From positions 4,464,001-4,528,000 of the forward strand of contig NZ_CP075171.1 in assembly GCF_021379005.1 (NCBI RefSeq): DNA of 64,000 nucleotides. Direction: 5' to 3'. Position 1 is the stretch's first letter; every line of letters starts with the position of its first letter. This document shows positions 1 through 64,000 of the stretch, piece after piece. Source of the stretch: Leptodesmis sichuanensis A121 (GTDB lineage Bacteria; Cyanobacteriota; Cyanobacteriia; Leptolyngbyales; Leptolyngbyaceae). A program made the position numbers and the translations under genes. A model generated the notes under the pieces. The model was not told where the DNA came from, searched no databases, and was given only the letters and a program-made list of their open reading frames with translations.

Positions 1-1
1 G

Positions 2-1201
2 AGTACGGGTGCTTTACATGCGATCTACGAAATTGTTTTCTCCAACAATCAGGAAGAATTCAGGCATACGTTAAAGCGATGTTGCTATATCCTGGTTAAT
101 AACTGGGATGCCAGCAGAAACTATAAGCCAATTCAGGAACTCATTCAAGTCTTTTCTGACCCCTTATTTAATCGGTATACGGCTTCTCCCACACTGAAGC
201 GATTAAGAACCTGGATTATTGATTTTGTTAACAGTAAAGACTTTGAAGAACTCAAGTTATTTGCCTCTCGCTATGAAGATCAGGCTCGCGGGCCGTGGGT
301 GTCTCGCTATACATCCTATTTACTGGTTCCCCAATATATCAACCTGAAAAATCCGATCGAACAACGGGAAGCCGCCAGAGCGCTTTCTAAACAATTGAAA
401 GACCGCTTTAAGTTTGATCTGGCGATGTATATTGCGCGATCGCAAACTCGCAACCCTGCAGCAGCCTCCCTTAAAAATCCTACTGCTCTGGGGGATGAGG
501 CTCTCCGATTGATCAAACTGATTGTGGTGCGACGAGGCCAATTCAGCTATACGAACCTGGCTAATATTTTTGCTAATCAAGTTGAGAATCTATCTTACCG
601 AGAATTTAAACGTAGCTTCCTCAAATATCTAGCTTTTTCAGTAGAGAGCCGACATTTTGCCGATACATTAACAGTAAAACTGAGTGAGAAGTTGGAGGAA
701 CTATATGTTAGCTATGACAATGAAGTAGTCACCAGTGCTTTAATTCTCAGAACTTGTAATCGTATTATTGATGCCCTCACCACCGAAAATCAGACGGAGC
801 CATCTCCTTTATTTGTACAATTACTGACTCAGGGAAATGCTCTCATGCTAGTCATTGTCTTACTTAAAATTATTCTAATTTGTAAGCATGCCCGGACTCA
901 TTTAGAAGCCCGCATGGCTGACTTAATTCAGCATTATCAGGACTATACAGAAAGTGAATGTGCATGGGTTGTGAACTTTTTAGAAGTTTTTAATGTTACC
1001 TTTGCTATTTATGCAGAAAACGTGCAGTATAACCTGGTCAAAATGAATCGAGAGCAACCTGAAGAAGCCCAAATTTTTGACCCAGACACTTATCGTATTT
1101 TCTCGCAATTAAAACAAGAAAAGCAGTTAGAGTTATTCTCTCCAGAATTAGTGCCAGATGAACTCGCTGCTGAGGCCGATTTGCTGGAGGAAAGCTCTTA
1201 G
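2..1201 (+). CDS. Conserved cyanobacterial protein of unknown function, 5'-truncated
   Basis: The frame is open from the left edge of the window to the TAG at 1199-1201, so the visible 399 residues are the C-terminal part of a longer protein. A GTG at 299 could be read as a start, but the frame upstream of it is uninterrupted and protein-like (for example ALHAIYEIVFSNN and RLRTWIIDFV), so the gene most likely begins outside the window. The protein is soluble, mostly helical and without membrane segments. It carries a distinctive stretch RYTSYLLVPQY followed by NPIEQREAARALS around the GTG, and ends in an acidic tail (EAADLLEESS-like). I remember similar proteins annotated as hypothetical in cyanobacteria, but no function can be assigned. 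The next gene is convergent. Confidence 0.75.
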   Translation, partial: STGALHAIYEIVFSNNQEEFRHTLKRCCYILVNNWDASRNYKPIQELIQVFSDPLFNRYTASPTLKRLRTWIIDFVNSKDFEELKLFASRYEDQARGPWVSRYTSYLLVPQYINLKNPIEQREAARALSKQLKDRFKFDLAMYIARSQTRNPAAASLKNPTALGDEALRLIKLIVVRRGQFSYTNLANIFANQVENLSYREFKRSFLKYLAFSVESRHFADTLTVKLSEKLEELYVSYDNEVVTSALILRTCNRIIDALTTENQTEPSPLFVQLLTQGNALMLVIVLLKIILICKHARTHLEARMADLIQHYQDYTESECAWVVNFLEVFNVTFAIYAENVQYNLVKMNREQPEEAQIFDPDTYRIFSQLKQEKQLELFSPELVPDELAAEADLLEESS

Positions 1202-1260
1202 GCCGTAAAGGCAGAAGAACAAAGGCAGAGGTCAGCAGGTGGAACGCGGGTTCTAGATCC

Positions 1261-2259
1261 CTAATCTGAGAACGTTTCTTGTCCTGTGCCTCGCGCCCCG
1301 TGCCAATTCCTATCCCTTTGCTGATCGAGCCAGCCTAAACCCGCGCCCAAAGCCTCTGAAGCAACACTCACCAGTCGGTAGAGTGCGACTACTCCCAACA
1401 GCAAACCAGAGGGAAATTCGCGGCCTAGCAGGGAAATGACTGTCGCCTCAAACACCCCCATGCCCCCTGGGGCACCAGGTACCACTAGCCCCAGCAACCA
1501 GGCCAAGCTGAAGGCACTGAAGAGTACTGGCACTTGTGAGAGCGTAAACGAACTCAGAACCTGAAACGTCAGCAGGAAGCCTCCTCCTCTCAGTAGCAAA
1601 AATCCTAATTCTCCTAACAAAGCCATCCATGGGTAGTGATTTAAGGAAACAGGGGTTGGTACAGATTTTAGGACTGGCGTAGCTTTCTGTTTTGCTTTAG
1701 CTAATTTACGAATAAGCAGATTCAGAACTTTGGGATGTAGGGCCAGGAGTATTCCGACCAGGATAAGCCAGTGCAATAAGAGGCTCAGAAACCCATACTG
1801 GCTTACGATCGCCTGACTACTGAAGACCGCGACCAGTAAAGCCGCCGCTGCCATTAATAAGGGTTCCAATAAAACGCTGACTGTCGCTGCTTCCAGAGAG
1901 GCTCCTGCTTGGGTGGCGGCTTGCACTCGTCCATAGTAGTGCCAGATATTTCCCGGCAAATACTTGGCAATATTGGTTTGCAAGTATGCCTGAATAATCC
2001 AGGCCCAAGGGACTAATTGTTGGAAATCTCGGCGCAGAATCCATCCCCAAACCCAGCCTGCCACAATGTGAGCGTATAAGGTCACTCCCAGAGCCATGAT
2101 TAAACAGGCCCATCCTGCCTCCGTGATGCGAATCATGGTGACGCTCTCCCAGTTTTGCTTCAGTACGGCAGCCAGAAAGAACAGACAAGCGCCCAGAATA
2201 ACCCAGCGCAACAACGGTTTCAGACGGGATGCAATCGCCTTCATTAATTTCAGGGCCAC
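1261..2259 (-). CDS. UPF0104 / lysylphosphatidylglycerol synthase-type membrane protein
   Basis: A 332-residue integral membrane protein with about seven or eight hydrophobic helices from residue 15 to residue 310. It has the family signature near the C-terminus, PGAPGGMGVFEATVISLLG-like (Gly/Pro-rich loop, then a Glu-containing helix), typical of the LPG_synthase_TM fold (PF03706). It lacks the soluble aminoacyl-transfer domain of MprF, so it is probably a stand-alone flippase-like or unknown-substrate membrane protein rather than a lysyl-PG synthase. The start used is GTG at 2259; an in-frame ATG at 2244 is equally possible. The short basic N-terminus (KAIASRLKPLLRW) before the first helix fits an inside orientation. 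Family assignment is good, function is unknown. Confidence 0.8.
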   Translation of the reverse strand: MALKLMKAIASRLKPLLRWVILGACLFFLAAVLKQNWESVTMIRITEAGWACLIMALGVTLYAHIVAGWVWGWILRRDFQQLVPWAWIIQAYLQTNIAKYLPGNIWHYYGRVQAATQAGASLEAATVSVLLEPLLMAAAALLVAVFSSQAIVSQYGFLSLLLHWLILVGILLALHPKVLNLLIRKLAKAKQKATPVLKSVPTPVSLNHYPWMALLGELGFLLLRGGGFLLTFQVLSSFTLSQVPVLFSAFSLAWLLGLVVPGAPGGMGVFEATVISLLGREFPSGLLLGVVALYRLVSVASEALGAGLGWLDQQRDRNWHGARGTGQETFSD

Positions 2260-2419
2260 TCCAATGGTTTGCTTTGTTGACTGTACCTCACTGGTTCAGC
2301 ATCCCCAACCCCTAATGCTGTATCGCAAACACAAAAGAATCTATAACTCCCTGGAAAACAGGAGAAGAGCCGTTAAGCTGAGGGATGATTTACGTAAACC
2401 ATTTCAGTAAGGGCTGGAT

Positions 2420-4009
2420 ATGCGTGTTTTACTCCTCTATCCGCGGTTTCCTAAAAGCTTCTGGTCGTTTGAAAAAGCGCTGGAACTGGTAGGCCGGAAA
2501 GCCTTATTACCACCGCTGGGCCTGATCACGGTAGCGGCTCTTCTGCCCCAGGAGTGGGAATTCAAGCTGGTCGATCGCAATGTGAGTTCCCTTACTGAAG
2601 CAGACTGGGAGTGGGCTGATGTAGTGATACTCTCAGCTATGATTGTGCAGAAAGAGGACTGTTTGCAGCAGATTCAGGAAGCTAAACGACGGGGGAAACA
2701 AGTTGCGATCGGTGGCCCTTATGCTACAGCTTTACCTCACGAAGTTGAAGCCGCCGGAGCCGATTACCTGATTCTGGATGAAGGAGAAATTACTCTGCCG
2801 CTGTTTGTAGAGGCGATCGTGGCAGGAAAACCTCAAGGAATTTTTCGTGCTAACGGTGAAAAGCCCGATGTCACCACCACACCTATTCCCCGATTCGACT
2901 TACTGGACTTTGGTGCTTACGATAATATGTCCGTCCAATTTTCGCGGGGGTGTCCCTTTCAGTGCGAATTCTGCGACATCATTGTGCTTTATGGCCGTAA
3001 GCCTCGTACCAAAACGCCAAGTCAGTTGCTGGCAGAACTGAACCGTTTATATGAGCTGGGTTGGCGGCGAACAGTATTTATGGTGGATGACAACTTTATT
3101 GGCAATAAGCGCAATGTCAAGTTGCTGCTGAAAGAGTTGCAACCCTGGATGGAAGAGCGGGGCTACCCTTTTAATTTCAGTACCGAAGCTTCGGTAGATT
3201 TGGCAAATGATCAGGAACTGATGGACGCCATGGTAGCCTGCAACTTTATCGCTGTCTTTTTAGGGATTGAAACTCCCGATGAAGCCAGCCTGACCCTGAC
3301 CCAAAAACATCAGAACACACGGTATGCTTTGCAAGATTCGGTCGATCGCATTGTCCGCTCAGGTTTACGGGTGATGGCCGGGTTCATTATTGGATTTGAT
3401 GGCGAGCAGGCAAGAGCGGGCGATCGCATTGTTCAGTTTGTCGAACAAACCACAATTCCAATAGCGCTGTTTAGTATGTTACAGGCATTACCCGACACGG
3501 CTCTCTGGCATCGGTTACAGCAAGAAGGGCGACTCCGCAATGGCCAGGGCGACATTAACCAGACCACGCTGATGAACTTTATACCAACCCGTCCTTTGGA
3601 AGAGATTGCTAGAGAATACATTGCTGCCTTCTGGCACCTTTACGATCCACTGAATTATCTGAACCGAGCCTATCAGCATATGCTGAAGTTAGGAGCACCT
3701 CCGTTCCGCAGACGGTTGAGACGTGTGAGTTGGGCCAATATTCGGGCATTACTGATTCTCTGTTGGCGGCAGGGCGTTATTCGTAAAACTCGCTGGCGCT
3801 TCTGGCTGAACTTGATTAGCATCCTGCGCCACAATCCCCATGCCTGGGAATCTTACCTGCTGGTTTGTGCCCTGGGCGAACATTTTCTGGAATACCGGAC
3901 GATCGTCAAAACTCAAATCGAGGCGCAACTAGCTGATTATCTAGCTGAATGTGAAGCTGCGGTTGGAATGCCTCATGAGCCAGGAACCGTTCCGGCGATC
4001 GCTGGTTAA
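2420..4009 (+). CDS. B12-binding-domain radical SAM protein (DUF4070 type)
   Basis: 529 residues. Residues 1-140 form a cobalamin-binding-like Rossmann domain (start MRVLLLYPRFP, then DYLILDEGEITLP near 115-130). The radical SAM core begins at about residue 172 with the iron-sulfur motif CPFQCEFC (C-x3-C-x2-C) and continues with the GIETPDE strand typical of this superfamily. The C-terminal ~170 residues are helical and Arg/Trp-rich and correspond to DUF4070. The substrate is unknown; relatives include hopanoid- and bacteriochlorophyll-methylating enzymes, but no specific reaction should be inferred. A ribosome site AAGGG lies about 8 bases before the ATG at 2420. The gene stands alone and converges on petL, with a hairpin between them. 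Confidence 0.88.
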   Translation: MRVLLLYPRFPKSFWSFEKALELVGRKALLPPLGLITVAALLPQEWEFKLVDRNVSSLTEADWEWADVVILSAMIVQKEDCLQQIQEAKRRGKQVAIGGPYATALPHEVEAAGADYLILDEGEITLPLFVEAIVAGKPQGIFRANGEKPDVTTTPIPRFDLLDFGAYDNMSVQFSRGCPFQCEFCDIIVLYGRKPRTKTPSQLLAELNRLYELGWRRTVFMVDDNFIGNKRNVKLLLKELQPWMEERGYPFNFSTEASVDLANDQELMDAMVACNFIAVFLGIETPDEASLTLTQKHQNTRYALQDSVDRIVRSGLRVMAGFIIGFDGEQARAGDRIVQFVEQTTIPIALFSMLQALPDTALWHRLQQEGRLRNGQGDINQTTLMNFIPTRPLEEIAREYIAAFWHLYDPLNYLNRAYQHMLKLGAPPFRRRLRRVSWANIRALLILCWRQGVIRKTRWRFWLNLISILRHNPHAWESYLLVCALGEHFLEYRTIVKTQIEAQLADYLAECEAAVGMPHEPGTVPAIAG

Positions 4010-4052
4010 GGATGCATGCCTGAGTGCGAGATCTGAAGTGAGGGGATGAGGG

Positions 4053-4075
4053 GATGATGAATATTGCCCATCATC
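4053..4075. terminator. Hairpin between convergent radical SAM gene and petL
   Basis: GATGATG at 4053-4059 pairs with CATCATC at 4069-4075 across a 9-base loop; imperfect flanks (GAGGG / CCCTC) could lengthen the stem. It sits about 45 bases after the radical SAM stop codon and about 40 bases after the petL stop on the other strand. Its position suits a bidirectional terminator, though there is no clear U-run. Confidence 0.4.
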
Positions 4076-4113
4076 TCACCCTCTCGGCATCCTTTTGTGG
4101 CTGGGTGGTTGCC

Positions 4114-4209
4114 TTAGATGAGCTTGATTGCCCGGAAGCCAAAATACAACCCCATCGCTAATCCAAAAGCGCCCCCTAACAGCACTACGTAACTCACAAC
4201 TCCAGACAT
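4114..4209 (-). CDS. petL: Cytochrome b6-f complex subunit PetL
   Basis: A 31-residue single-membrane-span protein, MSGVVSYVVLLGGAFG then LAMGLYFGFRAIKLI. The size, the single hydrophobic helix and the C-terminal GLYFG-x-R-x-IKLI match the small subunit PetL (subunit VI) of the cyanobacterial cytochrome b6-f complex in the thylakoid membrane, where it stabilises the dimer. The ATG at 4207-4209 is preceded by a GGAG ribosome site about 9 bases upstream (GGAGATGTACGT-ATG). The gene is monocistronic, as petL often is in cyanobacteria. The alternative is another photosynthetic micropeptide, but the IKLI ending favours PetL. Confidence 0.78.
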   Translation of the reverse strand: MSGVVSYVVLLGGAFGLAMGLYFGFRAIKLI

Positions 4210-4375
4210 ACGTACATCTCCATCAGATCTAACAAAACTATACAAAACTATGGCACTCCACAGTGCAGTAGGATGCAAGAAGACAAGGGTGATTTTGGGA
4301 TTGGCCTTTTGTCCTTCGTCCTTTGTCCCTGGTATTCCAATAACAAATAACGAACGACTAACAACACTTCCTGCT

Positions 4376-4407
4376 GATCCCTAATCCCTAATCCCCAATC
4401 CCTGATC
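4376..4407. repeat. 7-bp short tandem repeat (GATCCCT/AATCCCY)
   Basis: Five near-identical units with GATC or AATC at 4376, 4383, 4390, 4397 and 4404, an exact 7-base period, lie just before aroB. The same heptamer in reverse complement (GGATTRG) occurs inside a coding gene at 26692-26727. The rest of the spacer 4210-4427 is low-complexity and holds no gene that I can support. Confidence 0.85.
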
Positions 4408-4427
4408 TCCGACCTTCCATCCCTGCC

Positions 4428-5525
4428 ATGCCATTCATCATTCCCGTTCAGCTTCCTCAAAATTCCTACAACATCACGATCGCTCCCGGTGCTCTGGATC
4501 ACTTGGGAGCAGAAATGCAGTCTCTGAAGCTGGGCCAAAAGGTATTGCTGGTTTCCAATCCCGTCATTTTTAGGCACTATGGGGAACGGGCGATCACAGC
4601 TCTGGAAACCGCTGGGTTTACCGTTCAATCCTGTATTCTGGCGGCTGGGGAACGGTATAAAACGCCTGCGACGCTCCAGAAAATTTATGATGCAGCCCTG
4701 GATTTTCGGATTGAACGCTCCTCGACCTTTGTGGCATTGGGAGGTGGGGTGATTGGAGATATGACGGGATTTGCGGCGGCGACTTGGTTACGGGGTGTGA
4801 ATGTGGTGCAGGTGCCTACCTCCCTGTTAGCCATGGTAGATGCGGCGATCGGTGGCAAAACGGGGGTGAACCATCCCAGAGGTAAGAATTTAATTGGCGC
4901 TTTCCATCAGCCACGCTTAGTCCTGATTGATTCTCAGGTGTTAAAGACACTGCCAGCACGGGAGTTTCGGGCTGCGATCGCAGAGGTGATCAAGTACGGT
5001 GTGATTTGGGATGCGGAATTATTTACCCAATTGGAAAGTGTGTCCCGTCTCGACCGTCTATCTGCACTCCCAGAAGATTTGCTGCAGGAAATTCTGGTGC
5101 ACTCCTGTCAGGCTAAAGCTCATGTGGTCAGCAAGGATGAAAAAGAAGCCGGACTGCGGGCCATTTTGAATTACGGACATACGATCGGTCATGCTGTGGA
5201 AAGCTTGACTGGCTATCGCCTGGTGAATCATGGAGAAGCGGTGGCGATCGGCATGGTGGCGGCAGGCCAGTTAGCAGCAGACCTGGATTTTTGGCCAGAG
5301 ACCTTGGCCGCGCGTCAACTGGCGCTGATTCAGAAGGCGGGGCTACCGACTCAAATTCCGGCCTCTCTCAATGTTGAGGACATTATTGATGCGCTTCAAA
5401 CTGACAAAAAAGTAAGTGCTGGACAGGTGCGATTTGTTTTGCCCACTCAGTTGGGAGCGGCAACAGTGACGGATCAGGTGCCAGCAGAAGCAATTCGGCA
5501 GGTGCTGAAGCAGATTCAGCAGTGA
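4428..5525 (+). CDS. aroB: 3-dehydroquinate synthase
   Basis: Second step of the shikimate pathway: conversion of DAHP to 3-dehydroquinate in the cytoplasm, NAD- and metal-dependent. The protein is 365 residues, the normal family length. The NAD-binding motif [13 protein letters not shown] is at about residues 104-116. Metal ligands are visible in AEVIKYGVI (Glu), HTIGHAVES (His) and NHGEAV (His). The start [16 protein letters not shown] matches the usual N-terminus, although no good ribosome site precedes it; a 7-bp repeat tract lies directly upstream. The gene appears monocistronic and converges on era with a 34-base gap. Confidence 0.96.
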
Positions 5526-5559
5526 GATCAGACAATTTCACTGCTACTCCTGCTGATCT

Positions 5560-6573
5560 TTACTCCTCGACCCGATAGCCCAATTCGGCTAACTGCGATC
5601 GGGACTGCCGCCATTTGGGTTGTACCTTCACAAACAATTCCAGATATACCTTGCCAGCAATCAGTTTCTGGATCTGCTGCCGAGCCGCAGAGCCGATCGC
5701 CTTCAGCATGGTGCCCCCTTTACCAATCAGAATGCCTTTTTGCGAGGGACGCTCGACGTAAATAGTAGCCAGAATCCGGGTAATGGTGGGTTGCTCTTCG
5801 ACGAGGTCAATCGCGATCGCGGTGGAATGGGGCACTTCCTTGCGGGTCAATAGTAGAATCTGCTCCCGAATCAACTCACCCATAATGAACCGCTCCGGTT
5901 GATCTGTGACTAAATCCGGTGGGTAGTAATAGGGGCCAGGTTCCAGATGATCAATCAGGCGCTGCTGCAATTGCTCCAGGCCATCCCCCGACAAGGCTGA
6001 AAATTTCACCCAGTCCCAGCCATGCTCCTGGGCCATATCCGCATAGCTCTGGTCAATGGCCTGAAAGTCTGCAGGCTGCTGATCCACCTTGTTAATGCCC
6101 AAAAGGACTGGCCCCTCGCAGTGACTGGCTAGTTCTGCAATAAAGGCATCCCCCTTTCCCGCTGGAACGGAACCGTCCACCACAAACAACAGGACATCCA
6201 CTGATCGAATCGCCACCTGAGCATTTTTCACCAGCACCTCACCTAACTGATGTTGTGGCTTATGGATACCGGGCGTATCAACAAAAATGATTTGCGCCTC
6301 TGGAGTTGTTAAGATTCCCCGCAGACGATTGCGGGTAGTTTGGGCGATCGGCGAGGTAATGGCAATTTTTTGACCAATTAACTGATTCATCAAGGTGGAC
6401 TTACCTACATTCGGTCGTCCCACAATGCCAACAAATCCTGACTTAAAACCGGGTGGAGATGAGGGAATAAGTCCGCTTTCTAGAGATGATAAACCGCTAG
6501 TATCTGTATCACTCATAACGTTACTGGAGCGATGGAGAGATGTGTTGGGCCGGAGAGGGGCTGGAGGCAGCAT
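5560..6573 (-). CDS. era: GTPase Era
   Basis: An essential GTPase that binds the 3' end of 16S rRNA and helps assemble the 30S subunit. G1 GRPNVGKST, G3 DTPGIH and G4 NKVD are all present, and the C-terminal KH RNA-binding domain carries GKGGTMLKAIG. At 337 residues it is about 30 longer than E. coli Era because of an N-terminal extension before GFVGIVGRPN. The ATG at 6573 has a GAAGG ribosome site; an internal ATG at 6516 would remove 19 residues and lacks one. It is divergent from pfkA, with a 100-base shared promoter region. Confidence 0.95.
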   Translation of the reverse strand: MLPPAPLRPNTSLHRSSNVMSDTDTSGLSSLESGLIPSSPPGFKSGFVGIVGRPNVGKSTLMNQLIGQKIAITSPIAQTTRNRLRGILTTPEAQIIFVDTPGIHKPQHQLGEVLVKNAQVAIRSVDVLLFVVDGSVPAGKGDAFIAELASHCEGPVLLGINKVDQQPADFQAIDQSYADMAQEHGWDWVKFSALSGDGLEQLQQRLIDHLEPGPYYYPPDLVTDQPERFIMGELIREQILLLTRKEVPHSTAIAIDLVEEQPTITRILATIYVERPSQKGILIGKGGTMLKAIGSAARQQIQKLIAGKVYLELFVKVQPKWRQSRSQLAELGYRVEE

Positions 6574-6673
6574 GAACCTTCAACCCTGCTTAAGCTTGTT
6601 TTTCCCCAGAACCCGATAGAGTCAGATCTTAGTTTGTGAGCGGAGATTCCGCCATCTATCTGGGAGCCATCGT

Positions 6674-7756
6674 ATGGGAGAACACAAACGGATTGGAATT
6701 TTGACCAGTGGAGGAGACTGCGCTGGCTTGAATGCCGCCATTCGCGCCGTCGTTCATAGTGCGGTGAACACTTATGGCTGGGAGGTGTTTGGGATTCGGC
6801 AGGCCACTCAAGGGTTGATGGAGCGTCCCCCGCAAGCCATCAGCTTAACGCCTGACAAAGTAGACCCGTACCTGACCACTGGAGGCACCTTTTTAGGAAC
6901 CACCAATAAGGGCAACCCATTTGCGTTTCCGATGGCAGATGGCAGTGTGTGCGATCGCTCTTACGAAATCATCGAAGGCTACCGGATGCTGGGCCTGGAT
7001 GCCTTAATTGGAATTGGTGGGGATGGCAGTCTGGCGATTCTCAGGCGGCTGGCGCAACAGGGTGGTATCAATCTGGTGGGAATTCCCAAAACCATTGATA
7101 ACGATGTTGGCGTCACCGAGTGTTCGATCGGTTTTGATACCGCCGTCAGCGTGGCTACTGAAGCTGTTGATCGCCTGCAATTCACAGCCGCCAGCCATAA
7201 CCGGGTGATGATTTTGGAAGTCATGGGCCGCGATGCCGGACATATTGCTATGTGGGCTGGAATTGCTGGAGGCGCAGACATTATTCTGATTCCTGAAATT
7301 CCCTATACCCTGGAGGGTATCTGTCAGCACATTAAAAAACGACAGCAACAAGGTAAGAATTACTGCTTGATCGTCATCGCAGAGGCCGTTCGGACAGAAG
7401 CAGGCGATCGAGTCGTTGTTGCCGAGCATCCCGAAAACTGTCGATTGGGCGGGATTGGTCAATATCTCTCTCAGGAAATCTGCCGAATGATCGGAGCCGA
7501 AACTCGCGTCACCGTTTTAGGCCACATTCAGCGCGGCGGGATGCCCTCCCATTCCGATCGCTTGATTGCCACCGCCTTTGGAGTAGCAGCCGTAGAACTC
7601 ATTGCCAAAGAGAAATATGACCATGTGGTAACCTGGCAAAAACGCCATGTCGTGTGCGTGCCGATCGAGGAAGCCATCAATCAATACTCAACCGTAAACC
7701 CCAATGGAACGTTGGCCACTACAGCGCGGCGCATGGGCATCTTTTTAGGTAGCTAA
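6674..7756 (+). CDS. pfkA: 6-phosphofructokinase, ATP-type
   Basis: Phosphorylates fructose 6-phosphate in glycolysis. 360 residues with the nucleotide-binding GGDCAGLNAAIR near the start, GGDGS at about residue 115, the catalytic PKTIDNDV and the substrate motif MGRDAGHIAMWAG. The glycine in GGDGS (equivalent to E. coli G104) is the ATP-type residue, while lysine in PKTIDND (equivalent to G124) is shared with pyrophosphate enzymes; such Gly/Lys enzymes are usually ATP-dependent. A GGGAG ribosome site lies 9 bases before the ATG. A degenerate repeat-rich spacer of about 390 bases follows. Confidence 0.94.
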   Translation: MGEHKRIGILTSGGDCAGLNAAIRAVVHSAVNTYGWEVFGIRQATQGLMERPPQAISLTPDKVDPYLTTGGTFLGTTNKGNPFAFPMADGSVCDRSYEIIEGYRMLGLDALIGIGGDGSLAILRRLAQQGGINLVGIPKTIDNDVGVTECSIGFDTAVSVATEAVDRLQFTAASHNRVMILEVMGRDAGHIAMWAGIAGGADIILIPEIPYTLEGICQHIKKRQQQGKNYCLIVIAEAVRTEAGDRVVVAEHPENCRLGGIGQYLSQEICRMIGAETRVTVLGHIQRGGMPSHSDRLIATAFGVAAVELIAKEKYDHVVTWQKRHVVCVPIEEAINQYSTVNPNGTLATTARRMGIFLGS

Positions 7757-7848
7757 AGGAGTTGAGAGTGAAGAGTTGTAAGTTTTGAGTTGTGAGTTTT
7801 GAGGTTTAAGTTCCCGCTGGACTTACAACTTGTTTCATAAATTATGCG
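7757..7848. other. Degenerate AT-rich repeat spacer after pfkA
   Basis: The spacer starts with GAGTTTTGAGTT-like short repeats of the same type as at 18003-18146 and 24285-24440. At 7816-7845 it has GCTGGACTT followed by a sequence resembling the right end of the 74-bp element, possibly a decayed extra copy. GCTGGACTT at 7816-7824 and AAGTCCAGC at 7854-7862 form a 9-bp inverted repeat. No coding sequence is supported. Confidence 0.5.
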
Positions 7849-7922
7849 AAACCAAGTCCAGCTAGAGAACGGTCGTTTTCCGATCAGAGAAACTGCGGAT
7901 CTGGACTTGGACAGGGTTTAAA
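7849..7922. repeat. 74-bp intergenic repeat, copy 1
   Basis: One of three 74-bp copies in the window (others at 24336-24409 and 29108-29181). Ends are AAACC and GGTTT(AAA), inner arms are AAGTCCAG and CTGGACTT, so the whole element folds into a long hairpin with a 6-base bulge (GGACAA) in the right arm. Copy 1 differs from copy 2 at only four positions, three of them close to the right arm. No coding capacity. Its nature is unknown: a short non-autonomous mobile element or an RNA processing or structure element. Confidence 0.9.
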
Positions 7923-7981
7923 TGCAAAATTCCCCCATCCTCCATCCCCATCTACCTCTGTTACGCTCAATTCTTAGGGGT

Positions 7982-8110
7982 GCATGTCACTTTTGCCCTC
8001 ACCCTAAATCCCTCTCCCAATTTGGGAGAGGGACTTTGAGATGGCTCGGCTCCCCTTCTCCCAACCTGGGAGAAGGGGCTGGGGGATGAGGGACTGCAAA
8101 GGTGACATGC
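7982..8110. mobile_element. MITE-like element, full copy (129 bp)
   Basis: Terminal inverted repeats of 15 bases, GCATGTCACTTTTGC on the left and GCAAAGGTGACATGC on the right, with one mismatch. Inside are two perfect hairpins, CCCTCTCCCAA/TTGGGAGAGGG and CCCCTTCTCCCA/TGGGAGAAGGGG. A truncated second copy lies inverted at 60400-60481. The size, terminal repeats, lack of coding and two-copy dispersal are what a non-autonomous transposable element shows. CTCAATTCTTAG just left and CTCATTCTTAG just right of the element may be a slightly altered target duplication. Confidence 0.75.
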
Positions 8111-8144
8111 TCTCATTCTTAGCTCTTACTCGTTTTGCTAACTT

Positions 8145-8831
8145 ATGGTATTCGTTGTTACGAATGATGATGGGATTGATGCACCTGGGATCAAGGCACT
8201 GGTGGAGGCTGTAAAGGCACTTCGTCAGGACGTGGTGGTTGTGGCTCCCCAGACTCATTTATCGGGCTGTAGCCATCAGGTAACGACCGATCGGCCCATC
8301 CAGATTGAGCAGCGATCGAACTGGGAATACGCGATCGCTGGTACTCCAGCAGACTGTACCCGAATTGCCCTGAGTTATCTGGGGTTAGAAGTAGATTATG
8401 TTCTATCTGGAATTAATTCAGGTGGGAACCTGGGGGCTGATGTCCACGTCTCTGGAACTGTTGCAGCCGTAAGAGAGGCATCTCTACATCGCATTCCAGG
8501 AGTCGCCATCTCGCATTACCGGCAGGGAAAGCGGGAAATAGATTGGGAACTGGCTACGGCACACACAATCAGGGTTTTAGCCACCTTGCTGGCCCAATCT
8601 ACAGCACCAGGCACCTTCTGGAATGTAAACCTGCCCCATCTATCCCCAGGTTCGTGTGAACCTGCGATTCAATTTTGTTCTCCCTGTACGCAACCCTTAC
8701 CAGCCGCGTACCGAGTTGAAAATGATCTGCTTTATTACACTGGGGAATATGCCAACCGCCTTCGGGATCCGGGCGCAGATGTCGAGGTTTGTTTCTCGGG
8801 CCATATTGCTGTTACACTCCTACATATTTAA
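8145..8831 (+). CDS. surE: 5'/3'-nucleotidase SurE
   Basis: A metal-dependent nucleoside monophosphate phosphatase. The family-defining N-terminus TNDDGIDAPGI holds the metal-binding Asp-Asp pair (residues 8-9), and SGINSGGNLG carries the conserved Asn and the active-site loop. 228 residues, slightly short of the typical 250. The start at 8145 gives the standard VFVVTNDDG N-terminus. It stands alone downstream of the MITE-like element. A hairpin at 8922-8939 follows. Confidence 0.93.
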   Translation: MVFVVTNDDGIDAPGIKALVEAVKALRQDVVVVAPQTHLSGCSHQVTTDRPIQIEQRSNWEYAIAGTPADCTRIALSYLGLEVDYVLSGINSGGNLGADVHVSGTVAAVREASLHRIPGVAISHYRQGKREIDWELATAHTIRVLATLLAQSTAPGTFWNVNLPHLSPGSCEPAIQFCSPCTQPLPAAYRVENDLLYYTGEYANRLRDPGADVEVCFSGHIAVTLLHI

Positions 8832-9302
8832 CGGCTTCTCTGGTGATAGGCATAGAAATATGGGCCAAAGCATCCTGGCGAGGGAGGAGGTGACGTGTAA
8901 GGTATAAAAATACGCCTGCTTAAGGCCGTTTTCGGTCTTTTACTCGTTTACTTAGCTAACTAATCCCGTAGGTTAATATTTCCTGCGTAATAAGTTACAC
9001 ACCCTTGCTGATGACTACACAGGGTGCAAGTTTTTCATTTTGTTAAAAGTGCTATATGGCAAGGGTTTGAGAGCCAGCCTGAAAGATAAGGACACTCATA
9101 CAGAGTGTTTGACATTGCCTAGTAAAACCACTTAGATTAGTACCATTCTGTTCCCTGAATTCTGGCATTCTCTTTCAAAGAATCATCAAGTTAAGAAATT
9201 TTAAAGATGATGTAGGCTGGTTGGGTTACGTTCGGTCATCAGTCCATATCGTAATTGTTGAGTCTATTCGCCGACGTTGGGAGAGTAGGTAGGGGAACCG
9301 CA
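8832..9302. other. 470-base spacer between surE and a small conserved gene
   Basis: I see no open frame worth calling. It holds the hairpin at 8922-8939 and a possible stem CACCC/GGGTG around 9000-9027. The rest is AT-rich and may contain the promoter of the gene at 9303. A small RNA gene is possible but not demonstrable from sequence alone. Confidence 0.4.
8922..8939 (+). terminator. Possible terminator after surE
   Basis: AAGGCCG-TTTT-CGGTCTT forms a 7-bp stem (one G-U pair) with a 4-base loop, followed by a short T-rich tract. It lies about 90 bases after the surE stop. Confidence 0.45.
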
Positions 9303-9518
9303 ATGTTATTAATTCGTGAAATTGTTAAGGAAGCGCTAGTCTCTGGTTGCCTGACAGTAGAAGCAGAGGAACAGTTACGGCAACTCTTGAAGACGAAATA
9401 TGACGCTAAAGATTTCAAGGCGTTTATGAAGCTGCAGCACGCTGTAGTTTCGGGGTATGTTCGGCAAGAATCCCGAGAAATTGCTAAGCGGAATCAATCT
9501 CTTGCTGTTGCATCTTAA
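9303..9518 (+). CDS. Small conserved cyanobacterial protein, unknown function
   Basis: 71 residues starting MLLIREIVKEALV, highly charged and helical, with a TVEAEEQLRQLL segment and a C-terminal region QHAVVSGYVRQESRE. The ATG at 9303 follows a GGTAGGGG ribosome-site-like tract and is chosen over an in-frame TTG at 9255. Proteins of this type recur in cyanobacteria as hypothetical proteins; no function is known to me. It converges on rnj, with a hairpin between them. Confidence 0.7.
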   Translation: MLLIREIVKEALVSGCLTVEAEEQLRQLLKTKYDAKDFKAFMKLQHAVVSGYVRQESREIAKRNQSLAVAS

Positions 9519-9521
9519 GAC

Positions 9522-9553
9522 TAAGCGGCTGGAAGCTATCTCCCAACCGCTTA
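9522..9553. terminator. Hairpin between convergent small gene and rnj
   Basis: TAAGCGGCTGG at 9522-9532 and CCAACCGCTTA at 9543-9553 pair with one mismatch around a 10-base loop. It starts 3 bases after the stop codon of the small gene and 57 bases before the end of rnj on the other strand, so it may terminate both transcripts. Confidence 0.55.
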
Positions 9554-9610
9554 CTCAAGGGTATTACTTAACTGGAGTTTAAGGTTTAACCGAGCTTAAC
9601 CGATTAATCA

Positions 9611-11371
9611 TCAGGAAGCGATCGCTTCAGCTTTCCGGGATGATTTTGCTGCAGGCCGCTCCATTCCTGCTTCGATATTTTGCATTAAGAACACCAGCAA
9701 CGGATTGCTTTGTAATTCACGGCGCAACATCCGGATCAGTTCTCGCTCGATCTGGACCTGTAAGCCCGTCCAGTCAATGTCTACCCCCTCGCCAAAGGAA
9801 CGGGCAAATTCGGACCAGCGATCGTGCAGCACCATCCCGATTGTGGTATCAATCTTCTCTTGAAGCTGAGACTTGTCCAGAGAAGTCACCACACCTCGCA
9901 AGTGGATTTCAGGTCGAGCAACTAACTCACCTTTCCAGTTAATCACCGTGGCAATCGTAACAATGCCATCCTCAGCAAGCTGCTGGCGTTCCTTCAGTAC
10001 CTGATCGTTCACCACGCCCGATCGAGAGGCGTCCACCAATTCAATACCGGAAGGAACTTTGCCTGCAATGCGGATACTGGTTGGGGTCAACTCCACCACG
10101 TCCCCGTTGTCGATCACCACCATATTCTCAGCAGGAATTCCCATACTTTGAGCGGTTTGAGAATGCTTTACCAGCATCCGGTGTTCACCGTGAACAGGTA
10201 AGAAGAACTTGGGACGGGTGAGACCAATCATCAACTTCTGATCTTCCTGGCAGCCGTGTCCCGAAACGTGGATGCCCTGTTCCTTGCCATACTTGACCGT
10301 GGCTCCCTGCATCATCAATTTGTCGATCGTGTTGACGACTGCGATCGTATTGCCAGGAATCGGATTGGCGGAGAAGACCACCGTATCACCGGGCCGAATC
10401 TTCACCTGACGATGTTCGCCATTGGCAATTCGGGTGAGAGCGGAGAGGGGTTCTCCCTGGGAACCTGTAGTCAAAATCAGCACCTGATTATCGGGCAGTT
10501 TGTTGACCATGTTGAGCGGCTTCAGCAGGTCATCCTCGCACTTGATGTACCCCAAATTGCGGGCATGGGCAATCACATTCAGCATGGAGCGACCCAATAC
10601 AGAGACGACCCGGCCATGCTCCTTGGCTAACTCCAGAATCATGTTGATCCGATGGACAGAGGAAGCAAAGGTGGTGACTAAGAGCCGTCCCTGAGCCTGA
10701 CCAAAGATGCGATCGAGATTAGGATAGACCGATCGCTCGGAGGGCGTATAGCCAGGAACTTCTGAATTGGTGGAATCGCTGATCAGACAGTGAACGCCCT
10801 GTTCGCCGTACTCGGCTAATCGTTGGAAGTCAAAAAATTCTCCATCCACAGGCGTATGGTCAATTTTGAAATCGCCCGTATGGATGACCACCCCGACGGG
10901 CGTGCGAATGGCGACCGTAAAGCTGTCTGCAATGGAGTGGGTATTGCGAATAAATTCTACGAAGAACGAAGAGCCGATCCGCACGATGTCACGGGGACGC
11001 ACGGTACGCAGTTCAGTACGATCAGACACTCCTGCTTCCTCCAACTTATCCTGCAGGAGGGCGATCGCCAACCGGGGGCCATAGATGACTGGGATCTCAA
11101 ATTGCTTCAGATGAAATGCAATCCCACCAATGTGGTCTTCATGACCGTGAGTAACAATCATGCCCTTGATTTTGTGGCGGTTCTCCCGCAGGTAAGTCAT
11201 ATCGGGTAGGACAATATTGACTCCGTGCATACCATCGGTGGGGAATGCCAGACCAGCATCCAGCAGCACAATTTCATCATTAATTTCAAACACGCAGGTG
11301 TTTTTACCAATTTCGTGGAGTCCACCCAGAGGAATGATTTTCAGTACAGGCGTTGAATTGGTTTGGGTCAT
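9611..11371 (-). CDS. rnj: Ribonuclease J
   Basis: A metallo-beta-lactamase/beta-CASP ribonuclease with endonuclease and 5'-3' exonuclease activity in mRNA decay and rRNA maturation. 586 residues. The zinc motif HGHEDHIGG is at about residues 75-83; further metal ligands lie in HTGDFKIDH and the beta-CASP region with SGHG and HGEHRML. The C-terminal ~120 residues are the dimerisation and accessory region. It ends the asd-dapA-rnj run, a gene order I recognise as common in cyanobacteria. The gap of about 150 bases after dapA leaves room for its own promoter. Confidence 0.95.
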   Translation of the reverse strand: MTQTNSTPVLKIIPLGGLHEIGKNTCVFEINDEIVLLDAGLAFPTDGMHGVNIVLPDMTYLRENRHKIKGMIVTHGHEDHIGGIAFHLKQFEIPVIYGPRLAIALLQDKLEEAGVSDRTELRTVRPRDIVRIGSSFFVEFIRNTHSIADSFTVAIRTPVGVVIHTGDFKIDHTPVDGEFFDFQRLAEYGEQGVHCLISDSTNSEVPGYTPSERSVYPNLDRIFGQAQGRLLVTTFASSVHRINMILELAKEHGRVVSVLGRSMLNVIAHARNLGYIKCEDDLLKPLNMVNKLPDNQVLILTTGSQGEPLSALTRIANGEHRQVKIRPGDTVVFSANPIPGNTIAVVNTIDKLMMQGATVKYGKEQGIHVSGHGCQEDQKLMIGLTRPKFFLPVHGEHRMLVKHSQTAQSMGIPAENMVVIDNGDVVELTPTSIRIAGKVPSGIELVDASRSGVVNDQVLKERQQLAEDGIVTIATVINWKGELVARPEIHLRGVVTSLDKSQLQEKIDTTIGMVLHDRWSEFARSFGEGVDIDWTGLQVQIERELIRMLRRELQSNPLLVFLMQNIEAGMERPAAKSSRKAEAIAS

Positions 11372-11518
11372 TGGTATCCTTACAAAACAGTTAAAGCAAA
11401 CGTTGGCAGTTCAACACCTGAAAAGCGTTGGCAGCCAAATGAATCAAAACGAGATATTCAGTTGTCAGGAAAACTTGGATGAGGAACAAGCGTGCCTGAT
11501 CAGCCCCCTGTTTAGCCT

Positions 11519-12403
11519 TTAGAGCAACGCTAAATCGACCAGTACGGATTTCAAAGCTTGCATGACTTCTTCTGAAGGGTCAGCGAGAGGAAGCCGGGTA
11601 GAACCCACCTGCCATCCCTGGAGACGGAGAGCCGCTTTCACTGGAATGGGATTGGTCGTCAGGAAGAGGGCTTTGAACAGGGGAAATAGCTTGAGGTGAA
11701 TTTGGATCGCTGTATCAACCTGACCCGATCGAAAAGCCTGCACCATGGTCTGAAGCTGAGAGCCAACCAGATGGCTGGCGACACTGATCACCCCTTTGGC
11801 ACCAACCGCCAGTAGAGGCATCGTTAACGAGTCATCTCCAGAATAGATGGCAAATTCAGGCGGGGTATTGCGACGAATCTGACTGGCCTGATCCAGATTC
11901 CCACTGGCCTCCTTAATTCCCACAATATTGGCAATCTCGGCTAGGCGAACCACCGTTTCCGGTAAGAGATTTTGCCCAGTGCGACCTGGAATATTGTAAA
12001 GAATCAAGGGAAACTCTGGAGTGGCTTCCGCGATCGCTTTGAAATGCTGATACAAGCCCGATTGAGGTGGCTTGTTGTAATACGGCACCACCTGCAGCGA
12101 ACCATCTAGTCCCAGTTTAGCGGCTTTTTCGGTTGCTTCGATCGCCTCCTGGGTAGAATTTGAGCCAGTTCCGGCAATAATTTTGGCTTTCCCAGCCACG
12201 GCCTGCTGCACCACATGGAACAGTTCAAATTCCTCATCCCACGTCAGGGTGGGGGATTCCCCAGTAGTGCCGCAGACTACCAAGGTATCCGTGCCATGAT
12301 CTGCCAGATGACTGGCCAGCTTTTCAGCAGTTGCATAATTAACCTGGCCATCGTCGGTAAATGGCGTGACCATTGCAGTTAAAACGTTTCCAAAATCCAC
12401 CAC
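11519..12403 (-). CDS. dapA: 4-hydroxy-tetrahydrodipicolinate synthase
   Basis: First committed step of the lysine/diaminopimelate branch: condenses pyruvate with aspartate semialdehyde, the product of the adjacent asd gene. The Schiff-base lysine is in IVGIKEASG, the TTGESPT motif carries the active-site Thr pair, and YNIPGRTG the catalytic Tyr and Arg. I place the start at the GTG 12401-12403, giving [15 protein letters not shown] and 294 residues, the family norm. The frame stays open upstream to a TTG at 12454, but the extra 17 residues do not resemble the family. It is co-directional with asd, 91 bases downstream. Confidence 0.95.
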
Positions 12404-12494
12404 GAGTTCTTGGGAATTGCTAATTGTTGGTAAACAAGTCAGGAAATGAGCCAATGCTGTAAAAGGGGAATGCTTGCGAGCCAGGATAAAAAAA

Positions 12495-13535
12495 TTATCG
12501 AGTCAGAGCGATCGCAGGCTTTAAGAGATCCTTTTGCACGAGCAATTCAGCAATCTGTATAGCGTTCAAAGCGGCCCCTTTACGAATCTGATCCCCGCAC
12601 AGCCAGAGATCCAAAGCCGCAGGATGAGAGATATCCTGGCGAATCCGGCCTACCAGTACTTCGTCTTTGCCACTGGCCTCGATCGGCATCGGGAAATAGT
12701 TGGCTGACCAATCTTCCACCAGCTTAACTCCTGGTGCCTGACTTAAAATTTGCCGAGCCTGTTCCACACTAAAAGGCCGCTCAAACTCCAGATTAATCGC
12801 TTCTGAGTGTGCCCGCAACACGGGAACCCGAACACAAGTAGCGGTTACCCGTAAGTCTGGAGCACCAAAAATTTTCCGAGTCTCGTTGACTATCTTCATC
12901 TCTTCCTCGCAGTATCCCTGCTCATTTAGCTTGGAGTTGTGCGGAAATAGATTGAACGCCAGAGGGTAGGGAAAAATCTCTGTCTGGGGAGATTGGCCCT
13001 GCAAGATGGCCTGGGATTGTATCTTCACCTCTTCCATCGCTCGTGCCCCGGCCCCACTGGCCGATTGATAAGTCGCTGCCACAATCCGCTTGATGGGTTG
13101 CACCTGATGCAGGGGGAATACCGCGACCGCCATCAAAATAGTGGTGCAATTGGGATTGGCAATAATTCCCTGGTGGGTGGCGGCGGCTTCAGGATTCACC
13201 TCTGGCACGATCAGGGGAATGGCTGGATCCATACGGAAAGCACTGGAATTATCCACCACTACGGCCCCCGCCTCAACCGCTTTCGGTGCCCAGACGCGGG
13301 AAGTAGAGGCTCCGGCAGAAGCCAGCACCAGATCGACTCCAGCAAATGAGCGATCGTCCACAACCTCAACTGGAATACTTTCACCCTTGAATTGGAGCCG
13401 CTGACCTGCCGATCGAGGTGAAGCCAGTAGTTTTAAGTCGGAAACGGGAAATCGCCTTTGCTCTAACAGATCAAGCAGTTCAGTGCCAACGGCTCCCGTT
13501 GCCCCCAAAATCGCAACTCGATAAGAATCAACCAA
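12495..13535 (-). CDS. asd: Aspartate-semialdehyde dehydrogenase
   Basis: Makes aspartate semialdehyde for lysine, threonine and methionine synthesis. 346 residues. The NADP-binding [11 protein letters not shown] is at the N-terminus, the catalytic cysteine in NPNCTTI at about residue 130, and the active-site Arg/His in [12 protein letters not shown]. It heads the asd-dapA-rnj run and is divergent from tig, with a 525-base control region between them. Confidence 0.96.
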
Positions 13536-14060
13536 GTTAAGTAACCTCCAAAATTAGTAGCGGTCTGTAAAAGGCTTGTGTAGCAGTGGGAATAAATGGT
13601 AGTGGATCAAAAATCTGGATATTGTACTGAGGCTCTCTTTAAGATGCGTATACAAGTACTTTTATCTTGCGCTCTGCTTTTATCTCGCGTTCCGTATTGT
13701 TCCCATGCCCTGGATTCTCTTCAAGCATGAAAGCATACGATAAATGATTCCCAAGATTCTAGCGGATTTTTTTAGAAACCCAGCCCCAATATCTACGTTT
13801 TTGGGAAATTCGCTTTACTACGTTGAGCGAACCTGCTCCGGTAGGTTGCCTAAAGTTCAGGCCCGATTCTGTCGCTTCTTCAGCATGGCATGAATGGGGT
13901 GCGCTTGAGCGATTTTTAAGATTTGAAGTTCCAATCGCGCCAACCGGAATCAGGATCCGTTACTATAGCTTATTGCGGCGATCGCGGTTTCAGGCGATCG
14001 TCGGCTGTTTGAACGCTCAAAACGCTGATTCAGCCCTTCTAGTCACCTTCTTAAGTACCG
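13536..14060. promoter_or_regulatory. Divergent control region asd / tig with an 18-bp tandem repeat
   Basis: A 525-base spacer. It has two adjacent 18-base units (CTTTTATCTTGCGCTCTG at 13659-13676 and a copy with three changes at 13677-13694), about 125-160 bases upstream of asd. Closer to tig are two CGATCG-containing sites near 13978-14002. An open frame at 13823-14134 runs into tig in another frame and looks spurious. Promoters for both genes must lie here but I cannot place them. Confidence 0.5.
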
Positions 14061-15728
14061 ATGAAAGTTACCCAGGAAAAACTCCCTGCCAGTCAGATTG
14101 GTTTGGAAATCGAAGTCCCTCCCGAAATGTCTAAAAAGGCTTACGAGCGGGTCATTCAAGAATTTACTCGCTCTGCTAATATTCCTGGGTTCCGCAAAGG
14201 TAAGGTGCCCCGTCAGGTCTTAATTCAACGAATTGGTTCCCTGCGAATCAAAGCAGCAGCGGTTGAAGAACTGGTCGAAAACAGCCTGAAAGAAGCGGTC
14301 AAACAGGAAAACATCAATGCTCTGGGCAACTTTCAACTGCGATCGTCCTTCGATGACCTGATCAGCCAGTTTGAACCCGACCAGGCGCTTACCTTTTCCG
14401 CTTCGGTAGATGTTCCCCCCGAAGTCACGCTCAGCGAATACAGTGGCCTGAAGGTTCAGGCGGAAGAGATCAAACCTGATCCAGAGCGAGTTGAAAAAGT
14501 ATTGCACAGTTATCAAGAACAGACAGCCACTCTGGTGCCCGTAGAAGCACGACCCGCCCAGATGAAAGACGTGGCAGTTGTAGACTTTAAGGGCGTGATT
14601 CCCAGTGACGACCCCGACCAAGAACCTATGCCGATCCCTGGCGGTGAAGCCCAGGACTTTCAGTTGGAACTGGAGGAAGGCCGGTTTATCCCAGGTTTTA
14701 TCGATGGGATTGTGGGCATGAGTCCGGGAGAGACTAAAGAGATTCAGGCTCAGTTCCCCGAAACTTATCCTCAAGAAGACGTAGCTGGCAAAATGGCGAC
14801 ATTTACCGTCACGTTAAAGGAATTGAAAGAAAAAGAACTGCCGGAACTGGATGATGACTTTGCCCAGGAAGTCAGCGAATTTCAAACTCTGGCGGAACTG
14901 CGGGAATCTTTAGAGTCCCGGTTTGCGAAGGAAGCGGAGGATAAAACCCGCGCCAACCAGGAAGAGGCGATTCTGAAGGAATTACTCAATCACGTTGAGG
15001 CTGAGATTCCGGAGACGTTGATTGACCGGGAAGTCACCCATATGCTGAATCAGACGGCAATGCAGTTGCAGAACCAGGGCATTGATGTCAGGCAGTTGTT
15101 TACTCAAGAACTGATTGCCCGCCTGAAAGAGCAATCCCGACCAGAAGCCATCAACCGAATTAAGCGCACGTTAGCCCTGGGCGAAATTGCGAAACGCGAG
15201 TCGATCGAAGTGGATCCCGAAGAAGTCTCAGCTAAATCTCAAGAGTTGTTGAATGAACTGGCTGACCAGGGAGTCGATCGCAATATTGATCCAGATCGCT
15301 TACAAAGCGTGGTGACAGAGGATCTGCTGAAAGAAAAAATTATGAACTGGCTGATTGAACATTCGACGATCGAGTTAGTTCCCGAAGGCACCCTGACCCA
15401 AGCTGAAGAGGAAGAAACAACTGAAGACGTGGAAGAGGCAACTGCCCCCACCCCAGCAGAACCCTCATTGGAAGAGTCTGAACCAGCACCCGTTGAAGCC
15501 GCGACCGCAACCGTAGACATTCCTGCCGAAACTGTTACTGAGCCTGAAGCGGAGGCCCAACCTGAAGCACCAGCTCCAAAGCGGAAGCGCACGACTAAAT
15601 CTGCAGCCACCAAAACGGAGGATCCTCCCGCTGCAGATGTGACTCCCGCCGAGGCAGGTAATGAAGATGCGCCTGCTCCAAAAGCACGTAAATCTACCAA
15701 AAAGCCGAAGCAGACTCCTGCTGAGTAG
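14061..15728 (+). CDS. tig: Trigger factor (ribosome-associated chaperone and peptidyl-prolyl isomerase)
   Basis: Binds nascent chains at the ribosome exit. 555 residues. The ribosome-binding signature GFRKGKVPR is at about residues 42-50, the FKBP-type isomerase domain at about 150-250 (VAVVDFKGVI, FIPGFIDGIVGM), and the helical C-domain runs to about 455. The last ~100 residues are an unusual low-complexity tail rich in Ala, Glu, Pro and Thr with Lys clusters (PKRKRTTKS, KKPKQTPAE), which E. coli trigger factor lacks. It heads the tig-clpP-clpX cluster linking folding to proteolysis. Confidence 0.95.
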   Translation: MKVTQEKLPASQIGLEIEVPPEMSKKAYERVIQEFTRSANIPGFRKGKVPRQVLIQRIGSLRIKAAAVEELVENSLKEAVKQENINALGNFQLRSSFDDLISQFEPDQALTFSASVDVPPEVTLSEYSGLKVQAEEIKPDPERVEKVLHSYQEQTATLVPVEARPAQMKDVAVVDFKGVIPSDDPDQEPMPIPGGEAQDFQLELEEGRFIPGFIDGIVGMSPGETKEIQAQFPETYPQEDVAGKMATFTVTLKELKEKELPELDDDFAQEVSEFQTLAELRESLESRFAKEAEDKTRANQEEAILKELLNHVEAEIPETLIDREVTHMLNQTAMQLQNQGIDVRQLFTQELIARLKEQSRPEAINRIKRTLALGEIAKRESIEVDPEEVSAKSQELLNELADQGVDRNIDPDRLQSVVTEDLLKEKIMNWLIEHSTIELVPEGTLTQAEEEETTEDVEEATAPTPAEPSLEESEPAPVEAATATVDIPAETVTEPEAEAQPEAPAPKRKRTTKSAATKTEDPPAADVTPAEAGNEDAPAPKARKSTKKPKQTPAE

Positions 15729-15955
15729 TGATCCCCACTTACAAAAAGATTTGTCACAATGAGGCAATCCCGTCTTTGTCCAGGAAAAAACCAGACTACA
15801 ATGGCAAAGCGTAATCTCTAAGTAATCCTCCTGTCACAGATTCCTTAGGGCATAATTGGGGTATACCTGTGCGATTCGAATCCAGATTCGGTTTGACTGG
15901 AATAACGATCGCGAATGAGTTCAAGACCAGTGATTTCAGGCACAACAGCCAAATT

Positions 15956-16642
15956 ATGCTGATATCCCAACCTGCTGATTACTCAATTATTAGCTCTACC
16001 TCCTTTGAGGTTTTCTCCGGCCCTGAAGGTGTCATTCCGATGGTCGTCGAGCAGGCTGGCCGTGGTGAGCGTGCCTTCGACATTTACTCTCGCCTGTTAA
16101 GAGAGCGCATCGTTTTTCTGGGAACCCCAGTTGATGACAACGTAGCCGACTCTGTGGTGGCCCAACTTCTGTTCCTGGAAGCGGAAGATCCAGAAAAGGA
16201 TATTCAGCTTTACATCAACTCCCCTGGTGGCTCCGTTACCGCAGGCATGGCCATTTACGACACCATGCAGCAAGTTCGTTGTGATGTTGCTACAATCTGC
16301 TTCGGATTGGCGGCCAGCATGGGAGCCTTTCTGCTCACGGCTGGTACCGCAGGCAAGAGAATGTCTTTGCCCAGTTCTCGAATCATGATTCACCAACCTC
16401 TGGGTGGTGCCCAGGGGCAGGCGGTGGACATTGAGATCCAGGCTAAAGAAATTCTTTATCACAAGCGCAAGCTGAATGAGTTACTGTCGTATCACACCAA
16501 GCAACCATTTGAGAAAATCGAAGCGGATACAGAGCGCGACTTTTTTATGTCCGCGACTGAGGCAAAGGAATACGGTCTGATCGATCAAGTCATTTCCAGA
16601 CAGAATCTCCCCCAAGCTGGAGAAACTGTTGCTGCAGTATAG
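15956..16642 (+). CDS. clpP: ATP-dependent Clp protease proteolytic subunit
   Basis: A serine protease of the Clp system; 228 residues from the ATG at 15956. The Ser nucleophile is in GLAASMGAF and the His in MIHQPLGG, with the Asp further on as in the family. The core begins [19 protein letters not shown]. An in-frame GTG at 15869 would add 29 residues not typical of ClpP, so the ATG is preferred; the true start may even be further in. clpX follows after 13 bases, so the two are co-transcribed and their products act together. Confidence 0.95.
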
Positions 16643-16655
16643 ATAAAGAGGCACT

Positions 16656-17999
16656 ATGTCCAAGTACGACTCCCATCTCAAATGTTCCTTCTGCGGCAAA
16701 TCCCAAGAGCAAGTTCGGAAGCTAATCGCTGGGCCGGGAGTCTACATTTGCGATGAATGCGTCGATCTCTGTAACGAAATATTGGATGAGGAGTTGTTTG
16801 ACTCCAGCGCGACGGCTCCTCAGCCCGTTCCCCGTCGAGAACCTTCAGCCGAAAAGCGGAAGTCTCGCTCGTCCAACATCTCCCTGAGTCAACTGCCCAA
16901 GCCACGCGAGATTAAAAAATATCTGGACGATCATGTGATTGGCCAGGATGATGCCAAAAAAGTGTTATCGGTAGCGGTTTACAACCACTATAAGCGTCTC
17001 AGTTTCTTGCAGGCCAAAGGGAGTGGCAAAGTTGCTCCCGACGATGTTGTGGAATTACAAAAGTCCAACATTTTGCTGATCGGGCCAACGGGGTGCGGTA
17101 AGACCCTGCTGGCTCAAACCCTGGCTGAGATTCTGGAAGTTCCCTTTGCCGTCGCTGATGCCACCACGCTCACTGAAGCAGGCTATGTCGGTGAGGATGT
17201 GGAGAACATTCTGTTGCGATTGCTGCAGGTGGCCGATCTGGATGTGGAAGAAGCCCAGCGTGGCATTATTTACATCGATGAAATCGACAAGATTGCTCGC
17301 AAGAGTGAGAATCCTTCGATTACCCGTGATGTATCCGGTGAGGGTGTTCAACAGGCTTTACTGAAGATGCTGGAAGGCACGATCGCTAATGTCCCACCCC
17401 AGGGAGGCCGCAAGCATCCCTATCAGGACTGCATTCAAATTGACACCAGCAATATTCTGTTTATCTGTGGTGGTGCGTTTGTCGGTCTGGACAAAGCGAT
17501 CGAACAACGAATCGGCAAGAAATCGATCGGATTCATCCAACCCGGAGAAGGCCAGTCCAAAGAAAAACGCACAGCCGATATTCTGAAGCACCTGGAACCA
17601 GATGATCTGGTGAAGTTCGGCATGATCCCAGAGTTCATTGGCCGGGTGCCTGTGATGGCTGTAGTTGATCCGCTGGATGAAGATGCGCTGGCGGCAATCC
17701 TGACCGAACCCCGGAATGCGCTGGTGAAACAGTATCAGAAGCTGTTGAAGATGGATAACGTGATCCTGGAATTTAAACAGGATGCGGTGCGGGCGATCGC
17801 GCAGGAAGCCTATCGGCGTAAAACGGGTGCCCGTGCTCTGCGGAGTATCGTGGAAGAGTTGATGCTCGATGTGATGTATGAGTTGCCTTCCCGTAAGGAT
17901 GTAACTCGCTGTACCATCACCCGCGAAATGGTTGAGAAGCGCTCCACTGCCGAACTCTTACTTCATCCCTCTTCCCTCCCCAAGCCAGAATCTGCGTAA
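16656..17999 (+). CDS. clpX: ATP-dependent Clp protease ATP-binding subunit ClpX
   Basis: An AAA+ unfoldase that feeds substrates to ClpP. 447 residues. The N-terminal zinc-binding domain has [10 protein letters not shown] and CDECVDLC; Walker A is GPTGCGKT, Walker B is IIYIDEIDK, and the pore GYVGEDVE and sensor/C-terminal [12 protein letters not shown] motifs are present. An AAAGAGG ribosome site lies in the 13-base gap after clpP. It is followed by a strong hairpin at 18010-18052. Confidence 0.97.
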
Positions 18000-18009
18000 G
18001 GAGCTTTGA

Positions 18010-18052
18010 GTTTTAAGTTTTGAGTTGTCTCTAGTAACTCAAAACTTAAAAC
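18010..18052. terminator. Perfect 17-bp hairpin after clpX, built from AT-rich repeats
   Basis: GTTTTAAGTTTTGAGTT at 18010-18026 and its exact complement at 18036-18052 flank a 9-base loop, 10 bases after the clpX stop. Similar motifs continue to 18146 (AACTCAAAACTTAGAAC). It could stop or stabilise the clpX transcript, but lacks a U-run and may simply be an inverted pair of the dispersed repeat. Confidence 0.6.
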
Positions 18053-18146
18053 CTAGAATTTAGAACTTATGGAGAGTGACGGGTTTAGTTTTGATGTGTT
18101 ATTGGTAACTCAAAACTTAGAACTCATAACTGAAAACTTTTTCAAA

Positions 18147-19061
18147 ATGTCCTATCTTCAGGTTCGTGGTTTCAACCACTACTATGAGTGGATTACTGCA
18201 TCAGGAGATTCAGAGCCATCGGGCAAGCCTGTAATGGTTTTTGTTCACGGTTGGGGAGGCTCAGCCCGATATTGGGAAAGTACGGCACGGGCGATCGCGG
18301 ATACCTTTGATTGCCTGCTTTACGATATGCGGGGATTTGGGCGATCGTCTCAACAGGGACGCACCCCAGATTTGTTGCAGCCACTGAAATCAGATCATCC
18401 GGAAGATCTAAGTTACGAGCTGACAGCCTATGCGGAAGACCTGGCAGGATTACTGGATGGCCTGGGATTACAGCGAATCTACCTGAATGCCCATTCAATG
18501 GGAGCCTCGGTTGCTGTTTACTTTCTCAATCGGTTTGCCGAGCGAGTCGAACGGGCCATTCTCACCTGTAATGGGATTTTTGAATATGACGAAAAAGCTT
18601 TTAATGCTTTTTATCGATTTGGCGGTTATGTCGTTAAATTCCGTCCTCGCTGGCTGTATGGTTTGCCAATGATGGATCGGTTGTTTATGAAGCGCTTTCT
18701 CTACCGCCCCTTATCTAGAGACATCAGCCGTGCCTTTCTAGAAGACTTTTTGTTGGCTGATTATGATGCGGCTCTGGGCACGATTTTCACCTGTGTTAGC
18801 AAAGAAGCCGCAGAAATCATGCCTCAGGAATTTGCTCGGATTGTAATGCCCACACTAATGATTTCGGGCGATCGTGACATCATCATCCCAGCCGAACTGG
18901 GTCAACGGGCAGCCTCATTAAACGATCGCATTACGTTTGTGTCCATCCCCAACACGGCTCATTTTCCAATGTTGGAAGATCCATCCACCTATCTCCAGCA
19001 CCTACGCGAGTTTTTGAACCAAACGGTTCCTACTGCCTCAAACCCAGCTTTACACACTTAG
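18147..19061 (+). CDS. Alpha/beta hydrolase
   Basis: 304 residues. Oxyanion-hole segment VFVHGWGGS, nucleophile elbow AHSMGAS (serine with Ala instead of the first Gly), acid residue in SGDRDIIIP and catalytic His in NTAHFPMLEDP complete the triad. A helical lid lies between about 150 and 230. The ATG at 18147 gives MSYLQVRGFNHYY; an in-frame ATG at 18069 would add 26 residues encoded by the AT-rich repeat tract and is rejected. The substrate is unknown. It is probably transcribed on its own. Confidence 0.88.
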   Translation: MSYLQVRGFNHYYEWITASGDSEPSGKPVMVFVHGWGGSARYWESTARAIADTFDCLLYDMRGFGRSSQQGRTPDLLQPLKSDHPEDLSYELTAYAEDLAGLLDGLGLQRIYLNAHSMGASVAVYFLNRFAERVERAILTCNGIFEYDEKAFNAFYRFGGYVVKFRPRWLYGLPMMDRLFMKRFLYRPLSRDISRAFLEDFLLADYDAALGTIFTCVSKEAAEIMPQEFARIVMPTLMISGDRDIIIPAELGQRAASLNDRITFVSIPNTAHFPMLEDPSTYLQHLREFLNQTVPTASNPALHT

Positions 19062-19213
19062 CTTGACACACTTAAGCGATTTTCCAGGAGGTAATATTTT
19101 CCGAAAATCTTTTTTAAAATCTCCTGAAACATCTTCCCCACCTCCCCCACCCTCCCTATCTTTCCACAAGCCCGATCTCGCCATCCCATCATCTCACCCA
19201 TTCACCCACCATC

Positions 19214-20050
19214 CTAAGTCGGCAGAATGTTGTAGCTACCAAATACCTTCAAAGTTGCCGTCTGCTCAACCAGTTTTTTCAGGGCTGCTTGCACATTAGT
19301 CTGACGAGCATCAGCCTCTAAATCCACAAAAAATAGGTAATCTCCTAAAGATTTTTTCGTCGGACGAGATTCAATTTTGCTGAGATTGATATTTTGTTCG
19401 GCGAATACTTGCAGGGGTTTCAGTAACGCTCCTGGTACGTCATGAACTGTAAACGCGAGGGAGGTATAATTTCCTCCAGGTGAAGGTTGTAACCCCAAGA
19501 CCCAGAAACGGGTGCAGTTGTCCGGATGGTCATTAATGGGACAGGCCAGCACAGGTAAGTTATAGAGTTGGGCAGCCCGTTCAGCGGCGATCGCCCCTGC
19601 CGTCAAATTATCATCCAGGTACTGTAGAGCTTCGGCGGTTGAGTTTGTGGAAATAATTTGGGCCGCAGGCAAAAACTTCTCTAGCCACTGATGGCACTGA
19701 GCTAAAGCTTGGGGGTGGGAATAGACCGTTTCAACCGCATCGATGGTTTGAGCGCGGGTAATGAACGCATGGGAAATGGGCAACACGAGCGCCTGTTGGA
19801 TCTGTAAGGTATCGCATTGCCAGAGGGTATCCAGAGTTGTGGTGACACTCCCTTCGATCGAGTTTTCTACAGGAACGACGGCTAAATCTGCCTGTCCCTG
19901 AGCTACGGCCTGAATTGTTTGGGCAATGCTGGGATAGGGACACAGAGTAGTTTCCTGCTGGGTCTGCTGATTCAGCCACGTGGAATAGCGTAACGCTGCT
20001 GCTTCTGCAAAAGTCCCTGAAGGGCCTAAATGGGCAATTAATACGGTCAT
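19214..20050 (-). CDS. pheA: Prephenate dehydratase
   Basis: Converts prephenate to phenylpyruvate for phenylalanine synthesis. 278 residues from the ATG at 20050, which follows an AAAGGA ribosome site; an ATG at 20077 would add nine residues. The N-terminus IAHLGPSGTFAEAA is diagnostic. The C-terminal ACT domain carries the phenylalanine-sensing motif ESRPTKKSLGDYLFFVD, indicating feedback inhibition by Phe. There is no fused chorismate mutase. It is divergent from the DUF1997 gene. Confidence 0.95.
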   Translation of the reverse strand: MTVLIAHLGPSGTFAEAAALRYSTWLNQQTQQETTLCPYPSIAQTIQAVAQGQADLAVVPVENSIEGSVTTTLDTLWQCDTLQIQQALVLPISHAFITRAQTIDAVETVYSHPQALAQCHQWLEKFLPAAQIISTNSTAEALQYLDDNLTAGAIAAERAAQLYNLPVLACPINDHPDNCTRFWVLGLQPSPGGNYTSLAFTVHDVPGALLKPLQVFAEQNINLSKIESRPTKKSLGDYLFFVDLEADARQTNVQAALKKLVEQTATLKVFGSYNILPT

Positions 20051-20077
20051 GCAATCTAATCCTTTATCCATTGACAA

Positions 20078-20457
20078 CAGCGAGTCTCTGAGTCCTTGTT
20101 CTCAGACTTGTCATAATGCTTTACTTTTTCCTGGCTGTGTCGTAGATAAAAACTTCTCTACGTAAAAATTCTTAATTCTCTTGCAGGAAAGGCTTTAGCT
20201 ATCCCAGACTTGATTGGGTTTTTCCAATTCTTCAAAGGAATTGCCAATTTGTAATAAAACCAGGAAAAAATAAGCAGTAAAAATACCTAATTCTTTTTAG
20301 TTTGAGGAAAAAGGTTCTTCCCAAAGGTATAGTGTTTTTACTTAAGGATGTGATGCACTTTTTTTGAGTTTATTTAAGAATAGTAATAGAAACTTAATAT
20401 AAGTTTCTCTGGTTTCTCATCAGCTACAAGCTCCTTCATTATTCATATAGTTTCCAG
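20078..20457. promoter_or_regulatory. AT-rich divergent spacer pheA / DUF1997 with a hairpin
   Basis: A 380-base AT-rich stretch with no gene. The inverted repeat AGAAACTT (20388-20395) and AAGTTTCT (20401-20408) around AATAT lies about 50 bases before the DUF1997 start and could be an operator or part of the mRNA leader. Confidence 0.45.
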
Positions 20458-21051
20458 ATGGATATTCGCTTTACGGCTTCTCAATCGGTTGATATTCCAG
20501 TGGTGGAACAGCCTGTTCCCATTCAACACTATTTACGTCAACCTCAACGTCTAGTCCGAGCTTTAGCGTCGTCGAGTCGCATCGAACATCTCGGCAGCGA
20601 TCTGTTCCGCCTGAAAATGCGTCCTCTCTTTTTTATGATGCTGAGTCTGCAACCGACAGTCGATATGAACGTCTGGGCAGAATCGGATGGTACTGTGCGG
20701 CTGCGATCGCGAAGCTGCGAAATTCTGGGAGTTGAATACATCAACGAGCGTTTTGCCTTAAATCTATCCGGCCAACTGCAGCCCCGTACTGTATCAGGGA
20801 TGACGCATTTGCAGGGAAGGGCCGATCTGGAAGTGATGATTGTCGAGCTTCCCCCACCGTTTCTCTTCACTCCCAGGCCAATTTTGGAAACAACGGGTAA
20901 TGGATTGCTGAAAAGTGTTTTATTAACCGTTAAACAACGCCTGGTGCACCAGCTTGTGTCTGACTACCAGTTGTGGGCCAATACTCAAAGCCTGGAAGAG
21001 ACTCCTCTGCAATCAGGTGTTCTATTGCCTAACAACAGCCCAGCCATCTAG
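20458..21051 (+). CDS. DUF1997 family protein
   Basis: 197 residues without signal peptide or membrane helix. It begins MDIRFTASQSVDIPV and has alternating beta-rich segments (RLRSRSCEILGVEYI, FALNLSGQL) ending in a helix LLTVKQRLVHQLVSDYQLW, which I recognise as the DUF1997 fold of cyanobacteria and chloroplasts (a SRPBCC-like, lipid/ligand-binding type). Function not established. Convergent with rnhB, 9 bases apart. Confidence 0.8.
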   Translation: MDIRFTASQSVDIPVVEQPVPIQHYLRQPQRLVRALASSSRIEHLGSDLFRLKMRPLFFMMLSLQPTVDMNVWAESDGTVRLRSRSCEILGVEYINERFALNLSGQLQPRTVSGMTHLQGRADLEVMIVELPPPFLFTPRPILETTGNGLLKSVLLTVKQRLVHQLVSDYQLWANTQSLEETPLQSGVLLPNNSPAI

Positions 21052-21060
21052 GTTACGGCT

Positions 21061-21747
21061 TTATCCCTTTACTCCTTCACCCTCCCCTCCTGTCAATTGG
21101 GCAGTTGGGATGCACCTGCAGGGGCCAAAAGAGGTGCGGTGGTAAGGTGAGGGGCCAAATTGTTGGAGTGCCCGTCGGTGGGCATGGGTACCATAGCCTT
21201 TATTGCTGGCCAGGTCGTACTGAGGGTAGCGAACTGCAAGGCGGGAAATTAACTCATCCCGCCAGACTTTCGCAATAATACTGGCCGCTGCGATCGCCAG
21301 AGACGTTTGATCGCCTTTAACCAGAGTTTGCTGAGGGACTGCTAATCCAGGAATCCTTTGATTGCCGTCAATCAAACATAAATCTGGCTGAACTTTTAGT
21401 CGCAGAACTGCCCGTTTCATCGCCAGGAGAGAAGCCTGCAAAATGTTCAGGCGATCGATTTCCCGAACTGAGGCATACCCAATTCGACAATCCACTGCCA
21501 AAGCTTTGATCTGAGTTGCCAGATGCTGACGTTGGAGGGCCGATAGTTGCTTACTATCAGTGACTCCTGCCAGCGTCAAATCTGCCAGGGCGGAATCTGG
21601 CAGGATGACTGCCGCCGCCACCACTGGCCCAAACAGGCAACCCCGCCCCACCTCATCGACCCCAGCCACAATTCCTGAGGAACTTTGCTCTAGGCTTAAG
21701 CCCGGAATTTCTGGCTGGTCGGTTAATTTCTGCCTCCTGGATGGCAT
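21061..21747 (-). CDS. rnhB: Ribonuclease HII
   Basis: Cuts RNA in RNA/DNA hybrids and removes misincorporated ribonucleotides. 228 residues. The catalytic residues are in VDEVGRGCLFGP (Asp, Glu), LIDGN (Asp) and the KGDQTS/AAASIIAK region. The gene begins 3 bases after the rne stop codon, so it is translated from the rne-rnhB transcript, an arrangement familiar in cyanobacteria. The last ~10 residues (GGEGEGVKG) are low-complexity. Confidence 0.95.
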   Translation of the reverse strand: MPSRRQKLTDQPEIPGLSLEQSSSGIVAGVDEVGRGCLFGPVVAAAVILPDSALADLTLAGVTDSKQLSALQRQHLATQIKALAVDCRIGYASVREIDRLNILQASLLAMKRAVLRLKVQPDLCLIDGNQRIPGLAVPQQTLVKGDQTSLAIAAASIIAKVWRDELISRLAVRYPQYDLASNKGYGTHAHRRALQQFGPSPYHRTSFGPCRCIPTAQLTGGEGEGVKG

Positions 21748-21750
21748 CGC

Positions 21751-23877
21751 TTACTCAGAAACAGTGGCTGAAGAACGGCGACGACGGCGACGAAGTGGCC
21801 CATTCTCTGGCTGCTCCGTTTCTACATCAGTCTGTACAGCTTCAGATTCTGGTAGGGACTCAGATGGAGCAGGAGCCGCGATCGCCTCCCGTTCAAGACT
21901 GCCATCTTCGCTTTGGGTTTTATTTTTCAGGATTGGCGCATTGGAAGTGACAGGGGCTGGCGATCGTGGAGATTCTCCAGGCAGCACAACCGATACCACC
22001 GCTGACTGAGGATTTTTCACTTCTTGTTGGGTCAGCACCAGGGGAGAAATGCCCATCCAGGCGTAAACATCCTGTTCGTCGGGGGTCATTTCCACAGTCA
22101 CCAATTCGGGTGGTTCGGTAGAACGGGGTTCCCGTCTTCCCCGACCCCGCTTTTCTTCTAACCCACTTTCTACGGGGGCGGCACTGTCCTTCTCGTAGGT
22201 CGTGGTTGGCAGCGTATCCATTTCGCGATCGGGGCCACTATCTCGCCGTCCCCGGCCTCGTCGTCCTCGGCCCGCAGGTTCCGGTCTAGATTTACTCTCC
22301 GGCTCTTCTCCATCTATCCCAGGTTCTGGCCCACCGTTGCCGCCCTCAAAGGTATGGGTACGGCCCTCTTCCCAGGAGGCTCGGCCCCTTTCTCGACTAA
22401 GCTCCTCACCCACCCGACGGCGGCGACGGCGGCGATTACTCGAGCCAGCATCCTGATACCCTGAGTAGCTGATGGCCTCAGTTAACTCATCTCCTTCTTC
22501 ATCCTCCCGGTCTTCCCAGGGAAATTCGGTTGGTAAAGGGATATCTGGTAGATCCCGACCTCTGCCCCCCCGATCGAAGGATCGGGATTCCCGCAGAGCT
22601 GTAACCACAGGTCGCTCTGCCCCTTCCTCCGATGGCTCTGGTTCTCCAGGCAAGTGCACCAAATGCCCCGCTCCTCCACAGGCTGGACAGGGACGACCGA
22701 ATAATTCGTAGATGTTCTTGCCTTGCCGCTTGCGAGTTAATTCAACCAGTCCCAGTTCTGATAATTGAGCAATTTGGGGTCGGGCTTTGTCGGCTCGTAG
22801 TGCCCGGTTGAAATGTTCTAACACCTGAAGCTGATCGCGGCGGGAATCCATATCAATGAAGTCCACGATGATCACACCAGCAATATTGCGTAACCGGAGC
22901 TGACGAGCAACCTCGGTGGCCGCTTCACAGTTCGTCCAGAGTACAGTTTCGCGGGCTGTGGCCGATCGCGTGAAGGAACCGGAGTTCACATCAATGACGG
23001 TCAGTGCTTCGGTGCGTTCAATGATGATGTAACCTCCAGAGGGCAAGTCTACTCTGGGTTTCAGGGCTTCCCGAATGGCGGCGTTGACCCGGAAGTACTC
23101 CAGAATGGGGATGCGATCGCGGTGCTGGTCGATCAATACCCCCTGGGGTAACTTGCCTGCTCCCCAGTTGAGCAAATGTTGCTTCACCCGTCTCAACCCC
23201 GTATGGGAATCGACGACAATCCGGTTGACATCGCTGCTATAAACATCCCGTAACACCCGTTGAATAAAGTCATCATCCCGATTCAGCAATGCAGGGGCAC
23301 GAGTAATACTGGCTTCCTGGCAAATGTCTACCCATTGTTTCTGGAGCGCTTCCAGATCCTCAATGATGGCATCTTCGGGCATTCCTTCCGCTTCGGTTCT
23401 GACCACCAGACCCATTCCTTGAGGTTTGATCAGAATGGCCAGGGCACGGAGTCGATTTCGTTCATTTTCGTTGCGAATTCGTCGGGAAAGGTTGACTCCT
23501 TTACCACTCGGCATCAAAACCAGATAACGGCCTGGTAAGGAGATATTTCCGGTAAGCCGTGGCCCTTTATTGCCTGTTGGCTCTTTCATCACCTGAACCA
23601 ACACCTTCTGTTGGGGGCGCAGCAATTCGGTGATGGAACCCGCTGCCCGTTGCAAGCGCAGTGGCCCTAAGTCGCTGACATGAATAAACCCATTGCGCTC
23701 GGCATCTCCGATATTGACAAAGGCGGCATCAATTCCGGGCAGAACGTTTTCTACCACTCCTAAATAAACATCACCAACCTGGTGGGTTCCTGTCGCAACA
23801 ATAAGCTCTTGAATCTGATCTTCTGAAAATACGGCAGCAATGCGATGCTGTTCCGCGATAATAATTTGCTTCGGCAT
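21751..23877 (-). CDS. rne: Ribonuclease E (Rne/Rng family)
   Basis: A 5'-sensing endoribonuclease in mRNA decay and rRNA/tRNA maturation. 708 residues. S1 domain at about 35-125, DNase I-like catalytic motif TVIDVNSGSFT near 300 and DFIDMD near 345, and the Zn-link CPACGG near 405. The C-terminal ~290 residues are acidic and disordered with Arg-rich patches (RRRRRRRVGEE, RGRRGRGRR), ending in RRRRRRSSATVSE. That ending matches the arginine-rich peptide through which cyanobacterial RNase E is known to recruit PNPase. A GAGGA-like ribosome site precedes the ATG. rnhB is co-transcribed. Confidence 0.96.
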   Translation of the reverse strand: MPKQIIIAEQHRIAAVFSEDQIQELIVATGTHQVGDVYLGVVENVLPGIDAAFVNIGDAERNGFIHVSDLGPLRLQRAAGSITELLRPQQKVLVQVMKEPTGNKGPRLTGNISLPGRYLVLMPSGKGVNLSRRIRNENERNRLRALAILIKPQGMGLVVRTEAEGMPEDAIIEDLEALQKQWVDICQEASITRAPALLNRDDDFIQRVLRDVYSSDVNRIVVDSHTGLRRVKQHLLNWGAGKLPQGVLIDQHRDRIPILEYFRVNAAIREALKPRVDLPSGGYIIIERTEALTVIDVNSGSFTRSATARETVLWTNCEAATEVARQLRLRNIAGVIIVDFIDMDSRRDQLQVLEHFNRALRADKARPQIAQLSELGLVELTRKRQGKNIYELFGRPCPACGGAGHLVHLPGEPEPSEEGAERPVVTALRESRSFDRGGRGRDLPDIPLPTEFPWEDREDEEGDELTEAISYSGYQDAGSSNRRRRRRRVGEELSRERGRASWEEGRTHTFEGGNGGPEPGIDGEEPESKSRPEPAGRGRRGRGRRDSGPDREMDTLPTTTYEKDSAAPVESGLEEKRGRGRREPRSTEPPELVTVEMTPDEQDVYAWMGISPLVLTQQEVKNPQSAVVSVVLPGESPRSPAPVTSNAPILKNKTQSEDGSLEREAIAAPAPSESLPESEAVQTDVETEQPENGPLRRRRRRSSATVSE

Positions 23878-24227
23878 TCAATTTCCTCAAATTTTGGCGA
23901 TCGCAAGGGAGTCTAAGTTCCCATTAACCTCTCTACTTGCTTTCATGGTTACGCTGCCACTTGTGATACAAGATGAAGGCTATGGAGATGCAGCAAATCA
24001 ATCCCGTTGAAAGGGTTAAGACAGCCTGGAAGTACCTAGCCACAACAAATGACAACTGAGCCAAATAACTGTTGCTCTAAACCTGACCATCCTTCACTTT
24101 TGGCGATCAAGCTTTGTTCATTAGTAGAAAGCTTAGTCAAGCAAGCTGTGCCCAATAAAATGACTGGCTATAGAGCGGTTCCCCAGGAACTTTCAGTCGG
24201 CAACAGCTTCTGTTGAAATGCATTATA
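23878..24227 (-). promoter_or_regulatory. Long rne leader with candidate promoter
   Basis: On the minus strand a perfect -10 hexamer TATAAT lies at 24222-24227 with a poor -35 (TGGCTT at 17-base spacing). Transcription from there would give a leader of roughly 340 bases before the rne ATG. No open frame is supported. Long, self-regulated rne leaders are known in E. coli and described in cyanobacteria. Confidence 0.45.
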
Positions 24228-24335
24228 GCGTGTGGAGCTTCGTAAGCCACGAAAATTCAAAAATCAATAAAGAAGGAATAGCACAAGGAAGTTTTAAGTT
24301 TTCAGTTCTAAGTGCTCAATGCTCAGTTGGAGTTT

Positions 24336-24409
24336 AAACCAAGTCCAGCTAGAGAACGGTCGTTTTCCGATCAGAGAAACTCCGGTTCTGGACTTGGACA
24401 AGGTTTAAA
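24336..24409. repeat. 74-bp intergenic repeat, copy 2
   Basis: Same element as at 7849-7922, in the same orientation. Here the left end reads GTTTAAACC, so the outer inverted repeat with GGTTTAAAAC is longest in this copy. It is flanked on both sides by AGTGCTCAATGCTCAG / CTGAGCACTCAACACT, an imperfect inverted repeat that encloses the element. It lies between rne and the end of the DUF2344 radical SAM gene. Confidence 0.9.
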
Positions 24410-24437
24410 ACTCAAAACTGAGCACTCAACACTAACA

Positions 24438-24475
24438 AGAGGTTTTAGGTGTCAGCCAGAGGTTTTAGGTGTCAG
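24438..24475. repeat. 20-bp direct repeat overlapping a gene end
   Basis: AGAGGTTTTAGGTGTCAG occurs twice with a 20-base period. The stop codon of the radical SAM gene (24465-24467) lies in the second unit, so the duplication happened at the 3' end of that gene. Confidence 0.8.
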
Positions 24476-27131
24476 GATTGGCTAGCAATAAGTTTTCTCG
24501 ATGAACGTGAAGCAGTTGTAATTCTTGACCGGAAACTTGTTCCAACATTTTTACAACATGGTCAGGACGGAGTAGGGTGCCGTCGTTGCGACAACTGCCA
24601 GTATAGCGGAGGCAGATGGAGGGGGGTGGGGGGTGGGGGGTGGGGGGTGGGGAATTTTGACTCTCAGTTGATGAGATTAGTTGCAGGGTGAACAGGCGAT
24701 CGCGCAGATTCACCTGCTGTACCTTACCGGATTTGGTGGTTTGCTCGAACCAGATTTCTGTTTCAGACAGCACTTTGTCAATCCATGCCTGCCATGCTTC
24801 CAGGCCAGGAAAGATAGCTGCCGGGTCGCTGGGAATTACTCCAAGGGACAGGGTATATACGGCCCGTTCCAGTAACTGGGTGGCGGATGGAGTCGTGATA
24901 TCAACTGCTTCAATGGCATAAATCGGCAGATCGGCAGGCAGTTGGGCCGATAGGGCGACCTGAAAATCCTCCAGGTTCATGGATCTGGTTAATTCAAAGT
25001 CCACCAGTTCGCCGCTGCTGGTTGCGCCCAGGGGCAGAGCATTGGCGGGAATAATGCGTGGCCCCGGATGGAAACCGCCTGTGAAAGTGATTGGCAGAGC
25101 GGCTCGACGAACGGCGCGATCGAGCAAGCGCATCAAGTCCAGGTGGCTGAGGAACGCCATTTCTCCCAACTTGCCTAACTTCACCCGTAACCGCTGTGCC
25201 CGGTGCTGATTGGGGACAAAGTGACCTGCAAAGTTGGGAATTGGAGGGGGCGGCACGACAATGTTATGGCCAAAATCAGTACTGCACACTCCACAGTGAG
25301 AACAGCCCTCGAAGGAGCAGTCAGGTATGGTGGCGGCTGCCAGAGCGCGTTGCAGGTCATCCTTTAGCCATTGTTTGTCGATTCCTGTATTGAGGTGATC
25401 CCAGGGAAGAGGAGCGTCGTAGAGATTTTGGGTTTCGGATTCAAACAGGTTCCATTCCCCATTTTCGACCTGACGATATTTCCAGGTGAGGCCCGCTTCC
25501 GCGATCGCCTCTGTCCAAGCCGCGAAGGCCCGATCCAGGCTTTCCCACCAGGAATCCATTCCGGCTCCCAATTCCCAGGCGCGACGAATGACCGGAGCCA
25601 GACGGCGATCGCCCCGTCCCACGAAGTCTTCCATTGCTGAGATGCGAACATCGGTAAAGTTAACCTTCAACCCCCGAATGCGTCGGAATTCTTCCTTTAA
25701 CAGGGCTTGCTTGCGTTCAAATTCCGCTGTTGAGACAGAATGCCACTGAAATGGCGTATGGGGTTTGGGTGTGAAATTGGAGATGGTCAGGTTGAAGTTT
25801 AGGGGCTTTCTGCCCTTCATGCGGCACTCTTGCTGTAGCCAGCGGACGGTTTCGGCAATGCCCAGCACATCCACATCCGTTTCACCCGGTAGGCCAATCA
25901 TGAAATACAACTTGACACGATTCCAACCCTGCTCATAAGCCGTTTTGACTCCCCGTAGCAGTTCTTCGTTGGTTAACCCTTTATTAATAATGTCCCGCAG
26001 CCGTTGGGTGCCTGCTTCTGGAGCAAAGGTGAGGCCAGCCTGACGAGTTCCGCCCAGAATGTGGGCAATGTTTTCATCAAACCGATCGACCCGTTGACTG
26101 GGCAGAGACAGAGAGATATTTTCGTCCTTCAAACGATTCTTAATCTCGACCCCAACGGCAGGCAAGGCCAGGTAGTCAGAGCAACTCAGGGACAGGAGAG
26201 AAAATTCATTGTATCCGGTGGCCCGCATCCCTGCTGCGATCGCTTCAACCACAGCTTCTGGTTCGACATCACGGGCAGGACGAGTGAGCATTCCTGGTTG
26301 GCAGAATCGGCAACCTCGTGTACAGCCGCGCCGAATTTCCACGGTCAGGCGATCGTGCACTGTCTCGACGTAGGGAACCAGGCCGATCGAGTAAGCAGGC
26401 ATGGGAGTTGCGACCCGCCGCAGGATGCGCTCAGGCACATCAGAACGGTTGGGATAGACGGAGCCATCGGCAGCCATGTCATAAAACTGAGGTACATACA
26501 CGCCCGGAATTTGGGCCAGATCGAGCAATAATTCTTGCCGACTTAACCCAGCCGCTTTCCCTTCCTGAAGCACCAGGCCAATTTCAGGTAGTAACTCTTC
26601 TCCGTCTCCTAAAGCAATGAAATCAAAAAAGTCGGCATAGGGTTCAGGGTTGGAGGTGGCGGTTTGGCCTCCAGCAAAGATAAGGGGGTAAGGGATTGGG
26701 GATTGGGGATTAGGGATTAGGGATTGGCGTTCTTGCCAGGTGAGGGGGATTCCGGCTAAGTCCAGCATTTCCAGAATGTTGGTGGCTCCCAGTTCGTAGC
26801 TGAGGCTGAATCCCAGGATGTCGAAGTTGGTGAGGGGGCGACGGGACTCGACAGCGAATAGGGGAGTTTGAGTGTTGCGAAGTTTGGCGGCTAAATCGGG
26901 GGCGGGGAGGTAAGCCCGATCGCACAGTTGCTGGGGTTGGGCATTGAGAATGTTGTACAGAATAATGTGACCCAGGTTAGAAGCCCCCACTTCGTAGACT
27001 TCTGGATAAGTCAGTGCCCAGCGAACGGTTGCTGATTCCCAGGGTTTATGGACGGCCCCTAATTCATTGCCCAGGTAACGGGCGGGTCGCAAGATTTCTG
27101 AAGTCAGGAGGGTTTCGATCGCAACGGACAC
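24465..27131 (-). CDS. Radical SAM protein with C-terminal DUF2344 (TIGR03960/TIGR03936 type)
   Basis: 888 residues from the GTG at 27131 (MSVAIETLLTSEILRPARYLG), which follows an AAGGA ribosome site; an ATG at 27221 would overlap the preceding gene and add 30 atypical residues. Order: B12-binding-like domain, radical SAM core with RRGCTRGCRFCQPG (C-x3-C-x2-C), a Cys cluster CSHCGVCS near residue 615, then the DUF2344 domain (MAFLSHLDLMRLLDRA onward). The exact reaction is unknown to me. Two 7-bp tandem repeats lie in the coding frame: one encodes [11 protein letters not shown], the other a PPPTPHPPPP tract. Both seem to sit in loops, since flanking domains are intact. Confidence 0.9.
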   Translation of the reverse strand: MSVAIETLLTSEILRPARYLGNELGAVHKPWESATVRWALTYPEVYEVGASNLGHIILYNILNAQPQQLCDRAYLPAPDLAAKLRNTQTPLFAVESRRPLTNFDILGFSLSYELGATNILEMLDLAGIPLTWQERQSLIPNPQSPIPYPLIFAGGQTATSNPEPYADFFDFIALGDGEELLPEIGLVLQEGKAAGLSRQELLLDLAQIPGVYVPQFYDMAADGSVYPNRSDVPERILRRVATPMPAYSIGLVPYVETVHDRLTVEIRRGCTRGCRFCQPGMLTRPARDVEPEAVVEAIAAGMRATGYNEFSLLSLSCSDYLALPAVGVEIKNRLKDENISLSLPSQRVDRFDENIAHILGGTRQAGLTFAPEAGTQRLRDIINKGLTNEELLRGVKTAYEQGWNRVKLYFMIGLPGETDVDVLGIAETVRWLQQECRMKGRKPLNFNLTISNFTPKPHTPFQWHSVSTAEFERKQALLKEEFRRIRGLKVNFTDVRISAMEDFVGRGDRRLAPVIRRAWELGAGMDSWWESLDRAFAAWTEAIAEAGLTWKYRQVENGEWNLFESETQNLYDAPLPWDHLNTGIDKQWLKDDLQRALAAATIPDCSFEGCSHCGVCSTDFGHNIVVPPPPIPNFAGHFVPNQHRAQRLRVKLGKLGEMAFLSHLDLMRLLDRAVRRAALPITFTGGFHPGPRIIPANALPLGATSSGELVDFELTRSMNLEDFQVALSAQLPADLPIYAIEAVDITTPSATQLLERAVYTLSLGVIPSDPAAIFPGLEAWQAWIDKVLSETEIWFEQTTKSGKVQQVNLRDRLFTLQLISSTESQNSPPPTPHPPPPSICLRYTGSCRNDGTLLRPDHVVKMLEQVSGQELQLLHVHRENLLLANPDT
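24621..24652. repeat. (GGGGGGT)n tract inside a gene, G-quadruplex-prone
   Basis: Four runs of six G and one of four G separated by single T (T at 24627, 24634, 24641, 24648), a 7-base period. It lies in the coding region of the DUF2344 radical SAM protein, on the strand opposite to the mRNA, and encodes the Pro-rich PPPTPHPPPP stretch. Confidence 0.9.
26692..26727. repeat. 7-bp tandem repeat (GGATTRG) inside a gene
   Basis: GATT recurs at 26694, 26701, 26708, 26715 and 26722. It is the reverse complement of the intergenic repeat at 4376-4407. It is read in frame as [11 protein letters not shown] within the B12-binding-like domain of the radical SAM protein. Confidence 0.88.
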
Positions 27132-27207
27132 TGGGCACCAATCCTTCTCGTCAACAGCACAGAACCAACACTGCCAGTATACTGAAGGGCGATCGGCCTT
27201 GCGTGCG

Positions 27208-27855
27208 TTATGCGTCTTCAAAGGTGTCTTTGAGGACGGTGCGAGCGGCGAGATGGTTGCGGGTAGAAGTCAAAATTTCCGCTTCCCGTTCTAATCGGGC
27301 TGCTGTATCTTGCATTTCTAGTAGCAGTTGCTGCTCTTCCGCCACTCCATAGAGATTGCTAGCGACCCAATAGGACAACTCTAAAGGCAACTCGGGAATG
27401 GTATCTGGAAGTTCAATTTCTTGCTCGGTGAGTTTTGCAGACAGCCGAACGACATCCCGCAGCAGTTGTGCAACTGAATCAGCTAAAGGTCTGAGATCTT
27501 GCTCGGGAGGTGCGTCTTCAATCCACTCTACTAAACCGACGCGGTAAGGCTTTTCACGGACATATTCCAACACTCGAAACCGTTGTTGCCCGATCGTGCG
27601 GATTTTCATGCGATCGTCAGGCAACCGTTGAAATTGAACAATCTCAGCGCAGCAACCCACTGTAGCAGGTTTCCCTTGGGCCTGATCCCACATCAAAACA
27701 CCAAAACGGCGATCCGTTTCCAGAATGGTATTCATCATGATGCGATAACGGAACTCAAAGATGTGCAAAGGAAGAGGTCGGCCTGGAAATAGAACGACTT
27801 CTGGCAAGGGAAACAGAGGAAGTTCACGAACCGCGATCGAAGATGAGGATGCCAT
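27208..27855 (-). CDS. Lon N-terminal (substrate-binding) domain protein
   Basis: 215 residues, starting after AGGAG with MASSSSIAVRELPLFPLPEVV. The LPLFPLPEVVLFPG and LHIFEFRYRIM motifs define the N-terminal domain of Lon (PF02190); no AAA+ or protease domain follows, so it is the stand-alone form. The C-terminal half is helical with a coiled-coil-like LLLEMQDTAARLEREAEIL. Function unknown, perhaps peptide binding. Probably co-transcribed with the downstream radical SAM gene, 76 bases away. Confidence 0.88.
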   Translation of the reverse strand: MASSSSIAVRELPLFPLPEVVLFPGRPLPLHIFEFRYRIMMNTILETDRRFGVLMWDQAQGKPATVGCCAEIVQFQRLPDDRMKIRTIGQQRFRVLEYVREKPYRVGLVEWIEDAPPEQDLRPLADSVAQLLRDVVRLSAKLTEQEIELPDTIPELPLELSYWVASNLYGVAEEQQLLLEMQDTAARLEREAEILTSTRNHLAARTVLKDTFEDA

Positions 27856-28125
27856 TAGTCTCCTGTCAAAGATGGCTGTTTCTCTATACTGTAGCCCATC
27901 TCGGTTGAGGAGGGGAGTTAGGGGGTGGGGATTGGGAATTGTTTAGATCAGGAGGTGATTGATACCCAATCCAGCTTTAGAGTAGCGGTATTGGTAGGGG
28001 CGTGGCATTCGGTCATCAATCTTGAGGCTTAGTTCCAATCTCTCTACCGCATACTACGCCCGTACACAAAATAGTGCCCTTCATGCAGTACCCTTTACGG
28101 AACGGATTCCATAGAGAAGGTAAAT

Positions 28126-29070
28126 TTAAGCCCCGTTCTTGTTATCAACCATTGACAACATACCTTGAATGGTGGCGGGAATGCTGTGCGGATCCATGAA
28201 CATGACTTTGCTGCTGTCGCTCTTGCCGATCGCCGTTCCCATATCCAGATAGCTCAAGGCCAGCAGGACTTTTCCAGCTTCAGCGGCTTTCGCATCACTG
28301 GCCAGGGCCTGATTGACAATTTGAATCGCTTCCGCGGTGGCCTGAGCTTTGAGTACCTGACTTTGCCGTTCTGCCTGGGCACGGAGAATCGCTGCTTTTT
28401 GTTCCGCTTCTGCTTGCAAAACCACGGCTTTTTGACGAGCCTCAGCATCTAAAATCTGAGCCTCTGCTTTCCCACGGGCACTGTTAATGGCCGATTCGCG
28501 ATCGCCTTCTGAGGTCAAAATAGCGGCTCGTTTGCGGCGTTCCGCTGACATCTGCAATTCCATAGACTCCTGCACCGCCTGGGAGGGAATAATGTCCCGC
28601 AGTTCCACACGAGTCACTTTCACACCCCACGGATCGGTGGCGATGTCCAGATCCCGCAGTAATAGTTCATTGATTTGAGAGCGGGCTGTAAAGGTTTCAT
28701 CCAGTTCCAGCTTGCCCATCTCAGCCCGAATCTGAGTTAGCACTAGATTCACCATCGCATTTTGTAGATTCTGGACTTTGTAGTAGGCCTTTTCCATGTC
28801 CACAATCCGCCAGTAGACCACCGCATCCACGGTAATCGAAACGTTGTCGCGGGTAATGCAGGGCTGCGGGGGAATATCTAAAACTTTTTCCCGAATTGTT
28901 TCCTGGAAGGCGACTCGCTCAATGATGGGAATCACAAATTTAGGGCCAGGAACCAGCTTGCGATCGTACACCCCCAAGCGCTCTACCAGGGCTTCATTTC
29001 CCTGCTGAATAATTTTGACGCTGGAAACCCCACCACCCACGATCAGTAGGCCAATAATCCATTCCCACAT
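28126..29070 (-). CDS. SPFH/Band-7 (stomatin-like) membrane protein
   Basis: 314 residues. An N-terminal membrane anchor [15 protein letters not shown] is followed by the SPFH domain ([30 protein letters not shown]) and a long Ala/Glu/Gln coiled coil with repeated [18 protein letters not shown]-type heptads. These proteins form large rings in membrane microdomains. The ATG at 29070 follows a perfect AGGAG; an upstream in-frame ATG at 29142 would read into the 74-bp repeat and is rejected. Partner nfeD lies directly upstream. The closest described groups are prohibitin/stomatin-type proteins such as QmcA. Confidence 0.92.
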
Positions 29071-29107
29071 GGTCAAACTCCTGTAAAATCTTGCAAAAAT
29101 GTCAACT

Positions 29108-29181
29108 AAACCAAGTCCAGCTAGAGAATGGTCATTTTCCAATCAGAGAAACTACGCTTCTGGACTTGGACAAGGTTTAAA
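29108..29181. repeat. 74-bp intergenic repeat, copy 3, inside the nfeD-SPFH operon
   Basis: Same element and orientation as copies 1 and 2. It fills most of the 113-base gap between the nfeD stop (29184) and the SPFH start (29070). Relative to the other copies it carries three transitions, AACGG to AATGG, TCGTT to TCATT and CCGAT to CCAAT, all at CpG; two of these together preserve a CGG/CCG inner pairing as TGG/CCA. Confidence 0.9.
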
Positions 29182-29183
29182 AA

Positions 29184-29609
29184 TTAGGAACGCAGCACAT
29201 TTTGGGGCACCACAATTAACGTAGTACCCTGGCGAGCTACGATGTACACCTTCTGATGCGCCGCGATCGTCACTCCTGGGTCATCACATTGAGCCGCCCA
29301 AGAATTTCCTTCGTAGAGCACCCTGCCTGTTCTGCCCGCCGGTATTTCCGTCAGCGTTTCCGCTTCAGTCGCATCTAAATTTCGGGAGGCACGAGTGCGT
29401 ACTAGACGGCGGGAAGCTAACACCAAACCCACTGATAGGACAGCCCACAGAGCAATTTGTAAGCCCAGCGGAAGCAGGCCCGCGATCGCCGCCACAATCA
29501 GGGCACTGATGCCCATCATGGAGGATACAAAGGCCGTGGGAACAACGAACTCTATGAGGCAGAAGACTGCCCCTATCAGCAACCAGATTACACTTGGACT
29601 CAGGTCCAT
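29184..29609 (-). CDS. NfeD-like membrane protein
   Basis: 141 residues: three hydrophobic segments in residues 8-65 (IWLLIGAVFCLIEFVV, LIVAAIAGLLPLGL, LWAVLSVGLVLA), then a cytosolic OB-fold domain (TGRVLYEGNSWAAQCDDP and KVYIVARQGTTLIVVP). This is the short NfeD form that partners stomatin/SPFH proteins, and the SPFH gene is next in the operon. A GAGGTGAG ribosome site touches the ATG. The class lacks the protease domain of long NfeD. Confidence 0.9.
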   Translation of the reverse strand: MDLSPSVIWLLIGAVFCLIEFVVPTAFVSSMMGISALIVAAIAGLLPLGLQIALWAVLSVGLVLASRRLVRTRASRNLDATEAETLTEIPAGRTGRVLYEGNSWAAQCDDPGVTIAAHQKVYIVARQGTTLIVVPQNVLRS

Positions 29610-29783
29610 CTCACCTCGTTCTTTGTATTTTTGTAAAGGTAACGGGATTGCTGCTGTATGATTAAATCCAGCTTTCAGGAGCTAGATTCCGTAAACAGGT
29701 TTAGTTTAAGTTGGACACTTTAGCGTTGGTTTAATCATTGATTTAACTTTTTTAGTCATCAGGGCTAGGACGCGGCTATCGCT

Positions 29784-31712
29784 ATGAAGGTTTCTCCCAC
29801 TCAGATTTATTGTCCTAATCTGAACTGTTCTGCCCCCCTAAATAACCTGGGGAGTTTTGCCTGTAAAAATTGTCAGACTCCTTTAATCTATCGCTATCTC
29901 TGGGTGGTTGGAGAGCTTTCAGTCCCGCCGACTGTTGGTAGCCTGGTTGCCGGACGTTACTTTGTGAAGACCCCCCAGGTCTGGCTGGATACTCAACCTG
30001 CCTTATTGCCTGACTTTCCGGCGGCGGAACTTCCAGAACCAATTCTGCCGTATTTGTATCTCTACCCCCAGCGGTTGCATATTCCAGAAGTGTATGGAAT
30101 TTGCCCCAGCAACGAGGGGGGGAATACCTCGGAAGTTTTTCTGTTGGAGAATGCGCCTCTCGATTCTGCAGGGTTGTTATTTCCGGCGATCGCCCGTGCC
30201 TGGTCACAAGCTACAGCGGCACGGCAGGTGTACTGGCTGTGGCAAATGCTGCAATTATGGATACCACTGGCCGAACAAGGAGTCAGTACCAGTCTGCTGA
30301 TTGCTGACAATATTCGCGTTGAAGGGTGGCGAGTCCGGCTATGTCAGTTATTCCAGGACGATCGAGTTCTACCCGTTGATGAAACAACGCCAGAACAGAG
30401 TCCTGCGCTACCTAATCTGGCGGATCTGGCTCATCTGTGGTTGGAGTGGTTGCCTGAAGCAAAGCCTGCAATTATCGCCCCATTGCAGGAGATTTGCCGC
30501 GAGATGGAAGCCGAGGGGGCAACGGCCCAAGCGATCGCGCCTCGGCTCAATCAACTCTTACTGCAACAAGCCGCCCAACTGCCTTTACGCCTGCAAGCGG
30601 CTGGAGCCAGCGATACAGGGCCGCAATACAACCACAACGAAGATGCCTGTTATCCCCTGAATGATGCAGCTAGTCTCGCGGATGATGGGGTTTTTCCCCA
30701 ACTGGCGATCGTGTGTGATGGGATTGGCGGCCATGAGGGGGGTGAAGTCGCCAGTCAGTTAGCCGTACAGTCGATCAAACTCCAGGTGCGGGCATTCCTG
30801 GCAGAAGTAGCAAGACAACCAGAACCGTTTTCTGCCAATCTGGTGGCCGATCAACTGGAAGCGATCGTGCGGGTAATTAATAATGTGATCGCCAATCAGA
30901 ATGATAATCAGGGGCGAGAAGCCCGCCAGCGGATGGGAACAACGCTCGTGATGGCGCTACAACTTCCTCAACCCCTGCAACAGCCCGATGGCACGGTTAC
31001 TTCCAACAGTCACGAATTGTATCTGGTCAACATTGGGGACAGCCGCGCCTACTGGATTACCGATCGCTACTGCCATTGTCTGACCATTGACGATGATGTC
31101 GCCGTTCGGGAAGTCCGGATGGGACGATTGCTGTATCGGGAAGCGTTGCAACGACCGGATGCAGGCGCTTTAACTCAAGCATTGGGCACTCGCGATGCCG
31201 AATTTCTCCGTCCGGCCATTCAACGGTTTGTGATTGAAGAAGATGGCATTTTGCTGCTTTGTTCGGATGGCCTGAGTGATTACGGTCGGGTCGAAGAATT
31301 CTGGCCTGACGTCATGGAAGGGGTACTCAAAGGTAAAGTGTCGTTAGAGGCTGCCGCCCGATCGTGGATCGAGGTAGCGAATCGCAAAAATGGCCACGAT
31401 AATGCCTCGGTTGTGCTCCTGCAATGTCACATCTCTACGCCCCTGCCTGCGATCGCGCTTCCCCGGCCTGAGCAACCCACAACCGACTGGTCTGAATCCT
31501 CCAGGCAGCTTGTGCAGGATACGGCCCGTGACGAAACGACCAGTCCTGTATCCGGAGAAGCAGTCGCCAGGCCCAGACGGAGGAAGATATGGTGGCTCGT
31601 TTTCGGGTTAGCGGGTTTGCTATTGCTGGGAGGCTTAGGGTTAGCCCTGTGGTCACAGACCAATCCTGCTGGTTTCCAACAATTTCGCGAGCGATCGCTC
31701 CCCAAACCATAG
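29784..31712 (+). CDS. PP2C-type Ser/Thr phosphatase with zinc ribbon and C-terminal membrane anchor
   Basis: 642 residues. An N-terminal zinc ribbon (CPNLNC and CKNC, residues 10-30) is followed by a region (45-265) resembling a degenerate protein kinase: GSLVAGRYFV, then SLLIADNIRVEGWRVRLCQL where a kinase has its catalytic loop and DFG. The PP2C domain spans about 275-545, with metal-binding Asp in DGIGGHEGGE, NIGDSRAYWI and CSDGLSDYG, then KNGHDNASVVLL. A single C-terminal membrane helix WWLVFGLAGLLLLGGLGLAL anchors it with the enzyme in the cytoplasm. It likely dephosphorylates Ser/Thr-phosphoproteins; targets are unknown. Confidence 0.9.
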   Translation: MKVSPTQIYCPNLNCSAPLNNLGSFACKNCQTPLIYRYLWVVGELSVPPTVGSLVAGRYFVKTPQVWLDTQPALLPDFPAAELPEPILPYLYLYPQRLHIPEVYGICPSNEGGNTSEVFLLENAPLDSAGLLFPAIARAWSQATAARQVYWLWQMLQLWIPLAEQGVSTSLLIADNIRVEGWRVRLCQLFQDDRVLPVDETTPEQSPALPNLADLAHLWLEWLPEAKPAIIAPLQEICREMEAEGATAQAIAPRLNQLLLQQAAQLPLRLQAAGASDTGPQYNHNEDACYPLNDAASLADDGVFPQLAIVCDGIGGHEGGEVASQLAVQSIKLQVRAFLAEVARQPEPFSANLVADQLEAIVRVINNVIANQNDNQGREARQRMGTTLVMALQLPQPLQQPDGTVTSNSHELYLVNIGDSRAYWITDRYCHCLTIDDDVAVREVRMGRLLYREALQRPDAGALTQALGTRDAEFLRPAIQRFVIEEDGILLLCSDGLSDYGRVEEFWPDVMEGVLKGKVSLEAAARSWIEVANRKNGHDNASVVLLQCHISTPLPAIALPRPEQPTTDWSESSRQLVQDTARDETTSPVSGEAVARPRRRKIWWLVFGLAGLLLLGGLGLALWSQTNPAGFQQFRERSLPKP

Positions 31713-31737
31713 GGAAATGTGAAAGGTCAGTATGAAA

Positions 31738-31764
31738 CCGGGCGATCGGTTTAAGCCGTCCCGG
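31738..31764 (+). terminator. Possible terminator after the PP2C gene
   Basis: CCGGG (31738-31742) pairs with CCCGG (31760-31764), and CGG with CCG inside, followed by TCTTAT. It lies about 25 bases after the PP2C stop and before ftrV. Confidence 0.4.
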
Positions 31765-31871
31765 TCTTATGTCAAGATAAGAAAGTTGTTGCTATCGAAA
31801 CAGACAATCAATAGCAGTTATGACTGTCCCTTGGGCAAAGGGAAGGGCTGTTGTTGAGGAATGATGAACCT

Positions 31872-32117
31872 ATGCAGATTGATACTGAATCATTTTCCGT
31901 TGGAGACAAGGTGCGAGTCGCAGCATCCGTGACTGTCTACCACCACCCAGAACACCGCAATCAAGCCTTTGATCTCAAAGGGCAAGAAGGCGAAGTCGTT
32001 GAAGTGGTTAAGGAATATCACGGGAAACCGATTAGCGCAAATTTCCCATTTGTCGTCAAATTTGGCCCGAAATTTAGAGCGCACCTGCAAGGACACGAGT
32101 TAGAGAAAGTCAGTTAA
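31872..32117 (+). CDS. ftrV: Ferredoxin:thioredoxin reductase variable subunit
   Basis: 81 residues with an SH3-like beta-barrel: SVGDKVRVAASVTVYHHPEH, FDLKGQEGEVVEVV, and PFVVKFGPKFRAHLQGHELE. These match the variable (alpha) chain of ferredoxin:thioredoxin reductase, which stabilises the catalytic FTR subunit in light-dependent redox control of enzymes. The ATG at 31872 follows GAGGA by 11 bases; an in-frame TTG at 31851 is not used. The catalytic subunit gene is not in the window. Confidence 0.93.
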   Translation: MQIDTESFSVGDKVRVAASVTVYHHPEHRNQAFDLKGQEGEVVEVVKEYHGKPISANFPFVVKFGPKFRAHLQGHELEKVS

Positions 32118-32137
32118 CAGGTCTAATCCTTCCCTGC

Positions 32138-32368
32138 TTAACGCCGCCAACCTCGGTAAAACCAGCCCAGTAGATTAAAATCCCGCCGCATAGTCTGCAG
32201 TTCTTGACGATGCCTGTCCGCAGTAGCGTGATACCACTGGCAGTGTTTTTCAAAGGCACGGCGGTGTTCTAATTCTTGGTAAAACTGCCGCGTCAATACC
32301 TGCGCCTCTAGAACCCCGTGATCAGGTTCGGGCGGAATGGGAGCAATCCATCGTAAATCGTGGTTCAT
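32138..32368 (-). CDS. Small hypothetical protein at the end of the motility operon
   Basis: 76 residues, MNHDLRWIAPIPPEPDHGVLE then a charged helical part (FYQELEHRRAFEKHCQWYH) ending in FNLLGWFYRGWRR. The ATG lies 9 bases after the CheA stop codon and follows AAGGAT, so it is translated from the same mRNA. I do not recognise a family. The basic, Trp/Arg-rich ending could contact membrane or partner protein, but this is only inference. Confidence 0.7.
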   Translation of the reverse strand: MNHDLRWIAPIPPEPDHGVLEAQVLTRQFYQELEHRRAFEKHCQWYHATADRHRQELQTMRRDFNLLGWFYRGWRR

Positions 32369-32377
32369 CTCAGATCC

Positions 32378-35300
32378 TTACCCTTCACGACTGAGCAGCC
32401 GTTCCCCCTTGAGCATCCGTTGCGCCGCATCCAGTAACGCTTCTTCGAGATAAGGCTTGGTAAAGTAGCCACTGGCTCCCAGAGAAGCGGCCATCTGACG
32501 GTGACGATCTGCCCCCCGTGAGGTCAGCATAGCAATTGGTAACTGTTTCAGGTTGGGATCTTTTTGAATTCTGGACAGCAGTTCTAACCCATCCATTCTG
32601 GGCATTTCAATGTCACAGAAGACAATATCACAGGGCAAGCCCGAGCGTAGTTTTTCCCAGGCTTCCTGACCATCTCTGGCCTGTTCTACTCGATAACCTA
32701 CTTTGTTGAAGGTCATGGAGAGTAGTTCCCGGACAGTGATGGAGTCATCCACAATCAGCACCATCGGTTCGGTCTTGACGGTGGGAGCCTCTTGACCTTC
32801 CTGGCCGCCACTTTGATCCCACAAGGCTCCGCCCGCATCCCGACGTAGCCGTCCCATTGAAAGATCAATCAGTTCCAGGACATCCGCGATCGGCATAATC
32901 CGCCCATCCCCCAGTACCGTTGCACCAGCCACTCCAACAGGTTTGGGGACTGGCCCCTCTAATTGTTTGATCACGATCTCTTGTTCGCCCAACACTTGAT
33001 CGACCTGCAAAGCCAGAAAATTGCCCGCGCTCCGCAACACGACGATCGAGATAATGTCATCTTCCTGATTGCCGCCATACACATTGCCTCGGCTGAGATG
33101 ACGGTTATAGGTAAGCAGATCCGCGAGCGGACGAACCGGCAGCATGGTATCCCGCCAAGCAATGCAGGGCTGGCCTTCAGCGTTCATCTGCAGCCGTTCT
33201 TTCGGCAGATCGAGCATATCTTCCACCCCGTCCATGGGGAAGGCGATCCGGGCGCGATCGCTGATGCAGCAGAGGGCTTTGGAAATACTTAAGGTTAGGG
33301 GCAAGCGAATGGTGAAGGTTGTCCCCTTGCCAGGAGTAGAGTCAATGTTGACCACCCCTCGGATCTCACTCAGGCTGGTTCGTACCACATCCATACCCAC
33401 GCCCCGGCCAGAGAAGTCATCGGCCTGATCCTTGGTACTGAATCCCGGATGGAACAGGATGTCATAGATATCGAGCCGTGACAGATTCTGAGCTTCAGCC
33501 GCGGTGATCAAGCCTTTCTCGATCGCTTTGGCTTTCACCCGTTCGACGTTAATGCCACTGCCGTCATCAGAAACCGAAATGATGGTCTGGTTCCCCTGGT
33601 GGAAGGCACGAATGACAATGCGACCAGCCGCAGGTTTGCCCTGGGAACGTCGCACTTCTGGTGCTTCAATTCCGTGGGTCAGGGCATTGTTCACCAGATG
33701 GGTCATGGGGTCGTAGAGCTGTTCCAGAATCATTTTGTCGATCAACGTTTCTCGACCCTCAATGATCAATTCTGCCTGTTTACCCACCTTCATAGAAATA
33801 TCTCGCACTGCACGGGGCAGGCGATCTGCAGTCTGGGCAAAGGGCACCATGCGCGATCGCGTCAATCCCTCTTGCAACTGAGTGGTGACCTGGCGGAACA
33901 TACGAGTCACTTGCTCCGTTTCATCGACAATAAATTCGATGTCTGATGAAGACTCTCGCACCCGCACGATCAGTTCAATCATTTCCTGGGAAAGGGAGTG
34001 GAAGCCAGTAAACCGATCCATTTCCAAAGGATCGTATTCCACATTGTCAGAGGGTTCCTGAATTTCAGTAATAGATCCTCCTCGCCCTGTGGAAGATAAG
34101 GCACTGAGACGATGATGACTTTGACGGCTAGCCAGGAGAGAGCTTTCCAGCAGCGATCGCTCATACAAATCCTGCATCCGCTGACCCACGTCACTTAGTT
34201 GCTGTACCTGATAGAGTAGATTATCGAGCGATTGCCGTAGACGCTCCTGATCCTGCTCCAGACTGTTCCGGTTAACAACCAGTTCCCCGACCAGGTTGCT
34301 CAGGTTATCCAGATGTTTCACGGGTACCCGCATCGTCTGTTCACTGAAAACCCGACCAGGACGCATGACCCGGCGGGCTTGCGGCATTGCCCCGCGACCA
34401 ATGCTGACGGATGGAGAACCACCCATTTTCTCTTCCGCATCTTTTAGCAGATCGTCTAAGTCATCAAACTCTGAACCACTGACACTGGGAGTGCTGTCCA
34501 TAGAATCAGCCAGTCCCAGAGCACCACCCTCTACCAACGTCTCCAGTTCTGAGAAATCATCAGCAGATTCCTCTTCATGCGCTAAATCTTCTTCCAACGC
34601 CTCAGTAGAGGGTGCGATGTCTATAGGCAGCTCTGGTTCTGAGATCTGATTGTCATCCAGTAGCCCTTCCAGATCACCAAAGACATCATCTGCTGCAGAA
34701 GGTTCGTCCAACAGACTGTCCAGTTCCCCAAACTCGGTTGCAGAAAGCTCTGACTCACTAGACGGTTGTTCAAAATCGAGTTCAAATTCGGCAGTTGCAG
34801 CTAACTGCTCTGCCTCTAAGTCTGGATTAATATCTAGATCTAAGCCATCCATTAACTCGCTGTCTGGATTGAAGGAGTTGCCCAGTAAATCGTCTAATTC
34901 CTGGTCAGAGGCTCCGCCCAATAAATCATCCAACTCCTGATCAGAAAGCTGCGAAGATTCGTCTTCTGTTACGGTGGGAAAGTCAGGTGAGTCCTCCTCT
35001 CCCAAAATATTGGTGATTTCATTCGATACTTCAAGGGTGAAGGTAGAATCTCCCTCACTGGGAGCGAGATCATCCTGAAGCAACTCACTCGCACCTTCTG
35101 ATATCAAATCTCCAAACAAGTCATCCACACCTGAAGTCACATCTGCAGGCTCACCCAGTAACCCGTTCACAGATGCCAGACTGTTAGTAGATTCGCCAAA
35201 CAAATCGTTCTCACTGGCTGTGTCACCCAAAAAATCATCTGCTAAGGCAGGCTGGTCAACGGATTCGCTGAACAAATTGTCCCCATCGGTAGCGAATGAA

Positions 35301-37975
35301 GGTTCGATTTCACCAAACAAGTCCTCTACTGCCAATTCGGATTGGTCAGCAGACTCATAGAACAGACTGTCTGCATCCGCAGCCAATGATGGCTCGTTGA
35401 TCTCGTCGAATAAGTCATTAACTGGGACAACCTGATCAGCCGATTTACCTAACAGATCATCTATATCTGAGGCCAATGGCGATTCAGCAGCAGTTAATGG
35501 TGGTTCAGTTGCCTCACTGAACAAATCCTCGGCTGCCAGGTCAGCTTGAGGCATTGGTTCACCCAGCAAATCGTCTAACTCTGCAGTGGCTAGGGACTCA
35601 TTCGTTTCACCAAACAAGTTGTCCGTTAAGGCAGACTGAGCAGTAGATGCACCCAGTAAATCGTCTACTGATGAGGCAATTGGATCAGCGGCATCCTTGA
35701 GCAAATCGTCCACACTTGCAGGAGATACCGATTCGCTAGCCTGACCAAATAGATCCTCACCAAGCAGATCTTCATTGACTAACTCTTCACCAAACAGATC
35801 TGCGGTGGCTTGAGTAGATTGATCTAATTCGCTGAATAACTCTTCTGTTGAGGTTGGTTGATCACTCAGCGTTTCGTCAGGTTGTCCGTTAGATGGGAAA
35901 TCTCCAAATTCAAGGGCCGACTCTTCAGCAGTGGGAGACGGCTCTCTGAAGTCGTCTCTTGTCGCTTCCAGTTCATCTAGAGACAGGTCAGATAGAGGCC
36001 GTGAATCTGACATCTCAGTTTGTGGTTCTCCCCACGGATCCGCGATCGTGTCCTGGCTCGCAAAAGGTTCTGTTATGGCAGGTAGGCCAATATCCTGATT
36101 ATTTGGGGAAGGGACTTCCACCAAACTATCCAGGGCAGGTTCATGCCCAGAGAGTTCTTCCATCCCTTCCAGATCATCAAGATCTAAGTCCTCTAAGGAG
36201 AGAGAACCTAACTCTGGGCCGTCTCCTGTTACCTGTTCGGCATCAGATATCGTATCCCAGGGATCGGGAATGTCTAGCTCAGGACTGTGAGCAGCCTGGG
36301 GTTGTTCTTCGGCTGCCAGGTCGCCGTCATCCAGACCATCAAACAAATCACTGAGGTTATTTAAGGCTGAATCATCGGTCTGGTTTTCCTCAACCAGAGG
36401 TTCAGATTGACCCTCTAACTCAGCTAAATTATCGGCCAGATCTGATTCTGAAAATGCCTGATCCAGATCGGCAAAGGGATCAAGCAGTTCCCGATCGGCA
36501 GAACTGGGCGTGGTTGACTCAGCGACCTGTAACAGATCATCAATTTCATCCAGATCTGAAATGTTAGCCGATGTACCAGACTGAGAAGAGTCAAACGGAT
36601 TTCTGATTTCTCCTGCCGTCAGTAGCTCGGCATCGCCAAACAGATCATCTAAATCGTCTACAGCCGAATTGGGATCTGCTCCAGAAGGCTCGGTTCTGAC
36701 TTCTTCAAACAAGAGATCTGAAAAGTCGTTATTGAAGTCAGAATTGTGAACGGTTGGGGCATCTGGGACAAATAAATCGTTACCATCTTCAATAACTTCT
36801 TCCTGTTGCCAGGTTAAACCCAGGTCAGGCACCTCACCTTCAAACAAATCTGCCAAAGTATTTAGCTCTGCCATGCCGACTTCTGGGCCATGTTGAGTGT
36901 CCAGTTCACTGGCATCGAATGGATCGTTCGCAAAGCTATCGATTAATTCCAGGTCGTCGTGGGTAGTCGATGGAACTTCCAGAGAGTCTAGCGAGTGATC
37001 AGATGCGGCTGCGGACTGTGCAAAGTCCAACTCGGTCAGGTCTAGAGACTGATCGCTCAATTCAAATGCTGAACCGATCGGCTGCAAATCAGCTAACAGG
37101 TCGGCCAGATCATCTTGAATCACTGTGTCAACAGGAACATCTGCAGGCAACAATTCCTGAAGGTGACTGGAAGGGGTAATTTCACTTTCGCGCCCAGCCA
37201 ATACGAGTTCTTGAGCCTGTTTGATATCTTTGATCACCACAGGAGCCAGGATACGGTAGCTATTGTTGGGGTGAGCGATCGCCTGTCGAGCAGTCTGCAG
37301 CAGACGGCACCAGTGCGATAAACCATGCCGCTCCCCTAGATCATTCAATCTGTCGCAACTCTCCTGTAGCTGTTGCCGAGTTACCGGATCAGCATCTGAG
37401 AGCCGGAACAGGCGAAGCATATCCCGTAACTGCAAGGTGACGTCGGTTCTAAACAGATTCACCAGGGACTCATCGACCTGGGTACCCACAGGTAAGGTAA
37501 AGGCAGTATCCAAACCAAAGCCGGTGGTCGTTGGTAGGGAAATTCCTCCAGATTCACTGGTGAGCTGGGCGAGATGTTGTTCCAGTTCCTCAAAGGTTGG
37601 CTCAACTTCGGCCAGGATAGTATTGGCCGACTCCTCTGTTAAACCAAAAGAGCCTTGCAATTGCCCCAATAACTCCTGGAGGCTATCGAACGCCTTAAGA
37701 AAGAGGGTTTCCAGCTTTTGATCAACCCTTATCGGATTTTCTTTCAGAAACTTGAAAAAGTCTTCTAGCCGATGAGATACCCGCTGAATGCTGCCCAATC
37801 CCAGCATGGCAGCTCCGCCCTTAACGGAATGAGCGGCTCGAAACACCTCGTTTACCATTTCTGGGTCTTCAATGGTGTTTTGCAGATTCAGTAGACCCTG
37901 TTCTATGGTATTGAGGTGATCCTTGGCTTCCTCAATAAAATAGCCCATGATTCGCTGCTGTTGATCAGGCTGCAT
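32378..37975 (-). CDS. pilL: CheA-type hybrid histidine kinase of the pilus motility system
   Basis: 1865 residues. Hpt domain at 1-105 with phospho-His49 in AAHSVKGGA; a second helical region at 165-265; then about 900 acidic, Ser/Asp/Leu-rich disordered residues (roughly 275-1190) with more than fifteen DDLLG/DLFGE-type motifs concentrated at 710-1045. From about 1215 come the CheA dimerisation helices (MRVPVKHLDNL), ATPase domain (NNALTHGIE, DDGSGI, GRGVGMDVV), CheW-like domain (about 1560-1705) and a C-terminal receiver with FCDIEMPRMDG (phospho-Asp near 1787) and FTKPY. Equivalent to Synechocystis PilL and the CheA of the Nostoc hmp locus. It should phosphorylate the CheY encoded upstream. 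Confidence 0.92.
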   Translation of the reverse strand: MQPDQQQRIMGYFIEEAKDHLNTIEQGLLNLQNTIEDPEMVNEVFRAAHSVKGGAAMLGLGSIQRVSHRLEDFFKFLKENPIRVDQKLETLFLKAFDSLQELLGQLQGSFGLTEESANTILAEVEPTFEELEQHLAQLTSESGGISLPTTTGFGLDTAFTLPVGTQVDESLVNLFRTDVTLQLRDMLRLFRLSDADPVTRQQLQESCDRLNDLGERHGLSHWCRLLQTARQAIAHPNNSYRILAPVVIKDIKQAQELVLAGRESEITPSSHLQELLPADVPVDTVIQDDLADLLADLQPIGSAFELSDQSLDLTELDFAQSAAASDHSLDSLEVPSTTHDDLELIDSFANDPFDASELDTQHGPEVGMAELNTLADLFEGEVPDLGLTWQQEEVIEDGNDLFVPDAPTVHNSDFNNDFSDLLFEEVRTEPSGADPNSAVDDLDDLFGDAELLTAGEIRNPFDSSQSGTSANISDLDEIDDLLQVAESTTPSSADRELLDPFADLDQAFSESDLADNLAELEGQSEPLVEENQTDDSALNNLSDLFDGLDDGDLAAEEQPQAAHSPELDIPDPWDTISDAEQVTGDGPELGSLSLEDLDLDDLEGMEELSGHEPALDSLVEVPSPNNQDIGLPAITEPFASQDTIADPWGEPQTEMSDSRPLSDLSLDELEATRDDFREPSPTAEESALEFGDFPSNGQPDETLSDQPTSTEELFSELDQSTQATADLFGEELVNEDLLGEDLFGQASESVSPASVDDLLKDAADPIASSVDDLLGASTAQSALTDNLFGETNESLATAELDDLLGEPMPQADLAAEDLFSEATEPPLTAAESPLASDIDDLLGKSADQVVPVNDLFDEINEPSLAADADSLFYESADQSELAVEDLFGEIEPSFATDGDNLFSESVDQPALADDFLGDTASENDLFGESTNSLASVNGLLGEPADVTSGVDDLFGDLISEGASELLQDDLAPSEGDSTFTLEVSNEITNILGEEDSPDFPTVTEDESSQLSDQELDDLLGGASDQELDDLLGNSFNPDSELMDGLDLDINPDLEAEQLAATAEFELDFEQPSSESELSATEFGELDSLLDEPSAADDVFGDLEGLLDDNQISEPELPIDIAPSTEALEEDLAHEEESADDFSELETLVEGGALGLADSMDSTPSVSGSEFDDLDDLLKDAEEKMGGSPSVSIGRGAMPQARRVMRPGRVFSEQTMRVPVKHLDNLSNLVGELVVNRNSLEQDQERLRQSLDNLLYQVQQLSDVGQRMQDLYERSLLESSLLASRQSHHRLSALSSTGRGGSITEIQEPSDNVEYDPLEMDRFTGFHSLSQEMIELIVRVRESSSDIEFIVDETEQVTRMFRQVTTQLQEGLTRSRMVPFAQTADRLPRAVRDISMKVGKQAELIIEGRETLIDKMILEQLYDPMTHLVNNALTHGIEAPEVRRSQGKPAAGRIVIRAFHQGNQTIISVSDDGSGINVERVKAKAIEKGLITAAEAQNLSRLDIYDILFHPGFSTKDQADDFSGRGVGMDVVRTSLSEIRGVVNIDSTPGKGTTFTIRLPLTLSISKALCCISDRARIAFPMDGVEDMLDLPKERLQMNAEGQPCIAWRDTMLPVRPLADLLTYNRHLSRGNVYGGNQEDDIISIVVLRSAGNFLALQVDQVLGEQEIVIKQLEGPVPKPVGVAGATVLGDGRIMPIADVLELIDLSMGRLRRDAGGALWDQSGGQEGQEAPTVKTEPMVLIVDDSITVRELLSMTFNKVGYRVEQARDGQEAWEKLRSGLPCDIVFCDIEMPRMDGLELLSRIQKDPNLKQLPIAMLTSRGADRHRQMAASLGASGYFTKPYLEEALLDAAQRMLKGERLLSREG

Positions 37976-38091
37976 GGCTGTGCTCCATTCCTTGGGGAGG
38001 GTAATGACGACTAATGTTCATGCCCCGGTTTGCTTTAATGTACCTGATTCACCGGGAATTGACATCCAATTGCGGAGGTTCCCTATCTTGG

Positions 38092-40950
38092 CTACTTACG
38101 CTCAATGGTTTCAACCCGGAACCTTTCTACAGACGTGAGCAGATCGCGGGCAACTCCGACCAGATTTTGCAGTGAGCCGGATACTCGCTGAGCCTCCTGA
38201 GAGGTCTCCTGAGCGGTTAACTCAACAGATTGCATCACCTGAGCTACGGCGCGAGAGGTTTCGGTTTGCTCAACGGTATCAGCCGTAATCGATTGCACCA
38301 GCACATCAATCCGGTTCGACACTTGAATAATGTCTTCCAGTGCTCGTTTTGCCTGCTCAGCCAACCGCGTCCCCTCAATGACCTGCTGAGTTCCTTCTTC
38401 CATTGCCGTCATTACAGATCCTGTTTCACTTTGAATCTGCAATACGATTTGTTCAATTTCCTTTGAGGCTTTTGCGGCCCGATCAGCCAGTTGTCTCACC
38501 TCATCAGCCACGATCGCGAAGCCCCGACCCGCCTCCCCGGCTCTGGCCGCCTCAATGCTGGCGTTCAGAGCGAGCAAGTTAGTACGGGAAGCAATTTGGG
38601 AAATCAAAGCAACAATCTTGGAAATTTCCTGCGAGGATTCGGCCAACCGCTTGACCTTACGGGTAGTTTCCGCCACAGTTTCTCGGATTTGCAAAATCCC
38701 GGCAACAGTTCTTTCCACCGCTTCCCCTCCCTTGAGGGCAGTAGAAGATGCAGAACGAGCCACTTCTTCTGCTTCACGGGCACTTTCTGCCACCCGTTGA
38801 ATGGATTCCGTCATGACTTGAACAGAATTCAAGGTAACGGCTAACTCCTCTGCCTGCCGCAATGCATCTGAGGAGAGACTACGAGCAAACATTTCGTTAT
38901 CTGTCGAGCCTTTACTCACCTGCCGCGCTGCAACTTTCACCTGTTGCACAATCTCGCGCAGGTTCTGAATCGTCAGATTAAAGGAGTCAGCGACTGCACC
39001 CAGTACGTCCGCTGTAACTTCTGCCTGTACGGTCAAATCGCCTCGTGCCGCACCCTCCACATCATCCAGTAAGCGAATCACTTGTCGTTGCAGGTCTTCT
39101 TTGGCCTGTTCTTGCTCCTCAGCTTTGCGTTGCGCTTCACTGGTCGTGGTTAGAATCACTCGCGACATCTGATTAAAGCCAGTTGCCAGTTGACCGAATT
39201 CATCCTCTGAGTAAACTGTTGCACGGGCATTCAGGTTTCCCTGAGAAACCGCGTTGAATTGAGTCTGCAAGTCGTCTATAGAGCGCTTCATCTGCTTGGC
39301 GGTAATCCGACCCACGGTAAAGGAAACCCCTCCACCCACTAATCCTCCAGCAAGAGCCATCAGCCACCCAGTATTCCGTAGTTCAGAAACGACGGCAGGA
39401 TTATTGTTTTCTGAGGCTTTAGAGGCGGCATACATATTGACCAGGGCCACGGCAAAGGCTGCAAAGCATCCTGCGGCTAGAGCCGCAATCATTTGCTTGG
39501 TCGCGATCGAGGCATTTTGTAGGGGAGCAAAAAAGCCCTGTTCAACCGTCGGCCCCGCCTCTACTCCAGCTTGATCGAGTTGGGTGAAGGCAGGCACCTG
39601 ATCCGAGGTGCTGGCCAGACTAAAAACTTCATCGTCCCGGATGATGGAGCGATCGCTAACAGGGTTAAAGTCAAAGCTGCTGGGCGTATCGCGAGGCTCA
39701 GTTGTACTGCTGGACAGGCCAAAATCTGCTCCAACCGCAGGGCGGGTAAAGCCAGCCGAGTTATCGGACAGATCGAAGTCTGACAAGTTACCCAGGTCAT
39801 CGAATTCGTCAAACTCGTCCAGAAAATCAACGTTACTCTGCCCAGAAGAACCGGCACTATCTGAGAAGGAATTCATGTAAGACGATGACTCAGATACCTC
39901 TGCGCCAAAATCACCGAGCGGAGTATGTTCAAAGGTCGTATCAAATGCTTGCTCGCTATCGTCATAGGCACTGGTGCTACCCATAAACAAGGTTTCATCT
40001 TCACCCGGTGGCAGTGTAGTGGCAGCGTTTCCTCGACTTCCCGTAGGAGACTCTGGAGGGCGATCGCTGAAAACATTTCTATCTTCCGGCGCACTGAAAT
40101 CAGGAGTTGCATCCTCTGACAAATCAAGCGGAGCAAAAGCATCCTCAAAGTCATCAAGTGCTGCTGGAAACGAATCGGCGTACTCCGTAGAGGTGGGGCG
40201 ATCGTCTTCAGCCATTGCAAAGGGAGCATCAGTGGTTCCCTGGCCAGTAGGTTGGGATAAGGGATCGGCTACTCCATAGTCCTGAGTTGAAAAAGCATCA
40301 TCGATCGCAAAGGGATCGGAAAAGGCATCTGGATGATCTTCTGTGCCGGGAACTGTCTCTGTTTGGCTGGTGGTGCCGAAAGGGTCATGAAATGGTTCTG
40401 CTGACTGGAACGGTGTACCCACTTCTGTACTTAACTGATCCAGTTCCAGAGCATCGAAATGCTCTAAGTTGTCTGCTTCTACAGGTAATGAGGTCTCCTC
40501 GTCCTGCCAGGCTGTAGTTCCGGCAAAATCTGCGAAATCTTGTCTGCCAAAATCCTGTTCATCAAAGTTCTGATCACCAAAATCCTGCCTGCCGAAGGTT
40601 TGCTCATCAAAGGCATCGCCGAAGGCATCATCCTCAGCAAAAGCAAAATCATCGCCTGCCATCCCCTGACCATTCCCATGCTCCTGGATATGTTGCAGTC
40701 CTTGACTGGCGTAGTTTGTAAATTCCGGGTCGGTGGTCAGGTGCAGCACAGATTCATACTGCTCTTTGGCGATATCATACTGCTGCAACCCATAGCAGTA
40801 GATATGGCCCCGCAGAAGACAGGCACTGGGGTCACTGGGAAAATCTTTGACGAGGCGGTCTACAATAGTGGCCGCTTCATCATAGCTACCATTCATGTAG
40901 GCGATTTGCGCCCGCTGGTATTCTTGGGCGTACTCAGTACCTGCTGTCAT
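38092..40950 (-). CDS. pilJ: Methyl-accepting chemotaxis protein of the pilus motility system
   Basis: 952 residues. Residues 1-85 are TPR-like ([20 protein letters not shown]). Residues 105-450 are acidic and disordered with repeats such as [17 protein letters not shown]. Two membrane helices near 480-505 and 528-550 are separated by only a short loop, so no periplasmic sensor domain exists. HAMP segments (about 550-670) and a signalling domain with the tip [20 protein letters not shown] follow, ending with the [12 protein letters not shown] tail. Input therefore appears cytoplasmic or membrane-based. GGGAG precedes the ATG. It corresponds to PilJ/HmpD-type receptors that gather near septa in Nostoc hormogonia. 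Confidence 0.92.
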
Positions 40951-41030
40951 GTGTTTTCTCCCAGTTAATTGTTGAGTACGGTAACCTGGTTTCCCTGGAA
41001 AGCTTACCCAGTACTAAACGAATAGCATTC

Positions 41031-41053
41031 ATCCTAGCTCTGAATTCTAGGAT
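41031..41053 (-). promoter_or_regulatory. Hairpin in the spacer before the receptor gene
   Basis: ATCCTAG at 41031-41037 pairs exactly with CTAGGAT at 41047-41053 across a 9-base loop, between the CheW gene and the receptor gene (155-base gap). It could attenuate or process the polycistronic mRNA. Confidence 0.4.
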
Positions 41054-41105
41054 AGAACCTCTATTTTCGTTTCCAGCTTCCAGGTTCCTCATGTTGACCT
41101 GCTCC

Positions 41106-41636
41106 CTATGCTGCCCATCGTGCTGATCTCAAAATAGCGATTTGATCCAGCAAACGAAGATGTTTATTGTCCTGCTCGTTGAGCAACCATTCCCCGCGCA
41201 GGAACGGTGCTACGCTGTCAGGCACATTCGTTGCTGCCTGAACTTCCTCCAAATCCAGCCACTCCATGCCGACAATGCGATCGACCGCCAGCCCTAACAT
41301 GATGTCTTGATCTTCCACCGCAATGACCGAGACTTCTGGTTTATCTGTGTTCAGCGGCGTAGGATCACCTAGGAACTGCCCCAGGTCAGCTACCCACACC
41401 ACTCGACCCCGTACATTAAGTGTACCCAGGAGTAAAGGTGAAACATTGGGGATGGGGGTAATGCGATCGGGGGGTGGAGATAATACTTCCTTAATTCCCG
41501 TTGCTGGTAGAGCAAATTCGTTTCCTGAAGCGACGTAAAACCGCAAGTGTAACTCACCCTCCGGACTTTCCAGTTCCTGAAACTCCGGGGCTTGGTCTTG
41601 TCCTCTACCAGTTAGAAAATCAGGGTTGCCTACCAT
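41106..41636 (-). CDS. pilI: CheW-type adaptor of the pilus motility system
   Basis: 176 residues. A CheW fold (HLRFYVASGNEFALPATGIKEVL, TPIPNVSPLLLGTLNVRGRVVWVADL, VDRIVGMEWLDLEEV) that couples the receptor to CheA. The N-terminal ~20 residues are an acidic extension. AAGGA precedes the ATG, 12 bases after the CheY gene. The last ~30 residues (FLRGEWLLNEQDNKHLRLLDQIAIL) complete the domain. Confidence 0.92.
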   Translation of the reverse strand: MVGNPDFLTGRGQDQAPEFQELESPEGELHLRFYVASGNEFALPATGIKEVLSPPPDRITPIPNVSPLLLGTLNVRGRVVWVADLGQFLGDPTPLNTDKPEVSVIAVEDQDIMLGLAVDRIVGMEWLDLEEVQAATNVPDSVAPFLRGEWLLNEQDNKHLRLLDQIAILRSARWAA

Positions 41637-41648
41637 GCCACCAATCCT

Positions 41649-42014
41649 TTAGCCTCTCAACAGTTGTTTCACGGTGCCAACCAGTTCAGTGGGCTGAAAT
41701 GGCTTGGCAATGTAAGCGTCCGCCCCCTGTCGCATCCCCCAGTAACGATCAAATTCTTCACCCTTGGAAGAACACATGACAACGGGTACATTCTGGGTCT
41801 TGGGATCAGATTTAAGGCGACGGCAAACTTCGTACCCGTTCATTCGGGGCATGACAATATCTAGAACCACTAAATCAGGACGGTTGCCTTGAATCTGTTC
41901 CAGGGCCTCTACTCCATCACTCGCCACGGTCACTGTTAAACCGCTGCCTTTGAGGAGATCCTTAATCATTTCCCGTTGGGTGACACTGTCTTCCACAACC
42001 AGAACTGTACTCAT
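41649..42014 (-). CDS. pilH: CheY-type response regulator of the pilus motility system
   Basis: 121 residues, a single receiver domain: VVEDSVTQREM (acidic pocket), phospho-Asp in LVVLDIVMPRMNGYEV near residue 52, Ser/Thr switch in VVMCSSKG and Lys in YIAKPF. AGGA lies directly before the ATG. It is the output regulator expected to be phosphorylated by the CheA hybrid kinase. Confidence 0.94.
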   Translation of the reverse strand: MSTVLVVEDSVTQREMIKDLLKGSGLTVTVASDGVEALEQIQGNRPDLVVLDIVMPRMNGYEVCRRLKSDPKTQNVPVVMCSSKGEEFDRYWGMRQGADAYIAKPFQPTELVGTVKQLLRG

Positions 42015-42105
42015 ACTTCCTACCCGCTTGCCGGTTTCAATGTTACTGGGAAGAACCCAACATCGTTCACCATTGAACTGCTAATAACTAAAGTACCCTT
42101 AATTC

Positions 42106-43428
42106 TTAATTAAGTGGCGTTGTTGAGGCTGAACTTGCATCCGTTCTCTCAATTTGTAACCTATCGTCTGACGGATCTGCCAATAAAGTAACCGACTGAG
42201 ACGGTTTAGCATACCCTAAACCCGCATATTTTTCGACTAACATCAATAGTTCACTTTCTCCGAAGGGTTTTGTTAAATAGTCGGTTGCACCAACCAGTCT
42301 AGCCCGTACCCGCTCCATTAAACCGTCTTTGCCCGTCAGCAGAACGATCGGCGTGCAACGGAAGGCTTTAGATTGACGTAACATACTGCACATTTCATAG
42401 CCATCTAGAGGGGGTATGCCGCTATTGCACAGAATCAGGTCGGGTTGGAGCCGAATGATCAGGTTTAAAGCGTCAACCGGATCGGCGATCGTCGTTACCG
42501 CGTACCCATGAGGCTTCAGAGTAGTCTGCACCGTTTCTCGGACACTGGCTTCATCATCCACACACACAATCGTTGGAGATTGGGTGCTCGGAGTCAGATA
42601 ACGGCTGTTGTAGGATGAGAAAACTTTGCTGCCCACTCCAAAACCTGGCTCTTGGAAGTCAGGTTGAGAGAGGTGAATGACTCCCTGCTGTATATAAGGA
42701 TAAATGGCTCTGGCTACCGTGAGCATATCGCGGTTCAAGTAACGAGCAATCTGGCGAATAGAAGTCTTGCCATCTGCGAACCCAGAGAATTTACTAAAGG
42801 TGCGGTTGGAGAGCAAACCTTGCAACCTGGCGATATCTGCGATCGCAAGGCACTGTTCAGGAGACTGAATGTAAGGATAAAGTTGCTTCCATTGCTGCAC
42901 CTGTTTCATCATACGAGTCAGTTGGGATGAAATGTCCAGGGCTGTTAGCTGGGGAGATAGAGCTGGCCCAGTAGCAAAACTAAAACTGCCCTGATGCAGG
43001 CTCAACAGGTCAAATAAGGTTTCATGCACCATGCCATGAATAATGCTGCGACTTTGAGCCGGAGTTAGCAGACGGTTTTCTAACAGCAGCCATAAATACT
43101 CGTACTCAGAAACATTCAATGCTGTGGAGGAGCCAGACATCAACCGGGTGAGTATCGCTTCCCCTGGATAACGCCGTGAGTAATCCTTTAAGCGAGAGCG
43201 ATTATTGAGGGCATCAGTGGCATAAACAATCTGGCCGTTGTTGAAAAAAACAAACCACGATCGACCTGGATCGGTTGATCCATAGCGTTCTAAGCCATAC
43301 TTCCTTGCTGGCAAGTAAGCTTCTACAAACAGTTCTCCTGTTCTCTGCCCTAGCGCAATGAGCTGCAGGATACTGCGGATATCAATTTCACTAAGCTTGC
43401 CTTGCATGAGTGGTGTTATTTGGCTCAA
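42106..43428 (-). CDS. pilG: PatA-type response regulator with Asn at the phosphorylation site
   Basis: 440 residues. The N-terminal PatA/DUF4388 domain starts LMQGKLSEIDIRSILQLIALGQRTGELFVEA; a helical middle region with a winged-helix-like SIRQIARYLNRDM follows. The C-terminal receiver (about 285-405) retains the acidic pair VDDEAS, Thr365 and Lys387 (LTKPF), but the phosphoacceptor in LILCNSGIPPLDGYE is Asn335 (codon AAT at 42424-42426) instead of Asp. It may therefore signal without phosphorylation. First gene of the motility operon, matching slr1041/HmpA-like positions in known clusters. Confidence 0.88.
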   Translation of the reverse strand: MSQITPLMQGKLSEIDIRSILQLIALGQRTGELFVEAYLPARKYGLERYGSTDPGRSWFVFFNNGQIVYATDALNNRSRLKDYSRRYPGEAILTRLMSGSSTALNVSEYEYLWLLLENRLLTPAQSRSIIHGMVHETLFDLLSLHQGSFSFATGPALSPQLTALDISSQLTRMMKQVQQWKQLYPYIQSPEQCLAIADIARLQGLLSNRTFSKFSGFADGKTSIRQIARYLNRDMLTVARAIYPYIQQGVIHLSQPDFQEPGFGVGSKVFSSYNSRYLTPSTQSPTIVCVDDEASVRETVQTTLKPHGYAVTTIADPVDALNLIIRLQPDLILCNSGIPPLDGYEMCSMLRQSKAFRCTPIVLLTGKDGLMERVRARLVGATDYLTKPFGESELLMLVEKYAGLGYAKPSQSVTLLADPSDDRLQIERTDASSASTTPLN

Positions 43429-43829
43429 CCGTTACAGTTCTTTACCGTTCTTCCGACAGGGAATGTTACATTAGAGGACAAAAGTTGGGATATACAAGTC
43501 TTTAGGGAACGTCAGGTGTAGCTCCTGATAAACCTGCTTCAACTGGATTCGCATTCTGTAACTAAAATACTATTCTAGTGATCAGTCATCCTCCGGGCAT
43601 TATGAGCCTGAACTGTTAGGATAGGTCTTTGAGAGGGAATGCTTGTACCTTTTGATAGGGCATACGGTTGATTGGGCACGATATTCTCATCTCAAGCACC
43701 CGTTGGATAACCCTAGCTTGAGCCAGGTTAACCTAAACGCACCATTCAGAATCAGGTTCAGTTTGATGCATTGAGCCTGGGTTAATTCATTGTTTTCATT
43801 GGGCACAGACACAGAAGGGGATTATTGGC
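43429..43829. promoter_or_regulatory. Divergent control region of the motility operon and hmpF
   Basis: 401 bases without a gene. A direct repeat TTGAGCCAGGTTAA (43718-43731) and TTGAGCCTGGGTTAA (43771-43785) lies 45-112 bases upstream of hmpF. Motility genes in hormogonium-forming cyanobacteria are controlled by a sigma-factor cascade, so this region is a candidate for such control, but I cannot match a known box. Confidence 0.5.
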
Positions 43830-45584
43830 GTGCTGTATCTAGCGGAAGTACAAAAAAAGAGCACTGGTGTTTTCGGTGGTGGTCGGGCTGAACTCAAGCT
43901 ACTGGCCTGCCAGCGATCGGAACAGAATTGGACAGCCGTTCCAGGTGACGAGGTACTGCCGTCCGATGAAGCGAATAACTATGCTGCAGGTGCCCTTGTG
44001 CTGGTCGATTTGTCTGCTAATCGTCAGATTCAGCGGATGCAGGAAGCAGGCCGTCCCCTGGTCAGCATTTTGCAGAACTTTTCCCGATTACAAGAAAAGT
44101 TTAAGACCCAGGAAGAAGAAATTGAGCAGTGGAAACAGTCGCTGACCTACCAGAGCCAGGAGTTGAACCGGCGGGAAATGGAAATGGAAGCCCGTCGCGA
44201 GCAGCTGCAGCAGATGGAGGAGGACTGTGAGCATCTGGAGCAGCAGCGTCAGGAATTGCTGGCCCTACAAGAAGAGATCAACCGCCAGAAAGAGTCTTAC
44301 GATCGCAATCGACAAGAGCTAGAAGGAGCCTGGGAACATCTGCGCGGAGAAATGCGCCGGATGGAGGAACAGCAAGCCTCCCTGCAGCAATCGTCCTCGT
44401 CTGTTCTGGATCCAGAAAAAGCCTCTGCCCTGCAGAATTTACTGAACCAGTTAGAAGGAACGCTGCCCCAGGCAGATTCCATCCGGGAGCAACTGAATGC
44501 TGCTTTTGAGGCATTGGCCCAGCATCAGGAGCGCTTAGGACAGCATTGGCAACTACTGGAGCAGCAGCGATCGCAAGTACAACAAAACCAGCACGAAATC
44601 GAGCAGCAGTCTCAAGATCTGCATCACCGCTGGCAGGAGTGGCACAAAGCCCAGGAAACACTGGAACAGGCCAGAGCAGAACTGAAGGCACAACAAAGTG
44701 CTTTGGTAATCAAGCAAGACTACGCTCAAATGCTCTCGGTTCAGGTTCAGAGCCACGATGAATTACATCAACAACTCTACCGTCTTGCTGACACCTCAGA
44801 TAACGTCAAGGTTGGGTTGCAGGTGGATGTGGAAGCTCTGGAAAAAATGCCGATAGAAGAGCTGCAGAACCTGGTTCAAGAACTGGAGAGCGATCTGGCC
44901 AAGCTTTCTAGCTTTGTGGAAAGCCAGGAAGAGGAGTTAACCCTGAAGCAACAGGAAATCGATGAATTAAAGGCCAGGATTGAGGCCGCTAATGAGTTCG
45001 ATCGCCTGAATTTGGAAAATGATCTGGCCGATGAACAAGATGGCTATCAGATGTTATACGAAACCCTGGTGGGCCAACGGCGTAGCCTCCAGGGACGACG
45101 GGGAATTCTTAGTCAACATCAGTCGATTTTGCGTCGTCGTCAGGGACTGGCAGCCCCCGAAGGGCAGGAAAACGTCATTGATCTTGGCCCTATCCTCTCC
45201 CATGTAGAAGCTCAACGGCAACAGCAAGCAGATAATTTGCAAAAGCTGGAAACTCAAATTGAGCAGATGAAAGCGGCCATTCACCAAGCGGAGGAAATGA
45301 TTACCCCGCAAGTGGCCATTCAGGACAACAAACGCAATGAACTAAAGCAGGTGGAGGCAGATCTGCTGGCCCGCAGAACGGCGGCTGCGCACCTGGAAGG
45401 TCGAGTGAATTTGTATCAGGAGTTGCTCCAACCAGTACAAGACACGGCAGATGAGTTGCGCCGTAAGTTAGACGAAATCGCGGCCATGTTGAATCAGGAA
45501 GCCAGTGGCCATCAGCAAACGATCGGCGAAATGCGACAAGTCCTGACCCAACTCACCAGTTCACCAGAGTTAGCGGTTTCGTAG
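43830..45584 (+). CDS. hmpF: Pilus motility taxis protein HmpF
   Basis: 584 residues from a GTG at 43830 with AGGGG upstream. Residues 1-75 form a small conserved N-terminal domain (LYLAEVQKKSTGVFGGGRAELKLL). Most of the rest is long coiled coil (about 80-320 and 330-560) rich in Gln and Glu, e.g. EEEIEQWKQSLTYQSQELNRRE. In Nostoc, HmpF is needed for type IV pilus motility and localises to pilus sites and to the leading pole; its usual neighbour is the chemotaxis-like cluster, as here. The final 15 bases overlap the 3' end of tilS on the other strand. Confidence 0.9.
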   Translation: MLYLAEVQKKSTGVFGGGRAELKLLACQRSEQNWTAVPGDEVLPSDEANNYAAGALVLVDLSANRQIQRMQEAGRPLVSILQNFSRLQEKFKTQEEEIEQWKQSLTYQSQELNRREMEMEARREQLQQMEEDCEHLEQQRQELLALQEEINRQKESYDRNRQELEGAWEHLRGEMRRMEEQQASLQQSSSSVLDPEKASALQNLLNQLEGTLPQADSIREQLNAAFEALAQHQERLGQHWQLLEQQRSQVQQNQHEIEQQSQDLHHRWQEWHKAQETLEQARAELKAQQSALVIKQDYAQMLSVQVQSHDELHQQLYRLADTSDNVKVGLQVDVEALEKMPIEELQNLVQELESDLAKLSSFVESQEEELTLKQQEIDELKARIEAANEFDRLNLENDLADEQDGYQMLYETLVGQRRSLQGRRGILSQHQSILRRRQGLAAPEGQENVIDLGPILSHVEAQRQQQADNLQKLETQIEQMKAAIHQAEEMITPQVAIQDNKRNELKQVEADLLARRTAAAHLEGRVNLYQELLQPVQDTADELRRKLDEIAAMLNQEASGHQQTIGEMRQVLTQLTSSPELAVS

Positions 45585-46553
45585 CCAGATCCAGTCTCCT
45601 TCCACGCAGGCAATCAGACCGCCTGGAAACGGATCGGTTTGAGAACGGTTGGGGGCTGTAATCAGGTTAACCAGTTTCTCAATATGCTCGAAGGATGGAG
45701 CTACAGGAAGGGCTTGCTGGAGAATCTGGCGAATCACTCGTCGCTGTAATGCTAGAGGAGCCTTTCGTAAAAGCTGACGATTGAAGCCATCAGTCGTATT
45801 AAGTCCAGCTACCTGTTCCCGTAGAGCGTTAGCCTCAGCTTCTAAATATTCCACATCAGCTTGCATCACCTCAGCCGTCTGACTCAACGCTTTTTCAACG
45901 CCAGGATTGAGATTTTCCTGAATATAGGGCAAGAGATCGAGGCGAATTCGATTACGGGTGTACTGGCGATCGTCATTCGTACTATCCTTCCAGATGGGAA
46001 TTTCCATCTCTTGACAAAATTGAGCCGTTTGCGTCCGGCTGACTGAGAGCAAGGGACGGATAAGCTGAATATTATCTGTGAGAGGGCGTTGCCAGGTGAG
46101 TGCTTGCAGACCATCCATGCCACTGCCCCGGATCAGGTTGTACAACATTGTTTCGGCACGATCGCTAGCCGTATGCCCGGTCACAATACAGTTAAAATTT
46201 TGCTGTTGAGCAATGGCTGCTAAACTCTCATATCGCCAGGTTCTAGCCGCTGCCTCACTGGTCAACTTCTCGGTTGCCGTCTGCTGGTAGTAAGGCAATT
46301 GCCAGGACTGTGCCAGGGTATGGACAAAATCAGCGTTTGCAGCAGAATCTGATCGCCAGCGGTGGTCACAATGGGCGATCGCCAGTTCCCAGAACCAGTG
46401 CGACTGCAAATCCAACAACAGTTTTGCCAGACATAGAGAATCTTGCCCTCCGGAGACTGCGATCAGGATCCGTTGCCCCAGAGGTAGGAGATTTCTGTCC
46501 TTCAGGATTTGGTGGAGATGAGCGTGCAGTAGAGTCCAGGGCGATCGACTCAT
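45570..46553 (-). CDS. tilS: tRNA(Ile)-lysidine synthase
   Basis: Changes C34 of the AUA-reading isoleucine tRNA to lysidine, an essential reaction. 327 residues. The ATP-pyrophosphatase P-loop is SGGQDSLCLAKLL near residue 34; GHTASDRAETMLYNLIRGSG and YTRNRIRLDLLPY are also diagnostic. It lacks the long C-terminal domain of E. coli TilS, as is usual in cyanobacteria. Its ATG overlaps the stop of the upstream gene by one base (TAATG), so translation is coupled. It converges on hmpF with a 15-base overlap. Confidence 0.94.
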   Translation of the reverse strand: MSRSPWTLLHAHLHQILKDRNLLPLGQRILIAVSGGQDSLCLAKLLLDLQSHWFWELAIAHCDHRWRSDSAANADFVHTLAQSWQLPYYQQTATEKLTSEAAARTWRYESLAAIAQQQNFNCIVTGHTASDRAETMLYNLIRGSGMDGLQALTWQRPLTDNIQLIRPLLSVSRTQTAQFCQEMEIPIWKDSTNDDRQYTRNRIRLDLLPYIQENLNPGVEKALSQTAEVMQADVEYLEAEANALREQVAGLNTTDGFNRQLLRKAPLALQRRVIRQILQQALPVAPSFEHIEKLVNLITAPNRSQTDPFPGGLIACVEGDWIWLRNR

Positions 46554-46978
46554 TAGTACTCATCTTCTGCCCCATAGATATCATCAAACTCAGCACGAGG
46601 ACGTTCGACTCGGAAAGATTGTTCTCGACCTGAACGATAATCCTCAAAGCGAGAGTCCGCCCGTTCTAAGCGGCGCAGTTCACTGCTACTGGAACGACGT
46701 TCAGGCAGGCTAGCGCGAGGGGTATCGGGCGCAAATTCGAGGCGGATCCTGACTCGACCGCGTTGCCATCCCTGGGTACTAAAACGTAACGCTTCGCATT
46801 CCAGTCCATCACTGAACCAGCCTTCATTTTCTTCGATCCAGTCCGCTTCTCGCTCACTGATTGCCTGAGCCAATGCATCTAAGAACTCGCCGACTTTGAA
46901 GGTAGGGTTGGCCATCAATACGCGCCCTACGCTCACAAACAGCACTTCGTCGTTATTCAGTGGTTGAAAATCATTCAT
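46553..46978 (-). CDS. Small hypothetical protein between ccsA and tilS
   Basis: 141 residues beginning MNDFQPLNNDEVLFVSVGRVLM, with a segment NPTFKVGEFLDALAQAI and an Arg/Glu-rich, probably disordered C-terminal half (ERRSSSSELRRLERADSR) ending in acidic DDIYGAEDEY. The ATG lies one base after the ccsA stop (TAA-C-ATG); an upstream frame extension overlapping ccsA is rejected. The N-terminal part vaguely recalls the cyanobacterial KGK-domain proteins, but I cannot confirm that. It is translationally coupled on both sides. Confidence 0.75.
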   Translation of the reverse strand: MNDFQPLNNDEVLFVSVGRVLMANPTFKVGEFLDALAQAISEREADWIEENEGWFSDGLECEALRFSTQGWQRGRVRIRLEFAPDTPRASLPERRSSSSELRRLERADSRFEDYRSGREQSFRVERPRAEFDDIYGAEDEY

Positions 46979-46979
46979 G

Positions 46980-48008
46980 TTAGAAGAACCAGCCGTAGCT
47001 GTGTAACCCTTTGCCCAACAAATTAACACCCAGGTAGCAAATCCAGACGACCAGGAACCCGGTTGCTGCCAGAATTGCCGGACGGCGGCCCTGCCATCCC
47101 TTGGTGATGCGGGCATGGAGATAGGCCGCAAATACCAGCCAGGTAATCAGTGCCCAGGTTTCTTTGGGATCCCAACTCCAATAGGAACCCCAGGCTTCGT
47201 TTGCCCAGACAGCCCCAGCAATAATCCCTATAGTCAGTAGGGGAAAGCCCAACCCAATAATCCGGTAACTGATATTGTCAAGGGTATCTGCCAGGTTTAA
47301 GCGTTGTGGAGAGAGAGGTTGAGAGGTGGTCGTTGCAGCCACAGAGGGAGCCTTTTCCAGCACGGTTGTCCCGCCACTGTTTGCAGAAGAGGTTGATGGA
47401 ACAGGCGCAGGAACTGGAGGAGTGGGGGAGTCTCCAGCCCGACGCAATTGGTAGCTGCGATCGCGATAGCCTCCCGTACCCACGGAACTACCCCGCAATT
47501 CCACATTGTGTCCACGGGTGACGATGAGAAAGGCGATCGCCAGCAAGGATCCCACCATCAACGTGGCATAACTCAGCATCATGACACTGACGTGCATCAT
47601 CAGCCAGTTGGATTTCAACGCGGGAACCAGCGGTGCTGATTCCTGCATAGTATCTGGTAATGAGAGGGCGGCAAACGCGGTAATGCTCATCGCCACAGGA
47701 GCCGTAATGGCACCGATGAGACGATTACGGCTCATCCGTTCTGCCACAAAATGCATTGTGGTAATGCCCCAGGCCAGGAAGAACAGGGATTCATAGAGGT
47801 TGCTTAACGGGAAATAGCCAGCCTCCAACCAACGTGCTCCCAACAAAGCCGCCATACAAAGGTTCGCGATCGCCATCCCCGTTGATCCGGCAGTACTCAG
47901 ATAGGGGATTTGCGGAAACACGGCCCCCACCCAATACATCAGCATCGTGACAAACAGAACCGCAAACGATGCATTATCAAGAATGTTCTGGAGCTTGACC
48001 AGATCCAT
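46980..48008 (-). CDS. ccsA: Cytochrome c biogenesis protein CcsA (system II haem handling)
   Basis: 342 residues, about eight membrane helices. The haem-handling signature [18 protein letters not shown] is at about residue 265, and the C-terminus ends SYGWFF. It delivers haem to apocytochromes c on the lumenal side together with CcsB (Ccs1), whose gene is not here. A low-complexity insert rich in Pro/Ser/Thr lies at about residues 190-235, between helices. GGGGAG precedes the ATG. It is first in the ccsA-hypothetical-tilS operon. Confidence 0.94.
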
Positions 48009-48295
48009 GTGACTCCCCAGGCGTAACAGAAGCCCAATATTAAGGTTAACTGTCTCTATCCTACGATGTCATAACATTTTGGGGGTTTGGATTCAGGAAA
48101 AAGTGGATAGTGAAGAGTGGATGGTGGGATAGCAGGATGACGGGTAAATAGTTGGATGGGTAGCTCGGCGGATGGACGCAGATAGTACAAATTCCTGATT
48201 CCTCTTCATCCCACCTCTCGCCCTCTGATCATCTTTCTACCTCCCCATCTCCCTCACCTGCTTTACTCTTCTGCCCTATGCCTTCTGCCTTATCT

Positions 48296-50017
48296 TTACG
48301 GAGAAGACTCTGGTGATGGTTGGGGATTAGGAGATGCTGGCGGAACAGTTGGGGCAGGTAGGGGGCCAGGGTTGTTGCCTTTTTGAAGGCCAACGAAGAC
48401 ATCGTAACGACTGGTGCGATCGTCCGTGATGGCAGCAGTCACCCCAATAGCGCGGATAGCGGCGACCAGTTCTTTATTCCCTGGTGGGAGTTGGAGAATC
48501 GGGAACTTTTTGGAGTTGATCGCCTGATCCACGTTGGCAAAAAAGTGGCCATTATTCGGATTCAATTCCGTGGGCATCGCGTTCTTGAAGACTTCGCTAT
48601 CGGCTAGAGGCTGAGCAGGGCGGGGGACGATCGCATTCACGATCGGTGCTCCCAGGGTCAGGAAGGCCACATCTCCATCCATCCATCCTCGGTTGATTAC
48701 TGCGCCACTTTGAGGAATGCTCCAGGTGGTCACAGGTTGCCCCCCCACTTGAGTTTCCTCGACCTTAAACTTGTACCGACTGGCCATGGCCTGATCCAGT
48801 TTTTGCAGGGCGGTATCCGCAGCCCGACGATCGCTGGCTTTGACCAGAATCATGAGGCTAAATGGCAGTCCTGGAGAGGAGCCTTCTGGAGCCGCGGCGA
48901 GGGCGATCGCGAATTCGTCATCCATCCAGGGCAAAAAGTCTTGATCCCAATCCATACCGACTGTGGACTTTACCCCCGAACGGATAACATCTGGGTTAAT
49001 TGGTGTGACTGGGTTGGAGGTGGCTCCCTGGGTATAGTCCTGCCAAAACTTCTTAAAGTTTCCACCTGAAGCCATCAAGATTGTATCGGCAGGCAACCGA
49101 CTAGCCATCAACCTGGCGTTATTCTGAACCGAAAACTTGCGTTGGCTATCCGGCTTCAACCAGGAGACACTTTTAAGCTGCAATCCTTCCGGCTGTAGGG
49201 TGACTGTTGCAGCTAATCCCTGATTCTGCTGCATTTGTTCCAGGTTTTGAGGTGGAATAGAGCGACCTGAGTTGGCGGCTGTTAACGCAGCGGCGACAGG
49301 CACATTAATGTATACTTTGCCAAACGGTTGCTCTACTTTAACCTGGCCAAAGGCTCGACTATATCCAGGAGTTCCTGCCAGGGAAGGGGATCCCTGATAG
49401 GTATCGATCGCTTTGTCTGTCGTCTTAGGATCCGTGGTGACGACCAAAAACTTACCATCCAGTACCGTTGCGGAGTAATTTTGAGTGGCAGAATTGTGGG
49501 TTTCCCGGATTTGAAATCCTTTATAGTTGCGTTCTACCAACTTACCGGAACCGGCAGTGCGAGGAGCCTCTAGAATCTGTTTGGCTTTCAGGGGATCGCG
49601 AATGGGCAACACGATCATTGCTGTTTGTTGGGTGCGGGTGCTGGGAGGCGCAGTGAAGGGAGGCGGAGATAAAAAGGCAACAGTCGCCTCTGCTCCAACC
49701 CAGGGTTGGATGTCTTTCTGGTAATCAAATCCGTTCGCGGTGAGGATACGATCGCGCACTTGAGCCAAGTTTTGATCGAAAGCGGCCTGACTTTGCGGTG
49801 TGCCAAACTCCCGCAGCCGATTCCATTGACTTTGATCAGTGGTTATGGAAACGGCCATCAGCGCATCTTGAGGAATTACCTCTCCGCCAATTAGCAAATC
49901 TCCGGGCGTGGCTTTGGGCTGAGAAAAATACCAGTAGGCAGCTCCCCCTCCCGCAATTAATAATGCGGCTGTTCCTAACGTCAGCAGAAGGGTCGGCTTT
50001 TTTGTCTTGGCAGGCAT
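48296..50017 (-). CDS. DUF3352 domain protein, membrane-anchored
   Basis: 573 residues. An N-terminal signal anchor (PTLLLTLGTAALLIAGGGAAYWYF) after a Lys-rich start is followed by a long exported domain with LIGGEVIPQDALMAVSITTD near residue 45 and DFLPWMDDEFAIALAA near 350, recognisable as DUF3352. The tail is Pro/Ser-rich (PTVPPASPNPQPSPESSP). Function unknown; exposed on the periplasmic or lumenal side. The spacer before the next gene (48009-48295) is repetitive (TTCTGCCTTATG-like) without coding. Confidence 0.85.
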   Translation of the reverse strand: MPAKTKKPTLLLTLGTAALLIAGGGAAYWYFSQPKATPGDLLIGGEVIPQDALMAVSITTDQSQWNRLREFGTPQSQAAFDQNLAQVRDRILTANGFDYQKDIQPWVGAEATVAFLSPPPFTAPPSTRTQQTAMIVLPIRDPLKAKQILEAPRTAGSGKLVERNYKGFQIRETHNSATQNYSATVLDGKFLVVTTDPKTTDKAIDTYQGSPSLAGTPGYSRAFGQVKVEQPFGKVYINVPVAAALTAANSGRSIPPQNLEQMQQNQGLAATVTLQPEGLQLKSVSWLKPDSQRKFSVQNNARLMASRLPADTILMASGGNFKKFWQDYTQGATSNPVTPINPDVIRSGVKSTVGMDWDQDFLPWMDDEFAIALAAAPEGSSPGLPFSLMILVKASDRRAADTALQKLDQAMASRYKFKVEETQVGGQPVTTWSIPQSGAVINRGWMDGDVAFLTLGAPIVNAIVPRPAQPLADSEVFKNAMPTELNPNNGHFFANVDQAINSKKFPILQLPPGNKELVAAIRAIGVTAAITDDRTSRYDVFVGLQKGNNPGPLPAPTVPPASPNPQPSPESSP

Positions 50018-50111
50018 AGGAGAACGCTTGTGAAGGAGTTGAAATGGACAATGCCCCTGTCACTTTAGCAAACCTGGGGCGATCGCAACAGGCAATTGGG
50101 ATAAAGAGCCT

Positions 50112-51266
50112 CTAATGAACTGGCTGGTATCCTATGTCAACTTTCGAGTAGAGCGTATCCCGCTGCTGGTGGGGACGACCCAGAGAGGCGATCGCGGCTT
50201 GCAGTTGCTCCACCGTCATGCAAGTGCCGCCCTGAGCACCCGCCATTGTCGTGATATGCTCCTCCATCAACGTGCCACCAATGTCATTACAGCCCCAGCG
50301 TAAAGCTTCGGTTGCTCCGGCCAGTCCCAGTTTGACCCAACTGGGTTGATGGTTGCTAATCCAGCGTCCCAGGTACAGCCGCGCCACGGCCATTAGTAAT
50401 AACGCATCTTTCAGGACAGGTTGATCGCGTCTGACTCGCCGTTGCAGGGGTTTGGGTGCCTCCTGACCGACGAAAGGCAGCAGAATGAACTCGGTGATTT
50501 GGGCTGGATACTCCTGATGAAGTGAGTGTTGTTGCAGCGATCGTAACCGTTCTAAATGACCGATCTGCTGCTCCGGTGTTTCGATATGACCGGAGAGCAT
50601 GGTGCTGGTGGTGGGTACACCTAGCTGATGGGCGGTACTGACAATTTCCAACCAGGTGGCACTATCGATTTTCTCAGGACACAGCACTCGTCGCACCTGA
50701 TCATCCAGTACCTCGGCAGCGGTTCCTGGCATGGAGCCAACCCCAGCTTCCCGCAGTGCAGCAATCACCTCAGCATAAGTTAGACCATCCTGGCGAGCGA
50801 TGAACTGGACTTCCTGGGGAGAGAATGCGTGTAGATGCAGTCCGGGAAGTTGATGTTTGATGGATTCCACAAGCTTGACATAGTAGGGCAGGGAAGCCCC
50901 ATTAATCGTCGCGTTGGGATTCAGGCCGCCCTGCATACAGATTTCTGTTGCGCCGCGATCGACCGCATCTGCAGCTTTTTCTAGAATCTGGTCAACAGCC
51001 AACCAGAAGGCTCCTGCTTCCCCTTGATCACGGCGAAAGGCGCAAAAACTACAGTGTTGCTCACAAATGTTGGTGAAGTTGATGTTGCGATTCACCACAT
51101 AAGTTACAGTATCGCCTACCAGTTGCTGACGCAGTTGATCAGCAGCAGTGCGGATCTGAGCGATCGCCTCCGGAGAAGTCTGTTTTAGCAACCAGACTCC
51201 TTCGTCTTGCTGTAAATCTTGCCCTGATAGAGCACGTTCCAGGATTGTCTCAACTGTTGTGGTCAT
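50112..51266 (-). CDS. cofH: FO synthase subunit 2 (deazaflavin synthesis)
   Basis: Radical SAM enzyme that with CofG makes 7,8-didemethyl-8-hydroxy-5-deazariboflavin (FO) from tyrosine and a pyrimidine. In cyanobacteria FO acts as antenna chromophore of some photolyases. 384 residues from ATG 51266, or 393 from GTG 51293. [10 protein letters not shown] (C-x3-C-x2-C) is near residue 60, and [28 protein letters not shown] and [14 protein letters not shown] are typical of CofH. cofG is not in the window. Confidence 0.93.
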
Positions 51267-51329
51267 CACAGAAGAGCTTAGGTGAAGGTACACCCCTTAG
51301 CCTAACCTGGGACTTTTCCTTTTGCTCGA

Positions 51330-52109
51330 TTACTCCTCAATCAAATTGAGCAGTCCCAACAGTTGCTCAACATTCTCTAAGTTGCCGACAATGCGCCGAA
51401 CGGGTTGCGGCCAGACTCTGACCAGCGTGGGAGTGGCAGTTATCTGGTCTAATTCAGCTTGTTCTGGATGCTGAGCGACATCAATGACTTTCAGGGAATA
51501 GGGCTGATCCAGCACTTGCTCCAGCAGATGATATAGTTTTTGCAAAATTCTTTCTGTAACAGTGCTGTGACCTGCCACAAAAAGCCGCAGTACATAGCCC
51601 TGAGTTTCTACCTGCTGGGCTACAGGTTTTAACCCAACTTGAGCCGGAGGACGATCGCTGTCTCTGAAAGTACTCTGGTCATACCGCAAAATTAAATCGT
51701 GACACTCCCAGAGCTGCGGAAATTCTCTCCGGTAGGCACTTAGAATCATTGGATCACACACTTCACGGCGCAGGGGAGTGGGATGCCAGATCAACCCCGC
51801 CGTACCAAATACAGCATTTAACAGGGGCTGATACTGCATCACCAGAGGAGAGGCTTCGGCCACCTGCTGTACCTGCCCAGTAACCGGATCGACCGTGCGA
51901 TCGACGGTCGCGGCATAACAGGTGACCAAAAAGTGAGGCAGTTCCTGCAAGCCCAACCAGTGCTGCAACATCTCACACAAGTGGATATGCCAGTGAGCCT
52001 GTTTTTGCAAGTCAATACAGTACACCAGATCTCCACCTGGGGTAAACAAGGCTATACCCTTAAACCCCTGAAACGATGATGTTACAGCCTGGATTACGCT
52101 GCTCTCCAT
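51330..52109 (-). CDS. KaiB-domain protein downstream of pilT
   Basis: 259 residues. The C-terminal ~90 residues have a KaiB/thioredoxin-like fold, YVLRLFVAGHSTVTERILQKL then SLKVIDVAQHPEQAELDQITATPTLVRVWP, as in KaiB and the N-terminus of SasA. The N-terminal ~165 residues (GFKGIALFTPGGDLVYCIDLQ, HLCEMLQHWLGLQELPHF) form a separate domain I do not recognise. The ATG at 52109 follows AAGGT; a TTG at 52133 would overlap pilT. It lies 17 bases after pilT in the same operon. A role linking clock-type binding to pilus retraction is inference only. Confidence 0.82.
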   Translation of the reverse strand: MESSVIQAVTSSFQGFKGIALFTPGGDLVYCIDLQKQAHWHIHLCEMLQHWLGLQELPHFLVTCYAATVDRTVDPVTGQVQQVAEASPLVMQYQPLLNAVFGTAGLIWHPTPLRREVCDPMILSAYRREFPQLWECHDLILRYDQSTFRDSDRPPAQVGLKPVAQQVETQGYVLRLFVAGHSTVTERILQKLYHLLEQVLDQPYSLKVIDVAQHPEQAELDQITATPTLVRVWPQPVRRIVGNLENVEQLLGLLNLIEE

Positions 52110-52126
52110 TGACCTTGCGCTCTCTC

Positions 52127-53512
52127 CTAGCAACGCCCTCTTAACATTTGCGCCATTTCGTTCGGTTTCGGTGACATTTCCAGAGCGGTTTCCTCCGTAA
52201 TGCGTCCGGCTTCATAGAGTTTATAGAGGGATTGATTCATCGTACACATACCGTCAAAGGTACAGCGCGGAATCAATTGCTCCACTTCATCCAGATCACC
52301 CCGCCGAATATAATCGCGAATGGCATCTGTGTTAATCATAATGTCGTGGAAGGCCGCTCGCTTACCATCCGTCGTGCGGCATAAGCCTTGAGCGATTACA
52401 CCTACCAGAGATTCGGCTAAGGACACCCGCATGGGTTCCTGTTGATCAGGTTCATACAGTTGCAGAATCCGCTCAATCGTTTTAACAGCACTGTTCGTGT
52501 GCAGCGTTCCCATAACTAAGTGACCGGTTTGGGCGGCTTTCAGGGCCGTATTGACCGTTTCTTTATCCCGCATTTCACCCACCAGAATCACATCAGGGTC
52601 TTCCCGGAGAGCCGCTTTCAACGCATTGTCGAATTTGCGGGTGTGAATGCCGACTTCCCGGTGTTTGATCAGCGCCTTTTTACTCCGGTGGACGAACTCA
52701 ATGGGATCCTCAATGGTAATGATGTGTTTGGGCATCTCCTTATTCATATAGTCGATCATGGCGGCCAGGGTCGTGGATTTACCAGAACCCGTTGGGCCAG
52801 TGATCAGGATTAACCCTTTGTGATAGTGACAGATATCTTTGAAAACGGGTGGCAAATTCAGTTGCTCGATCGTCAGAATCTTGAGGGGAATCAGCCGCAG
52901 AACCATGGCTGGGCCATACAAGGAGTCGAAAATATTAATCCGAACCCGGGCAAAGTCGTACTGAGTGGCACCGTCATAATCCAGTGTTTCTTCAAAGCGG
53001 CGAATTTCTTCATCGCTTAAAATTTCCCGCAGCCAGCCAAAGAAGGTTGGGCGATCGGTTTCGGGCCAATCCGTTGGTTCAATTTCACCCCGGTTCCGGT
53101 AGCGAGGCACTTCGCCAACTCCCAGATGGATATCTGAGTAGCCTTTTTCAAAAGCCACTCGCACCAACTCTGCCAGGGAGGGAGAACCATTTGTCGATGC
53201 CTGCTGGACAGGGGGTGGGGGTGGCGCAGGACGATGGCCAGGCGTGGAAGAGACTTGCGGGGAAGCTCCAGAGGAGGCCACCTGGGTGGAAGCTACTGAG
53301 GTTGGCACTCCTCTTTGAGAAACCATCGTTTGCCCTGTTGACTGGGAGGATACCATCGTAGGAGTTGCAGCGTTAGACGCTATAGGAGTGGTCATTTGCT
53401 GAGTTGCAGCGACGGTAGCTCCATTATTAGCCGTAATGCGTGTGGGAGGGGGGACTGGAGGAACACGAGGAGGTGGGGGAGGTGCAATTGGCTGGCGCTG
53501 TAACTCTGTCAT
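52127..53512 (-). CDS. pilT: Type IV pilus retraction ATPase PilT
   Basis: Hexameric ATPase that powers pilus retraction. 461 residues. Walker A is GPTGSGKST, the Asp box AIKAALREDPDVILVGEMRD-like is clear, and the His box HTNSAVKTIERIL follows. Residues 1-110 are an unusual Pro/Ser/Thr/Val/Gln-rich extension (APPPPPRVPPVPPP, then TMVSSQST repeats and PAPPPPP), longer than in the classic ~345-residue PilT, so this may be the PilT2-type paralogue of cyanobacteria. No pilB or pilC is adjacent. The KaiB-domain gene follows. Confidence 0.94.
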   Translation of the reverse strand: MTELQRQPIAPPPPPRVPPVPPPTRITANNGATVAATQQMTTPIASNAATPTMVSSQSTGQTMVSQRGVPTSVASTQVASSGASPQVSSTPGHRPAPPPPPVQQASTNGSPSLAELVRVAFEKGYSDIHLGVGEVPRYRNRGEIEPTDWPETDRPTFFGWLREILSDEEIRRFEETLDYDGATQYDFARVRINIFDSLYGPAMVLRLIPLKILTIEQLNLPPVFKDICHYHKGLILITGPTGSGKSTTLAAMIDYMNKEMPKHIITIEDPIEFVHRSKKALIKHREVGIHTRKFDNALKAALREDPDVILVGEMRDKETVNTALKAAQTGHLVMGTLHTNSAVKTIERILQLYEPDQQEPMRVSLAESLVGVIAQGLCRTTDGKRAAFHDIMINTDAIRDYIRRGDLDEVEQLIPRCTFDGMCTMNQSLYKLYEAGRITEETALEMSPKPNEMAQMLRGRC

Positions 53513-53851
53513 AGGTTCGTTCTCTTAAGCGGCTTGGGTTTCTGTAAAACGTCTATTCAGCATGGGGTAGATGGCACGATCGCAATGGAGGAAAACGTCC
53601 CGTTATTTTATTCAGGAACTTTTAAGGATTAAATGCGAAATGTGCCGATGTTTTGACTGGAAATTTTTTGGTTAGCAGGGTAAATCCGTAGCAACTTGTC
53701 TTAGCCAGTTTGCCCAAATCTCAGTGTTCAGTATCAACTTGCCGCGATCGCCCATTTAGTGGGCTTGAGTATTGTAGGTACAGGTCTAAATCGATACATT
53801 CAATTAGCTGTCATAGCTTTTTTACCCCCTGTTCATGATGAAGAAGCACGA

Positions 53852-54967
53852 ATGGTGAGAACCAATACCAAAACTGGCCTTGTGAACACTGCTCTGTCCA
53901 ATTCCCAACTTCGGATTCAGCAGCAATATCGTCAAATTCAACGGGAATTGCTGGGAGGGTTAGTTTCCCTGTTTGCCGTATTTCTGCTGGGTACAGGCTG
54001 GTATCACCTGGTAGAAGGTTGGCGTTGGGTGGAGGCCGCTTATATGTCGGTAATTACCCTGGCGACTGTTGGATTTATGGAAGTGCGGCCTCTGGGCGAT
54101 CGTGGGCGGATTTTCACAATTATGCTGATCGTGCTGGGAGTGGTGAGTATTGGGTACATCGTTAACCGATTTACAGATGCCCTAATTCAGGGATATTTTC
54201 AGGAAGGACTGCGATTGCAACGGCTGCAGCGACAAATGGAATCTCTGTCAGGGCATTACATCATCTGTGGATTTGGCCGCATGGGGCAACAAATTGCCGC
54301 TGAATTTCAGGCCGAAAAAATTCCGTTTGTGGTGGCCGATTCCGAAACTGAACCACTACAAATTGCCACCCAGTTAGGCTATACCGCCTTGCAGGGGGAT
54401 GCCACTCGTGACGAAACGTTGACTCGGCTTGGGATTCAGCGGGCTGCCTGTTTAATCACCGCCCTACCCTCCGATGCAGAAAATCTCTACACGGTTCTCT
54501 CTGCCAAGACTTTGAATCCCAAAATTCGAGCGATCGCCCGCGCCAGTACGGAAGAAGCCCTGGTTAAACTGCAGCGGGCCGGAGCGGATACGGTCGTGTC
54601 GCCTTACATTACCGGGGGCAAACGGATGGCCGCTGCCGCGCTCAGGCCACAGGTAATGGATTTCGTGGATGGCATTCTATCGGGCGGTAGTCGCACCTTT
54701 TATATCGAAGAATTTGAACTGGATCCGGAGAGCTGTCCTTACCTGGGGCAAACGTTGGGAGAAGCCCGGTTACGGGCGCAGTGTGGCGTGCTGGTGTTGG
54801 CCATTCGGCGGGTGGATGGTACGCCGATCGTTGGCCCTACTGCAGACACGATTTTGATGCAGGGCGATCATTTGATTTGCATGGGAACCGCCAACCAGAT
54901 CCGGCACCTGAATCAGATTTTGTTCCCGATGCGATCGGATTTTCCCCGCCCACCGAAGCAGGCATAG
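53852..54967 (+). CDS. Potassium channel-like protein with TrkA-N (RCK) domains, altered filter
   Basis: 371 residues from ATG 53852. A two-helix pore (LLGGLVSLFAVFLLGTG, and IFTIMLIVLGVVSIGYIV) with pore loop ITLATVGFME is followed by a Rossmann RCK-N domain (IICGFGRMGQQIAAEF) and an RCK-C part. The selectivity filter reads TVGFM (ACT GTT GGA TTT ATG near 54062-54076) where family members have TVG[YF]G, so the second filter glycine is Met. Acidic nucleotide-binding residue in VVADSE. Frame open upstream to 53759 but without support. The following spacer is 400 bases. Confidence 0.85.
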   Translation: MVRTNTKTGLVNTALSNSQLRIQQQYRQIQRELLGGLVSLFAVFLLGTGWYHLVEGWRWVEAAYMSVITLATVGFMEVRPLGDRGRIFTIMLIVLGVVSIGYIVNRFTDALIQGYFQEGLRLQRLQRQMESLSGHYIICGFGRMGQQIAAEFQAEKIPFVVADSETEPLQIATQLGYTALQGDATRDETLTRLGIQRAACLITALPSDAENLYTVLSAKTLNPKIRAIARASTEEALVKLQRAGADTVVSPYITGGKRMAAAALRPQVMDFVDGILSGGSRTFYIEEFELDPESCPYLGQTLGEARLRAQCGVLVLAIRRVDGTPIVGPTADTILMQGDHLICMGTANQIRHLNQILFPMRSDFPRPPKQA

Positions 54968-55367
54968 TAATTCGAGAAACCAATCGTTTGCATACCCATC
55001 ACTCTGGCACCCCTGAGCAAATTTAGCCCGGTAGCGCTCCAGCGCAGGCTGATACAGCGGAGCGGTTGCCAGAACAAGTCCAGTACATTTTTTATTTACT
55101 GGAATTTATAAAGAATTTGTTGCTAGATATTAAGTTTTACTAGACCCGGTTTATCCTGAAAGGCATTCAAAGCTTGATGCTGAAAGCTTTTCAGTGTGTT
55201 CAAATCGTCCTCGTTTACCTAAAGTTACGAAAGCTATCACTGATTGCCCGATCACTGATTGCCATAGAGTATTTTCTACAGACGTAATTACGCCACTCAA
55301 ACCTACCCAATTAAGCATTTTGAAATGATGTCAAAGGCTCTGAATTACTGTTATTCAAAGGCGGGAC
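54968..55367. promoter_or_regulatory. Spacer upstream of the sbtA operon with a 13-bp direct repeat
   Basis: No gene seen. ATCACTGATTGCC occurs at 55236-55248 and 55251-55263, a 15-base period, flanked by CTAT before and ATAG after. A near-perfect palindrome CTGAAAGCTTTTCAG lies at 55180-55194. Low-CO2 genes in cyanobacteria are controlled by LysR-type regulators, so this is the likely control region, but I cannot match a consensus. Confidence 0.5.
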
Positions 55368-56348
55368 ATGAACATGGATGTTAGTTTGATTCTCTCCAAC
55401 ATCCTGAATCCGCCAGTCCTATTCTTTTTCCTGGGGATGACAGCCATCTTTGTGAAGTCAGATCTGGAAGTTCCGCCACCCATTCCCAAGCTGTTTTCGC
55501 TTTATTTGCTCTTTGCCATTGGCTTCAAGGGTGGCGTGGAACTGGCGAAGAGTGGGGTCAATCAAGAGGTGCTGCTCACGCTTGCGGCAGCTATTTTGAT
55601 GGCCTGTGCTGTGCCTGTCTACACGTTTTTTATTCTGAAACTGCAACTTGACCCTTACAATGCCGCCGCGATCGCAGCAACTTACGGATCGATCAGTGCG
55701 GTTACTTTCATTACTGCCAGTTCTTTCCTGGAACAACTCAATGTCAACTTTGATGGCTACATGGTTGCAGCACTCGCATTAATGGAGTCTCCAGCAATTA
55801 TTGTGGGGTTGATCCTCGTCAATCTGTCTACGTCCGAGGAAGAAAGCGATCGCGAGTTTTCTTGGCCTGAGGTATTGCAGGAAGCCTTTTTGAATGGGGC
55901 TGTCTTTCTACTGGTGGGTAGTCTACTGGTCGGTGTACTGACCGGAGAACGCGGGTGGCAAGTTCTGTCTCCCTTTACTCAGGATATGTTTTACGGTGTG
56001 CTGACCTTCTTTCTGCTGGATATGGGGTTGGTAGCGGCCAAAAGAATCAAGGATCTGAAAAAAATCGGTGTATTTCTGATCTCATTTGCCATTCTGACTC
56101 CAATATTGAACGCAGGGATTGGATTGCTCATTGCCCGCCTGATTGATATGCCTGAGGGAGATGCTTTACTGTTCTCAGTTCTGTGTGCCAGTGCATCTTA
56201 CATTGCTGTTCCAGCGGCGATGCGTTTAACAGTTCCAGAAGCAAACCCCAGCCTTTACATTTCAACAGCCCTGGCAGTCACATTTCCCTTCAATATCATT
56301 GTCGGTATCCCCTTGTATCAATACGGCATTAATTTGCTCTGGAGTTAA
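55368..56348 (+). CDS. sbtA: Sodium-dependent bicarbonate transporter SbtA
   Basis: High-affinity HCO3- uptake at the plasma membrane, part of the CO2-concentrating mechanism. 326 residues, about ten membrane helices in two inverted halves: NPPVLFFFLGMTAIFVKSD, SLYLLFAIGFKGGVELA, AAIAATYGSISAVTF in the first half and CASASYIAVPAAMRLTVPEAN in the second. The cytoplasmic loop TSEEESDREFSW joins the halves. Two ATG codons (55368 and 55374) follow an AGGCGG tract. sbtB starts 3 bases after the stop, so the pair is co-translated. Confidence 0.97.
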   Translation: MNMDVSLILSNILNPPVLFFFLGMTAIFVKSDLEVPPPIPKLFSLYLLFAIGFKGGVELAKSGVNQEVLLTLAAAILMACAVPVYTFFILKLQLDPYNAAAIAATYGSISAVTFITASSFLEQLNVNFDGYMVAALALMESPAIIVGLILVNLSTSEEESDREFSWPEVLQEAFLNGAVFLLVGSLLVGVLTGERGWQVLSPFTQDMFYGVLTFFLLDMGLVAAKRIKDLKKIGVFLISFAILTPILNAGIGLLIARLIDMPEGDALLFSVLCASASYIAVPAAMRLTVPEANPSLYISTALAVTFPFNIIVGIPLYQYGINLLWS

Positions 56349-56351
56349 ATC

Positions 56352-56666
56352 ATGCATCCAGTTAAACGGATCGAAATCATTTCTGACTCTGTAGAGTTAG
56401 GGAAAATTGTGGAAGCGTTGGAAAAGATAGGTGTTACCAGTTACTCCATCATCCACAACGTATCTAGTAAGGGCATCAAGGGAACTGTGTTTGATGACTC
56501 TGCTGTGACCATGCTGGACAATGTCTACGTGATTGCGTTTTGTTCCCCTGATAAAGCAAAGCCAGTGGTAGAAGAGATTCGCCCTATTTTGAACAAGTTT
56601 GGTGGCTCTTGCTGGATCTCAGAGGTCATGGAAATTCGTTCTGTCAGGTGTATTGCGTCCATGTAA
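56352..56666 (+). CDS. sbtB: PII-like carbon-sensing protein SbtB, R-loop absent
   Basis: Trimeric PII-like regulator that binds adenyl nucleotides (cAMP, ADP, AMP) and controls SbtA. 104 residues. KRIEIISDSVELGKIVEALE, the T-loop region HNVSSKGIKG, and VYVIAFCSPDKAKPVVEEIRP and GGSCWISEVMEI are typical. The C-terminus ends RSVRCIASM with one Cys (C100); the CGPxGC redox loop of the Synechocystis protein is missing. GGAG lies within the end of sbtA. The carbonic anhydrase gene follows after 21 bases. Confidence 0.94.
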   Translation: MHPVKRIEIISDSVELGKIVEALEKIGVTSYSIIHNVSSKGIKGTVFDDSAVTMLDNVYVIAFCSPDKAKPVVEEIRPILNKFGGSCWISEVMEIRSVRCIASM

Positions 56667-56687
56667 AGCAGGTTGAGGCAGATCAGT

Positions 56688-57383
56688 ATGAGTCGGATCA
56701 ATGGGTTTGTGGGGCGGCGGGATGTTTTGAGGCTCGCAGGGGCAGGGCTGGCAGCGGCGATCGTCGGCATGACTTGGGATGGTCGGTCTGTCAGAGCAGA
56801 AGATGCGCTTCCCCCGGATGCTGCGTTACAAAAGCTTTTGAGTGGCAATCAGCGATTTGTACAGCAGCATTCTGATCACCCCCATCAATCGGCAAAGCGG
56901 CTGCAAGAGGTCGCCTTTGCCCAACATCCCTATGCCACTATTCTCAGTTGTGCCGATTCGCGAGTTCCGGTTGAGATTGTGTTTGATGCAGGCATTGGTG
57001 ATTTGTTTGATATTCGTGTTGCTGGCAATATTGTCACAGCGGAAGTATTAGGCAGTCTGGAGTATGCAGCAGCGCTTTTGGGCACCAGTCTGATTATGGT
57101 ATTGGGGCATGAACGCTGTGGAGCCGTGACTGCTGCTGTGCAGAATGAATCCCTCTTGGGTAGCATTGGCTCTTTGGTCAAGGCGATTAAACCTGCCGTT
57201 AACCGGGTCAAAGATGGTGCAGATGACTTAATTGAACAGGCAGTCGTTGAAAACGTACATTACCAGATTGAACAGATGCAACAGCGCTCTTCCGTCCTGA
57301 CTCAACTGGTTAATCAAGGAAAGGTCAAGATTGTGGGTGGGCGTTATGACCTGGACACAGGAGTGGTGTCGGTGGTGACATAG
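56688..57383 (+). CDS. Tat-exported beta-carbonic anhydrase
   Basis: 231 residues from the ATG at 56688 with GAGG upstream. The N-terminus has the twin-arginine motif GRRDVLRLAGAGLAAAIVG and a likely cleavage after VRAED-like residues, so the enzyme should be outside the plasma membrane or in the thylakoid lumen. Zinc ligands: Cys in ILSCADSRVPVE with its Asp-Arg dyad, and His and Cys in GHERCGAV. Resembles the external EcaB class. Being third in the sbtA operon, it likely makes bicarbonate from CO2 for uptake or recaptures leaking CO2. Confidence 0.94.
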   Translation: MSRINGFVGRRDVLRLAGAGLAAAIVGMTWDGRSVRAEDALPPDAALQKLLSGNQRFVQQHSDHPHQSAKRLQEVAFAQHPYATILSCADSRVPVEIVFDAGIGDLFDIRVAGNIVTAEVLGSLEYAAALLGTSLIMVLGHERCGAVTAAVQNESLLGSIGSLVKAIKPAVNRVKDGADDLIEQAVVENVHYQIEQMQQRSSVLTQLVNQGKVKIVGGRYDLDTGVVSVVT

Positions 57384-57536
57384 GTCGCAGGAAGATGACA
57401 AGCGGGCGATCGGCTTGGATGGCATGCGGTCAATTCTAAGCATCAATAGCCACCAGATTTGGCACTAAAAAGTAGTACTATATTTGCAGCAACTATTGCT
57501 TGTCCCTAACCCGCAGAATTCTGGACTCATTCATCT

Positions 57537-60383
57537 ATGTCTTCCAGTCATTTGTCCCATCCCGCTTCTGATCCAGGCCATCCCACTTCCTGGCATATCC
57601 TGGACGCAGAGAAGGCCGTTATTTTGTTAAACAGCGATCGCACGGAGGGCCTGACTCTGGCTCAAGCGGCAGAGCGGTTGCAGCAGTATGGCCCCAACGA
57701 GTTGATCGAAACCAAGGGCCGCAGTTCGCTGGAAATTCTGTGGGATCAGTTCAAGAACATCATGTTGTTGATGCTGATCGCGGTGGCGATTATCTCCGCT
57801 GTTCTGGATGTCCAGGAGTCTCTGGCTTCTGGTCAGTTCGTCTTTCCCAAAGATGCGGCGGCAATCTTTTTGGTGGTTTTGCTCAACGGCATTTTAGGCT
57901 ATGTGCAGGAAAGTGGAGCCGAAAAAGCCCTGGCGGCTTTAAAAAATCTGGCTTCCTCAAAAGTGCGCGTGATTCGAGATGGTCGTCCGCTGGAGGTGGA
58001 TGCTAAAGAACTGGTGCCGGGAGATATCATGCTGCTGGAAGCTGGGGTGAAGATCTCGGCAGATGGTCGGATTCTGGAGGAGGCCAACCTGCAAGTGCGG
58101 GAAGCGGCGCTCACGGGAGAAGCCCATGCCGTCAGTAAGCAAGCCAATCAACTGCTACCTGCGGATGCTCCCCTGGGCGATCGTACCAATCTGGTTTACT
58201 CTGGCACAGAGGTTGTGCAGGGGCGAGCAACGGTGCTGGTGACCGAAACGGGGATGCACACGGAACTAGGTAAAATTGCCAGTGCCTTGCAATCTGTTGA
58301 AACGGAACCCACCCCCCTGCAGAAACGCATGGGCCAATTGGGAAATGCTCTGGTGACAGGAGCGTTGATTCTGGTGGCGATCGTCATTATCGGGGGAACG
58401 CTGTTCAATCCATCCCTGTTCCAGGAACTGGTGAAAGTGTCCCTCAGTATGGCGGTGGCCGTGGTTCCTGAAGGGTTGCCTGCCGTGATTACCGTGACCC
58501 TGGCTCTGGGAACACAACGAATGGTGAAGCGTCAGGCGTTAATCCGAAAATTGCCCGCCGTGGAAACTCTGGGTTCTGTGACGACGATTTGTTCGGATAA
58601 AACCGGAACGCTGACCCAAAACAAAATGGTGGTGCAAGCGGTGCATACTGCCAGTTGCTCAGCACGGGTGACGGGGGAAGGCTACAGCCCGGAAGGGGAA
58701 TTTGTGGCCGATGGCGAGCTGGCAATCAGTGTTCCTATAAAGGATCTGGCTGAACTGCAGCTACTCATGCAAGCCTGTGTGTTGTGTAATGATGCTGTGC
58801 TGCAGAAGGAGTACGGGGAATGGGCAATTTTGGGCGATCCAACGGAAGGTGCCCTACTGGCCGTGGCAGGTAAGGCAGGATTACGCAAAGATGATCTGGA
58901 TTACCAGTTTCCCCGTGTGGCAGAGTTTCCCTTCTCATCCGAACGCAAGCGGATGAGCGTGATGGTGAAAAATACACCGGACAATAGAAGTGAACTCTTT
59001 CCCTTCTTGATGTTCACCAAAGGGTCGCCAGAGTTGACGCTGGAACGGTGTCAATATATCCAAATCGGGACTCAGCAAGTTGAGATCACAGAGGCGATGC
59101 GATCGCAGATCTTAGAACAAAATAATCAACTAGCCAGTCACGGATTGCGAGTTCTGGGATTTGCCATGAAATCGCTGAGGGAATTACCCCCGGAAGCCTC
59201 CGAAGATGTTTCTGAGGCGGATCTGATCTGGCTGGGACTGGTGGGAATGCTGGATGCTCCCCGTCCAGAAGTGCGAGATGCAGTGGCTAAGTGTCGCGCT
59301 GCCGGGATTCGTCCCGTGATGATTACAGGGGATCACCAGTTGACGGCCCAGGCGATCGCGGAAGATTTAGGCATTGCCAAACCGGGTGATGGCATACTGA
59401 CCGGGCAACAATTGGAGAAACTTAGTCAATCTGAACTGCAATCTCAGGTGGAGCATATCAGCGTCTATGCGAGAGTCTCTCCGGAGCATAAACTGCGGAT
59501 TGTCCAGGCGTTGCAACATGAAGGCGAAATTATTGCCATGACAGGTGATGGAGTGAATGATGCTCCCGCCCTGAAGCAGGCAGACATCGGCGTGGCGATG
59601 GGGATTACGGGCACGGATGTGAGTAAAGAAGCCAGCGATATGGTGCTGCTGGATGATAACTTTGCCACGATCGTGTCGGCGGTGGAAGAAGGTCGAGTGG
59701 TTTACACCAACATCCGCCGCTTCATTCGGTACATCCTGGGGAGCAACATTGGAGAAGTGCTGACGATCGCTGCTGCTCCTCTACTGGGATTAGGTGGCGT
59801 ACCGTTGTCTCCCCTGCAAATTCTCTGGATGAACCTGGTGACAGATGGGATTCCGGCCCTGGCCCTGGCCGTTGAACCCGGTCGTCCGATCGTCATGCAA
59901 CAACCCCCCAAGAATCCCAAAGAAAACATTTTTGCCAGAGGGTTAGGGGCTTATATGATTCGGATTGGGGTCATCCTCGCGATCGTCACGATCGCCATGA
60001 TGGCCTGGGCTTACAACTTTACGCAACAAAACACCTTCGGCGGTACGCTGGATCCCGATCGCTGGAAGACGATGGTATTCACTACCCTGTGTTTAGCTCA
60101 AATGGGTCACGCGCTGGCCATTCGATCGAACACTCGCCTGTTTGCCGAAATCAATCCATTGACGAATCCATACCTGCTGGTTTCGGTGGTGGTCACCTCA
60201 ATTCTGCAACTGTTGTTGATTTACATCCCCCCGCTGCAGAAGTTCTTTGGCACCCATATCCTATCCTGGCAGGAACTACTGATTTGTATTGGCTTCAGTG
60301 CCATCATCTTTATCTGGATTGAGGCAGAAAAACTCCTCCTACGCTGGTTCAGCCGCCGTAACAAAGTGGGATATCCGCAGTGA
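57537..60383 (+). CDS. pacL: Cation-transporting P-type ATPase, PacL (Ca2+) type
   Basis: 948 residues. Actuator motif ALTGEAHAV, membrane motif [17 protein letters not shown] (calcium-site helix M4), phosphorylation motif [11 protein letters not shown], hinge [17 protein letters not shown], and a C-terminal cation-ATPase bundle. The PEGLP sequence and N-terminal domain place it with SERCA/PMR1-like type IIA calcium pumps, as PacL of Synechococcus. It should export or sequester Ca2+. A 150-base spacer separates it from the carbonic anhydrase gene; a MITE-like element begins 17 bases after its stop. Confidence 0.92.
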
Positions 60384-60399
60384 GGAAACCATAGAGAGA

Positions 60400-60481
60400 G
60401 CATGTCACCTTTGCAGGCCCTCATCCCCCAGCCCCTTCTCCCAACCTGGGAGAAGGGGAGCCGAGCCATCTCAAAGTCCCT
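60400..60481. mobile_element. MITE-like element, truncated inverted copy
   Basis: Matches the reverse complement of 8029-8110: terminal repeat GCATGTCACCTTTGC, then the CCCCTTCTCCCA/TGGGAGAAGGGG hairpin and GAGCCGAGCCATCTCAAAGTCCC. The other third, with its inner hairpin and second terminal repeat, is missing after 60481. Confidence 0.75.
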
Positions 60482-60590
60482 TTGCCCGTAATACAGCCCA
60501 GATCTCACCAGGATTTGAGTTGAAACGACGAATCCGCGCTTGGCTGGTAAGGACTTCTGCCAGTCCATCAATTTCGGTTGTTCCTAATTT
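60471..60590 (-). pseudogene. Possible short gene remnant next to the truncated MITE
   Basis: On the minus strand an open frame of 39 codons without a start reads KLGTTEIDGLAEVLTS then QARIRRFNSNPGEIWAVLRAK and stops just inside the MITE copy. Its composition looks protein-like and it breaks where the element begins, so it may be the remnant of a disrupted gene. The family is unknown to me. Confidence 0.25.
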
Positions 60591-60856
60591 TTAGATTCCT
60601 TCTAACGCAACCTCATCCTCAGAAGGGGGCTATGGTCATGTCATGACCATCAGGGTAATTCATCTTATTGAGTTAATTTTTCTTACATGTATTTTAGAAC
60701 ACCTGGTCAAATCATGTTTTTTTGAAATGATGAAATTACTTCCTTGTCCTGGACGCGCTGAAGAAATAACTTTTTGAGAACGCGACGATACTTTATCGGT
60801 TTAACTGCAAGGAGGTTGAAGCCTTCAAAAACTCTGTTGCCAGGTAAATCTACTCT
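60591..60856. promoter_or_regulatory. Control region upstream of the first sphX, with a 19-bp palindrome
   Basis: A perfect palindrome ATGGTCATG-T-CATGACCAT lies at 60632-60650. Further inverted repeats ATCAT/ATGAT (60711-60731) and TTGAAGCCTTCAA (60816-60828, next to a stranded AAGGAGG) follow. I searched by eye for Pho boxes (CTTAACCT-type repeats) and found none convincing. No gene seen. Confidence 0.5.
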
Positions 60857-61939
60857 ATGCTAGCGGGTACGAATAGAATCTTCAGTCGGTTGTTAGCATC
60901 TTTCGCAATTGTGGTAATCACGCTGCCTGGCTGCACGATCAATCAGGCGAACAGTTCAGGTTCCTCGAAACGCGCCATTAGCACAGAGATTAAAATTGAC
61001 GGTTCCAGTACGGTTTATCCCATCAGTGCTGCAATTGCAAAGGAATATGGCAGACTTAAAAGCGGCACGAAGATAGAGGTCAAATTCTCTGGTACCAGTG
61101 CGGGGTTTAACAAATTCTGTGCTGGAGAAACCCAGATTAGCAATGCCTCACGCCCTATCCTGTTACAGGAGGCTAGAGTTTGCGCCAACTCTGGTGTTCC
61201 CTTTATCGAATTGCCAATCGCCTTTGATGCCCTGACGTTAGCAGTCAATCCTCAAAATGATTGGGCCAAAGACATTACCCTCGATGAATTGCGGACAATT
61301 TGGGAACCGGCAGCGGAAGGCAAGATTAACAACTGGAATCAAATTCGTTCCTCCTATCCCAACCGACCGTTAAAACTGTTTGGTGCAGGACAGGACTCTG
61401 GTACTTATGACTATTTCAATGAAGTTGTTATCGGTAATCCTGATGCTAGCCGGAGAGATTACACCAGCAGTGAAGATGACAATGTGTTGGTAAGTGGCAT
61501 CGAAAAAGACCCTAACGCCTTGGGCTACATTCCTTTAGCCTACTTTGAGGCGGCTCAAGGCCGGCTCCGAGCGTTAGGAGTTGATAACGGGCAAGGGGCG
61601 GTGTTGCCCTCCCGTGAAGCCGTTACAAACGCTAAATATCAACCATTCTCACGACCATTATTTATCTACGTGAATGCGAAAGCAGCTCAAGAGAATCCGA
61701 AACTGCAAGAGTTTGTTGAGTATTACTTGACCCATGCTGGGCGAGTGTCTAATACGGTTGGGTATATTCCACTGCCAGCAGAGGCATACCGTTTAGCTAC
61801 CATTCAATTCACAAAAGGTGAGATTGGTACTGTCTTTGAAGGAGTGCCCCAACCCAACGTCACCATTGCAGAATTGCTTCGCCGACAAGCCGTTTTTCAA
61901 CTGACTGAGGAGCAAAGAACTAAACTTGAGCCAAAATAA
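60857..61939 (+). CDS. Phosphate-binding lipoprotein, SphX/PstS family, copy 1
   Basis: 360 residues. Signal peptide with lipobox VITLPGC (Cys at about residue 26), so anchored to the membrane. Phosphate-site motifs IDGSSTVYPISAAI, GTSAGFNKFCAGETQISNASRPI and GAGQDSGTYDYFNEVV are intact. An in-frame TAA 12 bases upstream fixes ATG 60857 as the first possible start. It is about 60-70 percent identical by eye to the next gene, a tandem duplication. No pstC, pstA or pstB adjoins, so it must borrow a permease. Its place beside arsR suggests a role in phosphate/arsenate handling. Confidence 0.92.
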   Translation: MLAGTNRIFSRLLASFAIVVITLPGCTINQANSSGSSKRAISTEIKIDGSSTVYPISAAIAKEYGRLKSGTKIEVKFSGTSAGFNKFCAGETQISNASRPILLQEARVCANSGVPFIELPIAFDALTLAVNPQNDWAKDITLDELRTIWEPAAEGKINNWNQIRSSYPNRPLKLFGAGQDSGTYDYFNEVVIGNPDASRRDYTSSEDDNVLVSGIEKDPNALGYIPLAYFEAAQGRLRALGVDNGQGAVLPSREAVTNAKYQPFSRPLFIYVNAKAAQENPKLQEFVEYYLTHAGRVSNTVGYIPLPAEAYRLATIQFTKGEIGTVFEGVPQPNVTIAELLRRQAVFQLTEEQRTKLEPK

Positions 61940-61974
61940 TACCCACCTTTGGAGTCCGGAGGAGACATAAGTTA

Positions 61975-63045
61975 ATGCTTCACAAAACACTCATCAAACC
62001 AGGGCTATCCTTTTCTGCGATCGCGGCAACACTCGCGTTAGCCGCCTGCACCTCTCCCCCCCAGCCTGAACAGAAAACCTTGATTGGGCCACCTGCTGGA
62101 AAGATTGTGGCAGATGGGTCCAGTACGGTCTACCCGATCACTGATGCCGTTGCCAAAGCTTTTCGGGCGACACCAGAGGGAGCAAACGCCGACATTGAAG
62201 TTAAATTTGCAGGTTCCACGGCAGGATTTCGGCGATTCTGTGCCGGAGAAACAGACATCAATGATGCCTCCCGCCCAATTTCGAAAGAAGAACTATCAAC
62301 GTGTGTCAACAATGGGGTTGCTTTTATCGAGTTACCCGTGGCCTTTGATGCCCTGACTATTGCGGTCAATCCCCAAAACTCCTGGGCAAAAGACATGACC
62401 GTTGCTGAACTGAAGCAAGTTTGGGAACGAGCCGCGCAGGGCAAGATTACTAACTGGAATCAAATCCGATCGTCCTATCCCAACCAACCTCTCAATTTGT
62501 TTGGAGCCGGGGCTAATTCTGGCACCTTCGATTACTTCAATGAAGTGATCACGGGTGGGAGAAACAATGCCCGCTCTGACTATGTGGGCAGTGAAGACGA
62601 CAACGTTCTTGTGCAAGGAATTCAAAAATTTCCGGGAGCACTGGGGTACATTCCTCATGCATATTACGTAAAGAACAAGAATGCCATCAAAGCGCTGCCG
62701 ATCGACAACGGTAAAGGGGCCGTTCCGCCGGATGATGAGAATATCAAAAATGCTTCTTATCAGCCCCTGTCTCGTCCCCTGTTTATTTATGTCAACTCCA
62801 AAGCAGCTCAGGACAAGCCAAAACTACGGGCGTTTGTAGAGTTCTATCTGAAACAAGCACCCACGTTAGTGGAGAGCGTAGGCTATTTACCCTTGCCACA
62901 GGAGGCTTACCGACTTGCAGAGATTCAATTTACCCGAGGCGAAATTGGTACGGCTTTTGAGGGGATTCCAGAACCGAACATCACAGTGGCTGAGTTGTTG
63001 CGTCGGCAGACCACATTCCAGGCAGAACAAGCCAGTAAGCCGTAG
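61975..63045 (+). CDS. Phosphate-binding lipoprotein, SphX/PstS family, copy 2
   Basis: 356 residues. Lipobox LALAAC (Cys at about residue 24), then VADGSSTVYPITDAV, GSTAGFRRFCAGETDINDASRPIS and GAGANSGTFDYFNEV, the same order as copy 1. GGAGGAG precedes the ATG by about 10 bases, 35 bases after copy 1, so both are on one transcript. Main differences from copy 1 are in the signal peptide and the region after it. Binding-site residues appear conserved, so it likely binds phosphate. Confidence 0.92.
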   Translation: MLHKTLIKPGLSFSAIAATLALAACTSPPQPEQKTLIGPPAGKIVADGSSTVYPITDAVAKAFRATPEGANADIEVKFAGSTAGFRRFCAGETDINDASRPISKEELSTCVNNGVAFIELPVAFDALTIAVNPQNSWAKDMTVAELKQVWERAAQGKITNWNQIRSSYPNQPLNLFGAGANSGTFDYFNEVITGGRNNARSDYVGSEDDNVLVQGIQKFPGALGYIPHAYYVKNKNAIKALPIDNGKGAVPPDDENIKNASYQPLSRPLFIYVNSKAAQDKPKLRAFVEFYLKQAPTLVESVGYLPLPQEAYRLAEIQFTRGEIGTAFEGIPEPNITVAELLRRQTTFQAEQASKP

Positions 63046-63127
63046 GTCTGATGTCATGGTTGCCGAATGTGTGCCCAGAATTTGTAAAGTCGTGACAGAT
63101 GGGAGGAGATGCTTTAGGATCGGTTAA

Positions 63128-63143
63128 ATCAAGCAAATTTGAT
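63128..63143. promoter_or_regulatory. Candidate ArsR operator upstream of arsR
   Basis: ATCAA-GCAAAT-TTGAT, a perfect inverted repeat with 5-base arms and 6-base spacer, 13 bases before the arsR ATG. An identically built site precedes the GAPDH gene at 63539-63554. Position and pattern suit an autorepressing ArsR. Confidence 0.7.
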
Positions 63144-63156
63144 GAAAGTATTCTGA

Positions 63157-63489
63157 ATGACAAAAGCTATCTCCCTCCCATCCGAACTTGTCGTAGCTGG
63201 CTTTCATGCGCTTGCAGAGCCGCTTCGAGTCAAAGTTTTGGAACTCCTGCGGGAGAATGAGCTTTGTGTTTGTGACCTTTGCCAGGCACTGGATGTTGCC
63301 CAGTCTAAGCTATCGTTTCACCTCAAGACCTTGAGGGACGCTCAATTAGTCCGATCGCGTCAGGAAGGACGCTGGATTTACTACAGTCTCAATTTGCCTC
63401 AATTGGTTGTTCTGGAGCAGTACTTATCAGAGTTTCGCCGTTATAGTCCGATGCTGCCTGCTCGTCCTTGCACTGACGAGGATCAGTAG
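63157..63489 (+). CDS. arsR: ArsR/SmtB-family arsenic-responsive repressor
   Basis: 110 residues, winged helix: HALAEPLRVKVLELL, then ELCVCDLCQALDVAQSKLSFHLKTL (recognition helix), and EGRWIYYSLN wing. ELCVCDLC carries the Cys residues in the classic As(III)-binding position, with a third Cys in the tail (RPCTDEDQ). It should leave DNA when arsenite binds. The flanking ATCAA-N6-TTGAT sites suggest that it represses itself and the downstream GAPDH operon. No clear ribosome site precedes the ATG. Confidence 0.93.
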   Translation: MTKAISLPSELVVAGFHALAEPLRVKVLELLRENELCVCDLCQALDVAQSKLSFHLKTLRDAQLVRSRQEGRWIYYSLNLPQLVVLEQYLSEFRRYSPMLPARPCTDEDQ

Positions 63490-63538
63490 CTGAATTGGGC
63501 CGCCCACAAGGATTGGTTGGCATTGTTTTGTCCGATCA

Positions 63539-63554
63539 ATCAATATTTTTTGAT
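63539..63554. promoter_or_regulatory. Candidate ArsR operator upstream of the GAPDH gene
   Basis: ATCAA-TATTTT-TTGAT, the same arms and spacing as at 63128-63143, 30 bases before the GAPDH start. Spacers differ, arms are identical. Confidence 0.7.
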
Positions 63555-63584
63555 GACATCAGCTTATTTTGAATTGGAGGGATA

Positions 63585-64000
63585 ATGGCTGTACGGGTTG
63601 GAATCAATGGATTTGGTCGGATTGGACGGTTAGACTTGCGAGCCGCCTGGGGGTGGCCAGAGTTCGAGTTTGTTCATATCAATGAAGTGAAGGGAGGAAC
63701 TGCAGCAGCGGCTCACCTGTTGAAGTTTGATTCTGTGCACGGACGGTGGGCACCGGAGGTGACTGCGGGAGAAGACCGCATTTACATTGATGGTCAGCCG
63801 CTGACCTTCTCGGAATATGCCAAACCCGGTGATGTCCCCTGGGATGATCTGGGGGTGGATCTGGTGCTGGAATGTTCCGGTAAATTTCGGACACCGGAAA
63901 CGCTTGACCCCTACTACAAACGGGGGGTGCGTAAAGTGATTGTGGCGGCTCCAGTGAAGGAGGGCGCGTTGAATGTGGTGATGGGGGTGAATGATGATCT
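63585..64000 (+). CDS. ArsJ-associated glyceraldehyde-3-phosphate dehydrogenase, 3'-truncated
   Basis: The window holds 138 codons of the N-terminal part. [11 protein letters not shown] is the NAD-binding loop; [16 protein letters not shown] and [12 protein letters not shown] are features of the GAPDH group found next to ArsJ. That group turns arsenate and glyceraldehyde 3-phosphate into 1-arseno-3-phosphoglycerate, which the ArsJ permease exports. The catalytic Cys is beyond the window. GGAGG precedes the ATG. Context of arsR and two phosphate-binding proteins supports this reading over a glycolytic gap gene. arsJ should follow outside the window. Confidence 0.9.

Follow-up and report, generated by a model that had tools for sequence, protein, structure and literature searches.

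In the genome of the cyanobacterium Leptodesmis sichuanensis A121, genes for an SbtA2-type transporter, its PII-like partner SbtB2 and a beta-carbonic anhydrase (CA) with a twin-arginine (Tat) signal follow one another on one strand, an order that recurs in many relatives. Here, we propose, with a probability of roughly one half, that the three genes encode a conserved inorganic-carbon module, in which SbtB2 would gate SbtA2 while the Tat-exported CA would equilibrate CO2 and HCO3- at the outer face of SbtA2. The proposal builds on the gene order and its conservation, the subfamilies of the proteins, the intact CA residues and the Tat signal found in every relative examined.

Locus and gene layout

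The genome consists of one contig of 5.35 Mb, of which the window, i.e. the whole stretch of 64,000 nucleotides that was analysed, covers positions 4464001-4528000. In window coordinates, the features of the locus are as follows:

55368..56348, + strand: sbtA2, ATG start, 326 aa; Sbt_1 PF05982 (5e-126), Na+-dependent bicarbonate transporter superfamily
56352..56666, + strand: sbtB2, ATG start, 104 aa; P-II PF00543 (6e-12)
56667..56687, + strand: sbtB2-CA gap, 21 bases, free of promoter-like and terminator-like sites on the + strand
56688..57383, + strand: Tat-signal beta-carbonic anhydrase, ATG start, 231 aa; Pro_CA PF00484 (3e-39)
56688..56798, + strand: predicted twin-arginine signal peptide of the CA, Arg10-Arg11, cleavage after Ala37 (by eye)
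56949..56963, + strand: Cys88-Ala-Asp90-Ser-Arg92 of the CA, first zinc ligand and Asp/Arg dyad
57108..57119, + strand: His141-Glu-Arg-Cys144 of the CA, remaining zinc ligands

These coordinates (55368-57383) agree with an earlier note, made from the sequence of the window, which had described three genes separated by 3 bases (sbtA2-sbtB2) and 21 bases (sbtB2-CA). The open reading frame of the CA is listed from a TTG at 56673, and the 231 aa and the 21-base gap follow from the ATG at 56688. On the + strand, neither gap yielded a site resembling a promoter or a terminator. Elsewhere in the window, the gene for a potassium-channel-like protein with TrkA domains (53759-54967) precedes sbtA2 by about 400 bases and shares its strand, and two similar phosphate-binding-protein-like genes, recognised by eye, lie in tandem at 60857-61939 and 61975-63045.

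Conservation of the gene order

Viewed from the transporter side, sbtB2 is present in 138 of 146 SbtA2 loci and the complete trio in 54 of the 134 assessable ones, i.e. those with sbtB2 and enough downstream sequence. The 146 loci comprise 54 three-gene loci, 80 without such a CA, four with too short a downstream sequence (L033, L057, L086, L092) and eight without sbtB2, the latter two groups being excluded from the 134; with the eight sbtB2-less loci counted, the ratio becomes 54/142. Two loci with a partial CA (L015, L017) were kept within the 54, a locus with a CcaA-like CA beside SbtA2 (L115) was not counted as three-gene, and the SbtA2 loci include neither the fragmentary matches of G265, G227, G249 and G284 nor matches outside those listed.

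From the enzyme side, considering the best 80 of 334 relatives, 75 of the 78 loci with at least 1.9 kb of upstream sequence have sbtA2-sbtB2 immediately before the CA gene, a rate that holds for the nearest relatives of the window enzyme (its clade) and not for all Tat CAs. Among the 75, 74 were called by script and L223, whose two matches touch, was added by hand; three loci lack the upstream pair (L229, L282, L287) and two were too short (L231, L259). The hosts include Nostoc, Calothrix, Scytonema, Fischerella and Leptolyngbya, among others. Both surveys bear out the suggestion that transporter, regulator and Tat-signal enzyme are linked and, since the order recurs to this extent on either side, it is not a matter of chance. 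Mapped onto the SbtA2 tree, the presence of the CA switches a minimum of 8 times, which indicates that the enzyme has been gained or lost and, together with the 80 of 134 loci without an adjoining CA, that it is not essential to the transporter.

Two loci show other arrangements. At L115 (genome G097), SbtA2 and a PII-like gene are followed by a CcaA-like CA that lacks a Tat signal and is 26% identical to the window enzyme; it looks as though another kind of CA had been taken up here. At L180 (G256), SbtA2 and SbtB2 (56% and 35%, respectively) lie on one strand and a Tat beta-CA on the opposite strand, facing away, in a divergent trio.

The transporter

When solved structures were searched with phmmer, Synechocystis SbtA was the sole match for the window transporter, in two stretches. 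In a joint alignment, the protein is 23-27% identical to ten SbtA1 proteins, whereas its identity to a second cyanobacterial subfamily is 57-89%. The latter was represented by 145 proteins, which were among the matches listed when 291 genomes of the class were searched. The protein thus does not group with the slr1512-type proteins, and the canonical SbtA1 label was rejected. The second subfamily spans genomes from 5 Mb down to 1.6-1.9 Mb, the small ones carrying a single such match; because the available text of PMC9477826 describes SbtA2 in this manner, as an SbtA subfamily apart from SbtA1 with members in every alpha and beta group, the window transporter fits the published SbtA2. We consider it best matched to SbtA2, a putative assignment made by subfamily description. 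The five best structural matches of the SbtA2 model are all SbtA structures, which points to the SbtA fold, although the pLDDT of the model is only moderate (74; other models 39-55). The genome holds no second PF05982 protein elsewhere.

Four side chains of SbtA1, namely S114, Y140, S324 and S327, are reported to bind HCO3-, and alanine at any one of these positions lowers transport to about 10-40% (PMC8352866). In the window protein, serines 110 and 277 match S114 and S324, while Leu136 and Ala280 stand where SbtA1 has Y140 and S327; the reference SbtA1, L190, is two residues shorter, which shifts the numbering of the second half by 2. The four columns read S, L, S and A in all 146 SbtA2 proteins, so that two of the four reported side chains are kept. 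According to the available part of a review citing Rourke 2026a, SbtA2 is a high-flux, chloride-dependent HCO3- transporter with a Km of about 150 uM, for which uptake was found in E. coli (PMC13249358), and HCO3- is the presumed substrate of the window protein as well. A point of caution is that, for the SbtA of Prochlorococcus MED4, which we guess to belong to the same subfamily, no detectable transport is reported in the available text of PMC4275256.

The regulator

The best solved relative of SbtB2 is CPII of Thiomonas intermedia K12 (1e-5), and a profile of 35 sequences matched CPII at 2e-9 versus 0.06 for Synechocystis SbtB. An AlphaFold model of SbtB2 (pLDDT 78, with the T-loop and the last six residues unsure) has a predicted PII fold, and a Foldseek search with this model placed CPII at ranks 1-8, the ADP-bicarbonate form first, and SbtB at rank 9; the identity of SbtB2 and CPII is 22-24% over the aligned part. 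CPII is a PII-like protein that has been crystallised with ADP and bicarbonate, and is a carboxysome-associated protein from outside the cyanobacteria. SbtB2 ends in RCIASM and has no CGPxGC R-loop, a motif found in about half of SbtBs and hence not decisive (PMC10991534, available part). With sequence and fold nearer to CPII and CGPxGC absent, the canonical SbtB label was rejected. Besides SbtB2, the genome has just one PF00543 match, located elsewhere.

The names sbtA and sbtB given in the earlier note are therefore apt at the level of PF05982 and the PII fold, but not in the sense of canonical SbtA1 and SbtB1, from which identity, R-loop and the CPII match set the proteins apart. Likewise, bicarbonate import by SbtA under the control of SbtB, which the note gives as known, has been established for SbtA1 and SbtB1, while the window transporter belongs to the second subfamily and its regulator is CPII-like; gating of SbtA2 by SbtB2 is plausible, and how SbtB2 works is still to be explained according to the available part of the review (PMC13249358).

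Three cysteines of SbtB2, Cys64, Cys87 and Cys100, occur in 54, 54 and 53 of the 54 three-gene loci versus 57, 66 and 33 of 84 others, but the tree offers too few independent pairs (3 if only supported branches count, 8 otherwise) for an association with the CA to be drawn from these counts. The alignments from the enzyme side comprised the window SbtB2 with 34 of 69 usable sequences (A1, in which L224 differs at its end) and the window SbtA2 with 23 of 71 usable sequences (A2).

The enzyme

The twin-arginine signal noted earlier on the CA was confirmed by eye: the N-terminus, MSRINGFVGRRDVLRLAGAGLAAAIVG...SVRA/EDA, includes the RR pair, a hydrophobic stretch and a VxA-type site with predicted cleavage after residue 37. 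A lipobox is absent from the CA, whose first cysteine is residue 88. All 54 operonic relatives visibly carry the RR pair, and the Tat motif was matched in 80 of 80 enzyme-side relatives (the best 80 of 334). The zinc-ligand and Asp/Arg positions are intact, with the roles of Cys88, Asp90, Arg92, His141 and Cys144 following the general beta-CA pattern; of the 54 operonic CA rows, at least 98% keep the active-site columns and at least 90% keep Arg143. Among solved structures, the mycobacterial beta-CA chains 2a5v and 1ym3 come closest.

A quick tree covered 69 CAs, with 28 of its 66 branches open and many weak; on this tree, the operonic label needs 3 changes, compared with 21.5 in shuffles. Roughly one in two operonic rows entered the tree, giving 27 operonic rows including that of the window, and the fragment or fusion rows L151, L172, L185, L186, L203 and L207 were dropped; L180 was labelled non-operonic, even though SbtA2 and SbtB2 adjoin its CA on the opposite strand. 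EcaB was represented by that of G218, a genome in which the SbtA stretch matches the Synechocystis structure at 100% identity; this EcaB falls in a clade separate from the window CA, at 42% identity, and orthology with slr0051 (EcaB) was thus rejected. The carboxysomal CcaA was rejected as well, as the enzyme lies outside the CcaA clade and carries an export signal. A further 13 retrieved CAs, non-operonic but very similar in their signal, group in a clade of their own. Two of the dropped rows, L172 (G204) and L186 (G037), have a beta-CA-like domain at the end of longer open reading frames (555 and 264 aa) and are possible fusions.

The sole other beta-CA of the genome, L001, belongs to the CcaA clade, and no match to an alpha-CA was found in the genome. 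With one PF05982 protein, no alpha-CA and a CcaA-type second beta-CA, the module holds the only SbtA-family transporter of the genome and the only exported-type CA found in it.

Spacing and transcription signals

With CA starts chosen by rule, the gap between sbtB2 and the CA gene is at most 60 bases in 58 of 75 enzyme-side loci (median 28), including four with a 4-base overlap. Such short gaps favour a single transcript, and the genes of the window are probably co-transcribed; a second promoter is possible at the 12 of 75 loci where the gap exceeds 100 bases.

Upstream of sbtA2, the RbcR site ATTA(G/A)N5(C/T)TAAT, as printed in the available part of PMC13249358, was found in none of 145 loci, with about 1 expected. 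A block common to the window and its near relatives was also sought, and the one recovered, GCCATA...TCTAC, is shared by 3 of 52 three-gene loci and is not convincing. An ATTGACA element, on the other hand, lies upstream of sbtA2 in 35 of the 52 three-gene loci (1.7 expected) and in some two-gene loci, about 100-117 bases before the gene, for example in L044, L016 and L011. It is accompanied by a -10-like GATAAT/GATACA box and then CATGATTCAA downstream, and resembles a promoter or operator that these loci have in common; the element is absent upstream of the window sbtA2.

Proposed function and alternative explanations

In the proposed module, the Tat pathway would carry the beta-CA across the membrane, so that the enzyme would sit on the outer side of the membrane bearing SbtA2, presumably the plasma membrane. 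There it would hold CO2 and HCO3- in equilibrium within the thin layer feeding SbtA2, and this medium-affinity, high-flux transporter would have its HCO3- topped up from arriving or leaking CO2, while the CPII-like SbtB2 would gate it from the cytoplasm.

Rough estimates with assumed rate constants, diffusion and thickness indicate that a periplasm of 20-40 nm would convert 0.01-4% of the CO2 in one pass. An additional diffusion layer of 50-200 um on the outside would raise the capture to 33-100% in the same kind of estimate, again with assumed constants, and a layer of a few micrometres would suffice only at high enzyme load. Recapture of leaked CO2, as the earlier note had suggested, would accordingly be small per pass in a thin periplasm, and would be substantial only given an outer layer or enzyme in very high abundance. 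Since capture depends on the outer diffusion layer, an external CA would suit filaments or mats better than stirred single cells. The estimate would also agree with the null result reported for Synechococcus elongatus, in which added external CA had no discernible effect (PMC11360081, available part), a result that, taken by itself, speaks against the proposed module.

The best-placed alternative, which we regard as possible but unlikely, is that the CA resides in the thylakoid lumen and serves NDH-1 CO2-uptake complexes or proton balance, the operon being shared only through a common response to carbon limitation. Tat signals are not known to distinguish plasma from thylakoid membrane. The genome also encodes two ChpXY (CupA/CupB-type) proteins. 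An external location is left unsettled by the Tat signal since Synechocystis EcaB, which has one, is mostly thylakoid (PMC11360081) and interacts with CupA/B (PMC10096703), as stated in the available parts of these sources. The window CA, however, falls outside the Synechocystis-type EcaB clade (42% identity) and has no lipobox cysteine, and the enzyme-side loci (best 80 of 334) show the link to SbtA2-SbtB2 in 75 of 78 cases; these points speak against the alternative.

We find it rather improbable that SbtA2 mainly exchanges or releases HCO3-, with the exported CA interconverting HCO3- and CO2 for pH or for the dissipation of excess carbon. The replacement of Y140 by Leu and S327 by Ala in all 146 SbtA2 proteins speaks for such a role, and the reported chloride dependence would fit; the HCO3- uptake by SbtA2 reported in E. 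coli speaks against it (PMC13249358, available text). More doubtful still is a pairing within the thylakoid, where SbtA2 would deliver HCO3- to the acidic lumen for the Tat-imported CA to convert, with a proton, into CO2, dissipating excess carbon and protons. The algal bestrophin-CAH3 pathway would be the counterpart of such a pairing. Finally, that the neighbourhood is a historical accident, in which three functionally unrelated genes were co-inherited, is very improbable: the relatives do share ancestry and the CA was gained or lost several times, but the order persists over many genera and families despite varying spacing, and the operonic CAs cluster apart from other Tat CAs.

Significance

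SbtA2-SbtB2 and Tat beta-CAs are each already known, and no description of the SbtA2-SbtB2-CA trio was found in the open-licence literature searched, although others may already have noted it. What exported CAs do in cyanobacteria is, according to the available part of PMC11360081, unknown, and an operon-like cluster that ties one exported-CA clade to one transporter offers a direct genetic test of this role. The trio also represents a natural transporter-regulator-enzyme set for carbon-uptake engineering. The available part of a previous survey states that SbtA was sought with slr1512 at an identity of at least 30% and that ecaB-type genes are scattered (PMC9120777); as SbtA2 lies at 23-27%, a survey of this kind would be expected to miss it beside ecaB-type genes, and the slr1512 cut-off suggests why SbtA2 can be overlooked.

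Comparison with known systems

The proposed module resembles SbtA1-SbtB1 of Synechocystis (slr1512-slr1513) in the fold of the transporter and the adjoining gene for a PII-fold partner. It differs in transporter identity (23-27% to ten SbtA1 proteins), in the replacement of two HCO3- side chains, and in a regulator that lacks CGPxGC and is nearer to CPII; the available parts of the sources describe no exported CA accompanying the SbtA1-SbtB pair. SbtA2-SbtB2 of marine Synechococcus (Rourke 2026a, via PMC13249358) likewise pairs a transporter of a non-SbtA1 subfamily with its own PII-like partner, and no carbonic anhydrase is mentioned in the available part of that review. EcaB of Synechocystis (slr0051) is, like the window CA, a beta-CA with a twin-arginine signal; it has a putative lipoprotein attachment site (PMC11360081, available part), whereas the window CA has no lipobox cysteine. 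In the Synechocystis-like genome, the short locus L201 around the EcaB gene holds no match to SbtA2 or SbtB2. CPII of Thiomonas intermedia K12 is the best match of SbtB2 in both sequence and structure, at 22-24% identity, but comes from a non-cyanobacterium, where it is associated with the carboxysome.
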